This document shows positions 1 through 64,000 of a stretch of DNA of 64,000 nt, piece by piece (position 1 is the stretch's first letter; each line of letters begins with the position of its first letter). Source of the DNA: Solwaraspora sp. WMMD792. GTDB taxonomy: Bacteria; Actinomycetota; Actinomycetes; Mycobacteriales; Micromonosporaceae. Position numbers and translations under genes: made by a program. The notes beneath the pieces are model-generated. The model was not told where the DNA came from, ran no database searches, and was given only the letters and a program-made list of their open reading frames with translations. The DNA lies in contig NZ_JARUBH010000009.1 of the NCBI RefSeq assembly GCF_029626105.1, positions 1,674,001 to 1,738,000 on the forward strand. The letters run 5' to 3'.

Positions 1-1
1 G

Positions 2-691
2 GTGTCGACGGTCGGCGCGTCGATCCGGCGGGTGCCGTCCGTGATTCGGGACGCGCTGGCGCTGCTGCGGCGTTCCCGGATCCTGCTCGCCCTGATCTCG
101 GTCGAGCTGTTCTGGGGTTTCGGCATGATCTCCTTCGAGACCCTGATGCCGGTACGCCTGGCGGAGGTGACCGGCGACGCAGACCGGGCGGCGGCGCTGC
201 TCGGTCCGGTCGGTGCCGTTGCCTGGCTGGCGTCGGCCGGCGGTGCCGCGCTGGTGCCGGCGCTCACCCGACGACTCGGTGCGCCGGTGACCGCCGCCGC
301 ATTCCGGATCCTGCAGGGGGCGACCGTCGCCGGCATGGCGCTGCTGGCCGGGCCGGCCGGGGTGGTCGCAGCCTTCCTGGCCTGCTACGCCATCCACGGT
401 GCGTCGAACCCGGTGCACATGGGCCTGCTGCACCGGCAGGTGGACGGCGGGCACCGCAGCAGCGTGGTCTCGCTCAACTCGATGGTCGCGCACCCGGCGG
501 GGGCGCTTGGCGGGGTGGTGCTGATGGCCATCGCCGGTGCCGCCTCGGTCAGCCTGGCAATGCTGGTCGGTGCGGCCGTGCTGGCCGCGGCCGCACCGCT
601 GTACCTGGTCTCGCCTGGTCCAAGCTGGATTGGCCGGCGCGGCCGTTGGGTATGGAACGGCCGACCGACTGAACCCCCCAGGAGGATCTGA
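2..691 (+). CDS. MFS transporter, C-terminal part (gene cut by window edge)
   Basis: The reading frame is open from the window edge, so the true start lies upstream and only about 229 residues are seen. They are strongly hydrophobic, with roughly six membrane-spanning stretches. A short loop (TRRLGAPVT) resembles the cytoplasmic loops of major facilitator exporters. The stop TGA lies at 689-691 and overlaps the ATG of the next small gene. Family membership is inferred from hydropathy and loop style; the substrate cannot be deduced. Confidence 0.7.
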   Translation: MSTVGASIRRVPSVIRDALALLRRSRILLALISVELFWGFGMISFETLMPVRLAEVTGDADRAAALLGPVGAVAWLASAGGAALVPALTRRLGAPVTAAAFRILQGATVAGMALLAGPAGVVAAFLACYAIHGASNPVHMGLLHRQVDGGHRSSVVSLNSMVAHPAGALGGVVLMAIAGAASVSLAMLVGAAVLAAAAPLYLVSPGPSWIGRRGRWVWNGRPTEPPRRI

Positions 692-885
692 TGTTCGCCA
701 TTGCTGCGGCTGTCGTTTTCGGCTTCGCCCTGCTGCTCGACCTGCTCGACACCGATCTCGGTGCGCCCGACCTGTTCAACTGGAACACCATGGTGCTGAT
801 CGGCCTGCTCTGCCTGGCCCTGTTTTTCGCCGGGGTCGGTCGCGGCACCGGCGGCGGTTGGTCCCGGCGCCGTCGGCGCAGCTGA
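691..885 (+). CDS. Small two-helix membrane protein
   Basis: This 64-residue protein has two hydrophobic helices (about residues 3-16 and 33-48) and ends in a strongly basic tail (SRRRRRS) that should face the cytoplasm. A good ribosome binding site (AGGAGG) lies just before the ATG, and the start overlaps the stop of the upstream transporter gene, so the two are probably translated together. I do not recognise a family. It could be an accessory subunit of the transporter, but that is only inferred from the coupling. Confidence 0.6.
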   Translation: MFAIAAAVVFGFALLLDLLDTDLGAPDLFNWNTMVLIGLLCLALFFAGVGRGTGGGWSRRRRRS

Positions 886-954
886 CCCGGCTGTTCACTG
901 GCCCGATCTCGGTGCATTTCCGGCGTCCGAGATCGGGCCGGTACTGTCTTGCTG

Positions 955-2484
955 ATGGAGTCCGACGTCCTCTTCTCCTACCCCTCCGCCGAGCAGCGCC
1001 GCGATGCGCCGCCGGCTGGCGGCGGCGTGGCGGCGGGTGACTCTGGCTCCGGCCCGTCCGCTTCGGCGCCGTTGCCGGTACGGATGCGTCCGGCGAGCCT
1101 CGACGAGCTGGTCGGCCAGGAGCATCTGCTGGCCCCGGGCGCGCCGCTGCGGCAGCTGGTGACCGGTACCGCGCCGATGTCGGTCATCCTGTGGGGGCCG
1201 CCGGGCTGCGGCAAGACGACGATCGCCCACCTGGTGGCCCGGGCCACCGACCGTCGCTTCGTAGCGATGTCGGCGCTGTCCGCCGGAGTCAAGGACGTCC
1301 GTGCGGTGATCGACGAGGCCCGACGGCAACGGCGTACCGGCGGGCTGCCGACGGTGCTGTTCATCGACGAGGTGCACCGCTTCAGCAAGACCCAGCAGGA
1401 CTCGCTGCTCGCGGCGGTCGAGGACCGTACCGTGACGTTGCTGGCGGCGACCACCGAAAACCCCCATTTTTCGGTCATCTCGCCGTTACTGTCGCGGTGT
1501 GTCCTGCTCACCCTGCGGCCACTCGGCGACGAGGCGGTCCGTGACCTGCTCCGGCGCGCGGTGACCGACGAACGTGGACTCGGCGGCTCGCTACGGCTGT
1601 CGCAGCCGGCCGAGGATCACCTGGTCCGGTTGGCCGGTGGCGACGTGCGCAAGGCGCTCACCGCCCTGGAGGCGGCGGCCTCGGCGGCCACCGCGACCGA
1701 CACCGGGGAGATCGACCTGCGTACCGCCGAGCGGGCAATCGACGTCGCCGCTGTGCGCTACGACCGCGACGGCGACGCCCACTACGACGTGACCAGCGCG
1801 TTCATCAAGAGCATGCGTGGCTCGGACGTCGACGCCGCGCTGCACTGGCTGGCCCGGATGCTGGTCGCCGGGGAGGACGCCAGGTTCATCGCCCGGCGGA
1901 TGGTGATCTTCGCCAGCGAGGACGTCGGGATGGCCGATCCGGGTGCGCTGTCGGTGGCGACCGCGGCCGCCCACGCCGTGGAGTACGTGGGGCTGCCGGA
2001 GGCACAACTCAACCTTGCCCAGGCGGTGATCCACCTGGCCACCGCCCCGAAGTCCAACTCGGCCACCACCGCGCTGTCGGCGGCCGTCGCCGACGTACGG
2101 GCCGGCCGGGGCGGGACGGTGCCGGCACATCTACGGGACAGCCACTACTCGGGCGCGCGGCGGATCGGCCACGGAGGCGGCTACCGTTACCCTCACGACG
2201 ACCACCGGGGGGTGGTCACCCAGCAGTACCCGCCCGACGAGCTCGCCGGTGTCGACTACTACCGGCCGACCGAGCACGGCGCCGAGCGGACGGTCTCCGC
2301 GCGGCTGCCGGTGCTCCGCCGGATCGTGCGCGGCCTGCCGCCCGACACCCGCGCGTCCGCTGGACGCACCGGCTCCGGCTCGTCCGCTGGTGCCGCCGAA
2401 CCTGATCCATCCGTCCCAGCGTCCGAGGCTGGTCCGGTGCCCGATGACAGCGGCAGCGTTGCTGCCGGGGAGGTACAGCAGTGA
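955..2484 (+). CDS. rarA: Replication-associated recombination protein A (AAA+ ATPase)
   Basis: RarA/MgsA acts at stalled replication forks as a DNA-dependent AAA+ ATPase related to clamp loaders. The sequence has the Walker A motif GPPGCGKTT (about residues 81-89), the Walker B motif FIDEVHRF (about 137-144) and the sensor-1 region [11 protein letters not shown], followed by the MgsA-type C-terminal helical domain ([25 protein letters not shown]). The ATG at 955 is preferred over in-frame TTG/CTG codons six nucleotides upstream. The protein is about 510 residues, longer than the usual 430-450, because of an N-terminal leader and a Ser/Gly/Ala/Pro-rich tail of about 60 residues that looks disordered. 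Its stop overlaps the GTG of the next gene. Confidence 0.95.
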
Positions 2485-4946
2485 GAGCGCGCGGTTCTGA
2501 CCGCCCCGATCACCCCGACGAGCGTCGTGAGGGCAAGCCGAAGGGCCGTCGGTGGGGCCGGGCACCGGTCGAGGAAGAGGTCAGCGGCGAGGAGACCGGC
2601 TGGCTGGACGATCTGCGGACCGCCAAGGAACAGCGGATCGACATCGGACCCGGTGGCGCCGGAGCATCCGGCGACTCCTCGACGGACGGCCCGCCGTCCC
2701 GCTCTGCGGTCTCCCGGTCCGCCGTCCCGTCCCGTCCACATCCACATCCGCAGCCGCCTACGGGTCCGGGTCCGCAGCCGGGTGCCGGCCCGCAGCCGCC
2801 TCCGGGCCCGCAGCCGCGCACCGGGCCAGGGCCGGCCGAGCCGGTGTCCCCGGCTGGCGCGAAACCGTCCGAACCCCGACCCCGACCCCGGCCCGTCAGC
2901 CCCGCCCCGGGCGGGCCGACCCCGGTCTCCGGTGGGCCGAGTCCGACCCCGGTCTCGGGTGGGCCGAGCCCGACCCCGGGCCGGTACCAGCGGCCGCCGC
3001 AACGCCTGCCAGCGGCGGACACGGTCGTGCCGCAGTCGGGCAACGCACCGCCGTTGCCGCCGTCCACGCCGCAGCGGCCATCCGCCGACGCCTTCGGCGG
3101 GCCCCGTTCCGCGCCGGGCACCCCGACCCGACCAACGTCCGGCCCCGGTGCCGATGGACGCGACGAGACCCGGATCATTCCGCCGGTCAGGTCGTCCGGC
3201 GGGCGTCGACGCGCCCCGGAACCGGCGGACGAGAGCAGCGGCTGGGAACGCCGCCCGGAGACGCCGCAACGTGGCCCGGCCGCCGGGGCGGACCGAGCGG
3301 GTCAGACCCGGGAGGGGGACGGCCCGGCACCATCGCGGCCGTCGGCCGGCCGGCATGCCTCGGCCGGCCAGCCGTTCGAGCCGGCCCGGCCGACCTCGGG
3401 CGGGCCTCGCCCGGCGCGGTCCGCGCCGATCCCCGGCCAGCCATCCCGGGGTGGCCCCGGCGGCCCCCTGGCCGCTCCCGTGGTCCCTGGGCCGGGCGGT
3501 GCCATGCCACCGGCCCGTGGTCCGCAGCCTGACCCGGGCACCGACCAGCCGCCCCGTCCGGGAACCCGCCCGGCCGGACCGCCGCCAGGCCATCCGGCCG
3601 GCCCGCCGACCGCCACCCGCCCTGGCCCCGGCCCCGGCCCCGGCCCCGGCCGGGCGACGGTCCCGGCAGCCGGGCCGGTGCCGACCGGTGCCGGTGGCGG
3701 GCCGCGGCCACCGGTGACCGGGCCGCCGGCCACCGATCGACGGGACCCGTACGCCACCGGTCCGATCCGCCCCGGCCAGCCGGGTCGATCCGACCCGCCG
3801 GGCCGTCCCAACGAGGCCGGCACCTTCGGCCGCCCCAGCCACCCGGGCCGACCAGCTCAACCCGGCCGACCAGCTCAACCCGGGCCCGGTGGCGTCGCGA
3901 CGATGCCCGGCGCGCCGGCACCTGGCCGGCCGGTGTCCGGTGGACCTGCCGGTGCCGCCGCACCGCCGCACCACGATCGGCCGACGCCCGCCCCGCCCCG
4001 CCCGGTCTCCGGCGCCGGGGCGACGGTGGCGCGGTCGGCGTCGGTGCCGGTACGGCCGGGTGGGCCGGTGCCGCCGAGCGGACTCGCCCCGGTGTCCGGC
4101 GGAGCCGCGTCGGTCCCGGGAGCCGCGCCGGTCCCGGGAGGGGTCGCCCCGGTGTCCGGTGGGGGTGGCTCACCGGTCCGGTCCGGGCCGTACCGCCCTG
4201 ACCGGTCGGAATCCGAGCACTCCGGCCCTGAGGAGTCCGGTGCCGACCAGCCGGGTTCCGAGCAGGGTGGCCCGAACCTGCAGCAGCGTCGGCTGCGGGC
4301 GATGGCCCTGATCATGGTCGCCGTCGTGGTGCTGGCCGCCCTCCCGCTCTACTTCGGCATCCGGGCGGCGACCCGCGACCCGGTCTTCAACTCCCTCGAC
4401 CGGCTCGACGTGCCCGAGTGGGCGGCGCAGGAGCGTACCGACGCGGTCAGCGGGAGCCGTTGGTGCCTCATCGACTGCCGGTTCCGCGAGCGGACGATGA
4501 CCTCCGAACGCGGCACCGAGGAGACCGCCCAGGTCTACACCGCGGCACTGACCGACGCCGGGTGGCTGCCGTGGGACGCCGAGCTGTGCCCGTCCCAGCC
4601 GGTCGAAGGCCAGTACAACTGCTGGACCCGCGACGAACTCACCCTCGACCTGTGGGTCCGGCCGCCGGCCTGCTCGGACGACCTGCTACTGCAGCGGCCG
4701 ACGGTGGAGCCGCCATCCGGCGAGTCGACCGACGGTGGGTCGACCGACGGGGAATCGGCCGACTCGCCGCCGGTCACCGAGGCCGAGACCTGCACCGGTT
4801 CGGTCGTGTCGATCAAGGTACGCAACGCGATCGGTGACGACCGGATGAAGCCACAGCCGAGCACCGATCCGTCGCTCACCGGTGAGGATCCGGATCCGGT
4901 CTTCACCGACGACCCGCTGCTGGACCTCGAGGTCGAACCGTCGTGA
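2481..4946 (+). CDS. Proline-rich single-pass membrane protein of unknown function
   Basis: The GTG start overlaps the rarA stop (GTGA), with GGGGAGG a few bases upstream. The 821-residue product has a disordered cytoplasmic part of about 600 residues dominated by Pro, Gly, Arg and Ala, including short tandem repeats (PTPVSGGPS). One transmembrane helix follows (about residues 607-628, preceded by RRLRAM). An extracytoplasmic domain of about 190 residues contains several cysteines ([26 protein letters not shown]) and ends in an acidic tail. The layout (long Pro-rich cytoplasmic region, one helix, small Cys-containing domain) is common in actinobacterial envelope proteins. I cannot assign a function. 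Confidence 0.8.
2918..2979 (+). repeat. 27-bp tandem repeat inside the proline-rich gene
   Basis: Two full copies of a 27-bp unit (2918-2944 and 2945-2971, few mismatches) plus the start of a third encode PTPVSGGPS-type repeats. Such in-frame repeats expand and contract by slippage. Confidence 0.75.
3624..3651 (+). repeat. GGCCCC hexanucleotide microsatellite
   Basis: About four and a half perfect copies of GGCCCC encode a Pro-Gly run within the disordered part of the membrane protein. Copy number is a likely site of strain variation and of sequencing error. Confidence 0.7.
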
Positions 4947-5053
4947 GCGGACGACCATCACTGACGGTAGGGTCTGCACGGTGGTGCGGCGCGAGCTGAC
5001 CGCCGTCAGGTGAGCAGCGGCGGCGAGGCGTCGTGACAGAGGAGGACACAGGC

Positions 5054-5515
5054 ATGGACGGTGGACAGATCGCGGCGCTGGTGGCGGCCGGAGCGTTCCT
5101 GATGCTCGTGCTGGTGCTCGCGGTGCCGATCCTGCGGCTGCGGCACACCGTGGACGCGGCGACAAGGGCGATCAACGACCTGAACGACCGCACCGGTCCA
5201 CTGCTCGGCCAGGTCAACACCTCGATGGAGAACGTCAACACCGCGCTCGGGCAGGTGCACACCACGCTGGACGGCGTCAACATCCAGCTCGCCAAGATCG
5301 ACACGATGACCGGTCACGCGCAGAACGTCACCGCCAACGTGGCGAACCTCGCCACCGTCGTCTCGGCGGCGGCGGCCAACCCGCTGGTCAAGGTCGCCGC
5401 CTTCGGGTACGGCGTCCGGCGCGCCGCGTCCGCCCGTCGGCACGCCGAGCAGGAGCGCGACGTACGGGCGGAACTCAAGCAGCGGCGCCGGGCAGCCCGG
5501 CGCAACGCCGGATGA
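5054..5515 (+). CDS. DUF948-like membrane-anchored protein
   Basis: The ATG at 5054 is chosen because GAGGAGGA sits 8 bases upstream; an in-frame GTG 21 bases earlier has no such site. The 153-residue protein has an N-terminal transmembrane helix (about residues 5-27). A helical segment follows with repeated Asn/Asp/Val-rich heptads (LLGQVNTSMENVNTALGQVH) typical of DUF948 family proteins, and the C-terminus is very basic. It precedes a second small membrane protein and alaS, the usual actinobacterial arrangement. Function is unknown; a membrane-tethered coiled coil is the safest description. Confidence 0.8.
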   Translation: MDGGQIAALVAAGAFLMLVLVLAVPILRLRHTVDAATRAINDLNDRTGPLLGQVNTSMENVNTALGQVHTTLDGVNIQLAKIDTMTGHAQNVTANVANLATVVSAAAANPLVKVAAFGYGVRRAASARRHAEQERDVRAELKQRRRAARRNAG

Positions 5516-5531
5516 CCGGGAGGACGCCGTC

Positions 5532-5837
5532 ATGAAACGCCTGCTCTGGCTCGGTGTCGGCATCGCCGTCGGCGCGGTGGTGGTCCGCAAACTGGCCCGG
5601 ACCGCCCAGTCCTACACACCGTCCGGGATCGCCTCCTCGCTGTCGGAATCCGCTGGTGGTCTCGTCGAGTCGGTCCGTACCTTCGTGGAGGACGTGCGTG
5701 AGGGTATGGCAGAGCGCGAGCAGCAGATCCAGGCCGCGTTCGCTGAGGGCGTGGCGTTCGACGACCAGTTCGCCGACCTGCGGGGCGACCCGAGCGTCGG
5801 TGACGTGGAGATATTCCCCCAGGAGGACGTTCGGTGA
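5532..5837 (+). CDS. Small conserved membrane-associated protein (DUF6167-like)
   Basis: This 101-residue protein starts [20 protein letters not shown], one short N-terminal helix followed by basic residues. An amphipathic, mostly helical acidic segment ([20 protein letters not shown]) and a polar tail complete it. It lies 16 bases after the DUF948-like gene and overlaps the alaS start by 4 bases, so the three are probably co-transcribed. The family name is from memory of similar proteins upstream of actinobacterial alaS and is not verified. Function unknown. Confidence 0.75.
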
Positions 5838-8518
5838 AAACGGCGGAGATCAAGCGGCGGTTCCTCGCGCACTTCGAGGCCAACGGCCATGCCGTGGTGC
5901 CGTCAGCTCCGCTGCCCGCGATCGATGACCCGAACCTGCTGTTCATCAACGCGGGCATGGTGCAGTTCGTGCCGTACTTCCTCGGTCAGCGGACCCCGCC
6001 GTACCAGCGGGCGACGAGCGTGCAGAAGTGCATCCGTACCCCGGACATCGACGAGGTCGGCAAGACGTCGCGGCACGGCACCTTCTTCCAGATGAACGGC
6101 AACTTCTCGTTCGGCGACTACTTCAAGGAAGGTGCGATCCCGCTGGCCTGGGACCTGGCCACCAGGCCGGTCGACGCGGGTGGGTTCGGCATGGATCCGG
6201 AGCGGATCTGGGTCACCGTCTACCTCGACGACGACGAGGCGGCCGACATCTGGCGGCGCACCGGCGTACCGGCGGCGCGGATCGTGCGCCGGGGCAACAA
6301 GGACAACTTCTGGTCGATGGGTATCCCCGGGCCGGCCGGGCCGTGCTCGGAGCTGTACTACGACCGGGGTCCGGCGTACGGGCCGGACGGCGGGCCGGAG
6401 GTCGACGAGGACCGCTTCCTGGAGTTCTGGAATCTCGTCTTCATGCAGTACGAGATCACCAACGTACAGAGCAAAGAGGTCTTCGACATCGTCGGCGACC
6501 TGCCGAAGAAGAACATCGACACCGGCATGGGCCTGGAGCGGATCGCGTCGATCCTGCAGGGGGTGGACAACCTCTACGAGATCGACGAGGTACGTCCGAT
6601 CCTGGACCGGGCGGCCGAGCTGACCGGTAAGCGCTACGGTGCGGGCTCCGGCCAGGCGGCGAGCGAGTCGCACCCCGACGACGTTCGGCTGCGGGTGATC
6701 GCCGACCACGTGCGGACCGCGTTGATGCTGATCGGCGACGGGGTGACCCCGTCCAACGAGGGCCGCGGCTACGTGCTGCGCCGGATCATGCGTCGGGCGA
6801 TCCGCTCGGTACGACTGCTCGGCTGGCAGGATCGCGCCCTGCCGGAGCTGCTGCCGGTGGCCCGGGACTGCATGGCGCCGTCGTACCCCGAGCTGGCCGC
6901 CGACTTCGAGCGGATCTCCTCGTACGCGTACGCCGAGGAGGACGCCTTCCTGTCCACGCTGCGCGCCGGTACCACGATCCTGGACACGGCGATCGCCCAG
7001 ACCAGGTCGGCCGGCGGCGGCAAACTCTCCGGCGACCAGGCCTTCCAGCTGCACGACACGTACGGGTTCCCGATCGACCTCACCCTGGAGATCGCCGCCG
7101 AGCAGGGGCTCTCCGTCGACCAGGACGGTTTCCGCCGGCTGATGTCCGAGCAGCGGGCCCGGGCGAAGGCGGACGCGCAGGCCCGCAAGACCGGGCACGT
7201 CGACATGTCCGCGTACCGCGGGGTGCTGGACAGCGGCGGGCCGGTGGAGTTCACCGGCTACGCGGAGGTGTCCCGTGAGTCGCGGGTCCGGGCGCTGCTC
7301 GGCGCCGGCGGCGCGGCACTGCCCGCGGCCGGTGAGGGCGACGTCGTGGAGCTGGTACTGGACAGCACCCCGTTCTACGCCGAGGGCGGCGGCCAGCAGC
7401 CGGACACCGGCCTGCTCACCGTCGGCGCCGGCCGGGTGGAGATCTTCGACGTGCAGCAGCCGGTGCCGGGCCTGATCGTGCACCGGGCGCGGGTGGTCAG
7501 CGGCGAGCTGCGCGCCGGGGAGTCCGGCTACGCCGAGATCGACATCCCACGGCGGCGGGCGATCTCCCGGTCGCACACCGCGACGCACCTGGTGCACCAG
7601 ACGATGCGCAACTTTCTCGGCGAGTCGGCGACCCAGGCGGGGTCGCTGAACGCGCCGGGCCGGCTGCGGTTCGACTTCAACACCCCCGGCGCGGTCGCGC
7701 CGTCGGTGCTGCACGACATCGAGCAGCAGGTCAACGAGGTGCTGCTGCGCGACCTGGAGGTGAACGCGTTCATCACCTCCCAGGAGGAGGCGCGCCGGCT
7801 GGGCGCGATGGCGCTGTTCGGGGAGAAGTACGGCGACGAGGTCCGGGTGGTCGAGGTCGGTGACTACGCCCGGGAGCTGTGCGGCGGCACGCATGTGACC
7901 CGCTCCGGTCAGCTCGGTGTGGTGAAGATCCTCTCCGAGTCGTCGATCGGCTCCGGCGTGCGCCGGGTGGAGGCGCTGGTCGGTATCGACGCGTTCAACT
8001 TCCTGGCCCGCGAGCACCTGCTGGTGGCGCGGCTCGCCGAGCTGTACCGGGTGCCGGCCGACCAGGTCGCGGACCGGGTCCAGCAGACCGTCACCCAGCT
8101 GCGCGACGCGGAGAAGGAGCTGGAGAAGCTGCGCGCGCAGCTGGTGCTCGGCGGCGCGGCGGCGATCGCCGGCCAGGCGCGTGACGTGCGCGGGGTCGCC
8201 TACGTCGGCACCGAGGCGCCCGAGGGCGCGGCCGGCAACGACGTACGGACCTTGGCGCAGGAGATCCGGGGCAAGATCGACCCGGCCCGGCCGGCGGTGG
8301 TCGCGGTGGCGGCCCGGGCCAACGGCAAGGCGGCGCTGGTGGTGGCGGTCAACGCGACCGGCAAGTCGCGCGGGGTGTCGGCCGCCGACCTGGTCAAGGG
8401 CGCGCTGCACGGCCGGGGTGGCGGCAACGCCGACCTGGCGCAGGGCGGCGGGCTGCCGGCGGCCGAGGCGGCGAACCTGCTGGTCGCGGTCGAAAAGGCG
8501 ATCGCCGAGACGGCCTGA
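5834..8518 (+). CDS. alaS: Alanyl-tRNA synthetase
   Basis: The enzyme charges tRNA-Ala with alanine in the cytoplasm. The 894-residue length is normal. The class II catalytic domain begins [19 protein letters not shown] and includes FINAGMVQF and GMGLERI. The editing domain carries the zinc-binding histidines of HTATHLVH (about residues 579-586) and the C-site CGGTHV (about 682). The C-Ala region has the Gly-rich [12 protein letters not shown]. The GTG start overlaps the previous stop. All diagnostic motifs are intact. Confidence 0.98.
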
Positions 8519-8533
8519 GATGAGCGGTACGAG

Positions 8534-9004
8534 GTGAGCGGATTCGTCCGTGGGCGCCGGCTCGGCGTCGACGTGGGGCAGGTCCGGGTCGGTCTGGCGA
8601 TCAGCGACCCGGACGGCATTCTCGCCACCCCGTTGCTGACGGTGCGGCGGGACCTGTCGACCGGCGGCGCGACGACACCGGCCGAGGTGCCTACGGACAT
8701 CGCGAAAATTGTCCAGATAGTTCATGAGTACGAGGTCAGTGCGGTTATTGTCGGTCTGCCGGTGAACCTCGCCGGCCGCCACGGACCGGCCGCCGACGCG
8801 GTCAGCGCATACGTACGGTTACTCGAAGTGGCGGTATCGCCGATTTCAGTCCTGACGACCGACGAAAGGATGTCGACGGTGGTCGCTAGCCGTAGGCTGT
8901 CCGAGCGGGGCGTCCGAGGACGACGCCAACGGGCGGTGGTCGACCAGGCGGCCGCCGTGGAGATCCTGCAGAGCTGGCTGGACGCGCAGCGGAGGCAGAA
9001 GTGA
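8534..9004 (+). CDS. ruvX: Putative Holliday junction resolvase / pre-16S rRNA nuclease (YqgF family)
   Basis: YqgF/RuvX proteins have an RNase H-like fold and process the 5' end of pre-16S rRNA; a Holliday junction role has also been proposed. The 156-residue product shows the N-terminal metal site GVDVGQVRVGLAISD, the glycine-rich VIVGLPVNLAGRHGPAA, the acidic TTDERMST and a conserved end DQAAAVEILQSWLD. It sits between alaS and mltG, its usual place in actinobacteria. The GTG at 8534 follows a modest purine-rich stretch. Confidence 0.93.
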   Translation: MSGFVRGRRLGVDVGQVRVGLAISDPDGILATPLLTVRRDLSTGGATTPAEVPTDIAKIVQIVHEYEVSAVIVGLPVNLAGRHGPAADAVSAYVRLLEVAVSPISVLTTDERMSTVVASRRLSERGVRGRRQRAVVDQAAAVEILQSWLDAQRRQK

Positions 9005-10200
9005 TGATCGACGAACTGGACCTCGCCTTCGAGGACCGGGCCGACAAGGGCCGGCACCGTCGGGGCGCGCGGCGCAAGAAGTCGTCCGGCGGTGGCGGCC
9101 GGGGCAAGACCGCCGCCGCGCTGCTGGTCACCGTGCTGCTGCTCGGCGTGCTCGGCGGCGGCGTCTGGTACGGCTTCGACCGGGTACAGGGCTACTTCGC
9201 GACCCCGGACTACGACGGCGGCGGCACCGGTGAGGTGGTGGTCCAGGTCCGGGCCGGCGACACTGCCACCGACATCGGCAACACCCTCGTCGAGGCCGGC
9301 GTGGTCAAGAGCACCAAGGCGTTCGTCAACGAGGCCCGGGACAACTCCCGCAGCCAGAACATCCAGCCGGGCTTCTACACGCTGCGCCTGGAGATGAGCG
9401 CGGCGACCGCGCTCGGCCTGCTGCTGGACCTGGAGAACAAGGTCTCCAACCGGGTGACCATCCCGGAGGGCCGTACCGCCAAGCAGATCTACCAGTTGCT
9501 GGCCGAGTCGACGGACATCCCGGCGGAGGAGTTTGCCACCGCAGCCGAGGACCCGTTGGCCCTGGGCGTGCCCGAGTGGTGGATGACCCGTACCGACGGG
9601 GAGGAGGTGACGGTCTCCGCCGAAGGGTTCCTCTTCCCGGACACCTACGACTTCGATCCCGACGTCACCGCCCCGGAGATCCTCCGGGTGATGGTCAACC
9701 GGTTCCTGACCGTCACCGGCGAGATGGAGTACGCCGACCGGGTGCAGGCCGAACGCGGCGGGATCAGCCCGTACGAGGCGTTGATCGTCGCGTCGCTGGC
9801 CCAGGCCGAGGCCGGCATCGCCGAGGACCTCGCCAAGGTCTCCCGGGTGGCGTACAACCGGGTGTACAGCGAGACCTTCCCGTGCAGCTGCCTGCAGTTC
9901 GACGTGACGGTCAACTACTACTGGGAGCTGACCGGCCAGGAGACCAAGGCGTCCAAGGACATGACCCGCGAGGAGCTGTACGACGAGAGCAATCCGTACA
10001 GCACCCACGCGCACAGCGGGCTGCCGCCCACGCCGATCAACAACCCGGGCAAGGCCGCCCTGGAAGGGTCGATCAACCCGCCGGACGAGGACTGGGTCTA
10101 CTTCGTGGCGATCGACAAGGAGGGCCGTTCGGCGTTCGCCGAGACCCTCGACCAGCACAACCAGAACATCGAGATCGCCCGGCAGAACGGCATCCTCTGA
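9004..10200 (+). CDS. mltG: Endolytic murein transglycosylase MltG
   Basis: MltG cleaves nascent peptidoglycan strands at the outer face of the membrane. The protein has a basic cytoplasmic leader, one transmembrane helix (about residues 38-58, AALLVTVLLLGVLGGGVWYG), a LysM-like region and a YceG catalytic domain. The YceG domain contains IPEGRTAKQIYQLL, EGFLFPDTYDF, the catalytic-Glu region LIVASLAQAEAG and the signature SGLPPTPINNPG. The ATG at 9004 is 8 bases from GGAGG. A GTG at 9001 would add one residue and overlaps the ruvX stop; either is possible. Confidence 0.95.
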   Translation: MIDELDLAFEDRADKGRHRRGARRKKSSGGGGRGKTAAALLVTVLLLGVLGGGVWYGFDRVQGYFATPDYDGGGTGEVVVQVRAGDTATDIGNTLVEAGVVKSTKAFVNEARDNSRSQNIQPGFYTLRLEMSAATALGLLLDLENKVSNRVTIPEGRTAKQIYQLLAESTDIPAEEFATAAEDPLALGVPEWWMTRTDGEEVTVSAEGFLFPDTYDFDPDVTAPEILRVMVNRFLTVTGEMEYADRVQAERGGISPYEALIVASLAQAEAGIAEDLAKVSRVAYNRVYSETFPCSCLQFDVTVNYYWELTGQETKASKDMTREELYDESNPYSTHAHSGLPPTPINNPGKAALEGSINPPDEDWVYFVAIDKEGRSAFAETLDQHNQNIEIARQNGIL

Positions 10201-10201
10201 G

Positions 10202-11137
10202 GTGTCCGCTCCCCGACCGTCCACCGCCGTCCGGCGGCGGGCCGCAGTGCTCGGCATGCCGATCGGGCACTCACTGTCGCCGGTGATCCACAATGCCGGC
10301 TACCAGGCCGCCGGGCTGACCGGCTGGAGCTACACCGCGATCGAATGCGCCGAGGCGCAGCTGGCGGCCCTGGTCGCCGGTCTCGGCCCGGAGTGGGCCG
10401 GGCTGTCGGTCACCATGCCGTTGAAGGAGGCGGCGCTCGCCCTGGCCGGGCGGGCCTCCTCGGTGGCCACCGCGGTCGGGGCGGCCAACACCCTGGTACG
10501 CCGGGCCGACGGCATCTGGTTCGCCGACAACACCGACGTGGCGGGGATGGTCGCGGTGCTGCGCGACGCCGGTGTCGGCACCGGTGCCCGGTTCACCGTG
10601 CTCGGCGCCGGCGGCACCGCCCGGGCCGCGTTGGCGGCCGCCGCCGCGTTGGCCGCCGACTCGGTGATCGTTGCGGCCCGACGGCCGGCGGCGGTCGACG
10701 AGCTGGTGCCGGTCGCCGGCGCGCTCGGCGTGTCGATGACCGGTGCCGACCTGACGGCGACCGCGACGGTGGCGGCCGGCACCGACGTACTGGTCTCCAC
10801 CCTGCCGAAGGGGGCCGCCGACCCGTACGCGGGCCAGCTGCCGTGGGCGTCCGGCACGGTCTGCTTCGACGCGATCTACGATCCCTGGCCGACTCCACTG
10901 GCCTCGGCGGCGGCCGCCGCCGGTTGCCGGGTGGTCTCCGGGCTGGATCTGCTGCTGGCCCAGGCGGTCGGGCAGTTCGAACAGTTCACCGGGGTCGCCG
11001 CGCCGGTACCGGCGATGCGAGCCGCGTTGTCCGCCGCGCGGTCGGCCGGTGCGGCAGCGCGGTCGGCCGCCCCGGCCGGTGAGCTGGCGCGCTCAGCCGG
11101 CGCGGTCACGGGTCAGCGCCGACACGGCGACCAGTGA
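10202..11137 (+). CDS. aroE: Shikimate dehydrogenase
   Basis: AroE reduces 3-dehydroshikimate to shikimate with NADPH. The substrate site is visible as GHSLSPVIHNAGY, the catalytic lysine in SVTMPLKEAAL, and the NADP-binding GAGGTARAAL, with NTDVAGM between them. The GTG start lies two bases after the mltG stop. The last 40-45 residues are an Ala/Arg/Ser-rich tail with no counterpart in typical AroE. This tail coincides with the stretch that overlaps the convergent exporter gene. Confidence 0.95.
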   Translation: MSAPRPSTAVRRRAAVLGMPIGHSLSPVIHNAGYQAAGLTGWSYTAIECAEAQLAALVAGLGPEWAGLSVTMPLKEAALALAGRASSVATAVGAANTLVRRADGIWFADNTDVAGMVAVLRDAGVGTGARFTVLGAGGTARAALAAAAALAADSVIVAARRPAAVDELVPVAGALGVSMTGADLTATATVAAGTDVLVSTLPKGAADPYAGQLPWASGTVCFDAIYDPWPTPLASAAAAAGCRVVSGLDLLLAQAVGQFEQFTGVAAPVPAMRAALSAARSAGAAARSAAPAGELARSAGAVTGQRRHGDQ

Positions 11138-12283
11138 CAGCCCTGCCGCGCCGAGGATGATCAGCGCCATCGGGGTGGCGCTGGCCGTGCCGGCCAGCCC
11201 GACCACCGGCGCGGCCAGCGAGGCGATCCCCGACTGGACCGCGCCGAGCAGGGCGGCGGCGGTGCCGGCGTGCCGGGCGTGCTCCTCCAGGGCCAGCGCG
11301 GTCCCGTTCGGCATCAGCATCCCGATCGTGGCGACGTAGCCGGCCAGCGCCGGCAGGATCAGCCACAGCTGACCGGTGGTCGCGCCGGCCACCAGCAGCG
11401 CCGCAGCGCCGGCTCCGGCGGTCAACGCGCCGACGAACAACGGCCGGGTCCGGTACCGGCCGACCAGCCGGGCGTTGACCTGCCCGAGCACGATCAGTCC
11501 GACCGCGTTGGCCCCGAACACCAGACTGAACATGGTCGGCGACAGCCCGAACCCGTCCTGCAGCACGTACGGCGATCCGGAGATGTAGGCGAACATGCCG
11601 GCGAACGCCAGACCCTGGGTCGACGCGTACCCGACGAACGCCCGGTCGGTGAGCACCAGCCGGGCCGCCCGGGCGGCGCCGGCCAGACCGTCCGGGTTGC
11701 GGCGCTCCTGCGGCAGGGTCTCCGGCAGCCAGCGGGCCATGGCGATGGTGAGCAGCGCGGCGACCACCGCGAGGGCGACGAAGATCCCCCGCCAGGAGGC
11801 CACCCGCAGCACCGCCGCGCCGAGCACCGGCGCGGCGATCGGTGCCACCCCGAAGATGATCAGCAGGCGGGAGAAGAACCGGGCCGCGTCGGCACCGGAG
11901 TAGAGGTCGCGCACCACCGCACGGGCGACGACCACCCCCACCCCGCCGGCGAAGCCCTGGAGCAGCCGCAACCCGGCCAGTGCCTCGGCGTTCGGGGCCA
12001 GCGCGCAGGCCAGCGAGACGACGACGTAACCGGTGGTGCCGGCCAGCGCCGGACGCCGCCGCCCCCACCGGTCGCTCACCGGCCCGCCGACCAGTTGGCC
12101 GAACGCGACGCCGATCAGGCACGCGGTCAGCGACAGCTGCACCCGGGCCGGGGTGGCGGCGAGGTCGTCGCTGATCGCCGGGAACGCCGGCAGGTACATG
12201 TCGATCGACAGCGGCCCCACCGCAGTGACCGCGCCGAGCAGGATGAGCAGCACCGCTGGTCGGCGGCGGATGTCGTACGGCAC
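11093..12283 (-). CDS. Bcr/CflA-type MFS multidrug exporter
   Basis: This 396-residue protein has about twelve membrane helices. It carries the Bcr/CflA signature near the start ([20 protein letters not shown]) and the MFS motif A loop [15 protein letters not shown]. The family exports drugs such as bicyclomycin or chloramphenicol using proton motive force; the substrate here is unknown. It is the only antisense gene within the aro cluster and splits aroE from aroC. Its last 45 bases overlap the end of aroE. The GTG start at 12283 has only a G-rich stretch upstream. Confidence 0.9.
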
Positions 12284-12403
12284 GAACCCACCCCCCGAGA
12301 CCCGACCAACCGTACGTTAGGTCAGCTCCGGCGGTGTCCGGAGGGCGGGACGCGGGCGACGTGGGTCACCGGGCCCCGACCACGCCGTGCCACACTTTCC
12401 GAC

Positions 12404-13582
12404 GTGTTGCGTTGGCTGACCGCAGGTGAATCCCATGGCCCCGCGCTGGTCGCACTCCTCGAAGGCGTCCCCGCCGGCGTCGAGGTGACCAGTGCCGAGA
12501 TCGGCCGCGAGCTGGCCCGGCGCCGGCTCGGCTACGGCCGGGGCGCCCGGATGAGTTTCGAGCAGGACGAGATCGAGATCGTCGGCGGCCTGCGGCACGG
12601 GGTGACGCTGGGCAGCCCGGTCGCGATCCGGGTGGGCAACTCGGAGTGGCCGAAGTGGCGCACCGTGATGGCGGCCGACCCGGTCGACCCGGACGAGTTG
12701 GCCGGTCAGGCCCGCAACGCTCCGTTGACCCGGCCCCGACCGGGGCACGCCGACCTGGCCGGGATGCAGAAGTACGGCCACACCGACGCCCGGCCGATCC
12801 TGGAGCGGGCCAGCGCCCGGGAGACCGCCGCCCGGGTCGCCGTCGGCACGGTCGCCCGGGCGCTGTGCCGGCAGGCACTGGGCATCGAGATCGTGTCGCA
12901 CGTGGTCGAGCTCGGTTCGGTGGCCGCCAAACCCGGGCTGCAGCCCCGCCCGGAGGACGCCGAGCGGGTCGACGCCGACCCGCTGCGCTGCCTCGACCCC
13001 GAGGCGAGCGCCCGGATGGTCGCCGAGGTGGACGCGGCCAAGGCCGACGCCGACACCCTCGGCGGCATCGTCGAGGTACTCGCCTACGGCGTACCGCCGG
13101 GGCTGGGCAGCCACGTCCAGTGGGACCGCAAGCTCGACGCCCGGCTGGCCGCCGCGGTGCTGTCGATCCAGGCGGTCAAGGGTGTGGAGATCGGCGACGC
13201 GTGGCAGCAGGCCAGGTCGCGGGGCTCGGTCGCGCACGACGAGATCATCCCCACCGCGGCCGGGGTGCGCCGGGTGACCGACCGGGCCGGCGGGCTGGAG
13301 GGCGGCATCACCACCGGCGAGCCGCTGCGGGTACGGGCCGCGATGAAGCCGATCTCCTCGTTGAACCGGGCGCTGTCGACCGTCGACGTCGTCACCGGGG
13401 AGCCGGCGACCGCGATCAACCAGCGGTCCGACGTCTGCGCGGTGCCGGCCGCCGCGGTGGTGGCCGAGGCGATGGTGGCGCTGGTGCTGGCCGAGGCGGC
13501 CACCGAGAAGTTCGGCGGTGACTCGGTCGCCGAGATCCGCCGCAACGTCGCCGGGTACCTGGACCACCTGGTGATCCGCTGA
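12404..13582 (+). CDS. aroC: Chorismate synthase
   Basis: AroC converts EPSP to chorismate using reduced FMN. The open frame extends far upstream, but the family begins at [14 protein letters not shown], so the GTG at 12404 is chosen, giving 392 residues as expected. Conserved segments include [42 protein letters not shown] and the late signature [15 protein letters not shown]. The gene ends one base into aroK (TGATG). Confidence 0.97.
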
Positions 13583-14106
13583 TGGCCCCGGTCTGCGTAC
13601 TGGTCGGTGCACCCGGTGCGGGCAAGACCAGCACCGGTACGGCGCTGGCCGGGCTGCTCGGCTGCGAGTTCCGCGACACCGACACCGACATCGTGGCGGC
13701 GGCCGGCAAGCCGATCCCGGAGATTTTCGTCGACGACGGCGAGGAGCATTTCCGGGCCCTGGAACGGGCGGCCGTCCGGGCGGCACTGGGCGGCTTCGAC
13801 GGCGTGCTCGCGCTCGGCGGCGGTGCGGTGCTGGCCGACGAGACCCGGGCCGCGCTCGCCGGGCACACCGTGGTCCACCTCGGCGTCGAGCTGGCCGACG
13901 CGGTCCGCCGGGTCGGCCTCGACGCCGGCCGGCCGCTGCTGGCGATCAACCCGCGGGCCACGCTGCGACACCTGCTCGAGCAGCGTCGCCCCCTCTACGA
14001 GCAGGTGGCCACGCACCGGGTGGCAACCGACGGCCGTACCCCGGAACAGGTCGCCGAGGAGATCGCCACCCTGCTGCGCGCGCCGGCCGACCGGCCCGGG
14101 TACTAG
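13582..14106 (+). CDS. aroK: Shikimate kinase
   Basis: AroK phosphorylates shikimate at O3 with ATP. The 174-residue protein has the P-loop GAPGAGKTS (about residues 8-16), the shikimate-binding FRDTDTDI, the FRALE arginine motif and ALGGGAVL. The ATG overlaps the aroC stop by one base, which implies coupled translation. aroB follows after 11 bases. Confidence 0.96.
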
Positions 14107-14117
14107 GCTCGGCGCCG

Positions 14118-15194
14118 ATGGACTCGACGACCTGCATCCCGGTGCCCGGCGACCGACCGTACGACGTACTGGTCGGTCGGGGGCTGCTCGACACGCTGCC
14201 CGACCTGCTGCCCGGCGCGGACCGGGTGGCGGTGCTGCACGCACCCCCGCTGAAGGGCCAGGCCGACCGGATCGCCGGCGGTTGCGCCGCGGCCGGTGCC
14301 AAGCCGCTGCTGGTCGAGGTGCCGGACGCCGAGGCCGGCAAGTCGATCGAGGTCGCCGGGCAGGCGTGGGCGCAGCTGGGCGCGGCCGGGTTCACCCGTA
14401 CCGACGCGGTGGTCGGGGTCGGCGGCGGCGCGGTGACCGACCTGGCGGGTTTCGTGGCCGCCTGCTGGCTGCGCGGGGTCCGCTGGGTGCCGGTGGCGAC
14501 CAGCCTGCTCGGCATGGTCGACGCGGCGGTGGGCGGCAAGACCGGGATCAACACGGCGGCCGGCAAGAACCTGGTGGGCGCCTTCCACCCGCCGGCCGGG
14601 GTGCTGGCCGACCTGGACCTGCTGGCCAGCCTCGCGCCGGTCGACCTGGTCGCCGGGCTGGCCGAGGTGGTCAAGTGCGGGTTCATCGCCGATCCGGCGA
14701 TCCTGGAGCTGATCGAGGCCGATCCGGCGGCGGCCGCCGACCCGACCGGTCCGCAGGTGCGGGAGCTGATCGAGCGCGCCGTGCGGGTCAAGGCCGACGT
14801 GGTCGGTGACGACCTGCGCGAGTCGGGGCTGCGTGAGGTGCTCAACTACGGGCACACCCTGGCCCACGCGATCGAGAAGGTGGAAGGCTACCGCTGGCGC
14901 CACGGGCACGCGGTGTCGGTCGGCCTGGTCTACGCGGCGACCCTGGCCCGGCTGGCCGGCCGGCTCGACGCGACGGTCGCCGACCGGCACGCGTCGGTGC
15001 TCGCCGCCCTGGGGCTGCCCACCAGCTACCGGGCCGAGGCGTGGCCGGAGCTGCTGGCCACGATGCGGGTGGACAAGAAGGCCCGGGGCAGCCGGCTGCG
15101 GTTGGTGGTGCTCGACGCGCTGGCCCGGCCGGGAATCCTCGACGGCCCGGCTGACACGTTGCTCGCCGAGGCGTACCGGCAGGTGGCGGCGTGA
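14118..15194 (+). CDS. aroB: 3-dehydroquinate synthase
   Basis: AroB cyclises DAHP to 3-dehydroquinate with NAD and a divalent metal. The 358-residue product shows the NAD-binding [21 protein letters not shown], the substrate loop [10 protein letters not shown] and the metal-site histidines in [11 protein letters not shown] and [10 protein letters not shown]. The length is normal for the single-function bacterial enzyme. It is the fourth gene of the co-directional aro set. Confidence 0.97.
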
Positions 15195-15210
15195 CGGGAG
15201 GTGGCGGGGC

Positions 15211-15654
15211 GTGCGGACGTACGTGTTGAACGGCCCGAACCTGGGCCGGCTGGGCAGCCGTCAGGTCGACGTGTACGGGCTGACCAGCTACGCGGACCTG
15301 GTGGCGATGTGTGAGCAGGTGGGCCGGGACGCCGGGCTCGACGTCGAGGTGCGCCAGACCGACGCCGAGCACGAGATGCTCGGCTGGCTGCACGCGGCGG
15401 CCGACACCGAGGCCGCCGTGGTGCTCAATCCGGGTGCCTGGTCGCACTACTCGTACGCGGTCCGGGACGCCTGCGCGCTGCTGCGCGGACCGCTCGTCGA
15501 GGTGCACATCTCCAACATCCACGCCCGCGAGCAGTTCCGGCACCACTCGGTGGTGTCGGCGGTCGCCACCGGGGTGATCTGCGGGCTCGGGGTGGACGGC
15601 TACCGGCTGGCGCTGCTGCACGTCGCCCGGTTGGCCGCAGGCCGTCCCGGCTGA
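15211..15654 (+). CDS. aroQ: 3-dehydroquinate dehydratase, type II
   Basis: The type II enzyme makes 3-dehydroshikimate by trans-elimination. The open frame runs back into aroB, but the GTG at 15211, close after a GGAGGTGG stretch, gives [17 protein letters not shown], the family N-terminus, and a normal length of 147 residues. Catalytic features are the lid Arg/Tyr region (SRQVDVYG), [15 protein letters not shown] and [16 protein letters not shown]. Alternative upstream GTG codons would add an unusual extension. Confidence 0.95.
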
Positions 15655-15670
15655 GCCGGGTCCGGCCCGA

Positions 15671-15676
15671 TAGACT
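15671..15676 (+). promoter_or_regulatory. Possible -10 box (TAGACT) of the efp promoter
   Basis: TAGACT lies 44 bases before the efp start in the short aroQ-efp gap. It fits the TANNNT -10 consensus of the actinobacterial housekeeping sigma factor. No clear -35 is seen. Confidence 0.35.
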
Positions 15677-15714
15677 TGGCAGATCCGTCCGCACATTGAT
15701 GATCAAGGCAGGAA

Positions 15715-16272
15715 ATGGCGACCACCAACGACCTGAAGAACGGGCTGGTTCTCAACCTCGACGGCGAGCTGTGGGCCGTCGTGGAGTTCCAGCACGTCAA
15801 GCCCGGCAAGGGCGGCGCTTTCGTGCGCACCACCCTGAAGAACGTGCTCTCCGGCAAGGTGGTCGACAAGACCTTCAACGCGGGCACCAAGGTCGACACC
15901 GCGACCGTCGACAAGCGGACCATGCAGTACCTGTACGCCGACGGCGAGGACTACGTCTTCATGGATCTGGAGACCTTCGACCAGATCATGGTGCCCGGCG
16001 GCACGGTCGGCGAGGCAGCCAACTACCTGCTGCCCGAGGCCGAGGCGATCGTGGCGACCCACGAAGGTGTGCCGCTGTACGTCGAGCTGCCGACCAGCGT
16101 GGTCCTCGAGGTCACCTACACCGAGCCGGGCCTGCAGGGTGACCGGTCGACCGGCGGCAACAAGCCGGCCACGATGGAGACGGGCGCCACCGTTCAGGTG
16201 CCGTTGTTCGTCACCACCGGCGAGAAGATCAAGGTCGACACCCGCGACGGCCGCTACCTCGGCCGAGCCTGA
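15715..16272 (+). CDS. efp: Translation elongation factor P
   Basis: EF-P binds the ribosome between the P and E sites and relieves stalling at polyproline stretches. This may matter here because several proteins in the window, notably the one encoded at 2481-4946, are very proline-rich. The 185-residue length and three beta-barrel domains are typical. The loop with the tip lysine is [11 protein letters not shown], and the C-terminal domain ends [12 protein letters not shown]. The ATG has AAGGCAGGAA upstream. Confidence 0.97.
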
Positions 16273-16703
16273 TGGCCGAGGGGCCGAAGACCTCGATGCC
16301 GGCGCGCCGCAAGGCGCGTAAACGGGCCCTGGACGTGCTCTACGAGGCGGACATGCGCGATCTGCCGCCGGCGCAGGTGCTGGTCGGTTACCTGGCCCGG
16401 CTGTCTCCACGTCCGGAGCATCTCGACTACGCGGTCGGTCTGGTCGAGGGGGTGGCGGCCCACCGGGACCGGATCGACGAGCTGATCGGCAGCTACGCCG
16501 AGGGGTGGACGCTGGACCGGATGCCGGTGGTCGACCGCAACCTGGCCCGGATCGCCGTCTACGAGTTGCTCTACGTCGACGAGATCGACGACCCGGTGGC
16601 CATCACCGAGGCGGTCGAGCTGGCCCGGCAGATGTCAACTGACGATTCGCCGCGGTTCCTCAACGGTCTGCTGGACCGGATCGCCGAGTACACCCCGCAC
16701 TAG
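16272..16703 (+). CDS. nusB: Transcription antitermination factor NusB
   Basis: NusB pairs with NusE (S10) on boxA RNA in rRNA antitermination complexes. The 143-residue all-helical protein shows ARRKARKRALDVLYEADM at the N-terminus, and the conserved VDRNLARIAVYELLY and PRFLNGLLDRIAE. It overlaps efp by one base (TGATG), and a strong palindromic terminator follows. Confidence 0.95.
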   Translation: MAEGPKTSMPARRKARKRALDVLYEADMRDLPPAQVLVGYLARLSPRPEHLDYAVGLVEGVAAHRDRIDELIGSYAEGWTLDRMPVVDRNLARIAVYELLYVDEIDDPVAITEAVELARQMSTDDSPRFLNGLLDRIAEYTPH

Positions 16704-16755
16704 CGGCTCCCGCCGCTCTGGCGGGTACCGCCACGACCGCCGGTGCCACGCGACA

Positions 16756-16797
16756 CCGCCGACGGGCCCGATCCAGCTGGATCGGGCCCGTCGGCGG
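16756..16797. terminator. Perfect 42-nt palindrome between nusB and bldD
   Basis: A 20-bp stem (16756-16775 with 16778-16797) is perfect and centred on AGCT. It lies between two convergent genes and should terminate transcription from both sides. There is no long U tract, as is usual in actinomycetes. Confidence 0.85.
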
Positions 16798-16812
16798 TTG
16801 GGTGCGCAGCCG

Positions 16813-17301
16813 TCAGGAGGCGAAGAACGCCCGCGGGTCGGCGACCAGTACGCCGTGCTCGTTCAGCCGCTCGATGAGGCCGGACGGCGACGAGTCGTAC
16901 ACGATCGCCAGCGCCCGCAGGTCGTCGGCGCGGATGGACAACACCCGACCGTTGTAGTCACCGCGCTGCTGCTGGATCGCCCGGGCGTACCGGGCGACGT
17001 AGGCGAGGTCCTCGCCGACCTCGTCGTACAGCCGCTCCAGATCCAGGACGATCTTGCTGGTGGGCTCGTGACGTACCCCACTGCCGTCCGGCAGCAGTTC
17101 CGACACGGGTACCCGGTAGAAGTCGGCCAGTTCGGCGAGGCGGGAGACGGTGACTGCCCGGTCCCCACGCTCGTAGGAACCGACGACGACAGCCTTCCAA
17201 CGCCCGTTCGACTTCTCCTCCACCCCCTGCAGGGACAGCCCCTGCTGCTGACGGATGGAGCGCAGGCGGGCGCCCAACGACTTGGCGTACTCAGAGGGCA
17301 T
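16813..17301 (-). CDS. bldD: Developmental master regulator BldD
   Basis: BldD dimerises around tetrameric cyclic di-GMP and represses sporulation genes during vegetative growth. The 162-residue protein has an N-terminal helix-turn-helix (GARLRSIRQQQGLSLQGVEE, GSYERGDRAVT). Its C-terminal domain carries the full c-di-GMP signature RGD-X8-RxxD at residues 113-127 (RGD, then Arg124 and Asp127). The ATG at 17301 is chosen because GGGAGAG lies just upstream and because family members start MPSEYAKSLG. The nusB-bldD-pyrR order is the standard actinomycete one. Confidence 0.96.
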   Translation of the reverse strand: MPSEYAKSLGARLRSIRQQQGLSLQGVEEKSNGRWKAVVVGSYERGDRAVTVSRLAELADFYRVPVSELLPDGSGVRHEPTSKIVLDLERLYDEVGEDLAYVARYARAIQQQRGDYNGRVLSIRADDLRALAIVYDSSPSGLIERLNEHGVLVADPRAFFAS

Positions 17302-17589
17302 ACGGACTCTCCCAGTGCTTTGCCCGGGGCTTTCCCCAGCGATCGCTACGGAGCGTGACGGTACGGCGGTTCGCAAGCGCGGTCAAGTGGTGAATAGCTA
17401 CCAGTGAACAAGATCGTGACGACTTGCCCCAAATTTCGTCTTACTGATGCGACACTCAGCGCCCCATATCGGCTCGGCAACGGGACGCTGGTAACGTTCG
17501 GCGTGACCGCTGACCAGCCGGGTGCTGGCCGGCGGTACCCAAGACGTCCTTTAACGACCCGTCCCGTGAGGCGGGGAAGGGGGTCCGCT
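17302..17589. other. bldD-pyrR divergent promoter region
   Basis: This 288-bp gap should contain the bldD promoter (reading left) and the pyr operon promoter and leader (reading right). The central part (about 17385-17460) is relatively A/T-rich. I looked for a BldD box close to the published consensus and did not find a convincing one. The right end holds the PyrR RNA element listed separately. Confidence 0.6.
17549..17583 (+). promoter_or_regulatory. PyrR-binding RNA element in the pyr leader
   Basis: The leader contains TTTAACGACCCGTCC followed by CGTGAGGCGGGGAAGGGGG. This matches, from memory, the actinobacterial PyrR element (Rfam RF00515): a short stem capped by a loop with the conserved GAGGC. 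The 3' side of the element merges into the Shine-Dalgarno sequence of pyrR (GTG at 17590). PyrR with UMP bound would therefore hide the ribosome binding site and repress translation of the operon, as shown for Mycobacterium smegmatis. Sequence match is seen; regulation is inferred. Confidence 0.85.
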
Positions 17590-18216
17590 GTGGCCTACCC
17601 GTCGGCCACCCAATCATCGGCGACGATGCCACCGTCTGTTAAGAGCATCCTGACCAGCGCCGACATTCAACGCGTCGTCGACCGGATCGCCCATCAGGTG
17701 CTGGAAAAGACCAACGGGGCGCAACGCACCGTACTACTCGGAATTCCCACCCGGGGCGTGCCGCTCGCCCGTCGGCTCGCCGACCGGATCCGCACCTTCG
17801 AAGGGGTCGCCGTCCCGGTCGGTGTGCTCGACATCACCCTCTACCGGGACGATCTCCGGCTGAAGGCCACCCGCGCGGTCGGACCCACCGAGCTGCCCGC
17901 CGGTGGCATCGACGGCCAGCGGGTCATCCTGGTCGACGACGTCCTCTACTCGGGCCGGACCGTCCGGGCGGCGTTGGACGCGATCAGTGACCTCGGCCGG
18001 CCCAGCTCGGTGCAGCTGGCGGTGCTGGTCGACCGGGGCCACCGGGAGCTGCCGATCCGCGCCGACTACGTCGGCAAGAACATCCCCACCGCGCTCACCG
18101 AGAACGTCAAGGTGCTGCTCGCCGAGACCGACGGCTCCGACGAGGTACGGCTGTTCAGTTCCCCTGGCGCCGCCCACCCGGCGGACGGCCCGCAGCGGGA
18201 GAGGGACCAGCGATGA
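17590..18216 (+). CDS. pyrR: Bifunctional pyr operon regulator / uracil phosphoribosyltransferase
   Basis: PyrR binds pyr leader RNA when UMP is abundant and has weak uracil phosphoribosyltransferase activity. The PRPP-binding motif [20 protein letters not shown] and the flexible-loop segment [10 protein letters not shown] are intact. The GTG at 17590 follows GAAGGGGG at good distance. An internal ATG at 17626 would shorten the 208-residue product to 196; the first is preferred because the ribosome binding site and PyrR element belong to it. The C-terminal 20 residues are a variable polar tail. Confidence 0.95.
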
Positions 18217-19136
18217 TCAGGCACCTGCTGTCCGGCGCCGATCTGGACGCGACGGACGCCACCCGGATCCTGGACACCGCGGTCGAACTCGCCTCGCTGG
18301 CCGGCCGCGAGGTGAAGAAGCTGCCCACCCTCCGTGGGCGCACCGTGGTGAACCTGTTCTACGAAGACTCCACCCGGACCCGGATCTCGTTCGAGGCGGC
18401 CGCCAAGCGGCTCTCCGCCGACGTGATCAACTTCTCGGCCAAGGGATCCAGTGTCTCCAAGGGCGAGAGCCTCAAGGACACCGCGCTCACCCTGCAGGCG
18501 ATGGGGGCCGACGCTGTGGTGATCCGCCACCCCGCCTCCGGTGCCCCGCACCGGCTGGCCAACTGGGTGGACGGGTCGGTGGTCAACGCTGGCGACGGCA
18601 CCCACGAGCATCCCACCCAGGCACTGCTCGACGCGTACACCATGCGGGCCCGGCTGGGTCGGCTCGCCGGCCTGCACGTGGTGATCGTCGGCGACGTGCT
18701 GCACAGCCGGGTCGCCCGGTCCAACGTCCTGCTGCTGGCCACCCTCGGCGCCAAGGTGACCCTGGTCGGGCCGCCGCCGCTGATCCCGGTCGACATCGCC
18801 ACCGCGCTCGCTCCCGGCGTCGGGGTCGGCTACGACCTCGACACCGTGCTGCCCACCGCCGACGTGGTGATGATGCTGCGGGTGCAGCACGAGCGGATGG
18901 CCGACTCCTACTTCCCGTCCGCCCGCGAGTACGCCCGCCGGTACGGCCTGGACGGGGCCCGGCTGCGCCGGCTGCCCGAGCACGCCATCGTGATGCACCC
19001 CGGACCGATGAACCGGGGCATGGAAATCTCCGCCGAGGTCGCCGACTCGCCCCGCTCAACGATCGTGGAACAGGTCGCCAACGGGGTAAGCGTCCGGATG
19101 GCCGTGCTCTACCTGCTGCTCGGCGGCCGCGGCTGA
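18213..19136 (+). CDS. pyrB: Aspartate carbamoyltransferase catalytic subunit
   Basis: PyrB condenses carbamoyl phosphate with aspartate in the committed step of pyrimidine synthesis. The carbamoyl-phosphate site [18 protein letters not shown], the 80s-loop lysine region ([13 protein letters not shown]), [14 protein letters not shown] and MHPGPMNRG are all present. At 307 residues it is a normal catalytic chain. No pyrI regulatory-chain gene lies nearby, as usual in actinobacteria. The ATG overlaps the pyrR stop by 4 bases. Confidence 0.97.
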
Positions 19137-19206
19137 TGCGGCGCATCGGTCACCCACATCCTCATCGGCACCACCGCCCCCAGGCGCACGACGAAAGGAC
19201 CTCGCT

Positions 19207-20505
19207 GTGAGCGCGTACCTGATCAAGGGCGTCCGGGTCCTCGGCCGGGACCCCGTCGACCTGCTGCTGCGCGACGGCGTGGTCGCCGACGCCGGCTCCG
19301 GGCTGACCGCGCCGGATGCGCAGGTGCTCGACGCCGACGGCCTGATCGCCCTGCCCGGTCTGGTCGATCTGCACACCCACCTGCGTGAACCCGGCCGGGA
19401 GGACGCCGAGACGGTGGAGACCGGGTCGCGGGCCGCCGCGCTCGGCGGCTACACCGCCGTCTGCGCGATGGCGAACACCTCCCCGGTGGCCGACACCGCC
19501 GGCGTCGTCGAACAGGTCTGGCGGCTCGGCCGCCAGGCCGGGCTGGTCGACGTGCAGCCGATCGGTGCGGTCACCGTGGGCCTGGCCGGCGAACGCCTCG
19601 CCGAGCTCGGCGCGATGGCCGACTCCGCCGCCGCCGTGCGGATCTTCTCCGACGACGGGCACTGCGTCGCCGACCCCCGGCTGATGCGCCGCGCCCTGGA
19701 GTACGTCAAGGCGTTCGACGGCGTCGTCGCCCAGCACGCTGAGGAGCCCCGGCTGACCGAGGGCGCCCAGATGCACGAGGGCGAGGTCTCCACCCGGCTC
19801 GGTCTGACCGGCTGGCCGGCCGTCGCCGAGGAGGCGATCATCGCCCGCGACGCGCTGCTCGCCGAACACGTCGGCAGCCGACTGCACGTCTGCCACCTGT
19901 CCACCGCCGGCAGTGTGGAGATCGTCCGGCAGGCCAAGGCCCGTGGGGTCCGGATCACCGCAGAGGTCACCCCGCACCACCTACTGCTCACCCACGAGGC
20001 GCCGGTCAGCTACGACCCGGTCTTCAAGGTCAACCCGCCGCTGCGGACCGGCGAGGACGTCGCCGCGCTGCGCGCCGCGCTCGCCGAGGGCGTCATCGAC
20101 ATCGTCGCCACCGACCACGCTCCGCACGCGGTGGAGGACAAGGAGTGCGAATGGGCGTACGCCCGGCCCGGCATGCTCGGGTTGGAGACCGCCCTGTCCG
20201 TGGTGCTGCTCACGACCGCGTTGCACGACGACGACGGTGTACCAGACTGGGAGCTGATCGCCGAGCGGATGTCCCGGGCCCCGGCCCGGATCGCCGGGCT
20301 GACCGGGCACGGGCATGACCCCGCGCCGGGCGTTCCGGCGAACCTCACCCTGATCGACCCGGTCGCGAGCCGCACCGTCGACCCGGCCGAGTCGGCCAGC
20401 CGCAGCCGCAACACCCCGTACGCGCGGATGGTGCTGCCCGGCCAGGTGGTCGCCACCTTCCTGCGCGGCGACGCGACGGTGCTCGACGGAAAGGCCGTGC
20501 GATGA
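19207..20505 (+). CDS. pyrC: Dihydroorotase
   Basis: PyrC cyclises carbamoyl aspartate to dihydroorotate. The 432-residue type I enzyme has the first metal motif [10 protein letters not shown], later metal ligands in [10 protein letters not shown] and ATDHAPH, and the tail [20 protein letters not shown] at 19207 has GAAAGGA about nine bases upstream. The 70-bp gap to pyrB is the longest in the front part of the operon and shows no terminator. Confidence 0.96.
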
Positions 20506-21642
20506 ACGACACCACCAATACCACCGCGGCACCCCGTCGGCGGGTTCCGGCGCTGCTGGTGCTCGAGGACGGCCGGGTCTTTCCCGGCGAGAGCTACGGC
20601 GCGGTCGGGGAGACCTTCGGCGAGGCGGTGTTCACCACCGCGATGACCGGCTACCAGGAGACGCTGACCGATCCGTCCTATCACCGGCAGGTGGTGGTGC
20701 AGACCGCGCCGCACATCGGAAACACCGGGGTCAACGTCGACGACGACGAGTCGGACCGGATCCGGGTGGCCGGGTACGTGGTCCGCGACCCGGCCCGCCG
20801 CCCGTCGAACTGGCGGTCCACCGGTGACCTGGAGGACCGGCTCGTCGCCGAGGGTGTGGTCGGCATCTGCGGGGTGGACACCCGGGCGCTCACCCGCCAC
20901 CTGCGTGACCGGGGGGTGATGCGGGTCGGCGTCTCCACGCTGACCGGCGACCCGCAGGAGCTGCTGGACCGGGTCCGGCAGACGCCGCAGATGGTCGGCG
21001 CGGACCTGTCCGCCGAGGTGACCACCGCCGAGCCCTACACGGTCACCGCCCAGGGCGAGCACCGTTACACGGTCGCCGCGCTGGACCTGGGCATCAAACG
21101 CAACGTGCCGCGCCGGCTGGCCCAGCGCGGGGTGACCACCCACGTGCTGCCGGCCACCTCGACGCTGGACGAGGTCCTGGCCACCGGGCCGGACGCGGTG
21201 TTCTTCTCACCCGGGCCGGGTGACCCGGCCACCGCACACCACGCGGTCGAGCTGGCCCGGCAGGTGATGGCCCGGCGTACGCCGCTGTTCGGTATCTGCT
21301 TCGGCTCGCAGATCCTCGGCCGGGCACTCGGCTTCGGCACCTACAAGCTCGGCTACGGCCACCGCGGCATCAACCAGCCGGTGCTCGACCGCACCACCGG
21401 CAAGGTCGAGGTGACCAGCCACAACCACGGGTTCGCCGTGGACGCCCCGCTGAATACGGTGATCGACACCGATTTCGGCGGCGTCGAGGTGAGCCACGTG
21501 TGCCTCAACGACGACGTGGTCGAGGGGCTGCGGGCCCGCGAGGTGCCGGCGTTCACCGTCCAGTACCACCCGGAAGCGGCGGCCGGCCCGCACGACGCGG
21601 ACTACCTGTTCGACCGGTTCGTCGAGCTGATCGAGGGAAAAC

Positions 21643-21650
<8 letters not shown>
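20502..21650 (+). CDS. carA: Carbamoyl-phosphate synthase small chain (glutamine amidotransferase)
   Basis: CarA hydrolyses glutamine and channels ammonia to CarB. The N-terminal CPSase domain ([15 protein letters not shown]) is followed by a class I glutamine amidotransferase domain. That domain has the nucleophile Cys in FGICFGSQ and the His-Glu pair in [12 protein letters not shown]. The start overlaps the pyrC stop by 4 bases and the end overlaps carB by 8 bases, so strong translational coupling is expected. Confidence 0.97.
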
Positions 21651-24980
<3,330 letters not shown>

Positions 24981-24984
<4 letters not shown>

Positions 24985-26051
24985 CCCGCTCCGGCGGGTA
25001 CCGGCTGGCCCGGTCGGCGTTGTTCCGGCTCGGCGGCGGCGACGCCGAGACCGCCCACGAATGGACGCTGCGTCGGCTGGCCGCCCTGTCCCGCAGCCGG
25101 GTGGCGCTGGCCGCGTTGCGCACCCGGTACGCGGTGGCCGCGCCGCGTACCGTCTTCGGGGTCGACTTCCCCAACCCGGTCGGCCTGGCCGCCGGGATGG
25201 ACAAGGACGGCCTGGCGCTGCTCGCCTGGCCGGCGCTGGGCTTCGGCTTCGTCGAGGTCGGTACGGTCACCGCGCGTCCCCAGCCGGGCAACCCCCGACC
25301 CCGGCTGTTTCGGTTGCCGACCAGCGAGGCGGTGATCAACCGGATGGGGTTCAACAACGCCGGCGCCGAGGCGCTCGCCGACCGGCTCGCGGTGCTCGGC
25401 CGGCTGGACGAGCGGGCCGGGTTCGGCCGATCGCATCCGGCGCACGCCGACCGCCCGGTGCCGTTGGGCATCTCGCTCGGCAAGTCGAAGGTCGTGCCGA
25501 TCGAGGAGGCGGTCGACGACTATCTGTCGGCGTACAAGGCACTCAGCGGCTACGGCCAGTACTTCGTGATCAATGTCTCCTCGCCGAACACCCCGGGACT
25601 GCGGCAGCTGCAGGACCGTGAGTACCTCGACACCCTGCTGGCCGCGCTGGTGGGGGAGCGGCCGATCCTGGTCAAGATCGCGCCGGACCTGGCCGAGCCG
25701 GCCATCGCCGAACTGCTGGAGGTCTGTCTGGCCCGGGGCGCGGCCGGGGTGATCGCCACCAACACCACCCTGTCCCGATCCGGCCTGGCCGCCGCCGACG
25801 CCGGTCAGGCGGAGCAGGCCGGCGGGCTGTCCGGCCGTCCGTTGACCGGCCGGGCCCGCGAGGTGGTCTCCTTCGTCCATCGGGAGACCGACGGCGCGTT
25901 GCCGGTCATCGGGGTCGGCGGCATTCTCGACCCGGACGACGCGGCCCGGATGTTCGACGCCGGTGCCAGCCTGGTCCAGCTCTACACCGGCTTCATCTAC
26001 CGGGGTCCGGGGCTGGTCCGGGCGATCGCCCGGCAGGCCCGGGGCCGATGA
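24981..26051 (+). CDS. pyrD: Dihydroorotate dehydrogenase (quinone), class 2
   Basis: Class 2 PyrD oxidises dihydroorotate to orotate at the membrane, passing electrons to quinone. Supporting features are the N-terminal amphipathic helical segment ([19 protein letters not shown]), [15 protein letters not shown], the catalytic-serine motif [14 protein letters not shown] and the FMN-phosphate site [16 protein letters not shown] at 24981 overlaps the carB stop (GTGA) and gives 356 residues, the expected length. Confidence 0.96.
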
Positions 26052-27457
26052 GCGCACCGCGCCCGGCGGGCCCGGGGCCGACGAGCGCACCGCTGCCGGT
26101 GCCCGGCGACAGCCACCGCGCCGATCGGTTGCGGGAGCTGGACCGTCGGCACGTCTGGCATCCGTACGCCGCGCTGCCCCCGGCCATGGCGCCTCTGCTG
26201 GTCGACAGCGCCGCCGGGGTCCGGCTGCGGCTGGCCGACGGGCGGGAACTGGTCGACGGCATGTCGTCGTGGTGGGCCGCCGTGCACGGCTACCGGCACC
26301 CGGTGCTGGACGCGGCCGTCACCGACCAACTGGGTCGGATGGCGCACGTGATGTTCGGCGGGCTCACCCACGAGCCGGCGGTACGCCTCGCGCAGACCCT
26401 GGTGGAGATCACCCCGCCGGGCCTGGAGCACGTCTTTCTCTGTGACTCGGGCTCGGTGAGCGTCGAGGTCGCGATCAAGATGGGCCTGCAGTACCAGCTG
26501 GGCCGGGGCCGGCCCGGGCGGCGCAAGTTGGCCACCTGGCGCGGCGGCTACCACGGGGACACCTTCCACCCGATGAGCGTCTGCGATCCAGAGGGCGGGA
26601 TGCACCACCTGTGGCGCGGAGTGCTGCCGGCGCAGGTGTTCGTGTCCGCCCCGCCGGGCGACTTCGCGGCGGCGCCGGACGAGAGCTACCTCGCCGAACT
26701 GGTCGACGCGGTGGCCCGGCACGCGGACGAGATCGCCGCGGTGATCGTCGAGCCGGTGGTGCAGGGCACCGGCGGCATGCGGTTCCACCATCCGGCGTAC
26801 CTGCGCGCCCTGCGCGAGGCGACCGCCGCGCACGACGTACTGCTGATCTTCGACGAGATCGCCACCGGGTTCGGCCGGACCGGCGCGTTCTTCGCCGCCG
26901 AGCACGCCGGGGTGACACCGGACGTGCTCTGCCTGGGCAAGGCGTTGACCGGTGGCTACCTCACGCTGGCGGCCGCGCTGTGCACCCCGGAGGTGGCCGT
27001 CGGGATCTCCGCCGGCGGGGTCCTCGCCCACGGGCCGACCTTCATGGGCAACCCGTTGGCCTGCGCGGTCGCCAACGCCTCGATCGGACTGCTGCGCGCC
27101 GCCGCGCCGGCGGCCGGGGCCGAGCCGGTTGCGGCCACCGGTCCGGCGCCGGCTGGGGTCGTCCCGGCCTGGCAGGTCGCCGTACGGCGGATCGAGGCCG
27201 GGCTGCGCGACGGCCTGGCACCGGTCGCGACGCTGCCCGGCGTGCGCGACGTCCGGGTGCTCGGCGCGATCGGGGTGGTCCAGTTGGACCGGCCGGTCGA
27301 CCTGGCGGCGGCGACTGCGGCGGCGGTGGACGCCGGGGTGTGGCTGCGGCCGTTCCGGGACCTGATCTACACCATGCCGCCCTATCCGGCGGACGACGAC
27401 GACGTCGCGCGGATCGCCCGCGCGATGGCGGCTGCGGCCGTCGCGGTACCGCGCTGA
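26048..27457 (+). CDS. bioA: Adenosylmethionine-8-amino-7-oxononanoate aminotransferase
   Basis: BioA makes 7,8-diaminopelargonate in biotin synthesis, using SAM as amino donor and PLP as cofactor. Diagnostic residues are the substrate-site HVWHPY and [10 protein letters not shown], the PLP-ring region [26 protein letters not shown], the Schiff-base lysine in [10 protein letters not shown] and [14 protein letters not shown] 30-residue Pro-rich leader and an Ala-rich insertion near residue 355 are extra. The gene lies inside the pyr operon, overlapping the pyrD stop by 4 bases. No bioB, bioD or bioF is near. Confidence 0.93.
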
Positions 27458-27494
27458 GGTCCGCCCGGCGGTACCGCCGAGGGAGGGAGAGCCG

Positions 27495-28334
27495 ATGGAG
27501 ACCTTTGGTCAGCGACTGCACCGGGCCGTCACCGTCCGGGGCCCGCTGTGCGTGGGCGTCGACCCGCATCCGGAGCTGTTGACCCGGTGGGGGCTGCCGG
27601 GCGACGTCGACGGGCTGGCCCGGTTCGCCGCGACGGCGGTCGACGCGCTCGGCGACGTGGTTGCGGTGGTAAAGCCTCAATCGGCGTTCTTCGAACGTTT
27701 CGGGTCCGCCGGCATCGGTGTCCTAGAGTCAACTATCCGACAGTTTCGCGAGGCCGGGGCCCTCGTCCTGCTCGACGTGAAGCGCGGCGACATCGGTTCG
27801 ACGGCCGCCGCGTACGCCTCCGCCTACCTCGATCCGGCGAGTCCGTTGGCGGTCGACGCGGTCACTGCCAGCCCGTATCTGGGCGTCGGCGCGCTCGCTC
27901 CGATGTTCGATCTCGCCGGCCGGCACGGCGGCGGCGTCTTCGTGCTCGCGCTGACCTCGAATCCTGAGGGGCGGGCCGTGCAGCACGCCCGGGTGTCCGA
28001 TGGACGCACCGTCGCGCAGACGGTGATCGATGAGATTTCGCAGCTCAACGTGGGTGCGGAGCCGATTGGCAGTTTCGGTCTGGTGGTCGGTGCGACCGTT
28101 GGTGACACCGGCCATGAACTGTCGCATGTCAATGGCCCAATGCTTGCCCCCGGGCTGGGTGCGCAAGGTGGACGGCCCGAGGACCTGCGGACAGTGTTCG
28201 GGCAAGCGCTTTCCGCAGTCCTTCCGTCGTACTCCCGCGAGGTGCTGAACGCCGGCCCGGATCCGTCGGCGTTGCGGGCCGCAGCCGAACAGACGCTTGT
28301 TAAGTGTCGGGAGGCTCTCGGGGTTCCGATCTGA
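27495..28334 (+). CDS. pyrF: Orotidine 5'-phosphate decarboxylase
   Basis: PyrF decarboxylates OMP to UMP, the last step of the pathway. The catalytic motif DVKRGDIGSTAAAYA (Asp-x-Lys-x-x-Asp) and GVDPHPELL mark the long-form bacterial subfamily of about 270-280 residues. GGGAGGGAGAG precedes the ATG. A drop in codon bias near 27660-27740 and 28030-28150 (more A/T) does not disturb the frame. It closes the pyr operon. Confidence 0.95.
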   Translation: METFGQRLHRAVTVRGPLCVGVDPHPELLTRWGLPGDVDGLARFAATAVDALGDVVAVVKPQSAFFERFGSAGIGVLESTIRQFREAGALVLLDVKRGDIGSTAAAYASAYLDPASPLAVDAVTASPYLGVGALAPMFDLAGRHGGGVFVLALTSNPEGRAVQHARVSDGRTVAQTVIDEISQLNVGAEPIGSFGLVVGATVGDTGHELSHVNGPMLAPGLGAQGGRPEDLRTVFGQALSAVLPSYSREVLNAGPDPSALRAAAEQTLVKCREALGVPI

Positions 28335-28508
28335 GTGAGCGATCGATCACCCCCGCGTGATCGTGGTGCGGCCACGTTGCCGAAAACGTCGCTGACCGCT
28401 AGTTTTCCCCGCGCTGGGAACCACATGCCCCTTTGGTTCCCGGCCACACCACGTTTCACAGAGCGGCGGTGCGATCCGCCCGTCGCGATAGGGACCTGAG
28501 GAGAACTG
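28335..28508. promoter_or_regulatory. Leader and promoter region of mihF
   Basis: The 174-bp gap ends the pyr operon and must hold the mihF promoter. It contains an 8-bp inverted repeat, GGGAACCA at 28416-28423 and TGGTTCCC at 28434-28441, that could be an operator or leader hairpin. An A/T-richer stretch (AGTTTTCCCC) lies just upstream. Confidence 0.45.
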
Positions 28509-28826
28509 GTGCCGCTCCCGTCACTGACCCCCGAACAGCGCGCAGCCGCGCTGGAGAAGGCCGCGGAGATCCGTAAGGCCCGTGCTGAGTTGAAGGAGCA
28601 ACTCAAGCAGGGCAAGACCACCCTCGCCGCCGTGCTCGACCGGGCGGAGTCCGACGACGTTGTCGGCAAGCTGAAGGTTTCCGCCGTGCTGCAGGCGATG
28701 CCGGGCATCGGCAAGATCCGGGCGACCCAGATCATGGAGAAGCTCAAGATCGCCGACAGCCGTCGCCTCCGTGGCCTCGGCGACCAGCAGCGCAAGGCCC
28801 TGCTCGGGGAGTTCGCCGCGAACTGA
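28509..28826 (+). CDS. mihF: Actinobacterial integration host factor (mIHF)
   Basis: mIHF is a nucleoid-associated DNA-binding protein unrelated to proteobacterial IHF. The 105-residue protein begins with a long basic helix (LEKAAEIRKARAELKEQLKQ). Its C-terminal helix-two turn-helix DNA-binding part reads LQAMPGIGKIRATQIMEKL and ISDSRRLRG-like (here IADSRRLRGLG). GTG at 28509 follows GAGGAG. The position before gmk-rpoZ is conserved in actinobacteria. Confidence 0.96.
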   Translation: MPLPSLTPEQRAAALEKAAEIRKARAELKEQLKQGKTTLAAVLDRAESDDVVGKLKVSAVLQAMPGIGKIRATQIMEKLKIADSRRLRGLGDQQRKALLGEFAAN

Positions 28827-28852
28827 TTCGCGGCAGGGTGTAGAAACAAGCA

Positions 28853-29461
28853 GTGACCATGTATGACGACGCGCGCCCGGCAGCTCGGCTCACGGTCCTC
28901 TCCGGCCCCTCCGGGGTCGGCAAGGACAGCGTGATCGAGCTGATCCGGGCGCGCTCGCCCTGGATCTGGCTGTCCGTCTCGGTGACCACCCGCCCGATGC
29001 GGGACTACGAGGTCGACGGCGTCCACTACTACTTCGTCGACCGACCCGAGTTCGAGCGGATGGCTGCCACCGGGCAGCTGCTGGAGTGGGCCGAGTTCGC
29101 CGGCAACCTCTACGGCACTCCGCGCTCGGCGGTCGAGCAACGACTACGCGCCGGCGAGCCGGTGCTGCTGAAGATCGACCTGCAGGGTGCCCGGCAGGTT
29201 CGGGCGGCGATGCCCGAGGCCCAGCTGGTCTTCCTCGCGCCACCCAGCGTCGAGGAGCTGAAACGGCGCCTTGTCGGTCGGGGGACCGACGACGAGGAGA
29301 CGATCCGTCGCCGGCTGGAGCACGCCGACGAGGAGCTGGCCGCCGAGCGGGAGTTCGACGTCACGGTGGTGAACGACGAGGTCCAGCGAGCCGCAACCGA
29401 GCTGGTAGGATTGCTCGGTTCGTCATTATTGACCGACGCCCAGTCACACCGCCCGGCCTGA
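28853..29461 (+). CDS. gmk: Guanylate kinase
   Basis: Gmk phosphorylates GMP and dGMP. The P-loop [16 protein letters not shown] (about residues 14-29) has Asp where many enzymes have Ser/Thr after GK, which is common in this family. The GMP-binding [21 protein letters not shown] and [12 protein letters not shown] are intact. The start may be GTG 28853 or ATG 28859, two codons apart; neither has a strong ribosome binding site. Confidence 0.95.
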
Positions 29462-29521
29462 CAGCGCCCAGCGACTGACAGCACCCAGCGACAGAGCCCG
29501 ACGACACAGAGGTTGCATCCC

Positions 29522-29785
29522 GTGGGATCCATTGCCAGCCCGGAAGGCATCACCAACCCGCCCATCGACGAGCTGCTGGAGAAGACCTCGTCGAAGTACG
29601 CCCTGGTGATCTTCGCCGCCAAGCGTGCCCGCCAGGTCAACGCGTACTACAGCCAGCTCGGTGAGGGCCTGCTGGAGTACGTCGGACCGCTGGTGGAGAC
29701 CACGCCGCAGGAGAAGCCGCTCTCCATCGCCATGCGAGAGATCAACTCCAACCTGCTCACCGCCGAGCCCACCGACCAGCCCTGA
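29522..29785 (+). CDS. rpoZ: RNA polymerase omega subunit
   Basis: Omega helps fold and assemble the beta' subunit. The 87-residue product has [20 protein letters not shown] and the conserved core [12 protein letters not shown], ending in an acidic tail. The GTG at 29522 gives the usual actinobacterial N-terminus (VGSIASPEG) and has GAGG upstream; a TTG three codons earlier is less likely. Its stop overlaps the presumed CTG start of coaBC. Confidence 0.95.
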
Positions 29786-31023
29786 GCGCCGGTACGCCGG
29801 CCCGCGTTCCGCCCCGGGTCGTTCTCGGCGTCGGTGGCGGGATCGCCGCGTACAAGGCGTGTGAGCTGCTCCGACTGCTGACCGAGTCGGGCCACCAGGT
29901 CAAGGTGGTGCCGACTGCGGCCGCGTTGCGGTTCGTCGGCGCGCCGACCTGGTCGGCGCTGTCCGGGCAGCCGGTCGCCGATGACGTCTTCAACGACGTC
30001 CACGACGTGCCGCACGTGCGGCTCGGCCAGCAGGCCGACTTGGTGCTGGTCGCCCCGGCCACAGCGGACCTGATCGCCCGGGCCGCGCACGGGCTCGCCG
30101 ACGACCTGCTCACCAACACTCTGCTGACCGCCCGGTGCCCGGTGCTGCTCGCCCCGGCGATGCACACCGAGATGTGGGAGCATCCGGCCACCGCCGACAA
30201 CGTCGCGCTGCTACGCCGTCGCGGTGTGTTGGTCATCGAGCCGGCGACCGGCCGGCTGACCGGTTCCGACTCCGGCAAGGGCCGGCTGCCCGACCCCGGG
30301 GAGATATTCGCCGTCGCCCGTCGGGTCCTGGCCCGGTCCGTCGACCTGGCCGCCGGCCCCGTCGGCGCCGATCTCACCGGCCGACGGGTGGTGGTCACCG
30401 CCGGCGGCACCCGCGAACCGCTCGACCCGGTGCGGTTCCTCGGCAACCGGTCGTCCGGCAAGCAGGGGTACGCCTTCGCCCGTACCGCCGTCGCCCGTGG
30501 CGCGCAGGTGACGGTGGTCGCGGCGAACGTGTCGCTGCCCGATCCGGCCGGTGTCCGGCTGATCCGGGTGGGCAGCACCGAGGAGCTGCGGGTCGCCACG
30601 CTCGCCGCGGCGGCCGAAGCCGACGTGGTCGTGATGGCGGCGGCGCCAGCCGACTTCCGGCCGGCGAGCTACGTACCCACGAAGATCAAGAAAGACGACG
30701 GCGGGCGACCGCCAGTGATCGAACTGGTCACCAACCCGGACATCGCAGCCGAACTCGGCGCGGCAAAGCGACCCGGACAGCTCCTCGTCGCGTTCGCCGC
30801 GGAGACCGGTGACCTGCTGACCAACGCCCGGGCGAAGCTGGCGCGCAAGAACGCGGACCTGATCGTCGCCAACCAGGTGGGTGTCGACCGGGTGTTCGGC
30901 GCGGACGCCAACTCGGCCACAGTGCTCGACGCCGACGGTCCGGTCGCGGTGCTCGACGAACGCGGCAAGGAGCAGCTCGCCGACGACATATGGGATCTGG
31001 TAGTCGCCCGACTGTCGCAGTGA
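29782..31023 (+). CDS. coaBC: Bifunctional phosphopantothenoylcysteine decarboxylase / phosphopantothenate-cysteine ligase
   Basis: CoaBC joins cysteine to phosphopantothenate and decarboxylates the product in CoA synthesis. The CoaC part begins [20 protein letters not shown] and has the active-site PAMHTEMW. The CoaB part has [19 protein letters not shown] and the dimer lysine region KIKKDD. The essential FMN-binding N-terminus lies upstream of the first ATG/GTG/TTG of this frame (GTG 29905). The only sensible start is CTG at 29782, overlapping the rpoZ stop as CTGA and giving 413 residues. Function is certain; the start is inferred. Confidence 0.93.
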
Positions 31024-31094
31024 GCTTCGCTACGTCGTTCGGCGCACCGCCGGATTCCTTGGTCGGCACGGCGCCAGACCCCAACGTGGATGAC

Positions 31095-31100
31095 TAGACT
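31095..31100 (+). promoter_or_regulatory. Possible -10 box (TAGACT) of the metK promoter
   Basis: TAGACT lies 41 bases before the metK start, with the same hexamer and similar distance as before efp and def. No good -35 is visible. Confidence 0.35.
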
Positions 31101-31135
31101 GCCGGGAACCATTGCTTTCGGATTCAAGGAGTACC

Positions 31136-32332
31136 GTGGCACGCCGTCTCTTCACCTCCGAGTCTGTCACGGAGGGCCACCCGGACAAGATCGCCGACCA
31201 GATCAGCGACGGGATCCTCGACGCGTTGCTGGCCCAGGACCCCCGGTCCCGGGTCGCGGTCGAGACCCTGATCACCACCGGCCAGGTGCACGTCGCCGGG
31301 GAGGTCACCACCCAGGCGTACGCGGACATTCCGGCCATCGTTCGCGAGACGATCCTCGCGATCGGCTATGACTCCTCCAAGAAAGGGTTCGACGGCGCGT
31401 CCTGCGGCGTGAGCGTGTCGATCGGCGCACAGTCGCCGGACATCGCCCAGGGCGTCGACACCGCCATCGAGCGCCGGGTCGGCGAGTCGGCCGACGACAC
31501 GCTTGACGCCCAGGGCGCCGGCGACCAGGGCATGATGTTCGGGTTCGCCTGCTCGGAGACGCCGGAGCTGATGCCGCTGCCGATCGCGTTGGCGCACCGG
31601 TTGGCGAGGCGGCTGTCCGCGACCCGCAAGGACGGCACCATCCCGTACCTGCGGCCGGACGGCAAGACCCAGGTCACCGTCGAGTACGACGGGCTGCGGC
31701 CGGTGCGGCTGGACACCGTGGTCGTCTCCAGCCAGCACGCCGCCGACATCTCGCTGGAGTCACTGCTCACCCCGGACGTCCGCGAGCACGTGATCGCCCC
31801 CGAGCTGGAGGGCCTCGGTCTGGACACCGAGGGCTACCGGCTGCTGGTCAACCCGACCGGGCGCTTCGAGATCGGCGGACCGATGGGCGACGCCGGCCTG
31901 ACCGGCCGGAAGATCATCGTGGACACCTACGGTGGGTACGCCCGGCACGGTGGCGGCGCGTTCTCCGGTAAGGACCCGTCGAAGGTGGACCGTTCGGCGG
32001 CGTACGCGATGCGCTGGGTGGCCAAGAACGTGGTGGCGGCAGGGCTGGCGGAGCGGTGCGAGGCGCAGGTCGCGTACGCGATCGGCAAGGCCCACCCGGT
32101 GAGCCTGTTCGTGGAGACGTTCGGCACCGAGAACGTGCCGGTGGACCGGATCGAACGGGCGATCGGCGAGGTGTTCGACCTGCGGCCGGCCGCGATCATC
32201 CGGGACCTGGACCTGCTGCGGCCGATCTACCGGCCGACCGCCGCGTACGGCCACTTCGGTCGGGAGCTGCCGGAGTTCGCCTGGGAACGCACCGACCGGG
32301 CCGCTGACCTGAAGTCCGCCGCCGGAGCCTGA
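31136..32332 (+). CDS. metK: S-adenosylmethionine synthetase
   Basis: MetK makes SAM from methionine and ATP. The 398-residue enzyme shows [32 protein letters not shown] and the phosphate-loop [22 protein letters not shown] at 31136 has AAGGAG at correct distance; a TTG 24 bases earlier is in frame but poorly placed. SAM supply links it loosely to BioA, which uses SAM as amino donor, but no shared regulation is visible and I see no SAM riboswitch. Confidence 0.97.
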
Positions 32333-32351
32333 CCCACCGCCGCTGACCATA

Positions 32352-32387
32352 CCGCCGGGGGTGGCGGGTCGCCGGCCACCCCGGCGG
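32352..32387 (+). terminator. GC-rich hairpin after metK
   Basis: CCGCCGGGGGTGGC (32352-32365) pairs with GCCACCCCGGCGG (32375-32387) with one bulged base and a 9-nt loop. It lies 20 bases after the metK stop and 17 before priA, so it may be a partial terminator. Confidence 0.55.
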
Positions 32388-32404
32388 CCGGGCAGGATGG
32401 CCCG

Positions 32405-34405
32405 GTGAGCACCCGAGCGGGACACGACCGGCAGCCGGCCGACCGGCTGCCGGTCGCGCGTATCTGCGTCGACGTGCCGCTGCCGCACCTGGACCGGCCG
32501 TTCGACTACCTGGTCCCGGCGGAGCTCGACGACGGCGTGCAGCCGGGCACCCGGGTCCGGGTCCGGTTCGCCGGCCAACTGGTGGCCGGGTGGGTGCTGG
32601 ACCGGGTGGCCGCCTCCGGCCACGACGGCAAGCTCGCCTTCCTCGACAAGCTGGTCTCGCCGGAACGGGTACTCAGCGCCGAGATCGCCGCTCTGGCCCG
32701 CACCGTCGCCGACCGGTACGCCGGGCACCTGGCCGACGTGCTGCGGCTGGCCGTGCCGCCGAGACACGCCCGCGTCGAGCAGGAGCCCGGCGAACCCGAG
32801 CCCGGTCCCGCCGCCGTGCCACCGGCTGCTGCGCCACCCGACGCCGTGTCGACCGCCGCCGACGGATGGGCGGCGTACCCGTCCGGACCCGCGTTCCTAC
32901 GTGCCGTCGCCGACGGCCGGCCGGCCCGCGCCGTCTGGGCGCCGCTGCCTGGCGAGGACTGGCCGGCCCGGTACGCCGAGGCGATCGCCGCCACCGTAGG
33001 GGCCGGCCGGGGCGCGGTCGCGGTGCTACCGGACGGACGCGACGTCGACCGGCTCGACGCGGCCCTGCGCCGGGTCCTCGGTGCCGGTCGGCACGTGGTG
33101 CTCACTGCGGCGCTCGGCCCGGCCCGGCGCTACCGGGCGTTTCTCGCGGCGAGACGCGGCCTGGTCAAGGTGGTCGTCGGCACCCGGGCCGCGATGTTCG
33201 CCCCGGTCGCCGATCTGGGCCTGGTCGCCATCTGGGACGACGGCGACGACGTGCATGCCGAACCGCGTGCGCCCTACCCGCACGCCCGCGAGGTACTGCT
33301 CACCCGGGCACAGCTGGGCGGGGTCGCGGCGCTGCTCGGCGGCTTCGCCCGCTCCGGCGAGGCGCAGCAGCTGGTCGAGACCGGCTGGGCCAGGGAAATC
33401 ATCGCCGCCCGGGCGACCGTCCGGCGACATGCCCCACGGGTCACCCCGGCCGGCGACGATGCCCAGCTGGCCCGCGACGCCGGTGCCGCCACCGCCCGGC
33501 TGCCCAGCCTGGCTTTCGCCACCGCGCGTACGGCGTTGCAGGCCGGGATGCCGGTGCTGGTGCAGGTGCCCCGGCGCGGCTACCTGCCGGCGGTGTCCTG
33601 CGCGGACTGCCGGACCCCGGCCCGCTGCCAGCACTGCGCCGGCCCGCTGGCCCTGCCGGCGGCGACCGCCACCGCACAGTGCCGCTGGTGCGGCCGGCCG
33701 GCCGCCGGATACGCCTGCCCGCACTGCCACGGGCGGCGGCTACGGGCGGCGGTCACCGGTGCCCGGCGTACCGCCGAAGAGCTGGGCCGGGCGTTCCCCG
33801 GCACCACGGTGCGGACCTCCGGCCGCGACGAGGTGCTCACCTCGGTGCCGGCCGAACCGGCGGTGGTGGTGGCCACCCCGGGGGCCGAGCCGGTGGCCGT
33901 CGGTGGGTACGGCGCCGTACTGCTGCTGGACACCTGGGCGTTGCTGACCCGGGCCGACCTGCGTGCGGCGGAGGAGGCGCTGCGCCGCTGGCTGTCCGCC
34001 GCCGCGCTGGCCCGGCCGGCGGCCGACGGCGGCCAGGTGGTGGTGGTCGCCGACGGTGGGCTCGCCCCGGTGCAGGCACTGCTGCGTTGGGATCCCGGCT
34101 GGTTCGCCGCCCGCGAGTTGGCCGACCGGCGCGAGCTGGGTTTCCCGCCGGCGGCCCGGATGGCCAGCGTGACCGGCCCCGCCGAGGCGGTGGCCGAACT
34201 GCTGGCCGCGTTGCGGATGCCGGACAGCGCCGAACTGCTCGGTCCGGTGCCGGCGGCCGAGGGCCAGGAACGGATGCTGATCCGGGTCCGCCGGTCGCAG
34301 GCGGCCGAACTGGCCCGGCAGCTGCGGGTGGCGGCCGGCACCCGTACCGCCCGCCGCGCCGGCCAGCCGGTACGCATCCAGATCGACCCGCTCGACCTGC
34401 TCTAG
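32405..34405 (+). CDS. priA: Primosomal protein N' (PriA), degenerate actinobacterial type
   Basis: PriA restarts stalled replication forks in most bacteria. The N-terminal DNA-binding domain (DVPLPHLDRPFDYLVPAELD) and the zinc-binding region with paired cysteines (CADC, CQHC, CRWC, CPHC; about residues 400-442) are kept. The helicase core is not: where a Walker A GxTGSGKT is expected the sequence reads APLPGEDWP, and the DEEH box is replaced by WDDGDD. ATP hydrolysis is therefore doubtful. Such degeneration is typical of actinobacterial PriA in my knowledge. The protein is 666 residues. Confidence 0.9.
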   Translation: MSTRAGHDRQPADRLPVARICVDVPLPHLDRPFDYLVPAELDDGVQPGTRVRVRFAGQLVAGWVLDRVAASGHDGKLAFLDKLVSPERVLSAEIAALARTVADRYAGHLADVLRLAVPPRHARVEQEPGEPEPGPAAVPPAAAPPDAVSTAADGWAAYPSGPAFLRAVADGRPARAVWAPLPGEDWPARYAEAIAATVGAGRGAVAVLPDGRDVDRLDAALRRVLGAGRHVVLTAALGPARRYRAFLAARRGLVKVVVGTRAAMFAPVADLGLVAIWDDGDDVHAEPRAPYPHAREVLLTRAQLGGVAALLGGFARSGEAQQLVETGWAREIIAARATVRRHAPRVTPAGDDAQLARDAGAATARLPSLAFATARTALQAGMPVLVQVPRRGYLPAVSCADCRTPARCQHCAGPLALPAATATAQCRWCGRPAAGYACPHCHGRRLRAAVTGARRTAEELGRAFPGTTVRTSGRDEVLTSVPAEPAVVVATPGAEPVAVGGYGAVLLLDTWALLTRADLRAAEEALRRWLSAAALARPAADGGQVVVVADGGLAPVQALLRWDPGWFAARELADRRELGFPPAARMASVTGPAEAVAELLAALRMPDSAELLGPVPAAEGQERMLIRVRRSQAAELARQLRVAAGTRTARRAGQPVRIQIDPLDLL

Positions 34406-34457
34406 CCCCAACGCCGCTCGGCCCTGGCACAGGGTCACCGGAGAGTGAGCGCACCGT

Positions 34458-34561
34458 TGGCTCCCCAGGGTCGGGGGTGCCGCTTGGGCCTGATGCCACA
34501 GGTGCATCAAGATGCACCTGTGGCATCACGTTCGCGGAGGCACCTTGGGCTCCGGGAGCCA
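34458..34561. terminator. Nested palindrome between priA and the GH43 gene
   Basis: The core is a perfect 18-bp inverted repeat (34491-34508 and 34511-34528) with a 2-nt spacer. Outer arms TGGCTCCC (34458-34465) and GGGAGCCA (34554-34561) are centred on exactly the same point, and GGTGCC/GGCACC pair between them. The whole can fold into one long imperfect hairpin of about 100 nt. Its position between convergent genes suits a two-way terminator, but the size is unusual. Confidence 0.75.
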
Positions 34562-34614
34562 CACAGTGGTCCCCCCTTCCGGGGCCGTGTGACACCTCGG
34601 TGCTGACGGTGGGC

Positions 34615-36129
34615 TCAGCTGAGCCGGAAGGCCGACTGCGCGCCGGCGGCGGGACCGATGGTCAGTTGCCCGTCCTCGTGGCGTACGAAGGCCGACGGGA
34701 CCCCGGCGAGGCGTAGCGAGACGCGTCCGTTCACCCGGTCGATCCGGTGGAAGCTCGCCTGGGCGGCGAACTCGGTGTCGTCGGCGGCCGGGTCGAGGCG
34801 TACCGTGCCGTCGACCGCCCGCAGGTAATGTCCGGGCAGGTCGACCGACTGGATCGACACGGTGTCCGCCCCGGCCAGCCCGGCACCGATGCGGAACTGG
34901 GTGTCGGCCAGCCGCTGGGAGTCGGTGTCGACCAGCACGGTCGCGTCGACGTGGCGGACGAAGGCGTCGCGGCTGGCGTCGGCTGGGGAGAGCCGCACGA
35001 TCGGCCCGCCCTCGCCGACCGGGATGCCGAACAGCGGGTTGCCGTCGGCGTCCCAGTAGAGCTTTTGCACCCGGGCGTGCCGGTTCGGGTCGTACAGTGG
35101 GTCGCCGGTGATGTCCCGATAGTCACGAGCGTGGTAGACCAGCACGGTGGTCTTGCCGTCCTCGGCGACGGTGAACGAGTTGTGTCCGGGGCCGTACCGG
35201 CTGGTCTGTTCGTTGGTGACGAAGACCGGGTCGGGGGTCTTCGTCCAGGAGCGGTGGTCGAGCAGGTCGGCGCTGGCGTCGGCGGTGAGCAGGCCCATGC
35301 AGTAACGGGAGTCGGTAGCGCTGGCCGAGAAGGTCATGAACACCCGTCCGTTGCGGACGATCACTGCCGCGCCCTCGTTGACCGCGTAGCCCTGCACCTC
35401 CCATGGGCGGGTCGGGGTGGCGATGCGCACCGGCTTGGTCTTCAGCGTCCACGGGTTGGCCAGCTCGGCGATGTAGAGGCTGGAGTTGACCGCGATCTCC
35501 GGCTCGCCCTGGGCCCAGACCAGGTAGCGCCGGCCGTGATGGTGGAACGTCGTGGCGTCCAGGGCGAAGCTGTCCCACTCGGTGACGATCTGACCGCGCA
35601 GCTGCCAGCCGGCCGGGTCCCGGGGGTCGTCCAGTGGGGACTCCAGCACGTACATCCGGATCCGGAACACGTTGTCGGAGTCGCCGGCGGCGAAGTAGAC
35701 GTACCACTTGCCGTCGATGCGGTGCAGCTCCGGTGCCCAGATGTGGCCGCCCATCCGGCCGCTGGCCGGCCGTCGCCAGATCACCGTCTCGGTCGCCGTG
35801 GCCAGCCCGGCGATGGTGGGCGCGCCGCGCACCACGATCCGGTCGTACTCGGGCACCGAGCCGGTGAAGTAGTACATGCCGCCGACCGGGTAGGTGACGA
35901 ACGGGTCAGCACGCTGGTCGACGAGCGGGTCGATCGTCGGTACGCCGTAGACCTGCGCGTCGGTGGGTGCGCCGACCGGGCCGGGGGTGTTGCCGGCGGT
36001 CGGTGCGGCGGCGGCCGGGTCCGGCCTCCCGGCACCGACCGCCAGCCCACCGGCCAGACCGGTCAGGCCGGCAGCGGCGAAGCCCAGGCCGCCGTGCAGC
36101 AGGGCGCGCCGGTTCACCTCGTACGTCAT
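34615..36129 (-). CDS. Secreted GH43 arabinan-active glycosidase with AbfB/CBM42 domain
   Basis: The 504-residue protein starts with a Tat-type signal (NRRALLHGG followed by a hydrophobic stretch to about residue 42). A five-bladed GH43 domain follows, with the base region DQRADPFVTY, GGHIWAPELH and later catalytic acids. The C-terminal 140 residues (RDAFVRHVDATVLVDT, FRIGAGLAG, VDLPGHYLR) match an AbfB/CBM42 arabinose-binding beta-trefoil. Export folded through Tat is expected. ATG at 36129 is preferred (GAGGTGG upstream); an ATG at 36147 overlaps the upstream stop. Exact linkage specificity is unknown; arabinofuranosidase or arabinanase is likely. Confidence 0.88.
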   Translation of the reverse strand: MTYEVNRRALLHGGLGFAAAGLTGLAGGLAVGAGRPDPAAAAPTAGNTPGPVGAPTDAQVYGVPTIDPLVDQRADPFVTYPVGGMYYFTGSVPEYDRIVVRGAPTIAGLATATETVIWRRPASGRMGGHIWAPELHRIDGKWYVYFAAGDSDNVFRIRMYVLESPLDDPRDPAGWQLRGQIVTEWDSFALDATTFHHHGRRYLVWAQGEPEIAVNSSLYIAELANPWTLKTKPVRIATPTRPWEVQGYAVNEGAAVIVRNGRVFMTFSASATDSRYCMGLLTADASADLLDHRSWTKTPDPVFVTNEQTSRYGPGHNSFTVAEDGKTTVLVYHARDYRDITGDPLYDPNRHARVQKLYWDADGNPLFGIPVGEGGPIVRLSPADASRDAFVRHVDATVLVDTDSQRLADTQFRIGAGLAGADTVSIQSVDLPGHYLRAVDGTVRLDPAADDTEFAAQASFHRIDRVNGRVSLRLAGVPSAFVRHEDGQLTIGPAAGAQSAFRLS

Positions 36130-36143
36130 AGGGGCCACCTCAG

Positions 36144-38696
36144 TCATTTGGTGCGGATGCGGATGAAGGTCACGGAGTACGGCTCGAAGGTGTGCGTGAA
36201 ACTGGACGCCACGCCGGTGAGCTGGGTGGTGACCGGCTGGATCGGCTCGGCCGACCGGGTGTTCTGCTGACCGGGGTCGCCGCTGATCACGGTCATCCGG
36301 GCATGCGAACGGACCGGCAGGTCGCCAAGGTCGATCCGGGTCACGGCCGCCTTCTCCTGCGCGTTGACCACCTTGACCAGCAGGTCGCCGGTGGTGTCGT
36401 CGCGGGTGACGACCTGGGCGAACGGGCGGGTGACCTGGTCGTCGACGAACTCGCCCCACACCTCGCCGTCCAGCAGCAGGGTGACCTTGTCGCCACGCAC
36501 CTTGACGGTGATGTCGTACGTGGTGCCGGTGGTGATCCGGTTCGGCTTGGCGATCAGCGTCTGCTTGGCACCGTTGGTGGCCTTCTCCACCGCGCCCTGG
36601 GTGTTGTTCCAGCCACCGAGGTTCCACCAGTAGAAGTTGCCAGCGTCCTTGACCCCGAACCCGATCAGGAAGCCCTCCGCGCCGGCGTTCTTCGTGGCGG
36701 TCAGCGACAGGTCGTAGTCGGTGGCGGTGATCTCGGCGGCGGCGACCATGGTGTCCAGCGCGGCGGTGTCGCTCTGCGTGTACGCGCCGTTGACCACCGC
36801 CCAGCTGCCCCGGTTGGCGACCGGCGTCCACTGGCCCGCCCCGGCGGAGAAGTCGTCGCTGAACAGCACGGTGCCGTCCGGGGCGGTGACCGTCACATCG
36901 TCGTACGTCGCCGAGGTGGCCCAGGTGGACAGGCCGATCCGTCCGGTGATCGGCTGGGTGCCGAGGGCGGGCCCGGTGGCCTCGCTGGGCACCGTCCGGT
37001 CACCGACGTTGGTCATGAACAGCTTCTGCACCTGGTAACTGGTGGTGCCCCAGGACTCGTCGTTGTCGAACCAGATCAGGTCCGGCCGCCACTGGACGTG
37101 GTCGATGTTGGCCAGCAGCGGGGCGTACGAGGCCATCTCGACGATGTCGGCGTTGCGCTCCAGCCCGGTCATGTAGGCCGCCTCGGCGAGCGAGTTGAAC
37201 AGCTTGTTGTCCTGAGAGGCGTACTCGCCGAGGAATACCTTCGGTCCGGCGCGGTCGTAGCTGTCGTAGCGGTCGTTGTTCTGCAGGAACCAGGCCGGGC
37301 TGTTGTAGTAGTGCTCGTCGACCAGCTCCACCCCGTCAGCCCGGTTGAGCTGCCACAGCCGGTCGAAGGTGGGGCCCTGGTCGTCCGGTCCGGAGTTGCT
37401 GACCACCGTGATCTCCGGGTGCTCAGCTTCGATCGCGGCCCGGAAGCGCCGGAAGTTGGCGAAGAACTCGTCGGGCAGGTTCTCCTCGTTGCCGACACCG
37501 ATGTGGGTGAGGCCGAACGGTTCGGGATGGCCCATCTCGGCGCGCAGCCCGCCCCAGGTAGAGCTGGCCGGGCCATTGGCGAACTCGATCAAATCCAGCG
37601 TGTCGGAGATGTGCCGGGCCAGCAGTTCCTCGTCGACGGTGGCCTGGTTCTGACCGCAGCCGGTGACCAGGGCCGGCACCACCGGCAGCGGCATCGCGCC
37701 GATGTCCTCGGCGAACTGGAAGTACTCGAAGTAGCCCAGCCCGTACGACTGGTTGTAGCCCCAGAAGTTGGCGTTGGTGGCCCGGGTCTCCACCGGGCCG
37801 ACGGTGTCCTTCCACTGGTAGGAGCGGGCGCGTTCCCAGCCGGACCCGGCGTCGTAGCCGTACATGCTGCCGGTGTTGACCAGACAGCCGCCGGGGAAGC
37901 GGACGAAGCCCGGCCGCAACGCCTCGATCTTCTGGGCCAGGTCCTTGCGCAGGCCGTTGGCCCGGCCCCGGAAGGTCTCCTGGGGGAACAGCGACACCAT
38001 GTCCAGTCGTACGGTGCCGGTACCGCCGGCGAGCACCACCAGCCGGCCGACGTCGGTGCTCCGGTGGGCGGTGAACGTGGCGGTGTACCTGGTCCAGTCG
38101 TCGCCCTGGACGCGCAACCGTTGCGGTTCGGCGAGCCGGCGGCCGTCGACGTCGACCAGCCGGACGGTCAGCTGGTTGCCGGCGGCGTCGGTACGGGCCC
38201 AGACCGAGAAGTCGTAGCGTTTGCCGGCCTCGACCGTGATCCCGCTGTTGTAGCCGGAGTTGGTCACTCCGTAGCGTCCGCCGTCGCTGTTGTCCAGGTC
38301 GAGCCGCAGGTAGGTGCGGTTACGGTCGTTGAGCCGGCTGTCGTCGTCGACCGGGGTCGCGGTGCCGGACCCGCCGGCCTCGGCGCCCGGGGTCCAGCCG
38401 GTCAGCCCGGTGAAGGACTGGTTGTCCACTGGCAGGAACTCGAAGGACCGGTTGCGGACCAGTTCGGCGTAGAGGCCGCCGTCGGCGGCGTAGTTGATGT
38501 CCTCGAAGAAGACGCCGTACATGGTGTCGCTGATCGGCACGCCGGCGCTGGCGGGGTCGACGGTGATCGTGTACTCCGGCTCCGGCCGCGGCGGGTCGGC
38601 CAGGCTCGGCCCGGCGGCCGCGACCCCGGCGGCGACGAGCGATCCGACCAGCAGCGCGCTGCCGGCCAGCCCGGGTCGTGCGGATCGTCGGAACAT
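36144..38696 (-). CDS. Secreted GH51 alpha-L-arabinofuranosidase
   Basis: The 850-residue protein has a signal peptide (to about residue 33). The (beta/alpha)8 GH51 domain is interrupted by a CBM4/9-like jelly roll (about residues 85-240), and a LamG/DUF1080-like beta domain (about 640-760) precedes the C-terminal beta-sandwich end. The acid/base Glu is in GVGNEE (residue 404) and the nucleophile in FLGEYAS (residue 491). ATG at 38696 has AGGAGG six bases upstream. It is the promoter-proximal gene of a two-gene operon with the GH43 gene, so the pair should debranch and degrade arabinan or arabinoxylan outside the cell. Confidence 0.92.
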   Translation of the reverse strand: MFRRSARPGLAGSALLVGSLVAAGVAAAGPSLADPPRPEPEYTITVDPASAGVPISDTMYGVFFEDINYAADGGLYAELVRNRSFEFLPVDNQSFTGLTGWTPGAEAGGSGTATPVDDDSRLNDRNRTYLRLDLDNSDGGRYGVTNSGYNSGITVEAGKRYDFSVWARTDAAGNQLTVRLVDVDGRRLAEPQRLRVQGDDWTRYTATFTAHRSTDVGRLVVLAGGTGTVRLDMVSLFPQETFRGRANGLRKDLAQKIEALRPGFVRFPGGCLVNTGSMYGYDAGSGWERARSYQWKDTVGPVETRATNANFWGYNQSYGLGYFEYFQFAEDIGAMPLPVVPALVTGCGQNQATVDEELLARHISDTLDLIEFANGPASSTWGGLRAEMGHPEPFGLTHIGVGNEENLPDEFFANFRRFRAAIEAEHPEITVVSNSGPDDQGPTFDRLWQLNRADGVELVDEHYYNSPAWFLQNNDRYDSYDRAGPKVFLGEYASQDNKLFNSLAEAAYMTGLERNADIVEMASYAPLLANIDHVQWRPDLIWFDNDESWGTTSYQVQKLFMTNVGDRTVPSEATGPALGTQPITGRIGLSTWATSATYDDVTVTAPDGTVLFSDDFSAGAGQWTPVANRGSWAVVNGAYTQSDTAALDTMVAAAEITATDYDLSLTATKNAGAEGFLIGFGVKDAGNFYWWNLGGWNNTQGAVEKATNGAKQTLIAKPNRITTGTTYDITVKVRGDKVTLLLDGEVWGEFVDDQVTRPFAQVVTRDDTTGDLLVKVVNAQEKAAVTRIDLGDLPVRSHARMTVISGDPGQQNTRSAEPIQPVTTQLTGVASSFTHTFEPYSVTFIRIRTK

Positions 38697-38754
38697 GGGC
38701 TGCCTCCTGATCGCCCGGCCACGGCCCTGACTCCGGCCCAACCGACATCATCGA

Positions 38755-38768
38755 TGTGAACGTTAACA
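38755..38768 (-). promoter_or_regulatory. LacI-family-type operator upstream of the arabinosidase operon
   Basis: TGTGAACGTTAACA is a near-perfect 14-bp palindrome with the central CG typical of LacI/GalR-family operators. It lies about 60 bases before the GH51 start, where a repressor would block transcription until arabino-oligosaccharides appear. No regulator gene is next to it. Confidence 0.6.
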
Positions 38769-38880
38769 GTGACGAAGTATTACGACCGGATCACCACGTC
38801 GTCAATACCGTCTTCCCGACTTCACGGTCACGGTCGCCCGAGTGACCACCGCGTCCGTCACCACGTCCGGCGTACGCCCG

Positions 38881-38886
38881 TAGACT
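38881..38886 (+). promoter_or_regulatory. Possible -10 box (TAGACT) of the def promoter
   Basis: TAGACT lies 43 bases before the def GTG, matching the hexamer and spacing seen before efp and metK. A -35 is not obvious. Confidence 0.35.
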
Positions 38887-38923
38887 GGAGGCACCGTTTG
38901 CCCACGACAAGGAGCCTGACCGC

Positions 38924-39514
38924 GTGACCGTCCAGCCCATCCGACTCTTCGGCGACCCGGTGCTGCGCACTGCGGCCGAGCCCGTGGTCGACTTCGACGC
39001 CGAGCTGCGCGGGCTCGTCGCCGATCTGACCGACAGCATGACCGATCAGAACGGTGCCGGCCTCGCCGCGCCGCAGCTCGGTGTCGGGCTGCGGGTATTC
39101 ACGTTCCACGTCGACGACCTGCTGGGCCACCTGGTCAACCCGGTACTGGACTTCCCCGACGAGGAGGAACAGGACGGCCCCGAAGGCTGCCTGTCCATTC
39201 CAGGTCTCTACTTCGACACCAAACGTCGACAGAACGTCGTCGCGAAGGGCTTCAACGAGTACGGCGACCCGATGCAGATCGTCGGCAGCGGTCTGCTGGC
39301 CCGCTGCGTCCAGCACGAGACGGACCACCTCGACGGGGTGCTGTTCCTGGACCGGCTCGACGCCGCCACCCGCAAGGAAGCGATGAAGGCAATCCGCGAA
39401 GCCGACTGGTACGACGCCGCTGCGCCGCCGACGGTGAAGGTCAGCCCGCACCGCTCGCCCGGTGGCCTGTTCCGGCCGGGTGCGGCGACCAGCCCGTTCG
39501 GTCTGGGCGGGTGA
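38924..39514 (+). CDS. def: Peptide deformylase
   Basis: Def removes the N-formyl group from new proteins. All three motifs are intact: [19 protein letters not shown] (metal Cys) and QHETDHLDG (metal His pair and catalytic Glu). The 196 residues include a C-terminal Pro/Gly-rich tail of about 25 residues. GTG at 38924 follows AAGGAG. It overlaps fmt by 4 bases; the two enzymes act at opposite ends of the formyl-methionine cycle. Confidence 0.96.
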
Positions 39515-40446
39515 CGGCGATGCGACTCGTCTTCGCCGGTACCCCGGCGGTCGCCGTCCCCGCGTTGGACGCGATCGCCGCCAGCGGCCACGACCTCGTC
39601 GCGGTGGTCACCCGGCCGGACGCTCCTGCCGGGCGGGGCCGCCGGCTGGTCCGCTCCGCGGCCGGCGCCTGGGCCGACGAGCGGGGGATCGAGGTGTTGA
39701 CCCCGCAGCGCCCACGGGAGCCGGAGTTCCTCAGCAGGCTGACCGAGCTGGCCCCGGACTGTGTACCAGTCGTCGCCTACGGTGCCCTGGTCCCGCCGAC
39801 CGCGCTGGCCATCCCCACCCACGGCTGGATCAACCTGCACTTCTCCCTGCTGCCGGCCTGGCGCGGGGCGGCTCCGGTGCAGCATGCGGTGCTGCACGGC
39901 GACGAGGTGACCGGCGCGAGCGTGTTCCAGCTGGAGGAGGGTCTGGACACCGGCCCGGTGTTCGGCACGGTGACCGACCAGGTCGGCCACACGGACACCG
40001 CCGGCGACCTGCTGCAGCGGCTGGCGTCCAGCGGCGCGCAGCTGCTGGTCGCGGTGCTCGACGGGATCGCCGCCGGCACCGCCCGGGCGGTGCCGCAGCC
40101 CGGTGACGGGGTGTCCCTGGCTCCGAAGCTGACCGTCGACGACGTCCGGGTGCGGTGGACCGATCCGGCGTTCGCGGTGGACCGGCGGGTGCGGGCCGGC
40201 ACCCCGGCGCCGGGCGCCTGGACCACGTTCCGCGACGAGCGGGTCAAACTCGGGCCGGTCCGGCCGGTGCCGGACGGCCCGGAGTTGAAGCCGGGGGAGG
40301 CGCTGGCCGAACGTAACCGCCTGCTGGTCGGCACGGCCACCGTGCCGGTCGCGCTCGGCGAGGTCCGGGCCGCCGGCAAGAAGGCCATGTCGGCGGCGGA
40401 CTGGGCGCGCGGTGCCCGCATCACCACCGGCGAGTTCTTCGGGTGA
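39511..40446 (+). CDS. fmt: Methionyl-tRNA formyltransferase
   Basis: Fmt formylates initiator Met-tRNA with 10-formyl-THF. [29 protein letters not shown] and the catalytic segment [20 protein letters not shown] are present, with a C-terminal OB-fold domain. The start is GTG 39511 (overlapping the def stop) or ATG 39520; the second matches the usual MRLVFAGTP beginning. The stop codon lies within the first copy of a 53-bp direct repeat. Confidence 0.95.
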
Positions 40447-40495
40447 GCGCGAGGAGTGAGCGAGCGCAGCGAGTGAGCCCCGCAGTCGCGAGCGG
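40443..40495 (+). repeat. 53-bp direct repeat, copy 1
   Basis: Starts GTGAGCGCGAGGAGTGAGCG and includes the fmt stop codon. It matches copy 2 at 51 of 53 positions; the repeat period is 65 bp. Confidence 0.9.
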
Positions 40496-40504
40496 AGGGC
40501 GGTC

Positions 40505-41986
40505 ATGGTGAGCGCGAGGAGTGAGCGAGCGCAGCGAGTGAGCCCCGCAGCCGCGAACGGCCGGGGCGAGCGTGGGCAGCGTGACCGTGGGCAGCGTGGC
40601 CGCCGCCGGCGGGCCGATCCGGCGCGGGACGCGGCGTACGATGCCGTCGCGGCGGTGTACCGCGATGACGCCTACGCCAATCTGGTGTTGCCGACGATCC
40701 TGCGGGACCGGGAGCTGCGGGGGCGTGACGCCGCTTTCGCCACCGAGTTGGTCTACGGCACGCTGCGGCTGGTCGGCACGCTCGATCTGATCATCGCTCG
40801 GGCGGCCGGGCGGGAGGTGGACCGGATCGATCCGCCGGCCCGTGACGCGCTGCGGCTGGGCGCGTACCAGCTGCTGCGTACCCGGGTTCCGGCGCACGCC
40901 GCGGTGTCGGCCACGGTGGATCTGGTGCACGACGTGGCGCCGGGGGCGGTCGGCTTCGCCAACGCCGTACTGCGGGAGATCGCCAGCCGGGACCTGGACG
41001 ACTGGCTCGCGGAGCTGGCACCGGACGAGCAGGCCGACCCGGTAGGTCACCTGGCGGTGACCTACCACCATCCGCCGTGGATCGTCCGGGCGTTCGCGGA
41101 GGCACTCGGTGAGGAGCCCGGCGACGGCCTGGCCGAAACGACCCGGCTGCTGATCGAGGACAACGAGCCGCCACCGGTGCATCTGTGCGCCCGACCGGGC
41201 CGGGTCGACGTGGTCGAGTTGGCGGACGCCACCGGCGGGGCACCGGGCGCCTTCTCGCCGTACGCCGTGTATCTGCCCGGCGGGGCACCGGGCGAGGTTC
41301 CGGCGGTCCGCCAGGGCCGGGCGCACGTGCAGGACGAAGGCTCGCAGTTGGTGGCGGCGGCGTTGGCCGACGCCGAGGTGTCCGGTTCGGACCGGCGGTG
41401 GCTGGACCTGTGTGCCGGTCCGGGTGGCAAGGCGGCGCTGCTCGGCGCGCTGGCCGCCGGTCGCGGCGCCGAGGTGACCGCAGTGGAGGTCGCCGAGCAC
41501 CGGGCCCGGCTGGTGGAGCAGGCGGTACGCGGGCTGCCGGTGGCGGTGCACGTCGCCGACGGTCGGCGAGTGGGTGCCGGGACGGAGCTGCCCGAGTCGT
41601 CGTTCGACCGGGTGCTGGTGGACGCTCCGTGCACCGGGCTCGGCTCGCTGCGCCGCCGTCCCGAGTCGCGCTGGCGGCGCCAGCCGTCGGACCTGCCGCC
41701 GTTGACCCGGTTGCAGCGGGAGCTGCTCGCCGCCGGGCTGCGGGCGGTCCGGCCGGGTGGTGTGGTTGCCTACGTGACGTGCTCACCGCACCGGGTGGAG
41801 ACGCACGTGTCGGTGACCGAGGCGGCCCGTCGGTCCGGCGTACCGGTGGATTTCGTTGACGCCCGACCGTTGCTGCCGGCGGGTATGCCGGGGCTCGGCG
41901 CCGGGCCGTCGGTGCAGTTGTGGCCGCACCGGCACGGCACCGACGCGATGTTCATGGCGTTGCTGCGCCGGGCCGGTCAGCCCTGA
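40505..41986 (+). CDS. rsmB: 16S rRNA m5C967 methyltransferase
   Basis: RsmB methylates C967 of 16S rRNA. An N-terminal NusB-like RNA-binding domain (about residues 40-170) is followed by a Rossmann methyltransferase domain. The latter has the SAM motif LDLCAGPGGKAALL and both catalytic cysteines (VDAPCTGLG and YVTCSPHRVETHV). The ATG at 40505 places the second repeat copy at the N-terminus, adding about 35 basic, low-complexity residues not expected in the family. A later start near residue 35 is possible, but I see no good ribosome binding site. The end overlaps a convergent gene by 10 bases. Confidence 0.93.
   Translation: MVSARSERAQRVSPAAANGRGERGQRDRGQRGRRRRADPARDAAYDAVAAVYRDDAYANLVLPTILRDRELRGRDAAFATELVYGTLRLVGTLDLIIARAAGREVDRIDPPARDALRLGAYQLLRTRVPAHAAVSATVDLVHDVAPGAVGFANAVLREIASRDLDDWLAELAPDEQADPVGHLAVTYHHPPWIVRAFAEALGEEPGDGLAETTRLLIEDNEPPPVHLCARPGRVDVVELADATGGAPGAFSPYAVYLPGGAPGEVPAVRQGRAHVQDEGSQLVAAALADAEVSGSDRRWLDLCAGPGGKAALLGALAAGRGAEVTAVEVAEHRARLVEQAVRGLPVAVHVADGRRVGAGTELPESSFDRVLVDAPCTGLGSLRRRPESRWRRQPSDLPPLTRLQRELLAAGLRAVRPGGVVAYVTCSPHRVETHVSVTEAARRSGVPVDFVDARPLLPAGMPGLGAGPSVQLWPHRHGTDAMFMALLRRAGQP
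40508..40560 (+). repeat. 53-bp direct repeat, copy 2
   Basis: Differs from copy 1 at two positions near its 3' end. It is translated as residues 2-19 of the rsmB product, reading [14 protein letters not shown] recall very similar junction sequences in other Micromonosporaceae genomes, so this may be a dispersed family element; that is not checked. Confidence 0.9.
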
Positions 41987-42885
41987 CGGACCGGCAGGGC
42001 GTCGGTGCCGCCGTCGCGTACCGAGCGGGTCAGCGGTGGTTCGTCGCGCCAGAGCAGGCAGCGTACGGCGAGGTTGCCGTCGTCCCACTCGTCCTTGAAC
42101 GGGTAGTCGTAGATGGTGCCGAAGCGGTGTCGCAGGTCGTCGTCGACGGGTAGGTCGGCATAGTCGGCGACGACCCGGCGGCATCGTTCGTGTACCTGGT
42201 CGGCGTTGGCGGCGAACTCCTCGTAGGGCAGGTCGGCTTCCAGGTACAGGCCGGCGAATTCGCTCTGATGTGGTTCGGTGCAGGCCACCGGTGCGAGGAT
42301 TCCGACGTCGCCGGCGGCGTTGGCGCTCGGGTTGAAGCAGCCCCAGCGCAGCGGGCTCGGCTGGTCGAGGGCGCCGGCGAGGCTGCCGGTGCGGGCGACG
42401 AAGGTGCGGTCCTGCATGCTGACCACCTCGCCGACGTCGCACCGGTACCAGCGAGCGCCGCCGTTCCAGGCCGTCGTGGACGGGACGACGACTTCGAGCC
42501 GGAGCCGGCCGGCCTGCCAGTCGTCGCCGAGGAACTCGTGGACCCGCTGGTCGCAGTCGGTGCGGGCGGCCCGCCGGCTGGACGAGCCGGGGGCGGGGGA
42601 GTGGTCTGGTACGCCGTACACCCCGGTGAAGATCCCGACGAAGACCGTCTCCACTTCGTGAGACTGTCCGCAGCTGACGGGTGTGTATTCGGTGCCCTGG
42701 CCGACGGTGCCGGCGGCGACCGGATGACACTCGCCGGCCCGTGGAACGAACACTTTCGGTGTGGCGATCCCCGCCCAGTCATTGGTCAGGTCGCCATCGC
42801 CGATGTCGGACCGGACAGCGGGCGCGCATCCCGCCGCTGTCGTCAGAACCGCGACCGTCAGAACCAGCCTTATCCACCGCCGCAT
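41977..42885 (-). CDS. Septum-formation family lipoprotein
   Basis: The 302-residue product has a lipoprotein signal peptide ending in the lipobox TAAGC (Cys at about residue 20), so it should be anchored on the outer face of the membrane. The mature part has repeated Cys-containing segments (AGECHPVAAG, PVSCGQSHEVETVFVG, GCFNPS, VACTEPHQSEFAGLY) typical of the actinobacterial septum formation domain. ATG at 42885 follows GGGGAGGG. A role at the septum is inferred from the family name only; the biochemical function is unknown. Confidence 0.85.
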   Translation of the reverse strand: MRRWIRLVLTVAVLTTAAGCAPAVRSDIGDGDLTNDWAGIATPKVFVPRAGECHPVAAGTVGQGTEYTPVSCGQSHEVETVFVGIFTGVYGVPDHSPAPGSSSRRAARTDCDQRVHEFLGDDWQAGRLRLEVVVPSTTAWNGGARWYRCDVGEVVSMQDRTFVARTGSLAGALDQPSPLRWGCFNPSANAAGDVGILAPVACTEPHQSEFAGLYLEADLPYEEFAANADQVHERCRRVVADYADLPVDDDLRHRFGTIYDYPFKDEWDDGNLAVRCLLWRDEPPLTRSVRDGGTDALPVRQG

Positions 42886-43044
42886 GTCGTACGCCCTCCC
42901 CGTGGTTGGAAGATCGTAGACAGCTAAGTGTACTTCACGTAGTCAAATGACTCTCTACAGTAATCGTGACCTGCTGATTCAGCGGACAGCGGCCCAATGC
43001 TCCACGATGGAGCATTGGGCCGCAGTCGGACAACTGGCGGCGGA
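42886..43044. other. Intergenic region with lipoprotein promoter and terminator
   Basis: The left half (42905-42980) is A/T-rich by local standards and probably holds the promoter of the septum-formation lipoprotein. The right half contains the terminator of the secreted protein gene. Confidence 0.5.
42989..43023 (-). terminator. 16-bp stem terminator after the secreted protein gene
   Basis: A perfect 16-bp stem (42989-43004 with 43008-43023) closes a CGA loop, 21 bases past the stop at 43045 on the minus strand. Confidence 0.8.
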
Positions 43045-44094
43045 TCAGGCAGGTTGGACGAACGTGATGGTCTGCGGACCGTTGGTACGAATTGGTTCGC
43101 CGGTGGCACTGCTGAAGTCGGTGCCACCGTGCCAGCGGTGCTCACCACTGCAGACACAGTGGATCTTCACCTGCTGTCGCGGCAGGATCATGAGCGACGC
43201 GCCGGTCGCCCCGTCGGCCAGCTCGACGATCCCCACCGGGTCCTTAGTGCTGACGTTGATCAGATCCAACCGACCCGGGCCCTGCGGTGGGTCGGCGATC
43301 TCGATGCTGATCGAGGTCCCGGCCTCCATCTGGTACGCGTACGGCGGGGCGTTGACGTCCGCCGCTACCAGGTCGGCGCGCAGCCGGTTGCCGACGTGCC
43401 CGCTCCACTGGTACGGGTAGCCGTCCGCCTTGAACAGCAGCGGCCACTCGTACGGTCCCAGCCAGTCGATGACGAACGAACCCTTGTCGTCGACCGGTGA
43501 GTAGCGCGGATCCCGCGAACCGTCGGCGACCGGCGCGACGAGGCCGACCGTACCGTTCGTCAGGGTCTCGTCGTCGGCGCCCTGCACGGTGCCGGTGATC
43601 ATCGAGCGCGGGTCCAGACGGATCGTCGGTCCGGGCCGCACCTCGTCGGCGGAGAAGGTGAACCACCGTGCATCCTTCTGGGTGCCGGTGCCACCGTCCT
43701 GACTGACCCACTGGGCGCCGTACTGGCTACCCGAGTCGGGCAGTGCGAACAGATTGTAGGAACCCGGCCCGGGAACCGAGACATTCACCCGGCCCCGCGA
43801 GTCGCTGCGGGTCGGACAGACGTCGGAAAAGCTGAATGTGAATACCGGAACGGCGAATACGCAGATGTCGGCCACCGGCTCGCCGGTGATCGCGTCCACC
43901 ACGTCGGCGCGGATACCCGGCCCGTCGAAGGCCGTCGTCGCGTACGCCTGCGGTGCGATCGTGGCACCGCCCAGCAGGGCCGCGGCGACCACCGAACCGA
44001 GGACGATCCTCCGTTTCCGGTTGCCGACCGAGCGCGGTTCGACGGCGCGGTGGGCCCCGCCTCTGCCGCCTGTGGAAAATCGAATGATCCTCAA
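43045..44094 (-). CDS. Secreted protein with carboxypeptidase-regulatory/CNA-B-like beta domains
   Basis: The 349-residue product starts with a long basic leader and a hydrophobic signal (RRIVLGSVVAAALLGGATIA), cut probably after AYA at about residue 52. The mature part has beta-rich repeats resembling CarboxypepD_reg/CNA-B modules: DVVDAITGEPVADICVFAV with DSRGRVNVSVPGPG, then GTVQGADDETLTNGTVGLV with DDKGSFVIDWLGP. No catalytic motif is seen. The start is TTG at 44094 with AAAGGGG eight bases upstream. An adhesive or structural role is possible but unproven. Confidence 0.75.
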   Translation of the reverse strand: MRIIRFSTGGRGGAHRAVEPRSVGNRKRRIVLGSVVAAALLGGATIAPQAYATTAFDGPGIRADVVDAITGEPVADICVFAVPVFTFSFSDVCPTRSDSRGRVNVSVPGPGSYNLFALPDSGSQYGAQWVSQDGGTGTQKDARWFTFSADEVRPGPTIRLDPRSMITGTVQGADDETLTNGTVGLVAPVADGSRDPRYSPVDDKGSFVIDWLGPYEWPLLFKADGYPYQWSGHVGNRLRADLVAADVNAPPYAYQMEAGTSISIEIADPPQGPGRLDLINVSTKDPVGIVELADGATGASLMILPRQQVKIHCVCSGEHRWHGGTDFSSATGEPIRTNGPQTITFVQPA

Positions 44095-44460
44095 CGAGGT
44101 TGCCCCTTTCGCATTTCACTGAACTGCCTGGTGCCAGATGAGTTTGTAGCACGGAAGACAGCGTGAAGTCGGCTACGGAGGGCTGATTTCTGTGGTGTTT
44201 TGTCTCCACTGGAGGGGCGATTTTCCGAAAGTCGGTGAAATCGGAACGCAAAATGAGGGTGAAACGCATTCAGTCGGTTGACCGGAGGGGCGTCGCCGTG
44301 GCGTCACCGGCCGGACCCGGCTCGCCCGCCACCGGTAACGACCGCGTGACGGCTCGTCAGAGATCGTCGACCGCAGCACGGACCGGCCGCACGACCTCCG
44401 CGACACCCGGTCGTCACCCGGCCCGCCAACCAGTGTCGCGTGAGCCGCCAGGGAGCCCAC
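44095..44460. promoter_or_regulatory. Divergent promoter region of the secreted protein gene and the tailoring cassette
   Basis: The 366-bp gap holds both promoters. An A/T-rich core (44120-44270) contains a nested inverted repeat at 44218-44243 (CGATTT/AAATCG outside, CCGA/TCGG inside) that could be an operator. The right 190 bases are GC-rich and without a convincing gene. AGGGAG precedes the ATG at 44461. Confidence 0.45.
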
Positions 44461-46743
44461 ATGATCAGGACGATGCTGCGGATCCGCGCCCGCCGCGGAT
44501 CCGCGAAGACGGTCGAAGCCGCGTGGCGAGCCGCTGCCGATCGGGTCGGCGGTAGCGCCGGCAACCATCTGTGGCAGTTGCTCGTCGCCGCGGACGATCC
44601 GTCGACCTACGTGATGGTCGCCGAGTGGACCGACGAGGCGGCCCGGCGCCACTACGAGAACGGGCCGGTCGCCGCGTACCTCGCCGGTGTGGTCGAAGCC
44701 GCCTGCGAGCCGGTGACCCCTGACAGCTACCGGGTGATGGGCGGTCGGCCGGACCCGGACTCGCTGATGTACGTGGACGTGACGGTCGACGTACCGGCCG
44801 ACCGGGTCGCCGACTTCCAGCGCGGCCACGCCGAGGTCGTCGCCCGGATGGCCGCGGTACCCGGCTACCTGGGGGAGGAACTGCTACGCGAACCCGGATC
44901 ATCGGTGCACCACATCTTCGCGCAGTGGCGCGGTGCGGAGCTGTTCCGCCGCTGGATCGACGACCCCGACCACGAGCGGGCCGAAGCAGGACCGATCGCC
45001 GAGTTCCTGGTCGGCATCCGGCCACGCGTGTTCCGCGCGTTCGACCCGGACCAGCAGCCCGTCCAGCCGGTCGCGACCCGACCCACCGCCCGGCACACCA
45101 CCACGGACGTGTTGGTGGTCGGCGCCGGACCGACCGGGCTGACCACGGCGATCGAACTGGCCCGGCGGGGCGTCGACTGCCAGGTGATCGACAAACTGAC
45201 CAGCCCACCGGACCAGGCCGACAAGGCGATCGGGGTGCACTGCCGCACCATGGAGATCTGGGCGGACCAGGGCGTCGACCGGGAGGCCATGAACGCCGGC
45301 AGCTGGCTGGTCGGTCAGGCGGTCTTCGTCAACGGGCACCAGGTACACCGGGGCAGCTGGGAACTGCCCGGGCTGCCGTACGCGCACCTCGGGCTGCCGC
45401 AGTACGAGACCGAACGGATCCTCACCGACCGGCTCGCCACGCTCGGCGTACGGCCCCGGCGCGGCACCGAACTGGTCGACTTCACCAGCCACGACGACGG
45501 GGTCACCGCCAACCTCGCCCACGCCGACGGCGGCACCGAGACGGTCCGCGCCAAGTTCCTCGTCGGCGCCGACGGCGCGCACAGCCGGGTACGCCAACTA
45601 CTCGGCCTCACCTTCACCGGCGGGCTGGGCCGATTCCCGCAACTGTTCATGCTCGGCGATGTCGACGTCGACTGGGACATGCCCGCCGGCCACCTGCTTC
45701 GGTTCATCCACGAAACCGACGGCCAGCTGGACAACATGCTCGTCTGCGTACCGCTGCGGGGTGAATCCCGCTACCGGATCGCGACCATGGCGCCACCGCG
45801 CTACTTTGCCGCCACCCGCGGCGAGAACGCCCCGCCCGGGTTCAGCGCCGAACTCGGCGAACCGACTCTCGCCGACGTGCAGGCGGTGCTGGACCAGCTC
45901 GCCCCGGCCGGGACGACCGCGTCCAACCTACGTTGGTCGTCGATCTTCCGGATCAGTCACGGCATCGTCGATCGCTACCGCGACGGACGGATCTTCGTCG
46001 CCGGCGACGCCGCGCACCTGCATCCGCCGGCCGGCGGTCAGGGCATGAACACCGGCATCCAGGACGCCTGGAACCTGGCCTGGAAGCTGGCATTGGCGGT
46101 CCGTGGTGTCGCCGCGCCCGGCCTGCTGGACAGCTACCAGATCGAGCGCCGGCCACAGGGGGAGGAAGTCGTCGGGCGGGCGGTGCGGCTGGCCTTCACC
46201 GACGAGTTGGAACGCGAGGACCTCGAACGGCAGTTCCTGCAGGAGATGTCGATGCTGGTCAGCTACGCCGACAGTCCACTGGTCGGCGAGTCGTTGGCCA
46301 CAGTGGACGCGCTGCGGACCGGCCCGGCCCCGGGGGAGCGCGCTCCCGACGTGTCCGGCCTGCGTCGACGCGGCGTCGGACACCCGCTGCGGCTGCACGA
46401 GCTGACCCGGGGGACCCGGCACACCCTGCTGCTCTACGCCGACCGGACGGCGGACGAGGCCACTCTGGCCGCCATCGACAAGCTCAGCGCCGACCTGCCG
46501 GAGCGGACGTACGGCGAAGTCGAGGTCTACCTGCTGCTCAGCCCGGACACGCCGGCCCCGCCGGCGGACCATCCACCGGTGCTCCACGACGCCGCCGGCG
46601 GGTTCCGGGCCGGGTACGGCACCGCCGGTGCCGCCGCCTACCTGATCCGGCCGGACGGGTACGTCGGCTTCCGCAGCCAGCCGATCGACGTCGAGGCACT
46701 ACGCCACCACCTGCACCTGGTGTTCAACGGCGGTGTCCGGTGA
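44461..46743 (+). CDS. FAD-dependent aromatic polyketide monooxygenase with two N-terminal ABM-like domains
   Basis: The 760-residue protein has three parts. Residues 1-85 and about 105-195 are each ferredoxin-like ABM (antibiotic biosynthesis monooxygenase) modules (MVAEWTDEAARRHYE; IFAQWRGAELFRRW). From about 210 a class A FAD hydroxylase follows with VVGAGPTGLTTAIELARRG, FLVGADGAHSRVR and the GDAAHLHPPAGGQGMN flavin motif. A thioredoxin-like end completes the PheA/TfdB type. The family hydroxylates or cleaves polycyclic aromatic polyketides. ATG at 44461 has AGGGAG; the next gene overlaps by 4 bases. Confidence 0.88.
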   Translation: MIRTMLRIRARRGSAKTVEAAWRAAADRVGGSAGNHLWQLLVAADDPSTYVMVAEWTDEAARRHYENGPVAAYLAGVVEAACEPVTPDSYRVMGGRPDPDSLMYVDVTVDVPADRVADFQRGHAEVVARMAAVPGYLGEELLREPGSSVHHIFAQWRGAELFRRWIDDPDHERAEAGPIAEFLVGIRPRVFRAFDPDQQPVQPVATRPTARHTTTDVLVVGAGPTGLTTAIELARRGVDCQVIDKLTSPPDQADKAIGVHCRTMEIWADQGVDREAMNAGSWLVGQAVFVNGHQVHRGSWELPGLPYAHLGLPQYETERILTDRLATLGVRPRRGTELVDFTSHDDGVTANLAHADGGTETVRAKFLVGADGAHSRVRQLLGLTFTGGLGRFPQLFMLGDVDVDWDMPAGHLLRFIHETDGQLDNMLVCVPLRGESRYRIATMAPPRYFAATRGENAPPGFSAELGEPTLADVQAVLDQLAPAGTTASNLRWSSIFRISHGIVDRYRDGRIFVAGDAAHLHPPAGGQGMNTGIQDAWNLAWKLALAVRGVAAPGLLDSYQIERRPQGEEVVGRAVRLAFTDELEREDLERQFLQEMSMLVSYADSPLVGESLATVDALRTGPAPGERAPDVSGLRRRGVGHPLRLHELTRGTRHTLLLYADRTADEATLAAIDKLSADLPERTYGEVEVYLLLSPDTPAPPADHPPVLHDAAGGFRAGYGTAGAAAYLIRPDGYVGFRSQPIDVEALRHHLHLVFNGGVR

Positions 46744-47120
46744 CCGCCGCTTCCCCGAACCAGCCGGGCCAGCCGGGCCGGGCTGGCCGGACGGGCCCGG
46801 CCGGTCCGGTCCGTGCCGTGCTGTCCATGCGGACCCGCCCCGGGTGCGAGCGGCGGTTCGAGACCGAGTGGCAGGCCATCGCCGATCAGATCCGCACGCT
46901 CGACGGCTGCCTGCGCCAGGACCTGGTCCGCGACGCCGACGATCCCCGCAGCTACCTGATCATCACCGACTGGGCGGACCGGGAACGCCTCGACGCGTTC
47001 GGCCGCAGTGCGCAGCGCGACCGCCTGCTGCGGGTGATCCGGGAGTTGCGCGAATCCGCGCAGCGGCACACCTACCAGGTGCTGCACAGCGTGCCGAGCG
47101 AACGAGAGGAGCCGCGATGA
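46740..47120 (+). CDS. ABM-family monooxygenase
   Basis: This 126-residue protein has a Pro/Gly-rich leader of about 25 residues followed by one ABM domain (VRAVLSMRTRPGCERRFETE, DPRSYLIITDWADRERLDAF). Cofactor-free ABM enzymes oxidise anthrone-type rings to quinones in aromatic polyketide pathways. GTG at 46740 overlaps the preceding stop (GTGA), and its own stop overlaps the P450 ATG by 4 bases. Whether the leader is real depends on this start; internal starts are few. Confidence 0.82.
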   Translation: MTAASPNQPGQPGRAGRTGPAGPVRAVLSMRTRPGCERRFETEWQAIADQIRTLDGCLRQDLVRDADDPRSYLIITDWADRERLDAFGRSAQRDRLLRVIRELRESAQRHTYQVLHSVPSEREEPR

Positions 47121-48385
47121 CCGCCGACCCACGACCGGCCGAGCCGGTCGGATCCGCCGAGCCAGCCGTCCCGGCGGCGGAGTTCTACACCGACGGTTAC
47201 GCCGCCGACCCGTACCCCACCTACGCCCGGATGCGTGCGCAGTGCCCGGTCCGGTTGGTCGCCTCACCTCGGTTCGACTCCTATCTGATCACCCGCTACG
47301 ACGACGCGCGGGCGGCGTTGACCGACCCTCGGCTGTCCAAGGACCTGTACGGCCCGGAAGGCCACTACCTGCGGTTCTTCGGGCCCAACTCGGAGGGCCT
47401 GAACAAGAACATGCTCAACTCGGATCCGCCGGAGCACAGTCGGCTGCGGCGGCTGGTGTCGCAGGCGTTCGCGCCCCGGCGGATCGAGGCCCTGCGGCCC
47501 CGGATCGGCCAAGTCGTCGACGACCTGCTCGACAAGTTCGCGCCGAGAGGCGAGGCGGACCTGATGCACGAGTTCGCCGTACCGCTGCCGATGGTGGTGA
47601 TCTGCGAGCTGCTCGGCGTGCCGAAACCCGACCACGAACAGGTGCTCGGCTGGACCCAGGTGATCCGGACCTCCGGCTCGGCCAGCCGCCCGCCCGACCA
47701 GGAGCGGGCGGCGGTGCAGCAGGTACAGGCACAGCTGCACGACTACCTGACCGGGCTGGTCCGGGCCAAACGCGCGACGCCGGCCGACGACATGCTGACC
47801 GCCCTGATCGACTCCTGCGACCACGGCGGGGCGCTCACCGAACGGGAGCTGGTCTCCACCGCGTTCCTGCTGCTGTTCGCCGGTCACCAGACCACCGCCG
47901 ACTTCATCGGCAACGCCATGCTGGCCCTGTTGACCAACCCTGGACAGTACGAGCTGGTGCGGGCCCGGCCCGAGCTGCTGCCGGCGGCCGTCGAGGAGCT
48001 GCTGCGCTTCGACGGCCCGCTGCCGATCGCCAGCCCTCGGGTGGCCACAGAGGACGTCGAGTACGACGGTGTCCGCATCCCCCGCGGAGCGGCGGTCGGG
48101 GTGGTGCTCAACTCGGCCAACCGCGACCCGGACCACTTCACCGACCCCGACCGCCTCGACGTGACCAGCGAACGCGGACCCCATCTGGGCTTCGGCCACG
48201 GGGTGCACTACTGCCTGGGCGTCTCGCTGGCCCGCATCGAGGCCCGGACCGGTATCGGCGGGTTGCTGCGCCGGCTGCCGGACCTGCGGCTGGCCGTACC
48301 CGCCGCCGAACTTCGCCGACTCCCGGCGGCCTCGCCGTTTCGCGGGCTGCTCGAGCTGCCGGTCCGGTTCACCGCCGCCGGCTGA
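47117..48385 (+). CDS. Cytochrome P450
   Basis: The 422-residue soluble P450 has the I-helix oxygen-binding motif LLFAGHQTTADFI, an EELLRF ExxR region and the heme loop LGFGHGVHYCLGVSLAR with axial Cys366. The N-terminus FYTDGYAADPYPTYARMR is of the bacterial CYP105/107-like class that tailors secondary metabolites. It needs a ferredoxin and reductase encoded elsewhere. ATG at 47117 has GAGAGGAG upstream and overlaps the ABM gene stop. Confidence 0.93.
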   Translation: MTADPRPAEPVGSAEPAVPAAEFYTDGYAADPYPTYARMRAQCPVRLVASPRFDSYLITRYDDARAALTDPRLSKDLYGPEGHYLRFFGPNSEGLNKNMLNSDPPEHSRLRRLVSQAFAPRRIEALRPRIGQVVDDLLDKFAPRGEADLMHEFAVPLPMVVICELLGVPKPDHEQVLGWTQVIRTSGSASRPPDQERAAVQQVQAQLHDYLTGLVRAKRATPADDMLTALIDSCDHGGALTERELVSTAFLLLFAGHQTTADFIGNAMLALLTNPGQYELVRARPELLPAAVEELLRFDGPLPIASPRVATEDVEYDGVRIPRGAAVGVVLNSANRDPDHFTDPDRLDVTSERGPHLGFGHGVHYCLGVSLARIEARTGIGGLLRRLPDLRLAVPAAELRRLPAASPFRGLLELPVRFTAAG

Positions 48386-48388
48386 CCT

Positions 48389-48460
48389 ACCACCGGTCAC
48401 CGGGCGAACCGACCCGGCCGATCCACCACCGGTCACCGGGCGAACCGACCCGGCTGATCC
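48389..48460 (+). repeat. 36-bp exact tandem duplication
   Basis: Two directly adjacent 36-bp units (48389-48424 and 48425-48460) differ at one base. They fill most of the gap between the P450 and cyclase genes, starting 3 bases after the P450 stop. Confidence 0.92.
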
Positions 48461-48483
48461 CCACCGTTCTGTGAGGAGTTGTC

Positions 48484-49170
48484 ATGGTCTTCCGCAACGT
48501 GATCGTCTGCCGCATGGTGCCGGGCAGCGAGGACAAGATCGCCAAGACGTTCGGCCACTACGACAAGGCCACCCGGCCGCAGGACTTCGGCGTCATCGGG
48601 CGCATCCTGCTGTCCCACCACGACCTCTACATCCACATCGTCGAACGCAACGAGGACCCGGCGGTCTCCGGGCAGACCCGGGGCCTGCCGGCGTTCAAGG
48701 AGATCGCCGAGGCGATCGGCCCGTACGTCACCCCGTATCCGCGCAACTGGCAGAACCCGTCGCACTCGGTGGCCAAGGAGTTCTACCGCTGGACTGCGGA
48801 GGGGAGCAGCCCGGCGGAAGGGGCCGGCCCGGACCCGGCCGACCGGCATCTGACCGTGATCGTCGGGCGGATCAAGCCCGGCGCGGAGGACAACGTCGCC
48901 CGGATCTTCACCGAATCCGACGCCGGCACGTTGCCGGTCGAGATGAGCGTGACCGCACGCTGGCTCTACTCGATCGACGACGTCTACGTGCATCTGCTGG
49001 AACGCTCGGTCCCGCACACCGCCGACGACGCGCGGATCCACGACAAGCCGAAGTTCGGCAAGATCATGGAGGAGTTGAGCCCGTACATCAGCCCGTACAA
49101 CCAGGATGCCTGGCGCGGCCCGGTGGACGCGGTCGCCAAGGAGTACTACCGCTGGCGGGCCGAGGACTGA
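48484..49170 (+). CDS. Tandem TcmI-type polyketide cyclase
   Basis: TcmI cyclases close late rings of aromatic polyketides and are normally single domains of about 105-110 residues that dimerise. Here one 228-residue protein holds two. Residues 1-106 (RNVIVCRMVPGSEDKIAKTF ... AVAKEFYRW) and about 121-228 (LTVIVGRIKPGAEDNVARIF ... AVAKEYYRW) are separated by a short Pro/Ala/Glu linker. Both halves keep the family N-terminal strand and the closing YRW motif, but differ in the middle. GAGGAG precedes the ATG. The last 25 bases overlap a convergent gene. Confidence 0.87.
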   Translation: MVFRNVIVCRMVPGSEDKIAKTFGHYDKATRPQDFGVIGRILLSHHDLYIHIVERNEDPAVSGQTRGLPAFKEIAEAIGPYVTPYPRNWQNPSHSVAKEFYRWTAEGSSPAEGAGPDPADRHLTVIVGRIKPGAEDNVARIFTESDAGTLPVEMSVTARWLYSIDDVYVHLLERSVPHTADDARIHDKPKFGKIMEELSPYISPYNQDAWRGPVDAVAKEYYRWRAED

Positions 49171-49997
49171 CCCCGACGCCGTTCGACGGCGAGCCAGGCC
49201 GCCAGCGTCAGCCCGGGTAGCGCACCGACTGACCACAACACCCCGGACGGCACGTACAGCAGCGGGCCGAGCGGCCCGTCGACGGTCGGGGCCGGCCCGA
49301 TCTGGTAGCGATGACCCGGCATGCCCTGACACGTCACCGACACTGACGAGCTGCTGGGCACCTCGACAGTGCCCAGCAGCACCGTCACGACGCTGTCGCT
49401 GTTGTCGCTGAACGCCACCGACGGCGCGGTGACCGGCAGCTCCGCACCCGTCGGACCGACGACCCGGCACTCCTGCGTGGACAGCTGTCGGCCGTAGGTG
49501 CGGAAGATCGCGCTGCGCCCGGCCGGCAGGTCGACCGTGACCGGCTGCCCGACCGGCAGGCTGACTGCGGTGGCCGGCAGGAAGCGGACGGTGGCCAGCT
49601 CGGCACCGACCCGGACGAACTTCGGGAACGCGAACAGCCCGACCAGCACGGCGGCGGCGACCAGGTACCGACCGCGACCGGCGGCGCCGGTCGTCGCCGT
49701 CGGCCCGGTGACCGGGGTGACCGTCGACGACGTGGCCCGCCGCCACGCCAGGCCGAGAACGAACCCGGCGGCGGCAGCCGTCACCGACCACCCCACGCCG
49801 GCGAGCCAGCCGCCGGCCGACACCACCGGCCGGTCGGAGGGATCGGCAGAGCCGAGCGGGACGACGAAGCGGTAGGTGAGCTCGTTCGCTGTCAAATAGG
49901 TCACCGCGACCGCACCGGCACCGGCCAGCGCCCCACCGACGGCGACCAGCCGGACCCAGCCGACCCGCCGGCGCGCGCAGACCCGGGCGTTCCCCAC
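49146..49997 (-). CDS. Membrane protein of unknown function
   Basis: The 283-residue protein has an N-terminal helix (VRLVAVGGALAGAGAVAV), two more in the first half (about residues 65-90 and 120-140), an extracytoplasmic beta-rich domain of about 110 residues, and a final helix (about residues 250-272) before a basic tail. The external domain has two cysteines (QECRVV and TCQGMPGH) that may pair. GTG at 49997 is the first start after the preceding gene; its ribosome binding site is weak. No family is recognised. Confidence 0.7.
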   Translation of the reverse strand: MGNARVCARRRVGWVRLVAVGGALAGAGAVAVTYLTANELTYRFVVPLGSADPSDRPVVSAGGWLAGVGWSVTAAAAGFVLGLAWRRATSSTVTPVTGPTATTGAAGRGRYLVAAAVLVGLFAFPKFVRVGAELATVRFLPATAVSLPVGQPVTVDLPAGRSAIFRTYGRQLSTQECRVVGPTGAELPVTAPSVAFSDNSDSVVTVLLGTVEVPSSSSVSVTCQGMPGHRYQIGPAPTVDGPLGPLLYVPSGVLWSVGALPGLTLAAWLAVERRRGQSSARQR

Positions 49998-50008
49998 GGT
50001 CCGACAGG

Positions 50009-52597
50009 CTACCGGGACACCGCGACCAGCCGTCGGGCCTCGGTGACCAGCCGGCTGGAGCCGCCCCGGGCGGCTACGTCGGCGAGCCCGGGCACGTCGA
50101 TGCGTACGCCGGTCACCGCCACGGTCTGCGCGGCCAGCGCCAGTAGGTCCGGCAGGCCGCGCGGCGCTGGCTGGACGGTCAGCAGCGCGGGCAGCGCGGC
50201 GGCGAGGATCCGCCAGGTGGTCAGCGGCGCCCCGGCCGCCGCCGCGTCCCGCAACGGCTGGACGACCCGGGACAACGTGATCATCTTGTCGGCGGTGAGC
50301 GCCCCCAGATGCCCACCGACCGCCACCGCGTCGAGCACACCGGCGGCCGCGAGCATCAGCAGCGCGTCGACGGCCGCCACCCGGTCGGCCTCGTGCCGGG
50401 CGGCCAGCCCGTACGCCACCGCCAGGTCGAGCGCCGGCGTGGTCTCGCCGGTGCACTCGGCGAGCATCGGCAACAGCGCGGCGCCGCCCGGTTCGTCGAG
50501 GTCCGCGCTGCCGGCGACCAACGGCAGAACGTACGCGGCGACCAGCCCTCGGTAGCCGGGCAGCTGCGCCGGCCAGTGCCGCTCGTCGGCGCTCGACGCG
50601 ATGTCGACCGGGCGGGCCGGGACGTTGAGCAGACCGTACTGGTCGACCACCCCGGGCGGTACCGAGGCTTCGACGACCCGACGCTGCGTCGGCAACCGGT
50701 CGTGCCAGTAGTCGTAGCTGCCCTGCCGCCGCCGACGGACGGCCGTCACCACCCGGTACTGCGGCCGGGGCAGCCCGCCGCGGCGCAGCCAGTCGGCCAG
50801 GGCCTGCCCGGCCGGCGTGCCCAACGCCGCCGCCTTCGCCGCCAGCGGCTCGTCGACGACGACCGGCAACCGCAGCAGCGCCTGGGTGAGGTCCGCCGGC
50901 CACGGCTGCCGCTCACCGAGGCGGACCAGCCGGTCGAACAGCTCCTCCGGTGCCACCGCCCCGGTGGCCAGCGACGGTGCGGCGACGAGGCCCACGGCCC
51001 CGAGACCGGCGAGCTCGGCCGCCCCGGGACCGGCGAGCTCCGCCGTCCCGGCCCCGGCGACGGCCCGGCCGATCTCCGCGACCCGGGTCCGCCGCAGCCG
51101 GCGCAGCACCGCCTGCTGGGGGTCGGTGGGCCGCTGACCGGAGGCCTGCTGCTGGCCCCAGGTGGACAGCAGCACCTGCCAGCTCCGTGGCGGCGCCGGG
51201 TCGTCGCTGCCGGCGAGGATCCGCAGCACACCGCCGAGGCCACCGAACCTCTCCTCGGGTCGCGAGGACCAGGCCAGCACGCCGGCCCGGTCGAGCACCG
51301 GGGTCAGCGCCGCCATCGTGGCGGCCCGGTCGGCGGTGGCCGACCGGATCAGGCCGTCGAGGATCCGTTCCAGGCCCAGCGCGTCGGTCGACGACCCGCC
51401 GAACAGCGCGGCGATCTCCTCGGCCAGCTCGTCCGGGTCGGTGATCGGCGGCGGCGCCGCCGCTGGCGGTGGCACCGGGGGCAGGGCATCGCCGACGTGG
51501 CGGACCTCGGCGGGCGCCGCCACCCGGTGGCCGTGTTTCGCGGCCAGCGCGGCCGCCCGGTCGGCGACGTCGACCGCCGGGTGATCGGCGGCGACGGCCA
51601 GCACCGCGGCGATCCGCGCCGCCTGGGCGCGGTCCCGGCGGGCCAGCTGATCGAGCCAGCTCAGCTGAGCCCGTACCAGCGTCTTCTCCGGCCGGCCCAG
51701 GATGGCCGGCGCCGTGTCGAGCAGCGCCGCCAGGTCGATGTCCGGCAGCTTGCGCAGCGTCCGCTGGGCCAGAGCGGCCGCCGTCGACGGGCCGTCGGCG
51801 AGCAGCCGCAGGTAGGTGGGGAGCCGGTCGCGCGCCTCGTCGCCGGTCGGCACCAGTGCGTCGTGCAGGCCGATGAAAACCCGCAGCGCGGCCGGACGCT
51901 CACCGCGCAACATGCGGCTGAGCGCGCCGTCCAGCAGCATTGTGCGGTCCAGCCGCCCCTCGGCGGCCAGTTGCGCCAACGCCAGCGGCATTCCCGACCG
52001 ACCGTCCGACTGCTGGTCGGTCCACGCCCACTGACCGCCGACCCCGTCGACGTCGAACATCCGGGGGGCCAGCGCGTCCAGGAACGGGTGCCGGCGCATC
52101 CGGTCGACCAGCGCGACGCTCCACTCGTGATCGCGGGGTCGGCTGGCCGTCACCGCCCAGCCGAGGACGAACAGGTCGTCGGTTGGCGGGGCGGCCTGTT
52201 CGGCGGTAAGCAGGTCGGCGATGAACCACCAGTTGTCGCCGGGTGACTCGCGGTCGATCCGCCCGGCGAGCCGGTACGCCAGGTCGGTCAGCCAGGTGAC
52301 ACCCCGGCGTCGGGCCACCTCGATGACCGGTGCCGCGGGCGTCGACAGCAGCGAGATGTTGCGGCGCCCCAGCACCTCGGCGGCCTGGGCGGCGGTCGGC
52401 AGGCAGCCGACCGCCGCGACGGCCAACGCGGTGGCCTGCCAGCGGAACCACCACTCGTCGCGGTGCCGACGCACGTACGCCGTCAGTTCGGCACCGAGCT
52501 GACGGCGTTGCTCCTCGTCGAGCCCGGAGATGGTGTCCACGGCGGTGGTGATGTCGCCGTTGACGAGACGGTGGACCGTGTCGTCCGCCTCGGTCAC
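50009..52597 (-). CDS. Large alpha-repeat-like protein, DUF6493-like, partner of the SWIM protein
   Basis: The 862-residue protein is rich in Ala and Leu with many short helices, resembling HEAT/armadillo-type repeats (for example LTAYVRRHRDEWWFRWQATA near the N-terminus). It has Pro-rich breaks near residue 375. No catalytic motif is visible. GTG at 52597 overlaps the SWIM gene stop (GTGA), so the two are translated together and probably act together. I believe this corresponds to the DUF6493 family seen beside SWIM proteins in actinomycetes, but that is from memory. The tail shows an ELAGPGAAELAGLGA repeat near residue 520. Confidence 0.75.
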   Translation of the reverse strand: MTEADDTVHRLVNGDITTAVDTISGLDEEQRRQLGAELTAYVRRHRDEWWFRWQATALAVAAVGCLPTAAQAAEVLGRRNISLLSTPAAPVIEVARRRGVTWLTDLAYRLAGRIDRESPGDNWWFIADLLTAEQAAPPTDDLFVLGWAVTASRPRDHEWSVALVDRMRRHPFLDALAPRMFDVDGVGGQWAWTDQQSDGRSGMPLALAQLAAEGRLDRTMLLDGALSRMLRGERPAALRVFIGLHDALVPTGDEARDRLPTYLRLLADGPSTAAALAQRTLRKLPDIDLAALLDTAPAILGRPEKTLVRAQLSWLDQLARRDRAQAARIAAVLAVAADHPAVDVADRAAALAAKHGHRVAAPAEVRHVGDALPPVPPPAAAPPPITDPDELAEEIAALFGGSSTDALGLERILDGLIRSATADRAATMAALTPVLDRAGVLAWSSRPEERFGGLGGVLRILAGSDDPAPPRSWQVLLSTWGQQQASGQRPTDPQQAVLRRLRRTRVAEIGRAVAGAGTAELAGPGAAELAGLGAVGLVAAPSLATGAVAPEELFDRLVRLGERQPWPADLTQALLRLPVVVDEPLAAKAAALGTPAGQALADWLRRGGLPRPQYRVVTAVRRRRQGSYDYWHDRLPTQRRVVEASVPPGVVDQYGLLNVPARPVDIASSADERHWPAQLPGYRGLVAAYVLPLVAGSADLDEPGGAALLPMLAECTGETTPALDLAVAYGLAARHEADRVAAVDALLMLAAAGVLDAVAVGGHLGALTADKMITLSRVVQPLRDAAAAGAPLTTWRILAAALPALLTVQPAPRGLPDLLALAAQTVAVTGVRIDVPGLADVAARGGSSRLVTEARRLVAVSR

Positions 52598-53928
52598 GCC
52601 GTCACCCCCACCGGGGTGGTGACCATCGCGGCGGCGAGGGCGTGCCGGCACGGCCCCCGCCCGCCCCGGTGCCGCGCCCACCAGGCGCAGGTGCAGGTGC
52701 GGGTGCCGTCGGGCAGCTGCCGCACCCGGTAGACCTGGTCGCCGGCGCGTACCGTCGCCCCGTCCGGGTCCGGGGTCACTGCCCGGGCCTCGACCAGCGC
52801 CCGGGCCGCGGTCAGCCGGGGATTGTCCCGCTCGGCGCGGCCCGGTTCGTAGGGCAGCACCCGGTGGAAGTAGCCGGCCCGGGTGACGTCGTAGCCGACC
52901 CGCCCGGCGGTGCCGAGCAGCGTCAGCGCCGCGCGCACCCGGGCGACGGCCAGGCCGGACGCCTCGGCCAGCGCGCCGACGTCGACGCTCGGATCCCAGT
53001 CGAGCAGTCCGCCGATCAGCTCGGCGTCGTCGGCGACCTCGTCGCCGGCCAGGGCGGGCAGGACGCCGCCCTCGCCGGAGAAGCCCCGGGCCGGCTCCGG
53101 TGACAGGGTCAGCGACAGGCTCATCCCGGCCAGGTCCAGCTCCCACACGCTGGCCACCGGTGCCGCGCCGACGGCCACCGGCGGTCCGTACACCCGCAGC
53201 GCCGACGCGTGCCGCAGCAGGCCCCGCAGCGCGGCGAGCCGACCCGCCCCGGACAGGCACACCGCGCCCGGCGCGGCGCGCGACGTCAGGCGCAGCGACC
53301 GGCCGGCCGGCACCGCCCACAGCACCGACCGGTCGCCGGCACCGGGCAGCCGGCGCAGCAACGTCGCAGCCTCGGCGGCCGGGATCTCCGCCCGCAGGTC
53401 CGTCCCCGCCGCGATCACCTGCACCTCGGCGAAGCCGCGTAGCCAACGGCGGGGCAGCGGCACCTTCCGCTCCACGACCGAGGAGTCCATCGTAGACACC
53501 GTCAGATCGTCCGGGCCGACCGACAGATGCAACGGGTCCAGGCCGCCGACGCGGGCCAGGGCGTCGCGCAGCGGCGGGTTGACGTCCACGTTGGTGGTGC
53601 CGTGGGCGACGATGTCGCCGTCCAGCCCGTCCGGGGTGACGTCGAGCCGGGCGTACACGCCGCAGCAGCCGGAGAAGGACTCGAACCGCAGCCGGTCGCG
53701 GCCACCGGTGACCACCGGGTCGAGGCTGGCCGGGTCGACGGGCCGGTGGTAGCGGGTGCGGGCGACCTCGGCGACGGCCAGCAGCCCGGCGGCGGCCGCC
53801 ACCGGGCGGGTGAGGAACCCGGTGAAGAACCGGGGGTTGGCGGCCGGGCCGCCGCTGGTCTGCAGAGTCAGCACCCGGCCGGCCAGGGCGGACGGGTTCA
53901 GGTACCGGTAGGTCGCGACGGCGTTCAC
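52594..53928 (-). CDS. SWIM zinc-finger protein
   Basis: The 444-residue protein ends with a SWIM motif CxCxnCxH (TCTCAWWARHRGGRGPCRHA, about residues 415-435), a zinc fold that binds DNA or proteins. The body is of unknown fold, with an N-terminal TYRYLNPSALAGRVLTLQTS and a conserved-looking FESFSGCCGVYARLD. It is the first gene of a two-gene unit and is coupled to the alpha-repeat protein by a 4-base overlap. GTG at 53928 is the only good start. Confidence 0.85.
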   Translation of the reverse strand: MNAVATYRYLNPSALAGRVLTLQTSGGPAANPRFFTGFLTRPVAAAAGLLAVAEVARTRYHRPVDPASLDPVVTGGRDRLRFESFSGCCGVYARLDVTPDGLDGDIVAHGTTNVDVNPPLRDALARVGGLDPLHLSVGPDDLTVSTMDSSVVERKVPLPRRWLRGFAEVQVIAAGTDLRAEIPAAEAATLLRRLPGAGDRSVLWAVPAGRSLRLTSRAAPGAVCLSGAGRLAALRGLLRHASALRVYGPPVAVGAAPVASVWELDLAGMSLSLTLSPEPARGFSGEGGVLPALAGDEVADDAELIGGLLDWDPSVDVGALAEASGLAVARVRAALTLLGTAGRVGYDVTRAGYFHRVLPYEPGRAERDNPRLTAARALVEARAVTPDPDGATVRAGDQVYRVRQLPDGTRTCTCAWWARHRGGRGPCRHALAAAMVTTPVGVTA

Positions 53929-54104
53929 GGTGGCGCACGCTACCGGCCCCGACCGACATCGCCGGTGTCGCCGCAGGTAGCGCCGGCCACCCGGCCGCCC
54001 GGCTGCGGTGCGGACACTCGGCGGCGGCCGCTGGCGTAGCCGTACACTGGTCGCCGGTGTCGGCCGGTCGCGGCGGCGAGTGACAGCGGGGGGAGTGCGT
54101 ACGG

Positions 54105-55100
54105 ATGAGGTCAGGCCTGCCGATCCTGAAGGCGCACGGCTCGCAGAACGACATCCTGGTCGTCGAGGGCCGGCCGGGTGACTACGCCGCCGAGGCGGAC
54201 GTGCCGCACCTGGTCCGCCAGCTCTGCGACCGGTCCGGGCCGCTCGGCGGCGGTGACGGCGTCTACTTCGTCGATCTCGGCCCGGCGGTGCCGCAGGCGG
54301 CGTTCTTCAACCCGGACGGCTCGTTCGCCAAGCTGTGCGGCAACGGGATGCGCTGCGTCGGGCGGCTGGTGCTGGACACCCGCGACGCCGAGCGGGCGGT
54401 GGTCCGCGCCGGGGACAGCGACTTCGTGGTGCTGCGGGCCGAGTCGACGCCGGAAGGAGTCCGGCAGACCGCGGTCGAGATGCCGAAGGTGGATTTCGAT
54501 CCCGCCGAGCCGGTGGTCGCCGTGGCGCAGCCGCACGTCGACACCCCGCTGCCGGCGCTGCACCCGACGTACGGGTTGACCGCGCTCGCCGTACCGAACG
54601 ACCACCTGGTCGCGGTGGTGGAGAAGTTCGACGAGGCCGAGCTGGTCGCTACCGGGGAGCGGATCACCGCCGCCACCGACCTGGTGCCGCGTGGGGCGAA
54701 CCTGTCGTTCGTGTTCCCGCTCGACCACGGCGAGATCTACGTGCAGACGTACGAGCGGGGCGCCGGACTGACCCCGTCGTGCGGTTCGGGCGTCGTCGCC
54801 TCCCGGGCGGTCTGGTCGCGGCTCGGCCTGGCCGGGGCCGGCGAGCGGATCACCGTCCGAAACCCGGGTGGGGTGGCGACGGCCTGGCTGACCGGTGACC
54901 CAGCGGCCTGGCAGGCCACCCTGCAGGGCAACGCGTCGTACGTCTACCGGGCCGACGTCGACCTGTCGGCGGTCGTCGCCGGCACCCTGGCGTCGGTACG
55001 GCGGGACACGTTCGTCGACGAAGTCGAGGCGTTTGCCCAGTTGCGGGAGAACAATCACGCCGTGCTGCATGCTGCCGGCGTACACCCTTCGATCGGCTGA
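54105..55100 (+). CDS. Diaminopimelate epimerase-like protein
   Basis: DapF epimerises LL- to meso-diaminopimelate with two cysteines. Here the pair is Cys78 (AKLCGNGMRC) and Cys226 (TPSCGSGVVASR), within a normal two-lobed length (331 residues, longer than the usual 270-290). Changes from typical DapF include KAHGSQNDI at the start and GAGLTPSCGSG in place of ETxACGTG. It is not next to other lysine genes. It may be the cell's DapF or a paralogue acting on another amino acid; I cannot decide from sequence. Confidence 0.82.
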   Translation: MRSGLPILKAHGSQNDILVVEGRPGDYAAEADVPHLVRQLCDRSGPLGGGDGVYFVDLGPAVPQAAFFNPDGSFAKLCGNGMRCVGRLVLDTRDAERAVVRAGDSDFVVLRAESTPEGVRQTAVEMPKVDFDPAEPVVAVAQPHVDTPLPALHPTYGLTALAVPNDHLVAVVEKFDEAELVATGERITAATDLVPRGANLSFVFPLDHGEIYVQTYERGAGLTPSCGSGVVASRAVWSRLGLAGAGERITVRNPGGVATAWLTGDPAAWQATLQGNASYVYRADVDLSAVVAGTLASVRRDTFVDEVEAFAQLRENNHAVLHAAGVHPSIG

Positions 55101-55411
55101 TTTCTGTCCCGACGCGGGCCGGCTCCGGCCCGGAGCTGGGCTCTGCTGACTTTCTAACCGGCCATCGACCGGGTCGTGCCCTGTTGCGGTCCGCTCGACG
55201 CCACATTTCGGCGACAGACGTCAATGTGAAGTCGGGTGGATCCGGAGTGCGGGCGGTATCGGCAAAAGGTGTCAGCGTACGGGAACACGAGACAGAATCA
55301 CATATCTCTACATCAATCTGTTTTGCGCCTAACATCTGTGTCAGTCAGGTACCCCGGTCACCGGTCGGCCTGTCACAAACAGGCCGACCGTGCATCGAAA
55401 GGAGGCGGGAG
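55101..55411. promoter_or_regulatory. Promoter and leader region of the S8 protease gene
   Basis: This 311-bp gap has an A/T-rich segment (55290-55340) that likely holds the promoter. Just before the ribosome binding site lies an 11-bp stem (55362-55372 with 55380-55390, 7-nt loop TCACAAA) that would form a leader hairpin. Nothing else is recognised. Confidence 0.5.
55116..55131 (+). terminator. Short GC hairpin after the DapF-like gene
   Basis: GGGCCGG (55116-55122) pairs with CCGGCCC (55125-55131) with a 2-nt loop, 16 bases after the stop. It is short, so the call is weak. Confidence 0.4.
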
Positions 55412-57283
55412 ATGACACTCTCCCGGCCACCCCGGCGCCGCTGGCGCCTCGGGCTTACCACCGTCGCGGTAGCGACCGCCGCGCTGGCGTTCGCCGCACC
55501 GGCCAACGCCGAACCAGCGGAAGGCCAGATCCTCTACGCGGGCGGTGAGAACACCGTCGCCGGCTCGTACGTCGTAGTCTTCGACGAAAGCAAAGTGGAC
55601 CGCGGCGCGGTCGGGCGCACCGCCCGCACTCTCGCCGCGAAGCACGACGGCGCGGTGGCCCGCACCTACTCGACCGCGCTGCGTGGCTTCGAGGCCCGGC
55701 TGACCGAGAAGGCCGCCAAGCGCCTCGCCGCCCACCCAGCGGTCGACTACGTCCAGCAGAACCGCACCGTCACCCTCGCCGCGACCCAGACCCCCACCCC
55801 GTCCTGGGGCCTGGACCGCATCGACCAGACCGCGCTGCCGCTCGACAACAGCTACACCTACCCGAACTCCGGATCCGGGGTCACCGCGTACATCATCGAC
55901 ACTGGCATCCGGTTCGCCCACAACGACTTCGGCGGGCGGGCGGTCACCGGCTTCGACGCGGTCGACGGCGGCAGCGCCGACGACGGCAACGGGCACGGCA
56001 CCCACGTCGCCGGCACCGTCGGCGGCACCGCGTACGGGGTGGCCAAGGACGTCACCCTGGTCGGCGTCCGGGTGCTGAACAACAGCGGGAGCGGCACCTA
56101 CGCCGGGGTCATCGCCGGCATCGACTGGGTCACCGCCGACCACGCCGCCGGCGAACCGGCAGTGGCGAACATGAGCCTCGGCGGCGGCTTCGACCAAGGG
56201 GTCAACGACGCGGTCACCCGGTCGATCGCCGACGGGGTGGTCTACTCGCTCGCCGCCGGCAACAGCAACGCCAACGCCTGCAACTTCTCGCCGGCCGCCA
56301 CCCCCGACGCCATCACCGTCGGCGCCACCACCAGCACCGACGCCCGGGCCAGCTACTCCAACTGGGGCACCTGCCTGGACATCTTCGCCCCGGGCAGCAG
56401 CATCACCTCCGCCTGGCACACCAGCAACAGCGCCACCAACACGATCAGCGGCACCTCGATGGCCGCCCCGCACGTCGCCGGGGCGGCAGCGCTGGCATTG
56501 GCGGCCAACCCCGGCTACACCCCGCTGCAGATCCGCGACCTGCTGGTCGACGACGCGACCAGCAACGCGGTCAGCAACCCGGGCAGCGGATCACCGAACA
56601 AGCTGCTGTACATCGGCGACTTCGAGCCGCCCACCCAGGACTTCACCCTCGCGGTCACCCCGAGCAGCGGTGCGGTCGACCCGGGCGACTCGGTGACCGC
56701 GACGGTCAGCACCACCACCGTGATCGGGGCCCCGCACACCGTCACCCTCGGTGTCACCGGGCTGCCGAGCGGTGCGACCGCCACCTTCAGCCCGTCGTCG
56801 GTCACCTCCGGCGGGTCGGCGACGCTGACCATCGCCACCACCACCGGGGCCGCCACCGGCGTCTTCCCGCTGACCGTGGTGGGCACCGGGCCGGAGACGG
56901 CCCAGTCGGCGCCGTTCACCCTCACCGTCAACGGCCCGCCCGGCTGCTCGCAGACCAACTCGACCGACGTCGCGATCAACGACAACAGTACGGTGGAGAG
57001 CTCGATCACCATCACCGGCTGCCCTGGCAACGCCAGCTCGACCAGCACCGTCGAGGTGAACATCTTCCACACCTGGATCGGTGACCTGACCGTGTCGCTG
57101 ATCGCCCCGGACGGCAGCATCAACGTGCTGCACAGCCGGTCCGGCGGCAGCACCGACAACATCTTCCAGACCTACACCCGGGACCTGTCCGGTGAGGTGG
57201 CCAACGGCACCTGGAAGCTGCGGGTGCAGGACTCGGCCAGCCTGGACACCGGCTACCTGGACAGCTGGACGCTGAACCTCTAG
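55412..57283 (+). CDS. Secreted S8 serine protease with P-domain
   Basis: The 623-residue precursor has a signal peptide (cut near ANA, residue 33) and an I9 propeptide inhibitor (about 50-122). A proteinase K-like subtilase domain follows with the triad Asp163 (IIDTGIR), His195 (NGHGTHVAG) and Ser349 (GTSMAAPHVAG). A beta-sandwich domain (about 415-510) and a C-terminal proprotein convertase P-domain (VEVNIFHTWIGDLTVSLIAP to LDSWTLNL) complete it. AAAGGAGGCGGGAG precedes the ATG at 55412. It should be exported and self-activated; a nutritional or developmental role is inferred only. Confidence 0.93.
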   Translation: MTLSRPPRRRWRLGLTTVAVATAALAFAAPANAEPAEGQILYAGGENTVAGSYVVVFDESKVDRGAVGRTARTLAAKHDGAVARTYSTALRGFEARLTEKAAKRLAAHPAVDYVQQNRTVTLAATQTPTPSWGLDRIDQTALPLDNSYTYPNSGSGVTAYIIDTGIRFAHNDFGGRAVTGFDAVDGGSADDGNGHGTHVAGTVGGTAYGVAKDVTLVGVRVLNNSGSGTYAGVIAGIDWVTADHAAGEPAVANMSLGGGFDQGVNDAVTRSIADGVVYSLAAGNSNANACNFSPAATPDAITVGATTSTDARASYSNWGTCLDIFAPGSSITSAWHTSNSATNTISGTSMAAPHVAGAAALALAANPGYTPLQIRDLLVDDATSNAVSNPGSGSPNKLLYIGDFEPPTQDFTLAVTPSSGAVDPGDSVTATVSTTTVIGAPHTVTLGVTGLPSGATATFSPSSVTSGGSATLTIATTTGAATGVFPLTVVGTGPETAQSAPFTLTVNGPPGCSQTNSTDVAINDNSTVESSITITGCPGNASSTSTVEVNIFHTWIGDLTVSLIAPDGSINVLHSRSGGSTDNIFQTYTRDLSGEVANGTWKLRVQDSASLDTGYLDSWTLNL

Positions 57284-57290
57284 TCGAAAC

Positions 57291-57334
57291 GGCGACGGAC
57301 CGACCGGGACCCGGGTCCCGGTCGGTCCGTCGCC
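57291..57334. terminator. Perfect 44-nt palindrome between convergent genes
   Basis: A perfect 22-bp inverted repeat without spacer (57291-57312 / 57313-57334) begins eight bases after the protease stop and ends 26 bases before the lipoprotein stop. It should terminate both transcripts. Confidence 0.88.
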
Positions 57335-57360
57335 GTCGCTGTTGCGCCTCGCGTCGCTGG

Positions 57361-58206
57361 TCAGCCGCCGAGCTCGTCGGCGAGGTCCTGCAGGTCCTGC
57401 ATCATCTCGGCGAAGTCCGCCGTCTCGGCGGCCGGCGGGGCCTCGATGGTGACCGCCTTGCCGTAGTCGGTGTAGTTCATCGTCATGTCGCTCATCGTGC
57501 CCATGACGAGCTTCACCCGACGTGGCTGGTACTGCTCGTCGACCCACACATCGACGGCGACCTCGGTGATCTCGGCGGTGGTGAGCTGCTCCTCGATGCC
57601 CTCGCGGATCCCGGGCTCGAACTGCTCCAGGTAACTGTCCACCGGGGTGACCGACGTGTAGTGCACGGTCGGCACGCCGTCGATGGTCTCCTCGCCGACG
57701 ACGGTGACCTCCGCACCCTCCAGCAGGGTCCGGACGTTCTTCACCGGGTCCAGGCCTTCGAGCTGTTGAGCCAGGTCGTCCGAGGTCTGGCCGAGGGCGG
57801 CGAAGTCCATCTTGAACCACTTCTTGCCGTCCATCGACGCCTGGTCGGCCTCGGGGATGCTCACGTAGAACGCGGTGCCGATCACCCGTACGGTGATCTC
57901 GCCGTCCTCGGGGTCGACCTGGGTCAGCTCGGCGGCCGGTGAGTCGCCGAAGCTGATGACGCCGCTGACGTCGACCGGATCCCCACCGCTGGTGCCGGTC
58001 ATCGTCACCGCCGCCGAGTTGGCGCTGGTGGTGGTCTCCACGGTCTTCTGCAACGAGCCGGTGGCGTCGCTGGCGAGCTGCGCCAGGACGTTCGACGTCT
58101 CGGTGCCGCCTTCGTCCGTTGTGGCTGATGAGCCGCCACAGGCGGTGACGGCGAGAACCGCCGCCGAGGCGGCCGCCAGCAGCGCGGTCCTCAATGTAGT
58201 GTGCAC
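57361..58206 (-). CDS. LppX/LprAFG-type lipoprotein
   Basis: The 281-residue protein has a lipobox VTACGG (Cys at about residue 22). Its mature domain has the alternating strand pattern of the LppX_LprAFG family, whose mycobacterial members carry lipids across the cell envelope. Segments include VRVIGTAFYVSIPE, KWFKMDFAALGQ and VDVWVDEQYQPRRVKL. GTG at 58206 has GGGAG upstream. The tail (AEMMQDLQDLADELGG) is a short acidic helix. Lipid-binding is family knowledge; the ligand here is unknown. Confidence 0.85.
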   Translation of the reverse strand: MHTTLRTALLAAASAAVLAVTACGGSSATTDEGGTETSNVLAQLASDATGSLQKTVETTTSANSAAVTMTGTSGGDPVDVSGVISFGDSPAAELTQVDPEDGEITVRVIGTAFYVSIPEADQASMDGKKWFKMDFAALGQTSDDLAQQLEGLDPVKNVRTLLEGAEVTVVGEETIDGVPTVHYTSVTPVDSYLEQFEPGIREGIEEQLTTAEITEVAVDVWVDEQYQPRRVKLVMGTMSDMTMNYTDYGKAVTIEAPPAAETADFAEMMQDLQDLADELGG

Positions 58207-58370
58207 GAAATGAACTCCCAGTCGGTGGGTACGTGGTTCTGCCGGGCGGAATCCTAGCCGCTGCGTTGTCGGTGGGTGTCCGCTGGGCCTGCTGGGCCAG
58301 GCCCGGCCGCGCCGGGGTGCGGTGTCGGATTCGGTGCCGCTGGCGCAGCCACCGGCCGTCCTCAGTCTGC

Positions 58371-58496
58371 TTAGGAGAACCAGTACACCGAGGTTCCAAA
58401 GACGGTCCGCTCGCAACGCCACGGCGTCCAGAGCTCGTTGTCGACCATGGTGCCGGCCACGGTGGTGCCGGCGAGTGTGCGTCGGATGCTGACCAT
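58371..58496 (-). CDS. Possible 41-residue peptide
   Basis: An ATG at 58496 follows a strong ribosome binding site (GGAGG, four bases before the ATG). The frame reads MVSIRRTLAGTTVAGTMVDN, then a C-terminal half rich in Trp, Arg, Tyr and Phe with a single Cys, ending VYWFS and a TAA stop. The frame could extend upstream to give 73 residues, but the ribosome binding site favours the short form. It could be a leader, a secreted peptide or a modified-peptide precursor; no maturation gene is near. It may also be chance. Confidence 0.4.
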   Translation of the reverse strand: MVSIRRTLAGTTVAGTMVDNELWTPWRCERTVFGTSVYWFS

Positions 58497-58644
58497 TCTG
58501 CCTCCAGCGGTACGGGGGCGGGACCGCCAAAGCCTAGGGCGATGCATCGACGCACTCCACTTCCATCGTCGGTTGTTCCGCGATCCGCGCACCTCGACTG
58601 CCAGCGCATGTCCGGCATGAGCGAACAGTCAGGTAGCCCACCGA

Positions 58645-58688
58645 CAGTGGGCACGCACCGCCCGAGGTAGAGCAGTGCGTGCCCACTG
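58645..58688 (-). terminator. 14-bp stem terminator after the large secreted protein gene
   Basis: CAGTGGGCACGCAC (58645-58658) pairs perfectly with GTGCGTGCCCACTG (58675-58688), loop 16 nt, 20 bases beyond the minus-strand stop at 58708. Confidence 0.75.
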
Positions 58689-58707
58689 AGGAGTCAATCA
58701 GTCGTGG

Positions 58708-60531
58708 TCAGGAAGCAGCCGGGGTCAGTTTGATCAACTCCCAGCCGCCCTCCGGCACGTCGTCGGTCGGATCGGTCCGCAGATTCATCGGGTTCGCCAT
58801 GCCCAGGTACAACGTCGATCCGTCGGCCACCATCGTGCGGATGCCGTAGTTGAGGTAGTTGCCGGCCAGTCCCTGCGTGTCGACCGCCGTGGCCGGCCGC
58901 AGATTCGAGCCGAACATCCACAGGTCACCGCCGTACAGCTGCGGATCGATGGTGATCGGGTCGGGCCCAGCGGTCGACGCGGCGGCCGCCGCCGGATAGC
59001 CCATCCCGGCCGCGGTCTGCGGCAGCAGGTCCTTGGCCAGGTAGCTCCAGTCCATCGTGCCGACGAACAGCCGGCCACCGGACACCGCCATCGTCCACGT
59101 GTAGTTGTTGTAGATGTTGCCGAAGCCCATGTGGCCGTACCGGGCCCGATAGCCGGTCAGCGCCCACCGCCAGGCACCGGCGCCGTCGTCCGCGTCGGCG
59201 TCGTACACCGGCAGCACCGCCTCGCCGTACAACAGGTCGACCCGCTGCGTGGCGGTGCCGAACCGCTTGCCCCGGAAGATGCTCACCGCCCGCTGCGAGC
59301 GCTCCAGCGTCGTGCGGGCCGCCAGCTCGTCCACCGGCGGGTACGCCTCGGCCACCATCGCGGTCGACTTCATCGGCACATGCATCGTGCCCCAGTAGAG
59401 ATATCCACGGTACGAGGCCAGCGCGCCGAGCCCGTACGAGCCGGCGATCACCGGATCCGGCTCGTAGGACGCGGCACTCCACACCTGCGTCCACCCGGCG
59501 GTGTCGTCCGGGGTCAGACCGGGCTCGGCGTCGGCCAGCGGAGGGCTCATCCACACCCCGGCGATGCCCGGGTCTGGCTCGTCGGTGACACCGATGCGGC
59601 CGGACCGCCCGCTCTCGGCCGTACGCGCGCCGGCCGACCCGCTGCCAGCGGCCGACCAGGTGCTGACGAAGACCCGGCCGTCGTGCAACTCCAGGTCGGC
59701 GACCTGCGCCGGCAACTGCCCGACCTCGACGAAGTTGAACGGGTCGGTACGGTCACCGGCCCAGCGCAGGATGTGCCCGCCGTCGCGACCGTTGGGGCCG
59801 ACACCGACCCCGGCGTACAGCACCCCGTCGGCGACCAGGAAGTTGCGGATGTTGCCGTACTGGGTGAAGTTGGCCGAGCCGAGATAGTCGCCGGTCACCG
59901 TGTCAAAGGCGAACATGCTCACCGTGGCCCCGAGCGCCGGCCCGGCCAGCAGCACCACGCCCTGATGGGTACCGCCGGCCCGAAGACCCAGCGTGCGGCG
60001 CAGCCGGGACAGATCGTCGGGCGACGCGGAGGTGATGTCACTGGTCTTCTCGGTCAACGTGCCGGAGGCCAGGTCGTAGACGTACGCCCGGGGCTGCCGG
60101 TGGTCACCGACGCTGACCGGCATGATCGGATTTTCCTTGGCGACCTGGCTCTCGGCGAACTCGCACACGTAGTCGTCGGTCATCCGGGGATTCGGCAGGG
60201 AGAGCGTCGCCCCGGTGACGATGCAGTTGACGTTCGACCCGGTGCCGAACCACAGCCGGTCGTTGGCCTGGGCAAGCGACCACACGTACGCCTGGTTGAC
60301 CTTGGCCTGGCCGGACTCGCACGGCGGGCCGGCCGGGTAGGGCAGGCCGATACCGGCGAAGCATTCGTCCGGGGTGGCCTTGGCGAGCAGTTGTGTGTCG
60401 AACGCCGCTTCGCTGGGCGAGGGCAGCGGCCTGGCGGTGGCCGGTGACTGGGCCACCGCCAGAGCGGCGGGCAGAGCTATGAGGACGGCGGCGGACAGCA
60501 GGCGCCGTCGTGATGTCTGAAGCCAGCGCAT
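58708..60531 (-). CDS. Large secreted protein of unknown function, beta-propeller-like
   Basis: The 607-residue protein has a signal peptide (RRRLLSAAVLIALPAALAVA, cut near residue 33) and no other membrane segment. The mature chain has recurring strand patterns such as NDRLWFGTGSNVNC, DGVLYAGVGVGPNG, DGRVFVSTWSA, RGYLYWGTMH, GGRLFVGTMDWS and GSTLYLGMANPM. These are short D/G-x-LYxGT blades typical of beta-propellers, which suggests six or more blades. Cysteines near residues 57-130 may form disulfides. ATG at 60531 has AAAGGGAA upstream. No enzyme motif is recognised. Confidence 0.72.
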   Translation of the reverse strand: MRWLQTSRRRLLSAAVLIALPAALAVAQSPATARPLPSPSEAAFDTQLLAKATPDECFAGIGLPYPAGPPCESGQAKVNQAYVWSLAQANDRLWFGTGSNVNCIVTGATLSLPNPRMTDDYVCEFAESQVAKENPIMPVSVGDHRQPRAYVYDLASGTLTEKTSDITSASPDDLSRLRRTLGLRAGGTHQGVVLLAGPALGATVSMFAFDTVTGDYLGSANFTQYGNIRNFLVADGVLYAGVGVGPNGRDGGHILRWAGDRTDPFNFVEVGQLPAQVADLELHDGRVFVSTWSAAGSGSAGARTAESGRSGRIGVTDEPDPGIAGVWMSPPLADAEPGLTPDDTAGWTQVWSAASYEPDPVIAGSYGLGALASYRGYLYWGTMHVPMKSTAMVAEAYPPVDELAARTTLERSQRAVSIFRGKRFGTATQRVDLLYGEAVLPVYDADADDGAGAWRWALTGYRARYGHMGFGNIYNNYTWTMAVSGGRLFVGTMDWSYLAKDLLPQTAAGMGYPAAAAASTAGPDPITIDPQLYGGDLWMFGSNLRPATAVDTQGLAGNYLNYGIRTMVADGSTLYLGMANPMNLRTDPTDDVPEGGWELIKLTPAAS

Positions 60532-60665
60532 CGATTCCCTTTCGGTCAGTGCGACCTGACCCGGTGCCGAAGGGCGAGGCCCGGGGTGGACGCTGCGCTG
60601 ACAGTAAGCTAGATCGATTACCGGTCCATGTCCGACCTCCGGATGGATTCGTTGTCGTGACCGCC

Positions 60666-60719
60666 GAGCCGTACACCGGCCGTGCTGTCCCGTCGTCGCA
60701 GGTGGCCGGTGTACGGCTC
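60666..60719 (-). terminator. 16-bp stem terminator after the GH30 gene
   Basis: GAGCCGTACACCGGCC (60666-60681) pairs perfectly with 60704-60719, loop 22 nt, 18 bases past the minus-strand stop at 60738. Confidence 0.75.
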
Positions 60720-60737
60720 AGGCGCGTCGCGCCGGGC

Positions 60738-62555
60738 TCAGCCGCAGGCGGCACCGTTGAGGGTGAACCCGCTGGGCGCGGAGCTGTTACCGGTGTGGGT
60801 GGCCTGGAAGCCGATGCTGACCGATCCTCCGGGTGGGATGGTGGGGTTGTAGCTGACGTTCGTCGCGGTCACCTGACCGCTGTTCGGGGCGTAGGTGGCG
60901 TTCCAACCGGACGTGATGGTCTGCCCGGGCGCGAGGGTGAACCTCAGCGACCAGCCGTTGACCGTTGCCGTGCCGGTGTTGGTGATGGTGATGTTGTCGA
61001 CCAGGCCGGAGTTCCACGCGTCGACCGCGTTGGTCACCCGGCAGGTGCCGGCCGGCGGGTTGGTCGTCGGTGGTGCCGTGGTCGGTGGTGCCGTGGTCGG
61101 TGGTGCCGTAGTGGGTGGTGCCGTCGTCGGCGGTACGGTGGTCGGCGGTGCCGTCGTCGGCGGTACGGTGGTCGGCGGTGCGGTCCCTTCGGTGAGGGTG
61201 ATCGTGGAGATGCTCCGCGCGGGGACGTCGACCGTGACCTGCCCGCCGCTGACGCTCACCGGCTGCGGCTGGGCGCTCTGGGTGCGGGAGGTGACGGTGT
61301 ACTCGGCCGTCGAGATGTTCTGCGGGATCTGGACGACGGCGTCGTTGACGGCGCTGTTGGACCGGTTGAGAACCACCAGAGTGGTCTTGCCCCGTCCCTG
61401 GTAGGCGGTGACCTCCAGGCCGGAGACCCGGGAACTCTTCGACAGGGCGACCCGTCGGTCACCCGGCCGGACGTACTTGGCGTACTGGGAGAAGGCGTAG
61501 CCGCGTCGCAGCGGCGCTCCCCTGGTGGTGCCGTACTGTGACTCGCCGTCACCGATGAAGGAATAGAATCGGCGGCCATACCACCAGATGTACGCACTCC
61601 AACCGGATTCCATCGACCTGTGCACGGTCCGCATGATGTCGTCCAGCGTCTCGTTCCAGACAGCGGTGTTGCTGGGGTCCCCCCAGATGTTCGAGCCGTT
61701 TCCGTCGGCGGCGTGCAGGTTCCACTCGGTCATCCACTGGGGCTTGCCGTACTGGTTGGCGAGCGGGTAGGGGGACAGGTTCCCGCTGTTCTCCGTGTCG
61801 TACAGGTGGCCGCCGACGTACCCGATGTTGTTGCGCGCGGCGGCGTCGTACAGGGTCGGGTCGGTGTAGGCGCGGTTGAACCTCAGCGACTCACCGACCA
61901 TGAGTTCGGTGTCCCGGATCGCGGCGCCGTGGTCGCGGACGAAGTTGCGCATCTCGGCGCCGGTCCAGTCCATCGAGTCGTAGTCGGGGTGCCAGTCCGG
62001 CTCGTTCTGGATCGAGGTCACGTCGATGGTGACGCCCTGACTCTTCATGTACTGCACGTAGTCGTTGAGGTGGGTGGCGTAGTCGTCGTAGTAGTCGGTC
62101 CTGAGTTTGCCGCCGTTGACCCGGCTGTTGTTGGTCTTGAAGTGCGCCGGAGCCGTCCATGGCGACGCGAGGATCTTGACGTCGGAGCCGTAGGACTTGG
62201 CGGTCTGGAGGCTGCTCACCGGCCAGCTCCACTCGCTCGACGTCGGCGACACGACGGTCCGCACGATCGACAGGCCGAGCTGCCCCTGGCCCATGCCGAC
62301 GAGTGTCTGGGTCTCGCTGGTCGTCCATTGGTCGCCGCCGCTGCTGAAGATCGGGGTGGCGGCACCGAACCCGTCGATCGTCTGGTACGACGAGCCGGTG
62401 TTGACGGTGATGTCGGGCGTCGCGGCTATCGACGGTGGGGCGGTCAGGACGCCCGCCGCGGTGACCGCAGCGGTCACCGCGGCGAGTGCTGCCGCCGCGC
62501 CGGTTCCGCGACGCAACTGGGACGGTGGGATGTTGCCACGGGGGGCGAGCCTCAT
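60738..62555 (-). CDS. Secreted GH30 xylanase with C-terminal CBM2
   Basis: The 605-residue protein has a signal peptide (cut near SIAA, residue 45). A GH30 (beta/alpha)8 domain with its beta-side domain spans about residues 48-465. Glu185 (SIQNEPDW) is the acid/base and Glu277 (WMTEWNL) the nucleophile. A Thr-Pro linker of (PPTTAP/PPTTVP) repeats follows, then a CBM2 cellulose/xylan-binding module (about 505-605) with paired cysteines near its ends. It resembles glucuronoxylan-specific GH30_8 enzymes. ATG at 62555 follows GGAGGAGAGGAAG. Confidence 0.9.
   Translation of the reverse strand: MRLAPRGNIPPSQLRRGTGAAAALAAVTAAVTAAGVLTAPPSIAATPDITVNTGSSYQTIDGFGAATPIFSSGGDQWTTSETQTLVGMGQGQLGLSIVRTVVSPTSSEWSWPVSSLQTAKSYGSDVKILASPWTAPAHFKTNNSRVNGGKLRTDYYDDYATHLNDYVQYMKSQGVTIDVTSIQNEPDWHPDYDSMDWTGAEMRNFVRDHGAAIRDTELMVGESLRFNRAYTDPTLYDAAARNNIGYVGGHLYDTENSGNLSPYPLANQYGKPQWMTEWNLHAADGNGSNIWGDPSNTAVWNETLDDIMRTVHRSMESGWSAYIWWYGRRFYSFIGDGESQYGTTRGAPLRRGYAFSQYAKYVRPGDRRVALSKSSRVSGLEVTAYQGRGKTTLVVLNRSNSAVNDAVVQIPQNISTAEYTVTSRTQSAQPQPVSVSGGQVTVDVPARSISTITLTEGTAPPTTVPPTTAPPTTVPPTTAPPTTAPPTTAPPTTAPPTTNPPAGTCRVTNAVDAWNSGLVDNITITNTGTATVNGWSLRFTLAPGQTITSGWNATYAPNSGQVTATNVSYNPTIPPGGSVSIGFQATHTGNSSAPSGFTLNGAACG
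61062..61182 (-). repeat. 15-bp tandem repeats encoding the Thr-Pro linker
   Basis: About eight copies of a GTCGGTGGTGCCGTG-like unit encode the PPTTAP/PPTTVP linker between the GH30 and CBM2 domains. Copy number is likely to vary. Confidence 0.85.
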
Positions 62556-62886
62556 CAGGCTTCCTCTCCTCCGCCCGGCGCGATCCGGGCGGGACGGTCT
62601 GGTTCCGTCGCCGTTGCCCTCGGCTCGGACTGTCAGCACTGCCGCTCCCGCCCACTCATCATAGACGCCCATCGTTCAAACTGGCTGTTTGGTGGGCAGC
62701 CGACTCCCGACGGGCTTTCGGTGCCCTACGGAATACGTGGGTGAAACTCGCATATTTCCTACGGTGGTCCGGTCTGTCATGCGATTCGCGCATCACTTTA
62801 TGCCGCAAGAAATGGCATTGAAGTGTGGCTATGTAAAGCCGTAGGGTCAGGTCACTTGGCAGAACTAGTGGATGGTGGTGGTCTCA
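62556..62886. promoter_or_regulatory. Divergent promoter region of GH30 and the CBM2-like gene
   Basis: The 331-bp gap has the lowest G+C in the area at 62735-62860, where both promoters probably lie. Small inverted repeats (ATGCG/CGCAT near 62779-62793; ATGCC/GGCAT at 62800-62818) are too short to call operators. Confidence 0.4.
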
Positions 62887-63252
62887 ATGCGGAAGCTGCT
62901 CGGCTTCGTCGCGGCACTGGCAATCGGTGTTTCCGCGACATTGTTCTTCGCGCCGTCGGCGCAGGCGACGACGGCAACATTCACCCAGACAAGTGCCTGG
63001 TCGACCGGTTATGTCGCCGAGATCGTGGTCACGAACGACTTCACCGTGCCGATCACCGGTTGGGAGGTGGCGTTCACGCTGCCGGCCGGGTCGACCATCT
63101 CCAGTGCGTGGAGTACCCAGGTGGCGACGACCACTCCGCACTACACGCTGATCAACACAAGTTGGAACGGATCCCTCGCGCCGGGGCAGTCCGTCGCCAT
63201 CGGGTTCGTGGTGACCGGCACCGGCCTGCCGACAATCCTCTGGCCGCTGTAG
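62887..63252 (+). CDS. Stand-alone secreted CBM2-like protein
   Basis: The 121-residue product has a signal peptide (MRKLLGFVAALAIGVSATLF, cut after AQA near residue 27). About 90 residues with the CBM2 pattern follow: AWSTGYVAEIVVTND, ITGWEVAFTLPAG, SSAWST, NTSWNGSLAPGQSVAIGF. Exposed Trp residues match carbohydrate-binding positions. It lacks the two cysteines and the last strand of the CBM2 on the neighbouring GH30. ATG 62887 is chosen over ATG 62872 because it puts the basic residues next to the signal helix; neither has a strong ribosome binding site. Confidence 0.75.
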   Translation: MRKLLGFVAALAIGVSATLFFAPSAQATTATFTQTSAWSTGYVAEIVVTNDFTVPITGWEVAFTLPAGSTISSAWSTQVATTTPHYTLINTSWNGSLAPGQSVAIGFVVTGTGLPTILWPL

Positions 63253-63298
63253 CGTCCGCACTCCGGCGTCGGAGCGCCCGCGGCGCTTCTGGCCGTAG

Positions 63299-63328
63299 CC
63301 GGTCCGACCGGGCATCCGGTCGGACCGG
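63299..63328 (+). terminator. 13-bp stem terminator after the CBM2-like gene
   Basis: CCGGTCCGACCGG (63299-63311) pairs with 63316-63328 around a GCAT loop, 47 bases past the stop. Confidence 0.75.
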
Positions 63329-63440
63329 TGTGATCTCGCCCATCTTCCGCCCCGTCAGCGGCGGAAGATCCGGCCGGGGGATTGCGTACGCCGGTCCAGT
63401 GGTTACGGTCGGCTGACCGTACCGGTGGAAAAGCGGCGAG

Positions 63441-64000
63441 GTGACCTTGTCTGAGGTAGAGCGGAATCGGCCGACCGTGGCGCAACGCGCCCGCCGTACC
63501 GTCGATGTGGCACGTTTCGCGAGGTGGCTGGCGGGTCCGGCCGGCACCGGGCTCATCGGCGTCTTCTTCACCGTCGGCACCGCCGCGTTCAGCGCGGCCG
63601 GCGGGATCGCGCCTGACCTGGCCGCCGAAGGCTGGTCGCAGGGGCGGGACCGGGTCTGGTGGCTGGTCGTCTTCCTCTGTCTGGGGGTGGCGGCGGTCGC
63701 CGGTGGCGCGACGCTGTGGTGGTGGCGCAACCGGCTGCGGGAGACCCGGGGCATCGCGTACGTCGTCAACGAGACGGCCGCCGAGTGGACCCCGGAGCAG
63801 AAGGAAGGCTTCCTGAGCGAGGTACGGGACCAGTTCGCGGTGTTCCGGCCGGTGCCGCCGCTGCGTAGCTTCGACCGGACGGCGGTGTGGCCGCACGGCG
63901 AGGAGGCGACCCGCTGGGGTCGTGACATGGACGCCGTGGTTCGGCACTTCCAGGTCGCCAACCACGACCCGGACGGCCGGGACGCCGCATTGGACCGGTC
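63441..64000 (+). CDS. Two-helix membrane protein, N-terminal part (runs off window)
   Basis: From GTG 63441 the frame is open to the window end, giving at least 186 residues. A basic cytoplasmic start is followed by two membrane helices (about residues 34-57 and 75-93). A polar domain then begins GIAYVVNETAAEWTPEQKEG and continues past the edge. I recognise no family. The start has only a weak purine run (AAAAGCGGCGAG) upstream. Confidence 0.6.
   Translation, partial: MTLSEVERNRPTVAQRARRTVDVARFARWLAGPAGTGLIGVFFTVGTAAFSAAGGIAPDLAAEGWSQGRDRVWWLVVFLCLGVAAVAGGATLWWWRNRLRETRGIAYVVNETAAEWTPEQKEGFLSEVRDQFAVFRPVPPLRSFDRTAVWPHGEEATRWGRDMDAVVRHFQVANHDPDGRDAALDR

What the first reader, a model, noticed from the sequence alone, without database searches (positions are those of the whole stretch)
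44461..49170. Orphan cassette of aromatic-polyketide tailoring enzymes without a synthase
Four co-directional genes, the first three joined by 4-base overlaps, encode an ABM-ABM-FAD hydroxylase, an ABM monooxygenase, a P450 and a tandem TcmI cyclase. These families are known from type II PKS clusters, yet no ketosynthase, chain-length factor, ACP, ketoreductase or regulator is present within the 64 kb. Either the cassette serves a PKS elsewhere in the genome (for example a spore pigment) or it modifies a different aromatic substrate. Five ferredoxin-like small domains in four genes is striking.
Basis: partly seen in the sequence, partly recalled or inferred. Interest (0 to 1): 0.72.

Follow-up and report, generated by a model that had tools for sequence, protein, structure and literature searches.

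The report
Detached half of split pigment cluster
Four enzyme genes that looked orphaned are most likely the detached finishing half of a pigment-type aromatic polyketide pathway whose builder genes lie about two million bases away and share a promoter signal with them; related bacteria with the builder genes carry either this finishing set or a different one, almost never both or neither.

Summary
The four genes are real: ABM-ABM-FAD hydroxylase, ABM, P450, tandem TcmI. No type II ketosynthase lies in the window. The genome has one type II KS/CLF pair, at C9:7.05 Mb, in an operon with one TcmI, carboxylase subunits, ACP-aromatase and cupin but no oxygenase.

In 5 of 29 named loci, all from other genera, the hydroxylase gene sits beside KS/CLF; in 23 of 23 Micromonospora loci no type II KS lies in the flanks held.

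Of 126 family genomes with the own-type KS, 47 carry this hydroxylase, 79 an unrelated FAD monooxygenase (FAD449), none both, none neither. In 54 further Micromonospora genomes, 49 of 50 KS carriers have exactly one; the 4 KS-less genomes have neither. Remnants of each module occur beside the other.

Cassette and PKS operon share a SARP-box-like promoter element: two exact copies in the genome, one at each. A matrix trained only on cassette-less genomes marks 31 of 31 detached and 1 of 10 undetached hydroxylase genes.

Best reading: the detached tailoring half of a whiE-like, probably spore-pigment, cluster, co-regulated in trans. Regulator binding, product and reaction order are inferred.

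The parts
44292..44351 (+). Promoter element shared with the remote PKS operon: GTC-N8-GTCAC (11-nt direct repeat, SARP-box like) followed by GTGACG
   Evidence: Exact pattern occurs twice in the own genome, here and upstream of the PKS operon at C9:7055064-7055123; reversed-pattern control 1 hit; own-genus alignment; matrix test
44461..46743 (+). ABM-ABM-FAD aromatic hydroxylase (760 aa): two N-terminal ABM domains, FAD_binding_3, Rng_hyd_C
   Evidence: Pfam; solved relatives are rifampin monooxygenase and polyketide hydroxylases such as PgaE; orthologues
46740..47120 (+). Stand-alone ABM protein (126 aa from the GTG at 46740)
   Evidence: Pfam; best solved match WhiE-ORFI 9lmn, weak, E 2.7e-4
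47117..48385 (+). Cytochrome P450 (422 aa)
   Evidence: Pfam; best solved match PikC
48484..49170 (+). Tandem TcmI-type polyketide cyclase (228 aa, two ferredoxin-like domains)
   Evidence: Pfam; model pLDDT 84.1, pTM 0.83; best fold match WhiE-ORFI 9lmn, E 1.7e-9; best sequence match TcmI 1tuw

Best explanation
The cassette is the detached tailoring half of a whiE-like type II polyketide pathway. The only type II KS/CLF pair in the genome lies 1.87 Mb away (shorter arc, if the contig is circular) in an operon TcmI - AccA/D - BCCP - BC - ACP/aromatase - cupin - KS - CLF, with a divergent SARP gene and no oxygenase in the operon. Proposed working: the SARP binds an 11-nt direct-repeat box upstream of both operons and switches them on together; the PKS, ACP-aromatase, cupin and single TcmI build and partly close the poly-ketone; the cassette's tandem TcmI completes ring closure, the ABM domains oxidise or hold the anthrone-like intermediate, and the FAD hydroxylase and P450 add oxygens. 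Most Micromonospora use another module for the corresponding step, a 449-aa FAD monooxygenase (FAD449) plus a 105-118-aa ABM gene after CLF (ABM105). Shown by sequence: the two loci, the alternation, the remnants, the shared element. Inferred: SARP binding, reaction order, product, and that it colours spores (about 0.65).
For: (1) One type II KS/CLF in the genome, no oxygenase in its operon. (2) Hydroxylase gene beside KS/CLF in 5 of 29 named loci, other genera; Rugosimonospora's KS is 82% identical to the own KS. (3) Among 126 genomes with own-type KS: 47 hydroxylase only, 79 FAD449 only, 0 both, 0 neither. Prediction noted before the FAD449 and KS searches, then tested on 54 Micromonospora genomes not used before: of 50 KS carriers 11 and 38, 0 both, 1 neither (87% complete); 4 KS-less genomes have neither. 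(4) ABM105 at 76 of 77 FAD-type KS loci, directly after CLF in 76 of 76, and at 0 of 44 cassette-type loci. (5) Remnants both ways: 5 FAD-type genomes keep ABM and tandem TcmI without the hydroxylase; cassette-type G283 keeps a 95-aa FAD449 fragment. (6) Shared promoter element: two exact copies in the genome; 31 of 31 detached against 1 of 10 undetached. (7) Best fold match of the tandem TcmI is WhiE-ORFI.
Against: No expression, binding or product data. The alternation rests on at least 5 evolutionary switches; the phylogeny-aware sign test gives p 0.0625, its floor for 5 pairs. The pattern was fitted by eye; in the 6 other own-genus genomes it marks both promoters in 1, the cassette alone in 4, neither in 1, with five hits elsewhere. 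With the first matrix only 1 of 7 own-genus cassette promoters passes the 99th percentile. Two of 49 cassette genomes lack an own-type KS: G053, fused to a KS 64% identical to the own one, and G246, with none found. Cassette genome G182 also has a weaker FAD449-like gene (59%, 543 bits, on another contig than its KS). The second TcmI is not diagnostic: 63 of 77 FAD-type and 35 of 44 cassette-type loci. A Bac_luciferase-family gene lies 2.2 kb after CLF, outside the operon, so the PKS locus is not devoid of oxidoreductases.
Confidence: 0.86

Rival explanations
1. The cassette acts on a different aromatic substrate, unrelated to the remote PKS; the co-occurrence reflects shared ancestry only.
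For: Related bacteria share many genes; only at least 5 independent switches are seen; G246 has the cassette without an own-type KS.
Against: Exclusive alternation with FAD449 in KS carriers and absence of both modules in the 4 KS-less genomes of the second sample; fused clusters in other genera; shared promoter element.
Confidence: 0.08
2. The cassette is a decaying leftover of a former fused cluster, no longer used.
For: Reduced cassettes exist in 5 FAD-type genomes.
Against: In this genome all four genes are full length with overlapping starts kept; hydroxylase and tandem TcmI are conserved across genera; reduced forms were seen where FAD449 is present.
Confidence: 0.04
3. Right pathway, wrong regulator: the common promoter element is a site for another developmental regulator, not for the SARP at the PKS locus.
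For: The element combines direct repeats with an inverted half site; no binding data exist.
Against: 11-nt period of direct repeats as in classical SARP sites (PMC10972967, passages); a SARP gene lies beside the element at the PKS locus.
Confidence: 0.3

Closest known systems
whiE / sch / cur spore-pigment type II PKS clusters of Streptomyces
   Same: KS, CLF, ACP, aromatase, cupin, TcmI cyclase, ABM-type proteins and a FAD hydroxylase. WhiE-ORFI (9lmn) is the best fold match of the tandem TcmI and the best, weak, sequence match of the ABM gene among solved structures. whiE genes were reported in all Micromonospora strains of one study except M. cremea (PMC5765111, passages).
   Different: The tailoring half is detached and has ABM-ABM-FAD and tandem TcmI fusions and a P450; the PKS half carries carboxylase subunits, an ACP-aromatase fusion and a SARP. 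whiE gene content and order are recalled.
Pentangular polyphenol clusters (pradimicin, frankiamicin) and formicamycin
   Same: TcmN-, TcmJ- and TcmI-type cyclases with ABM proteins; the ABM protein PdmH is needed for correct ring closure (PMC4383371, PMC6689052, passages).
   Different: No ketoreductase recognised in the PKS operon; ABM domains are fused to the FAD hydroxylase; the cluster is split.
Salinispora type II PKS thought to make black spore pigment; S. tropica pks3
   Same: A type II PKS in all S. arenicola strains, thought to make the black spore pigment (PMC12838356, passage); pks3 may make a spore pigment, product unconfirmed (PMC7888443, passage).
Sub-clustered sioxanthin pathway of Salinispora
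   Same: Precedent for one pathway spread over loci in this family (title seen in the reference lists of PMC5765111 and PMC12838356; the paper is not held).
   Different: Carotenoid, not type II polyketide; I recall no exclusive module exchange there.

Membership tests
whiE-like type II PKS system | KS/CLF pair with ACP, aromatase, cupin and TcmI cyclase | tested here: met
   At C9:7.047-7.055 Mb of the own genome, not in the window: KS, CLF, cupin, ACP + Polyketide_cyc fusion, TcmI.
whiE-like type II PKS system | FAD hydroxylase and ABM-type protein | tested here: met
   Present in the detached cassette. Orthology of the FAD gene with WhiE ORFVIII was not tested.
whiE-like type II PKS system | One contiguous cluster | tested here: not met
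   Two loci, 5.33 Mb apart on the contig, 1.87 Mb by the shorter arc if circular.
whiE-like type II PKS system | Product deposited in the spore | not testable with these tools
   No expression or chemistry data.
Pentangular polyphenol PKS | TcmN-, TcmJ- and TcmI-type cyclases plus ABM proteins | tested here: met
   Polyketide_cyc, Cupin_2, Cyclase_polyket and ABM domains; the cupin as TcmJ-type rests on its place beside KS.
Pentangular polyphenol PKS | C-6 ketoreductase | tested here: inconclusive
   None seen in the PKS operon or the cassette; the rest of the genome was not searched for one.
SARP regulon | BTAD-domain regulator gene at the target cluster | tested here: met
   268-aa gene at C9:7055348-7056154, divergent from the PKS operon; BTAD domain found in its G114 orthologue.
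SARP regulon | Heptameric direct repeats with 11-nt period in the target promoters | tested here: met
   GTC-N8-GTCAC at both promoters of the own genome; rule from PMC10972967 (passages).
SARP regulon | Binding and activation by the SARP | not testable with these tools
   Needs EMSA, DAP-seq or a mutant.

The most novel reading that the evidence does not exclude
A nearly universal pigment PKS of Micromonosporaceae runs with one of two non-orthologous, interchangeable oxidative modules. At least five switches have happened, with remnants in both directions; each module has been detached from the PKS more than once (the cassette in the own genus, g2 and Micromonospora; FAD449 in g11 and g36), and detached copies carry the PKS operon's promoter box, so the cluster is held together by a regulon instead of by linkage. 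The two module types should give two pigment chemotypes.
Probability: 0.6. Interest if true: 0.78.

Novelty: new variant of a known kind. Interest (0 to 1): 0.64.

Why it matters
Genome mining that bounds clusters by distance would miss this half and see the PKS half without its oxygenases. A conserved split, an exclusive replacement module, natural remnants and a shared promoter element make the question of how a gene cluster survives being split directly testable. The two loci together predict the missing oxygenases of a pigment-type PKS; for the related Salinispora pks3 the product was described as unconfirmed (PMC7888443, passage).

Tried and rejected
Tried and set aside. (a) Viral and phage collections were not searched. 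A plasmid search with the hydroxylase found no record covering 80% of it. (b) AlphaFold2 of the hydroxylase was poor (pLDDT 63; the ABM part mostly about 80-87), so no fold search was run on it. (c) Complementary half-active sites in the tandem TcmI: both halves keep invariant Asp, Arg and His (27/40/51 and 146/159/170) at positions I recall as the TcmI active site, so the idea was dropped. (d) A pseudogene of the hydroxylase in the five reduced cassettes: tblastn showed only its ABM-like part aligning to the ABM gene. (e) NCBIfam gave no model above its cut-off among the matches shown. (f) One search printed nothing; one search used wrong coordinates and was discarded. (g) Literature searches listed no title that describes a split spore-pigment or type II PKS in this family or exclusive tailoring modules; I saw listings and passages only, so this is not proof of absence.

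Rows and thresholds. KS counted at 711 bits or more (next 678, a second copy in a counted genome, then 632), hydroxylase at 1065 or more (next 855), FAD449 at 675 or more (next 543). E<=1e-250, 1e-190, 1e-205. KS loci: 121 of 126 fetched, used. One search counts a gene by its best BLAST match anywhere in the stretch; one FAD-type locus (L127, G264) also has a 33% identical hydroxylase-like gene, not counted. G062, without own-type KS, has weak matches to both hydroxylase and FAD449. Motif test: L068, L098, L099 dropped as duplicates of L020, L028, L018; L032 and L109 gave no alignable start. Genes in fetched loci were called by my own simple script.
Full report
OBSERVATION. The window holds the four co-directional genes as described: ABM-ABM-FAD hydroxylase (44461-46743), ABM protein (46740-47120), P450 (47117-48385), tandem TcmI cyclase (48484-49170). 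The first three are joined by 4-base overlaps; gene 4 follows after 98 nt. The window is C9:1674001-1738000 of a 7.4 Mb genome; no KS hit lies in it.

THE PARTNER. The genome has a single type II KS/CLF pair at C9:7047192-7049710. Of the 22 KS-type hits one more (C9:3776479, 37% identical) has ordinary length and looks like FabF (my reading); the other 19 lie in open frames of 876 aa or more. The operon reads TcmI - AccA/D - BCCP - BC - ACP+aromatase fusion - cupin - KS - CLF, with no oxygenase gene in it and a divergent 268-aa SARP-type gene. A Bac_luciferase-family gene lies 2.2 kb beyond CLF, separated by an HxlR-type regulator and a small gene on the other strand. The two loci are 5.33 Mb apart on the contig, 1.87 Mb by the shorter arc if it is circular.

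NEIGHBOURHOODS. One search, which finds near relatives only, gave 29 loci from named genomes. In 5 a type II KS/CLF lies beside the hydroxylase gene: Amycolatopsis rhizosphaerae, A. taiwanensis, Rugosimonospora africana, Planosporangium flavigriseum and, without the ABM and P450 genes, Modestobacter excelsi. The 23 Micromonospora loci show none in the flanks held (up to 10 kb, several cut by contig ends); one Geodermatophilaceae locus is cut at its left end. The 6 other own-genus genomes have the cassette without a KS in 19 kb, and own-genus cassettes lie 1.87-2.94 Mb from the KS by the shorter arc. In the 30 Micromonospora genomes with both on one contig the gap is 86-354 kb, median 151.5 kb. 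In the hydroxylase tree most early branches are fused clusters, and fused Planosporangium falls with Micromonospora. This suggests that fusion is ancestral and detachment happened more than once; several forks are open, so it is tentative.

AN ALTERNATIVE MODULE. KS loci without the cassette typically carry a 449-aa FAD monooxygenase (FAD449) and, directly after CLF, a 105-118-aa ABM gene (ABM105). FAD449 is not an orthologue of the cassette hydroxylase: only short stretches align, and the solved relatives differ (4hb9 and TetX against rifampin monooxygenase and PgaE). In 300 family genomes, 126 have the own-type KS; of these 47 have the hydroxylase, 79 FAD449, 0 both, 0 neither. ABM105 is at 76 of 77 FAD-type and 0 of 44 cassette-type loci among the 121 fetched. 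FAD449 is at 68 of 77; of the other 9, 5 are stretches cut short by contig ends or by my choice of range and 4 are truly detached. A second TcmI is at 63 of 77 and 35 of 44, so it is not diagnostic. After the hydroxylase search of all 160 held g4 genomes, and before the other two, I noted the prediction 'exactly one'. Among the 54 genomes not examined before, 50 have the KS: 11 the hydroxylase, 38 FAD449, 0 both, 1 neither (G325, 87% complete); the 4 KS-less ones have neither.

REMNANTS AND REPEATED SPLITTING. Five FAD-type genomes keep a reduced cassette: ABM and tandem TcmI in 5 of 5, full-length P450 in 2, an 87-aa P450 fragment in 1, none found in 2, hydroxylase in 0 of 5. On the KS+CLF tree 4 of the 5 group with cassette-type genomes; G291 does not. 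Conversely cassette-type G283 keeps a 95-aa FAD449 fragment at its KS locus. In four g11 and g36 genomes FAD449 is 0.62-3.39 Mb from the KS; in the two whose surroundings I read it follows a TcmI gene. Module type changes at least 5 times on the KS+CLF tree; all 5 independent pairs go in opposite directions, p 0.0625, the floor for 5. The Fisher values ignore relatedness and are not to be read as probabilities.

SHARED PROMOTER. Own-genus promoter alignments showed a common element: GTC-N8-GTCAC, an 11-nt direct repeat as in classical SARP sites (PMC10972967, passages), then GTGACG. The exact pattern occurs twice in the own genome, upstream of the cassette (window 44292-44351) and of the PKS operon; the reversed pattern once. 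In the 6 other own-genus genomes exact hits fall at both promoters in G105, at the cassette alone in 4, at neither in G034; five more hits lie elsewhere. Because that pattern was fitted by eye, I trained a matrix only on PKS-operon promoters of genomes without the cassette: 31 of 31 detached cassette promoters reach the 95th percentile of 724 control upstream regions and 12 of 31 the 99th, against 1 of 10 and 0 of 10 for hydroxylase genes still beside KS/CLF. A first matrix, trained on PKS promoters of both kinds, put 13 of 23 Micromonospora but only 1 of 7 own-genus cassette promoters above the 99th percentile; it also put the five reduced cassettes and two detached FAD449 loci in the top 0.6% of 756 controls. 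That the SARP is what binds there is inferred.

MECHANISM. TcmI closes a late ring, and ABM proteins oxidise anthrones or keep cyclisation on course (PMC6689052, PMC4383371, passages); FAD hydroxylases and P450s add oxygen (general knowledge). The best fold match of the tandem TcmI over both halves is WhiE-ORFI of the S. coelicolor spore-pigment cluster, 9lmn, also the best, though weak, sequence match of the stand-alone ABM among solved structures. whiE genes were reported in all Micromonospora strains of one study but M. cremea and proposed to underlie the black pigment (PMC5765111, passages); a Salinispora type II PKS is thought to make black spore pigment (PMC12838356, passage). I therefore commit to a spore-pigment-type aromatic polyketide; that last step is the least certain, about 0.65.

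NOVELTY. Split pathways, whiE-like clusters and SARP regulons are known. The searches listed under Tried and rejected showed no account of a split type II pigment cluster in this family or of exclusive tailoring modules on one PKS. I rate it a new variant of a known kind.

Noticed in passing
window 48380-48451: Two tandem copies (92% identical) of a 36-nt unit, from the last bases of the P450 gene into the gap before the tandem TcmI gene.
   Followed up: no
L004 15054-18680 (C9:7.05 Mb): The PKS operon carries its own carboxylase set (BC, BCCP, fused AccA/D); 14 of 121 related KS loci show neither AccA/D nor BC in the stretch held, some of these stretches being short.
   Followed up: partly
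L099 (G246; contig length equal to Micromonospora sp. HK10 NZ_KQ058837.1): Genome with a full cassette but no own-type KS; its best KS hit is 41% identical. Assembly gap or real loss.
   Followed up: partly
L196 and L197 (G010, G036): A TcmI gene followed by FAD449 stands 3.32 and 0.62 Mb from the PKS operon, with an upstream element that scores like the PKS-operon element.
   Followed up: partly
G000:C9:1877225-1927745, outside the window: Eight KS hits in very long open frames, probably a modular type I PKS, about 140-190 kb downstream of the window.
   Followed up: no
L004 8031-8993: Bac_luciferase-family gene 2.2 kb after CLF; a similar 320-322-aa gene lies near CLF in several own-genus loci with differing genes between.
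   Followed up: partly
window 41980-42885 and 43048-44094, minus strand: Upstream neighbours: a Septum_form-domain protein and one with a sub-threshold CarboxypepD_reg match; both also lie upstream of the cassette in G114 and, with one gene between, G105, but were not both seen there in the other four own-genus stretches.
   Followed up: no
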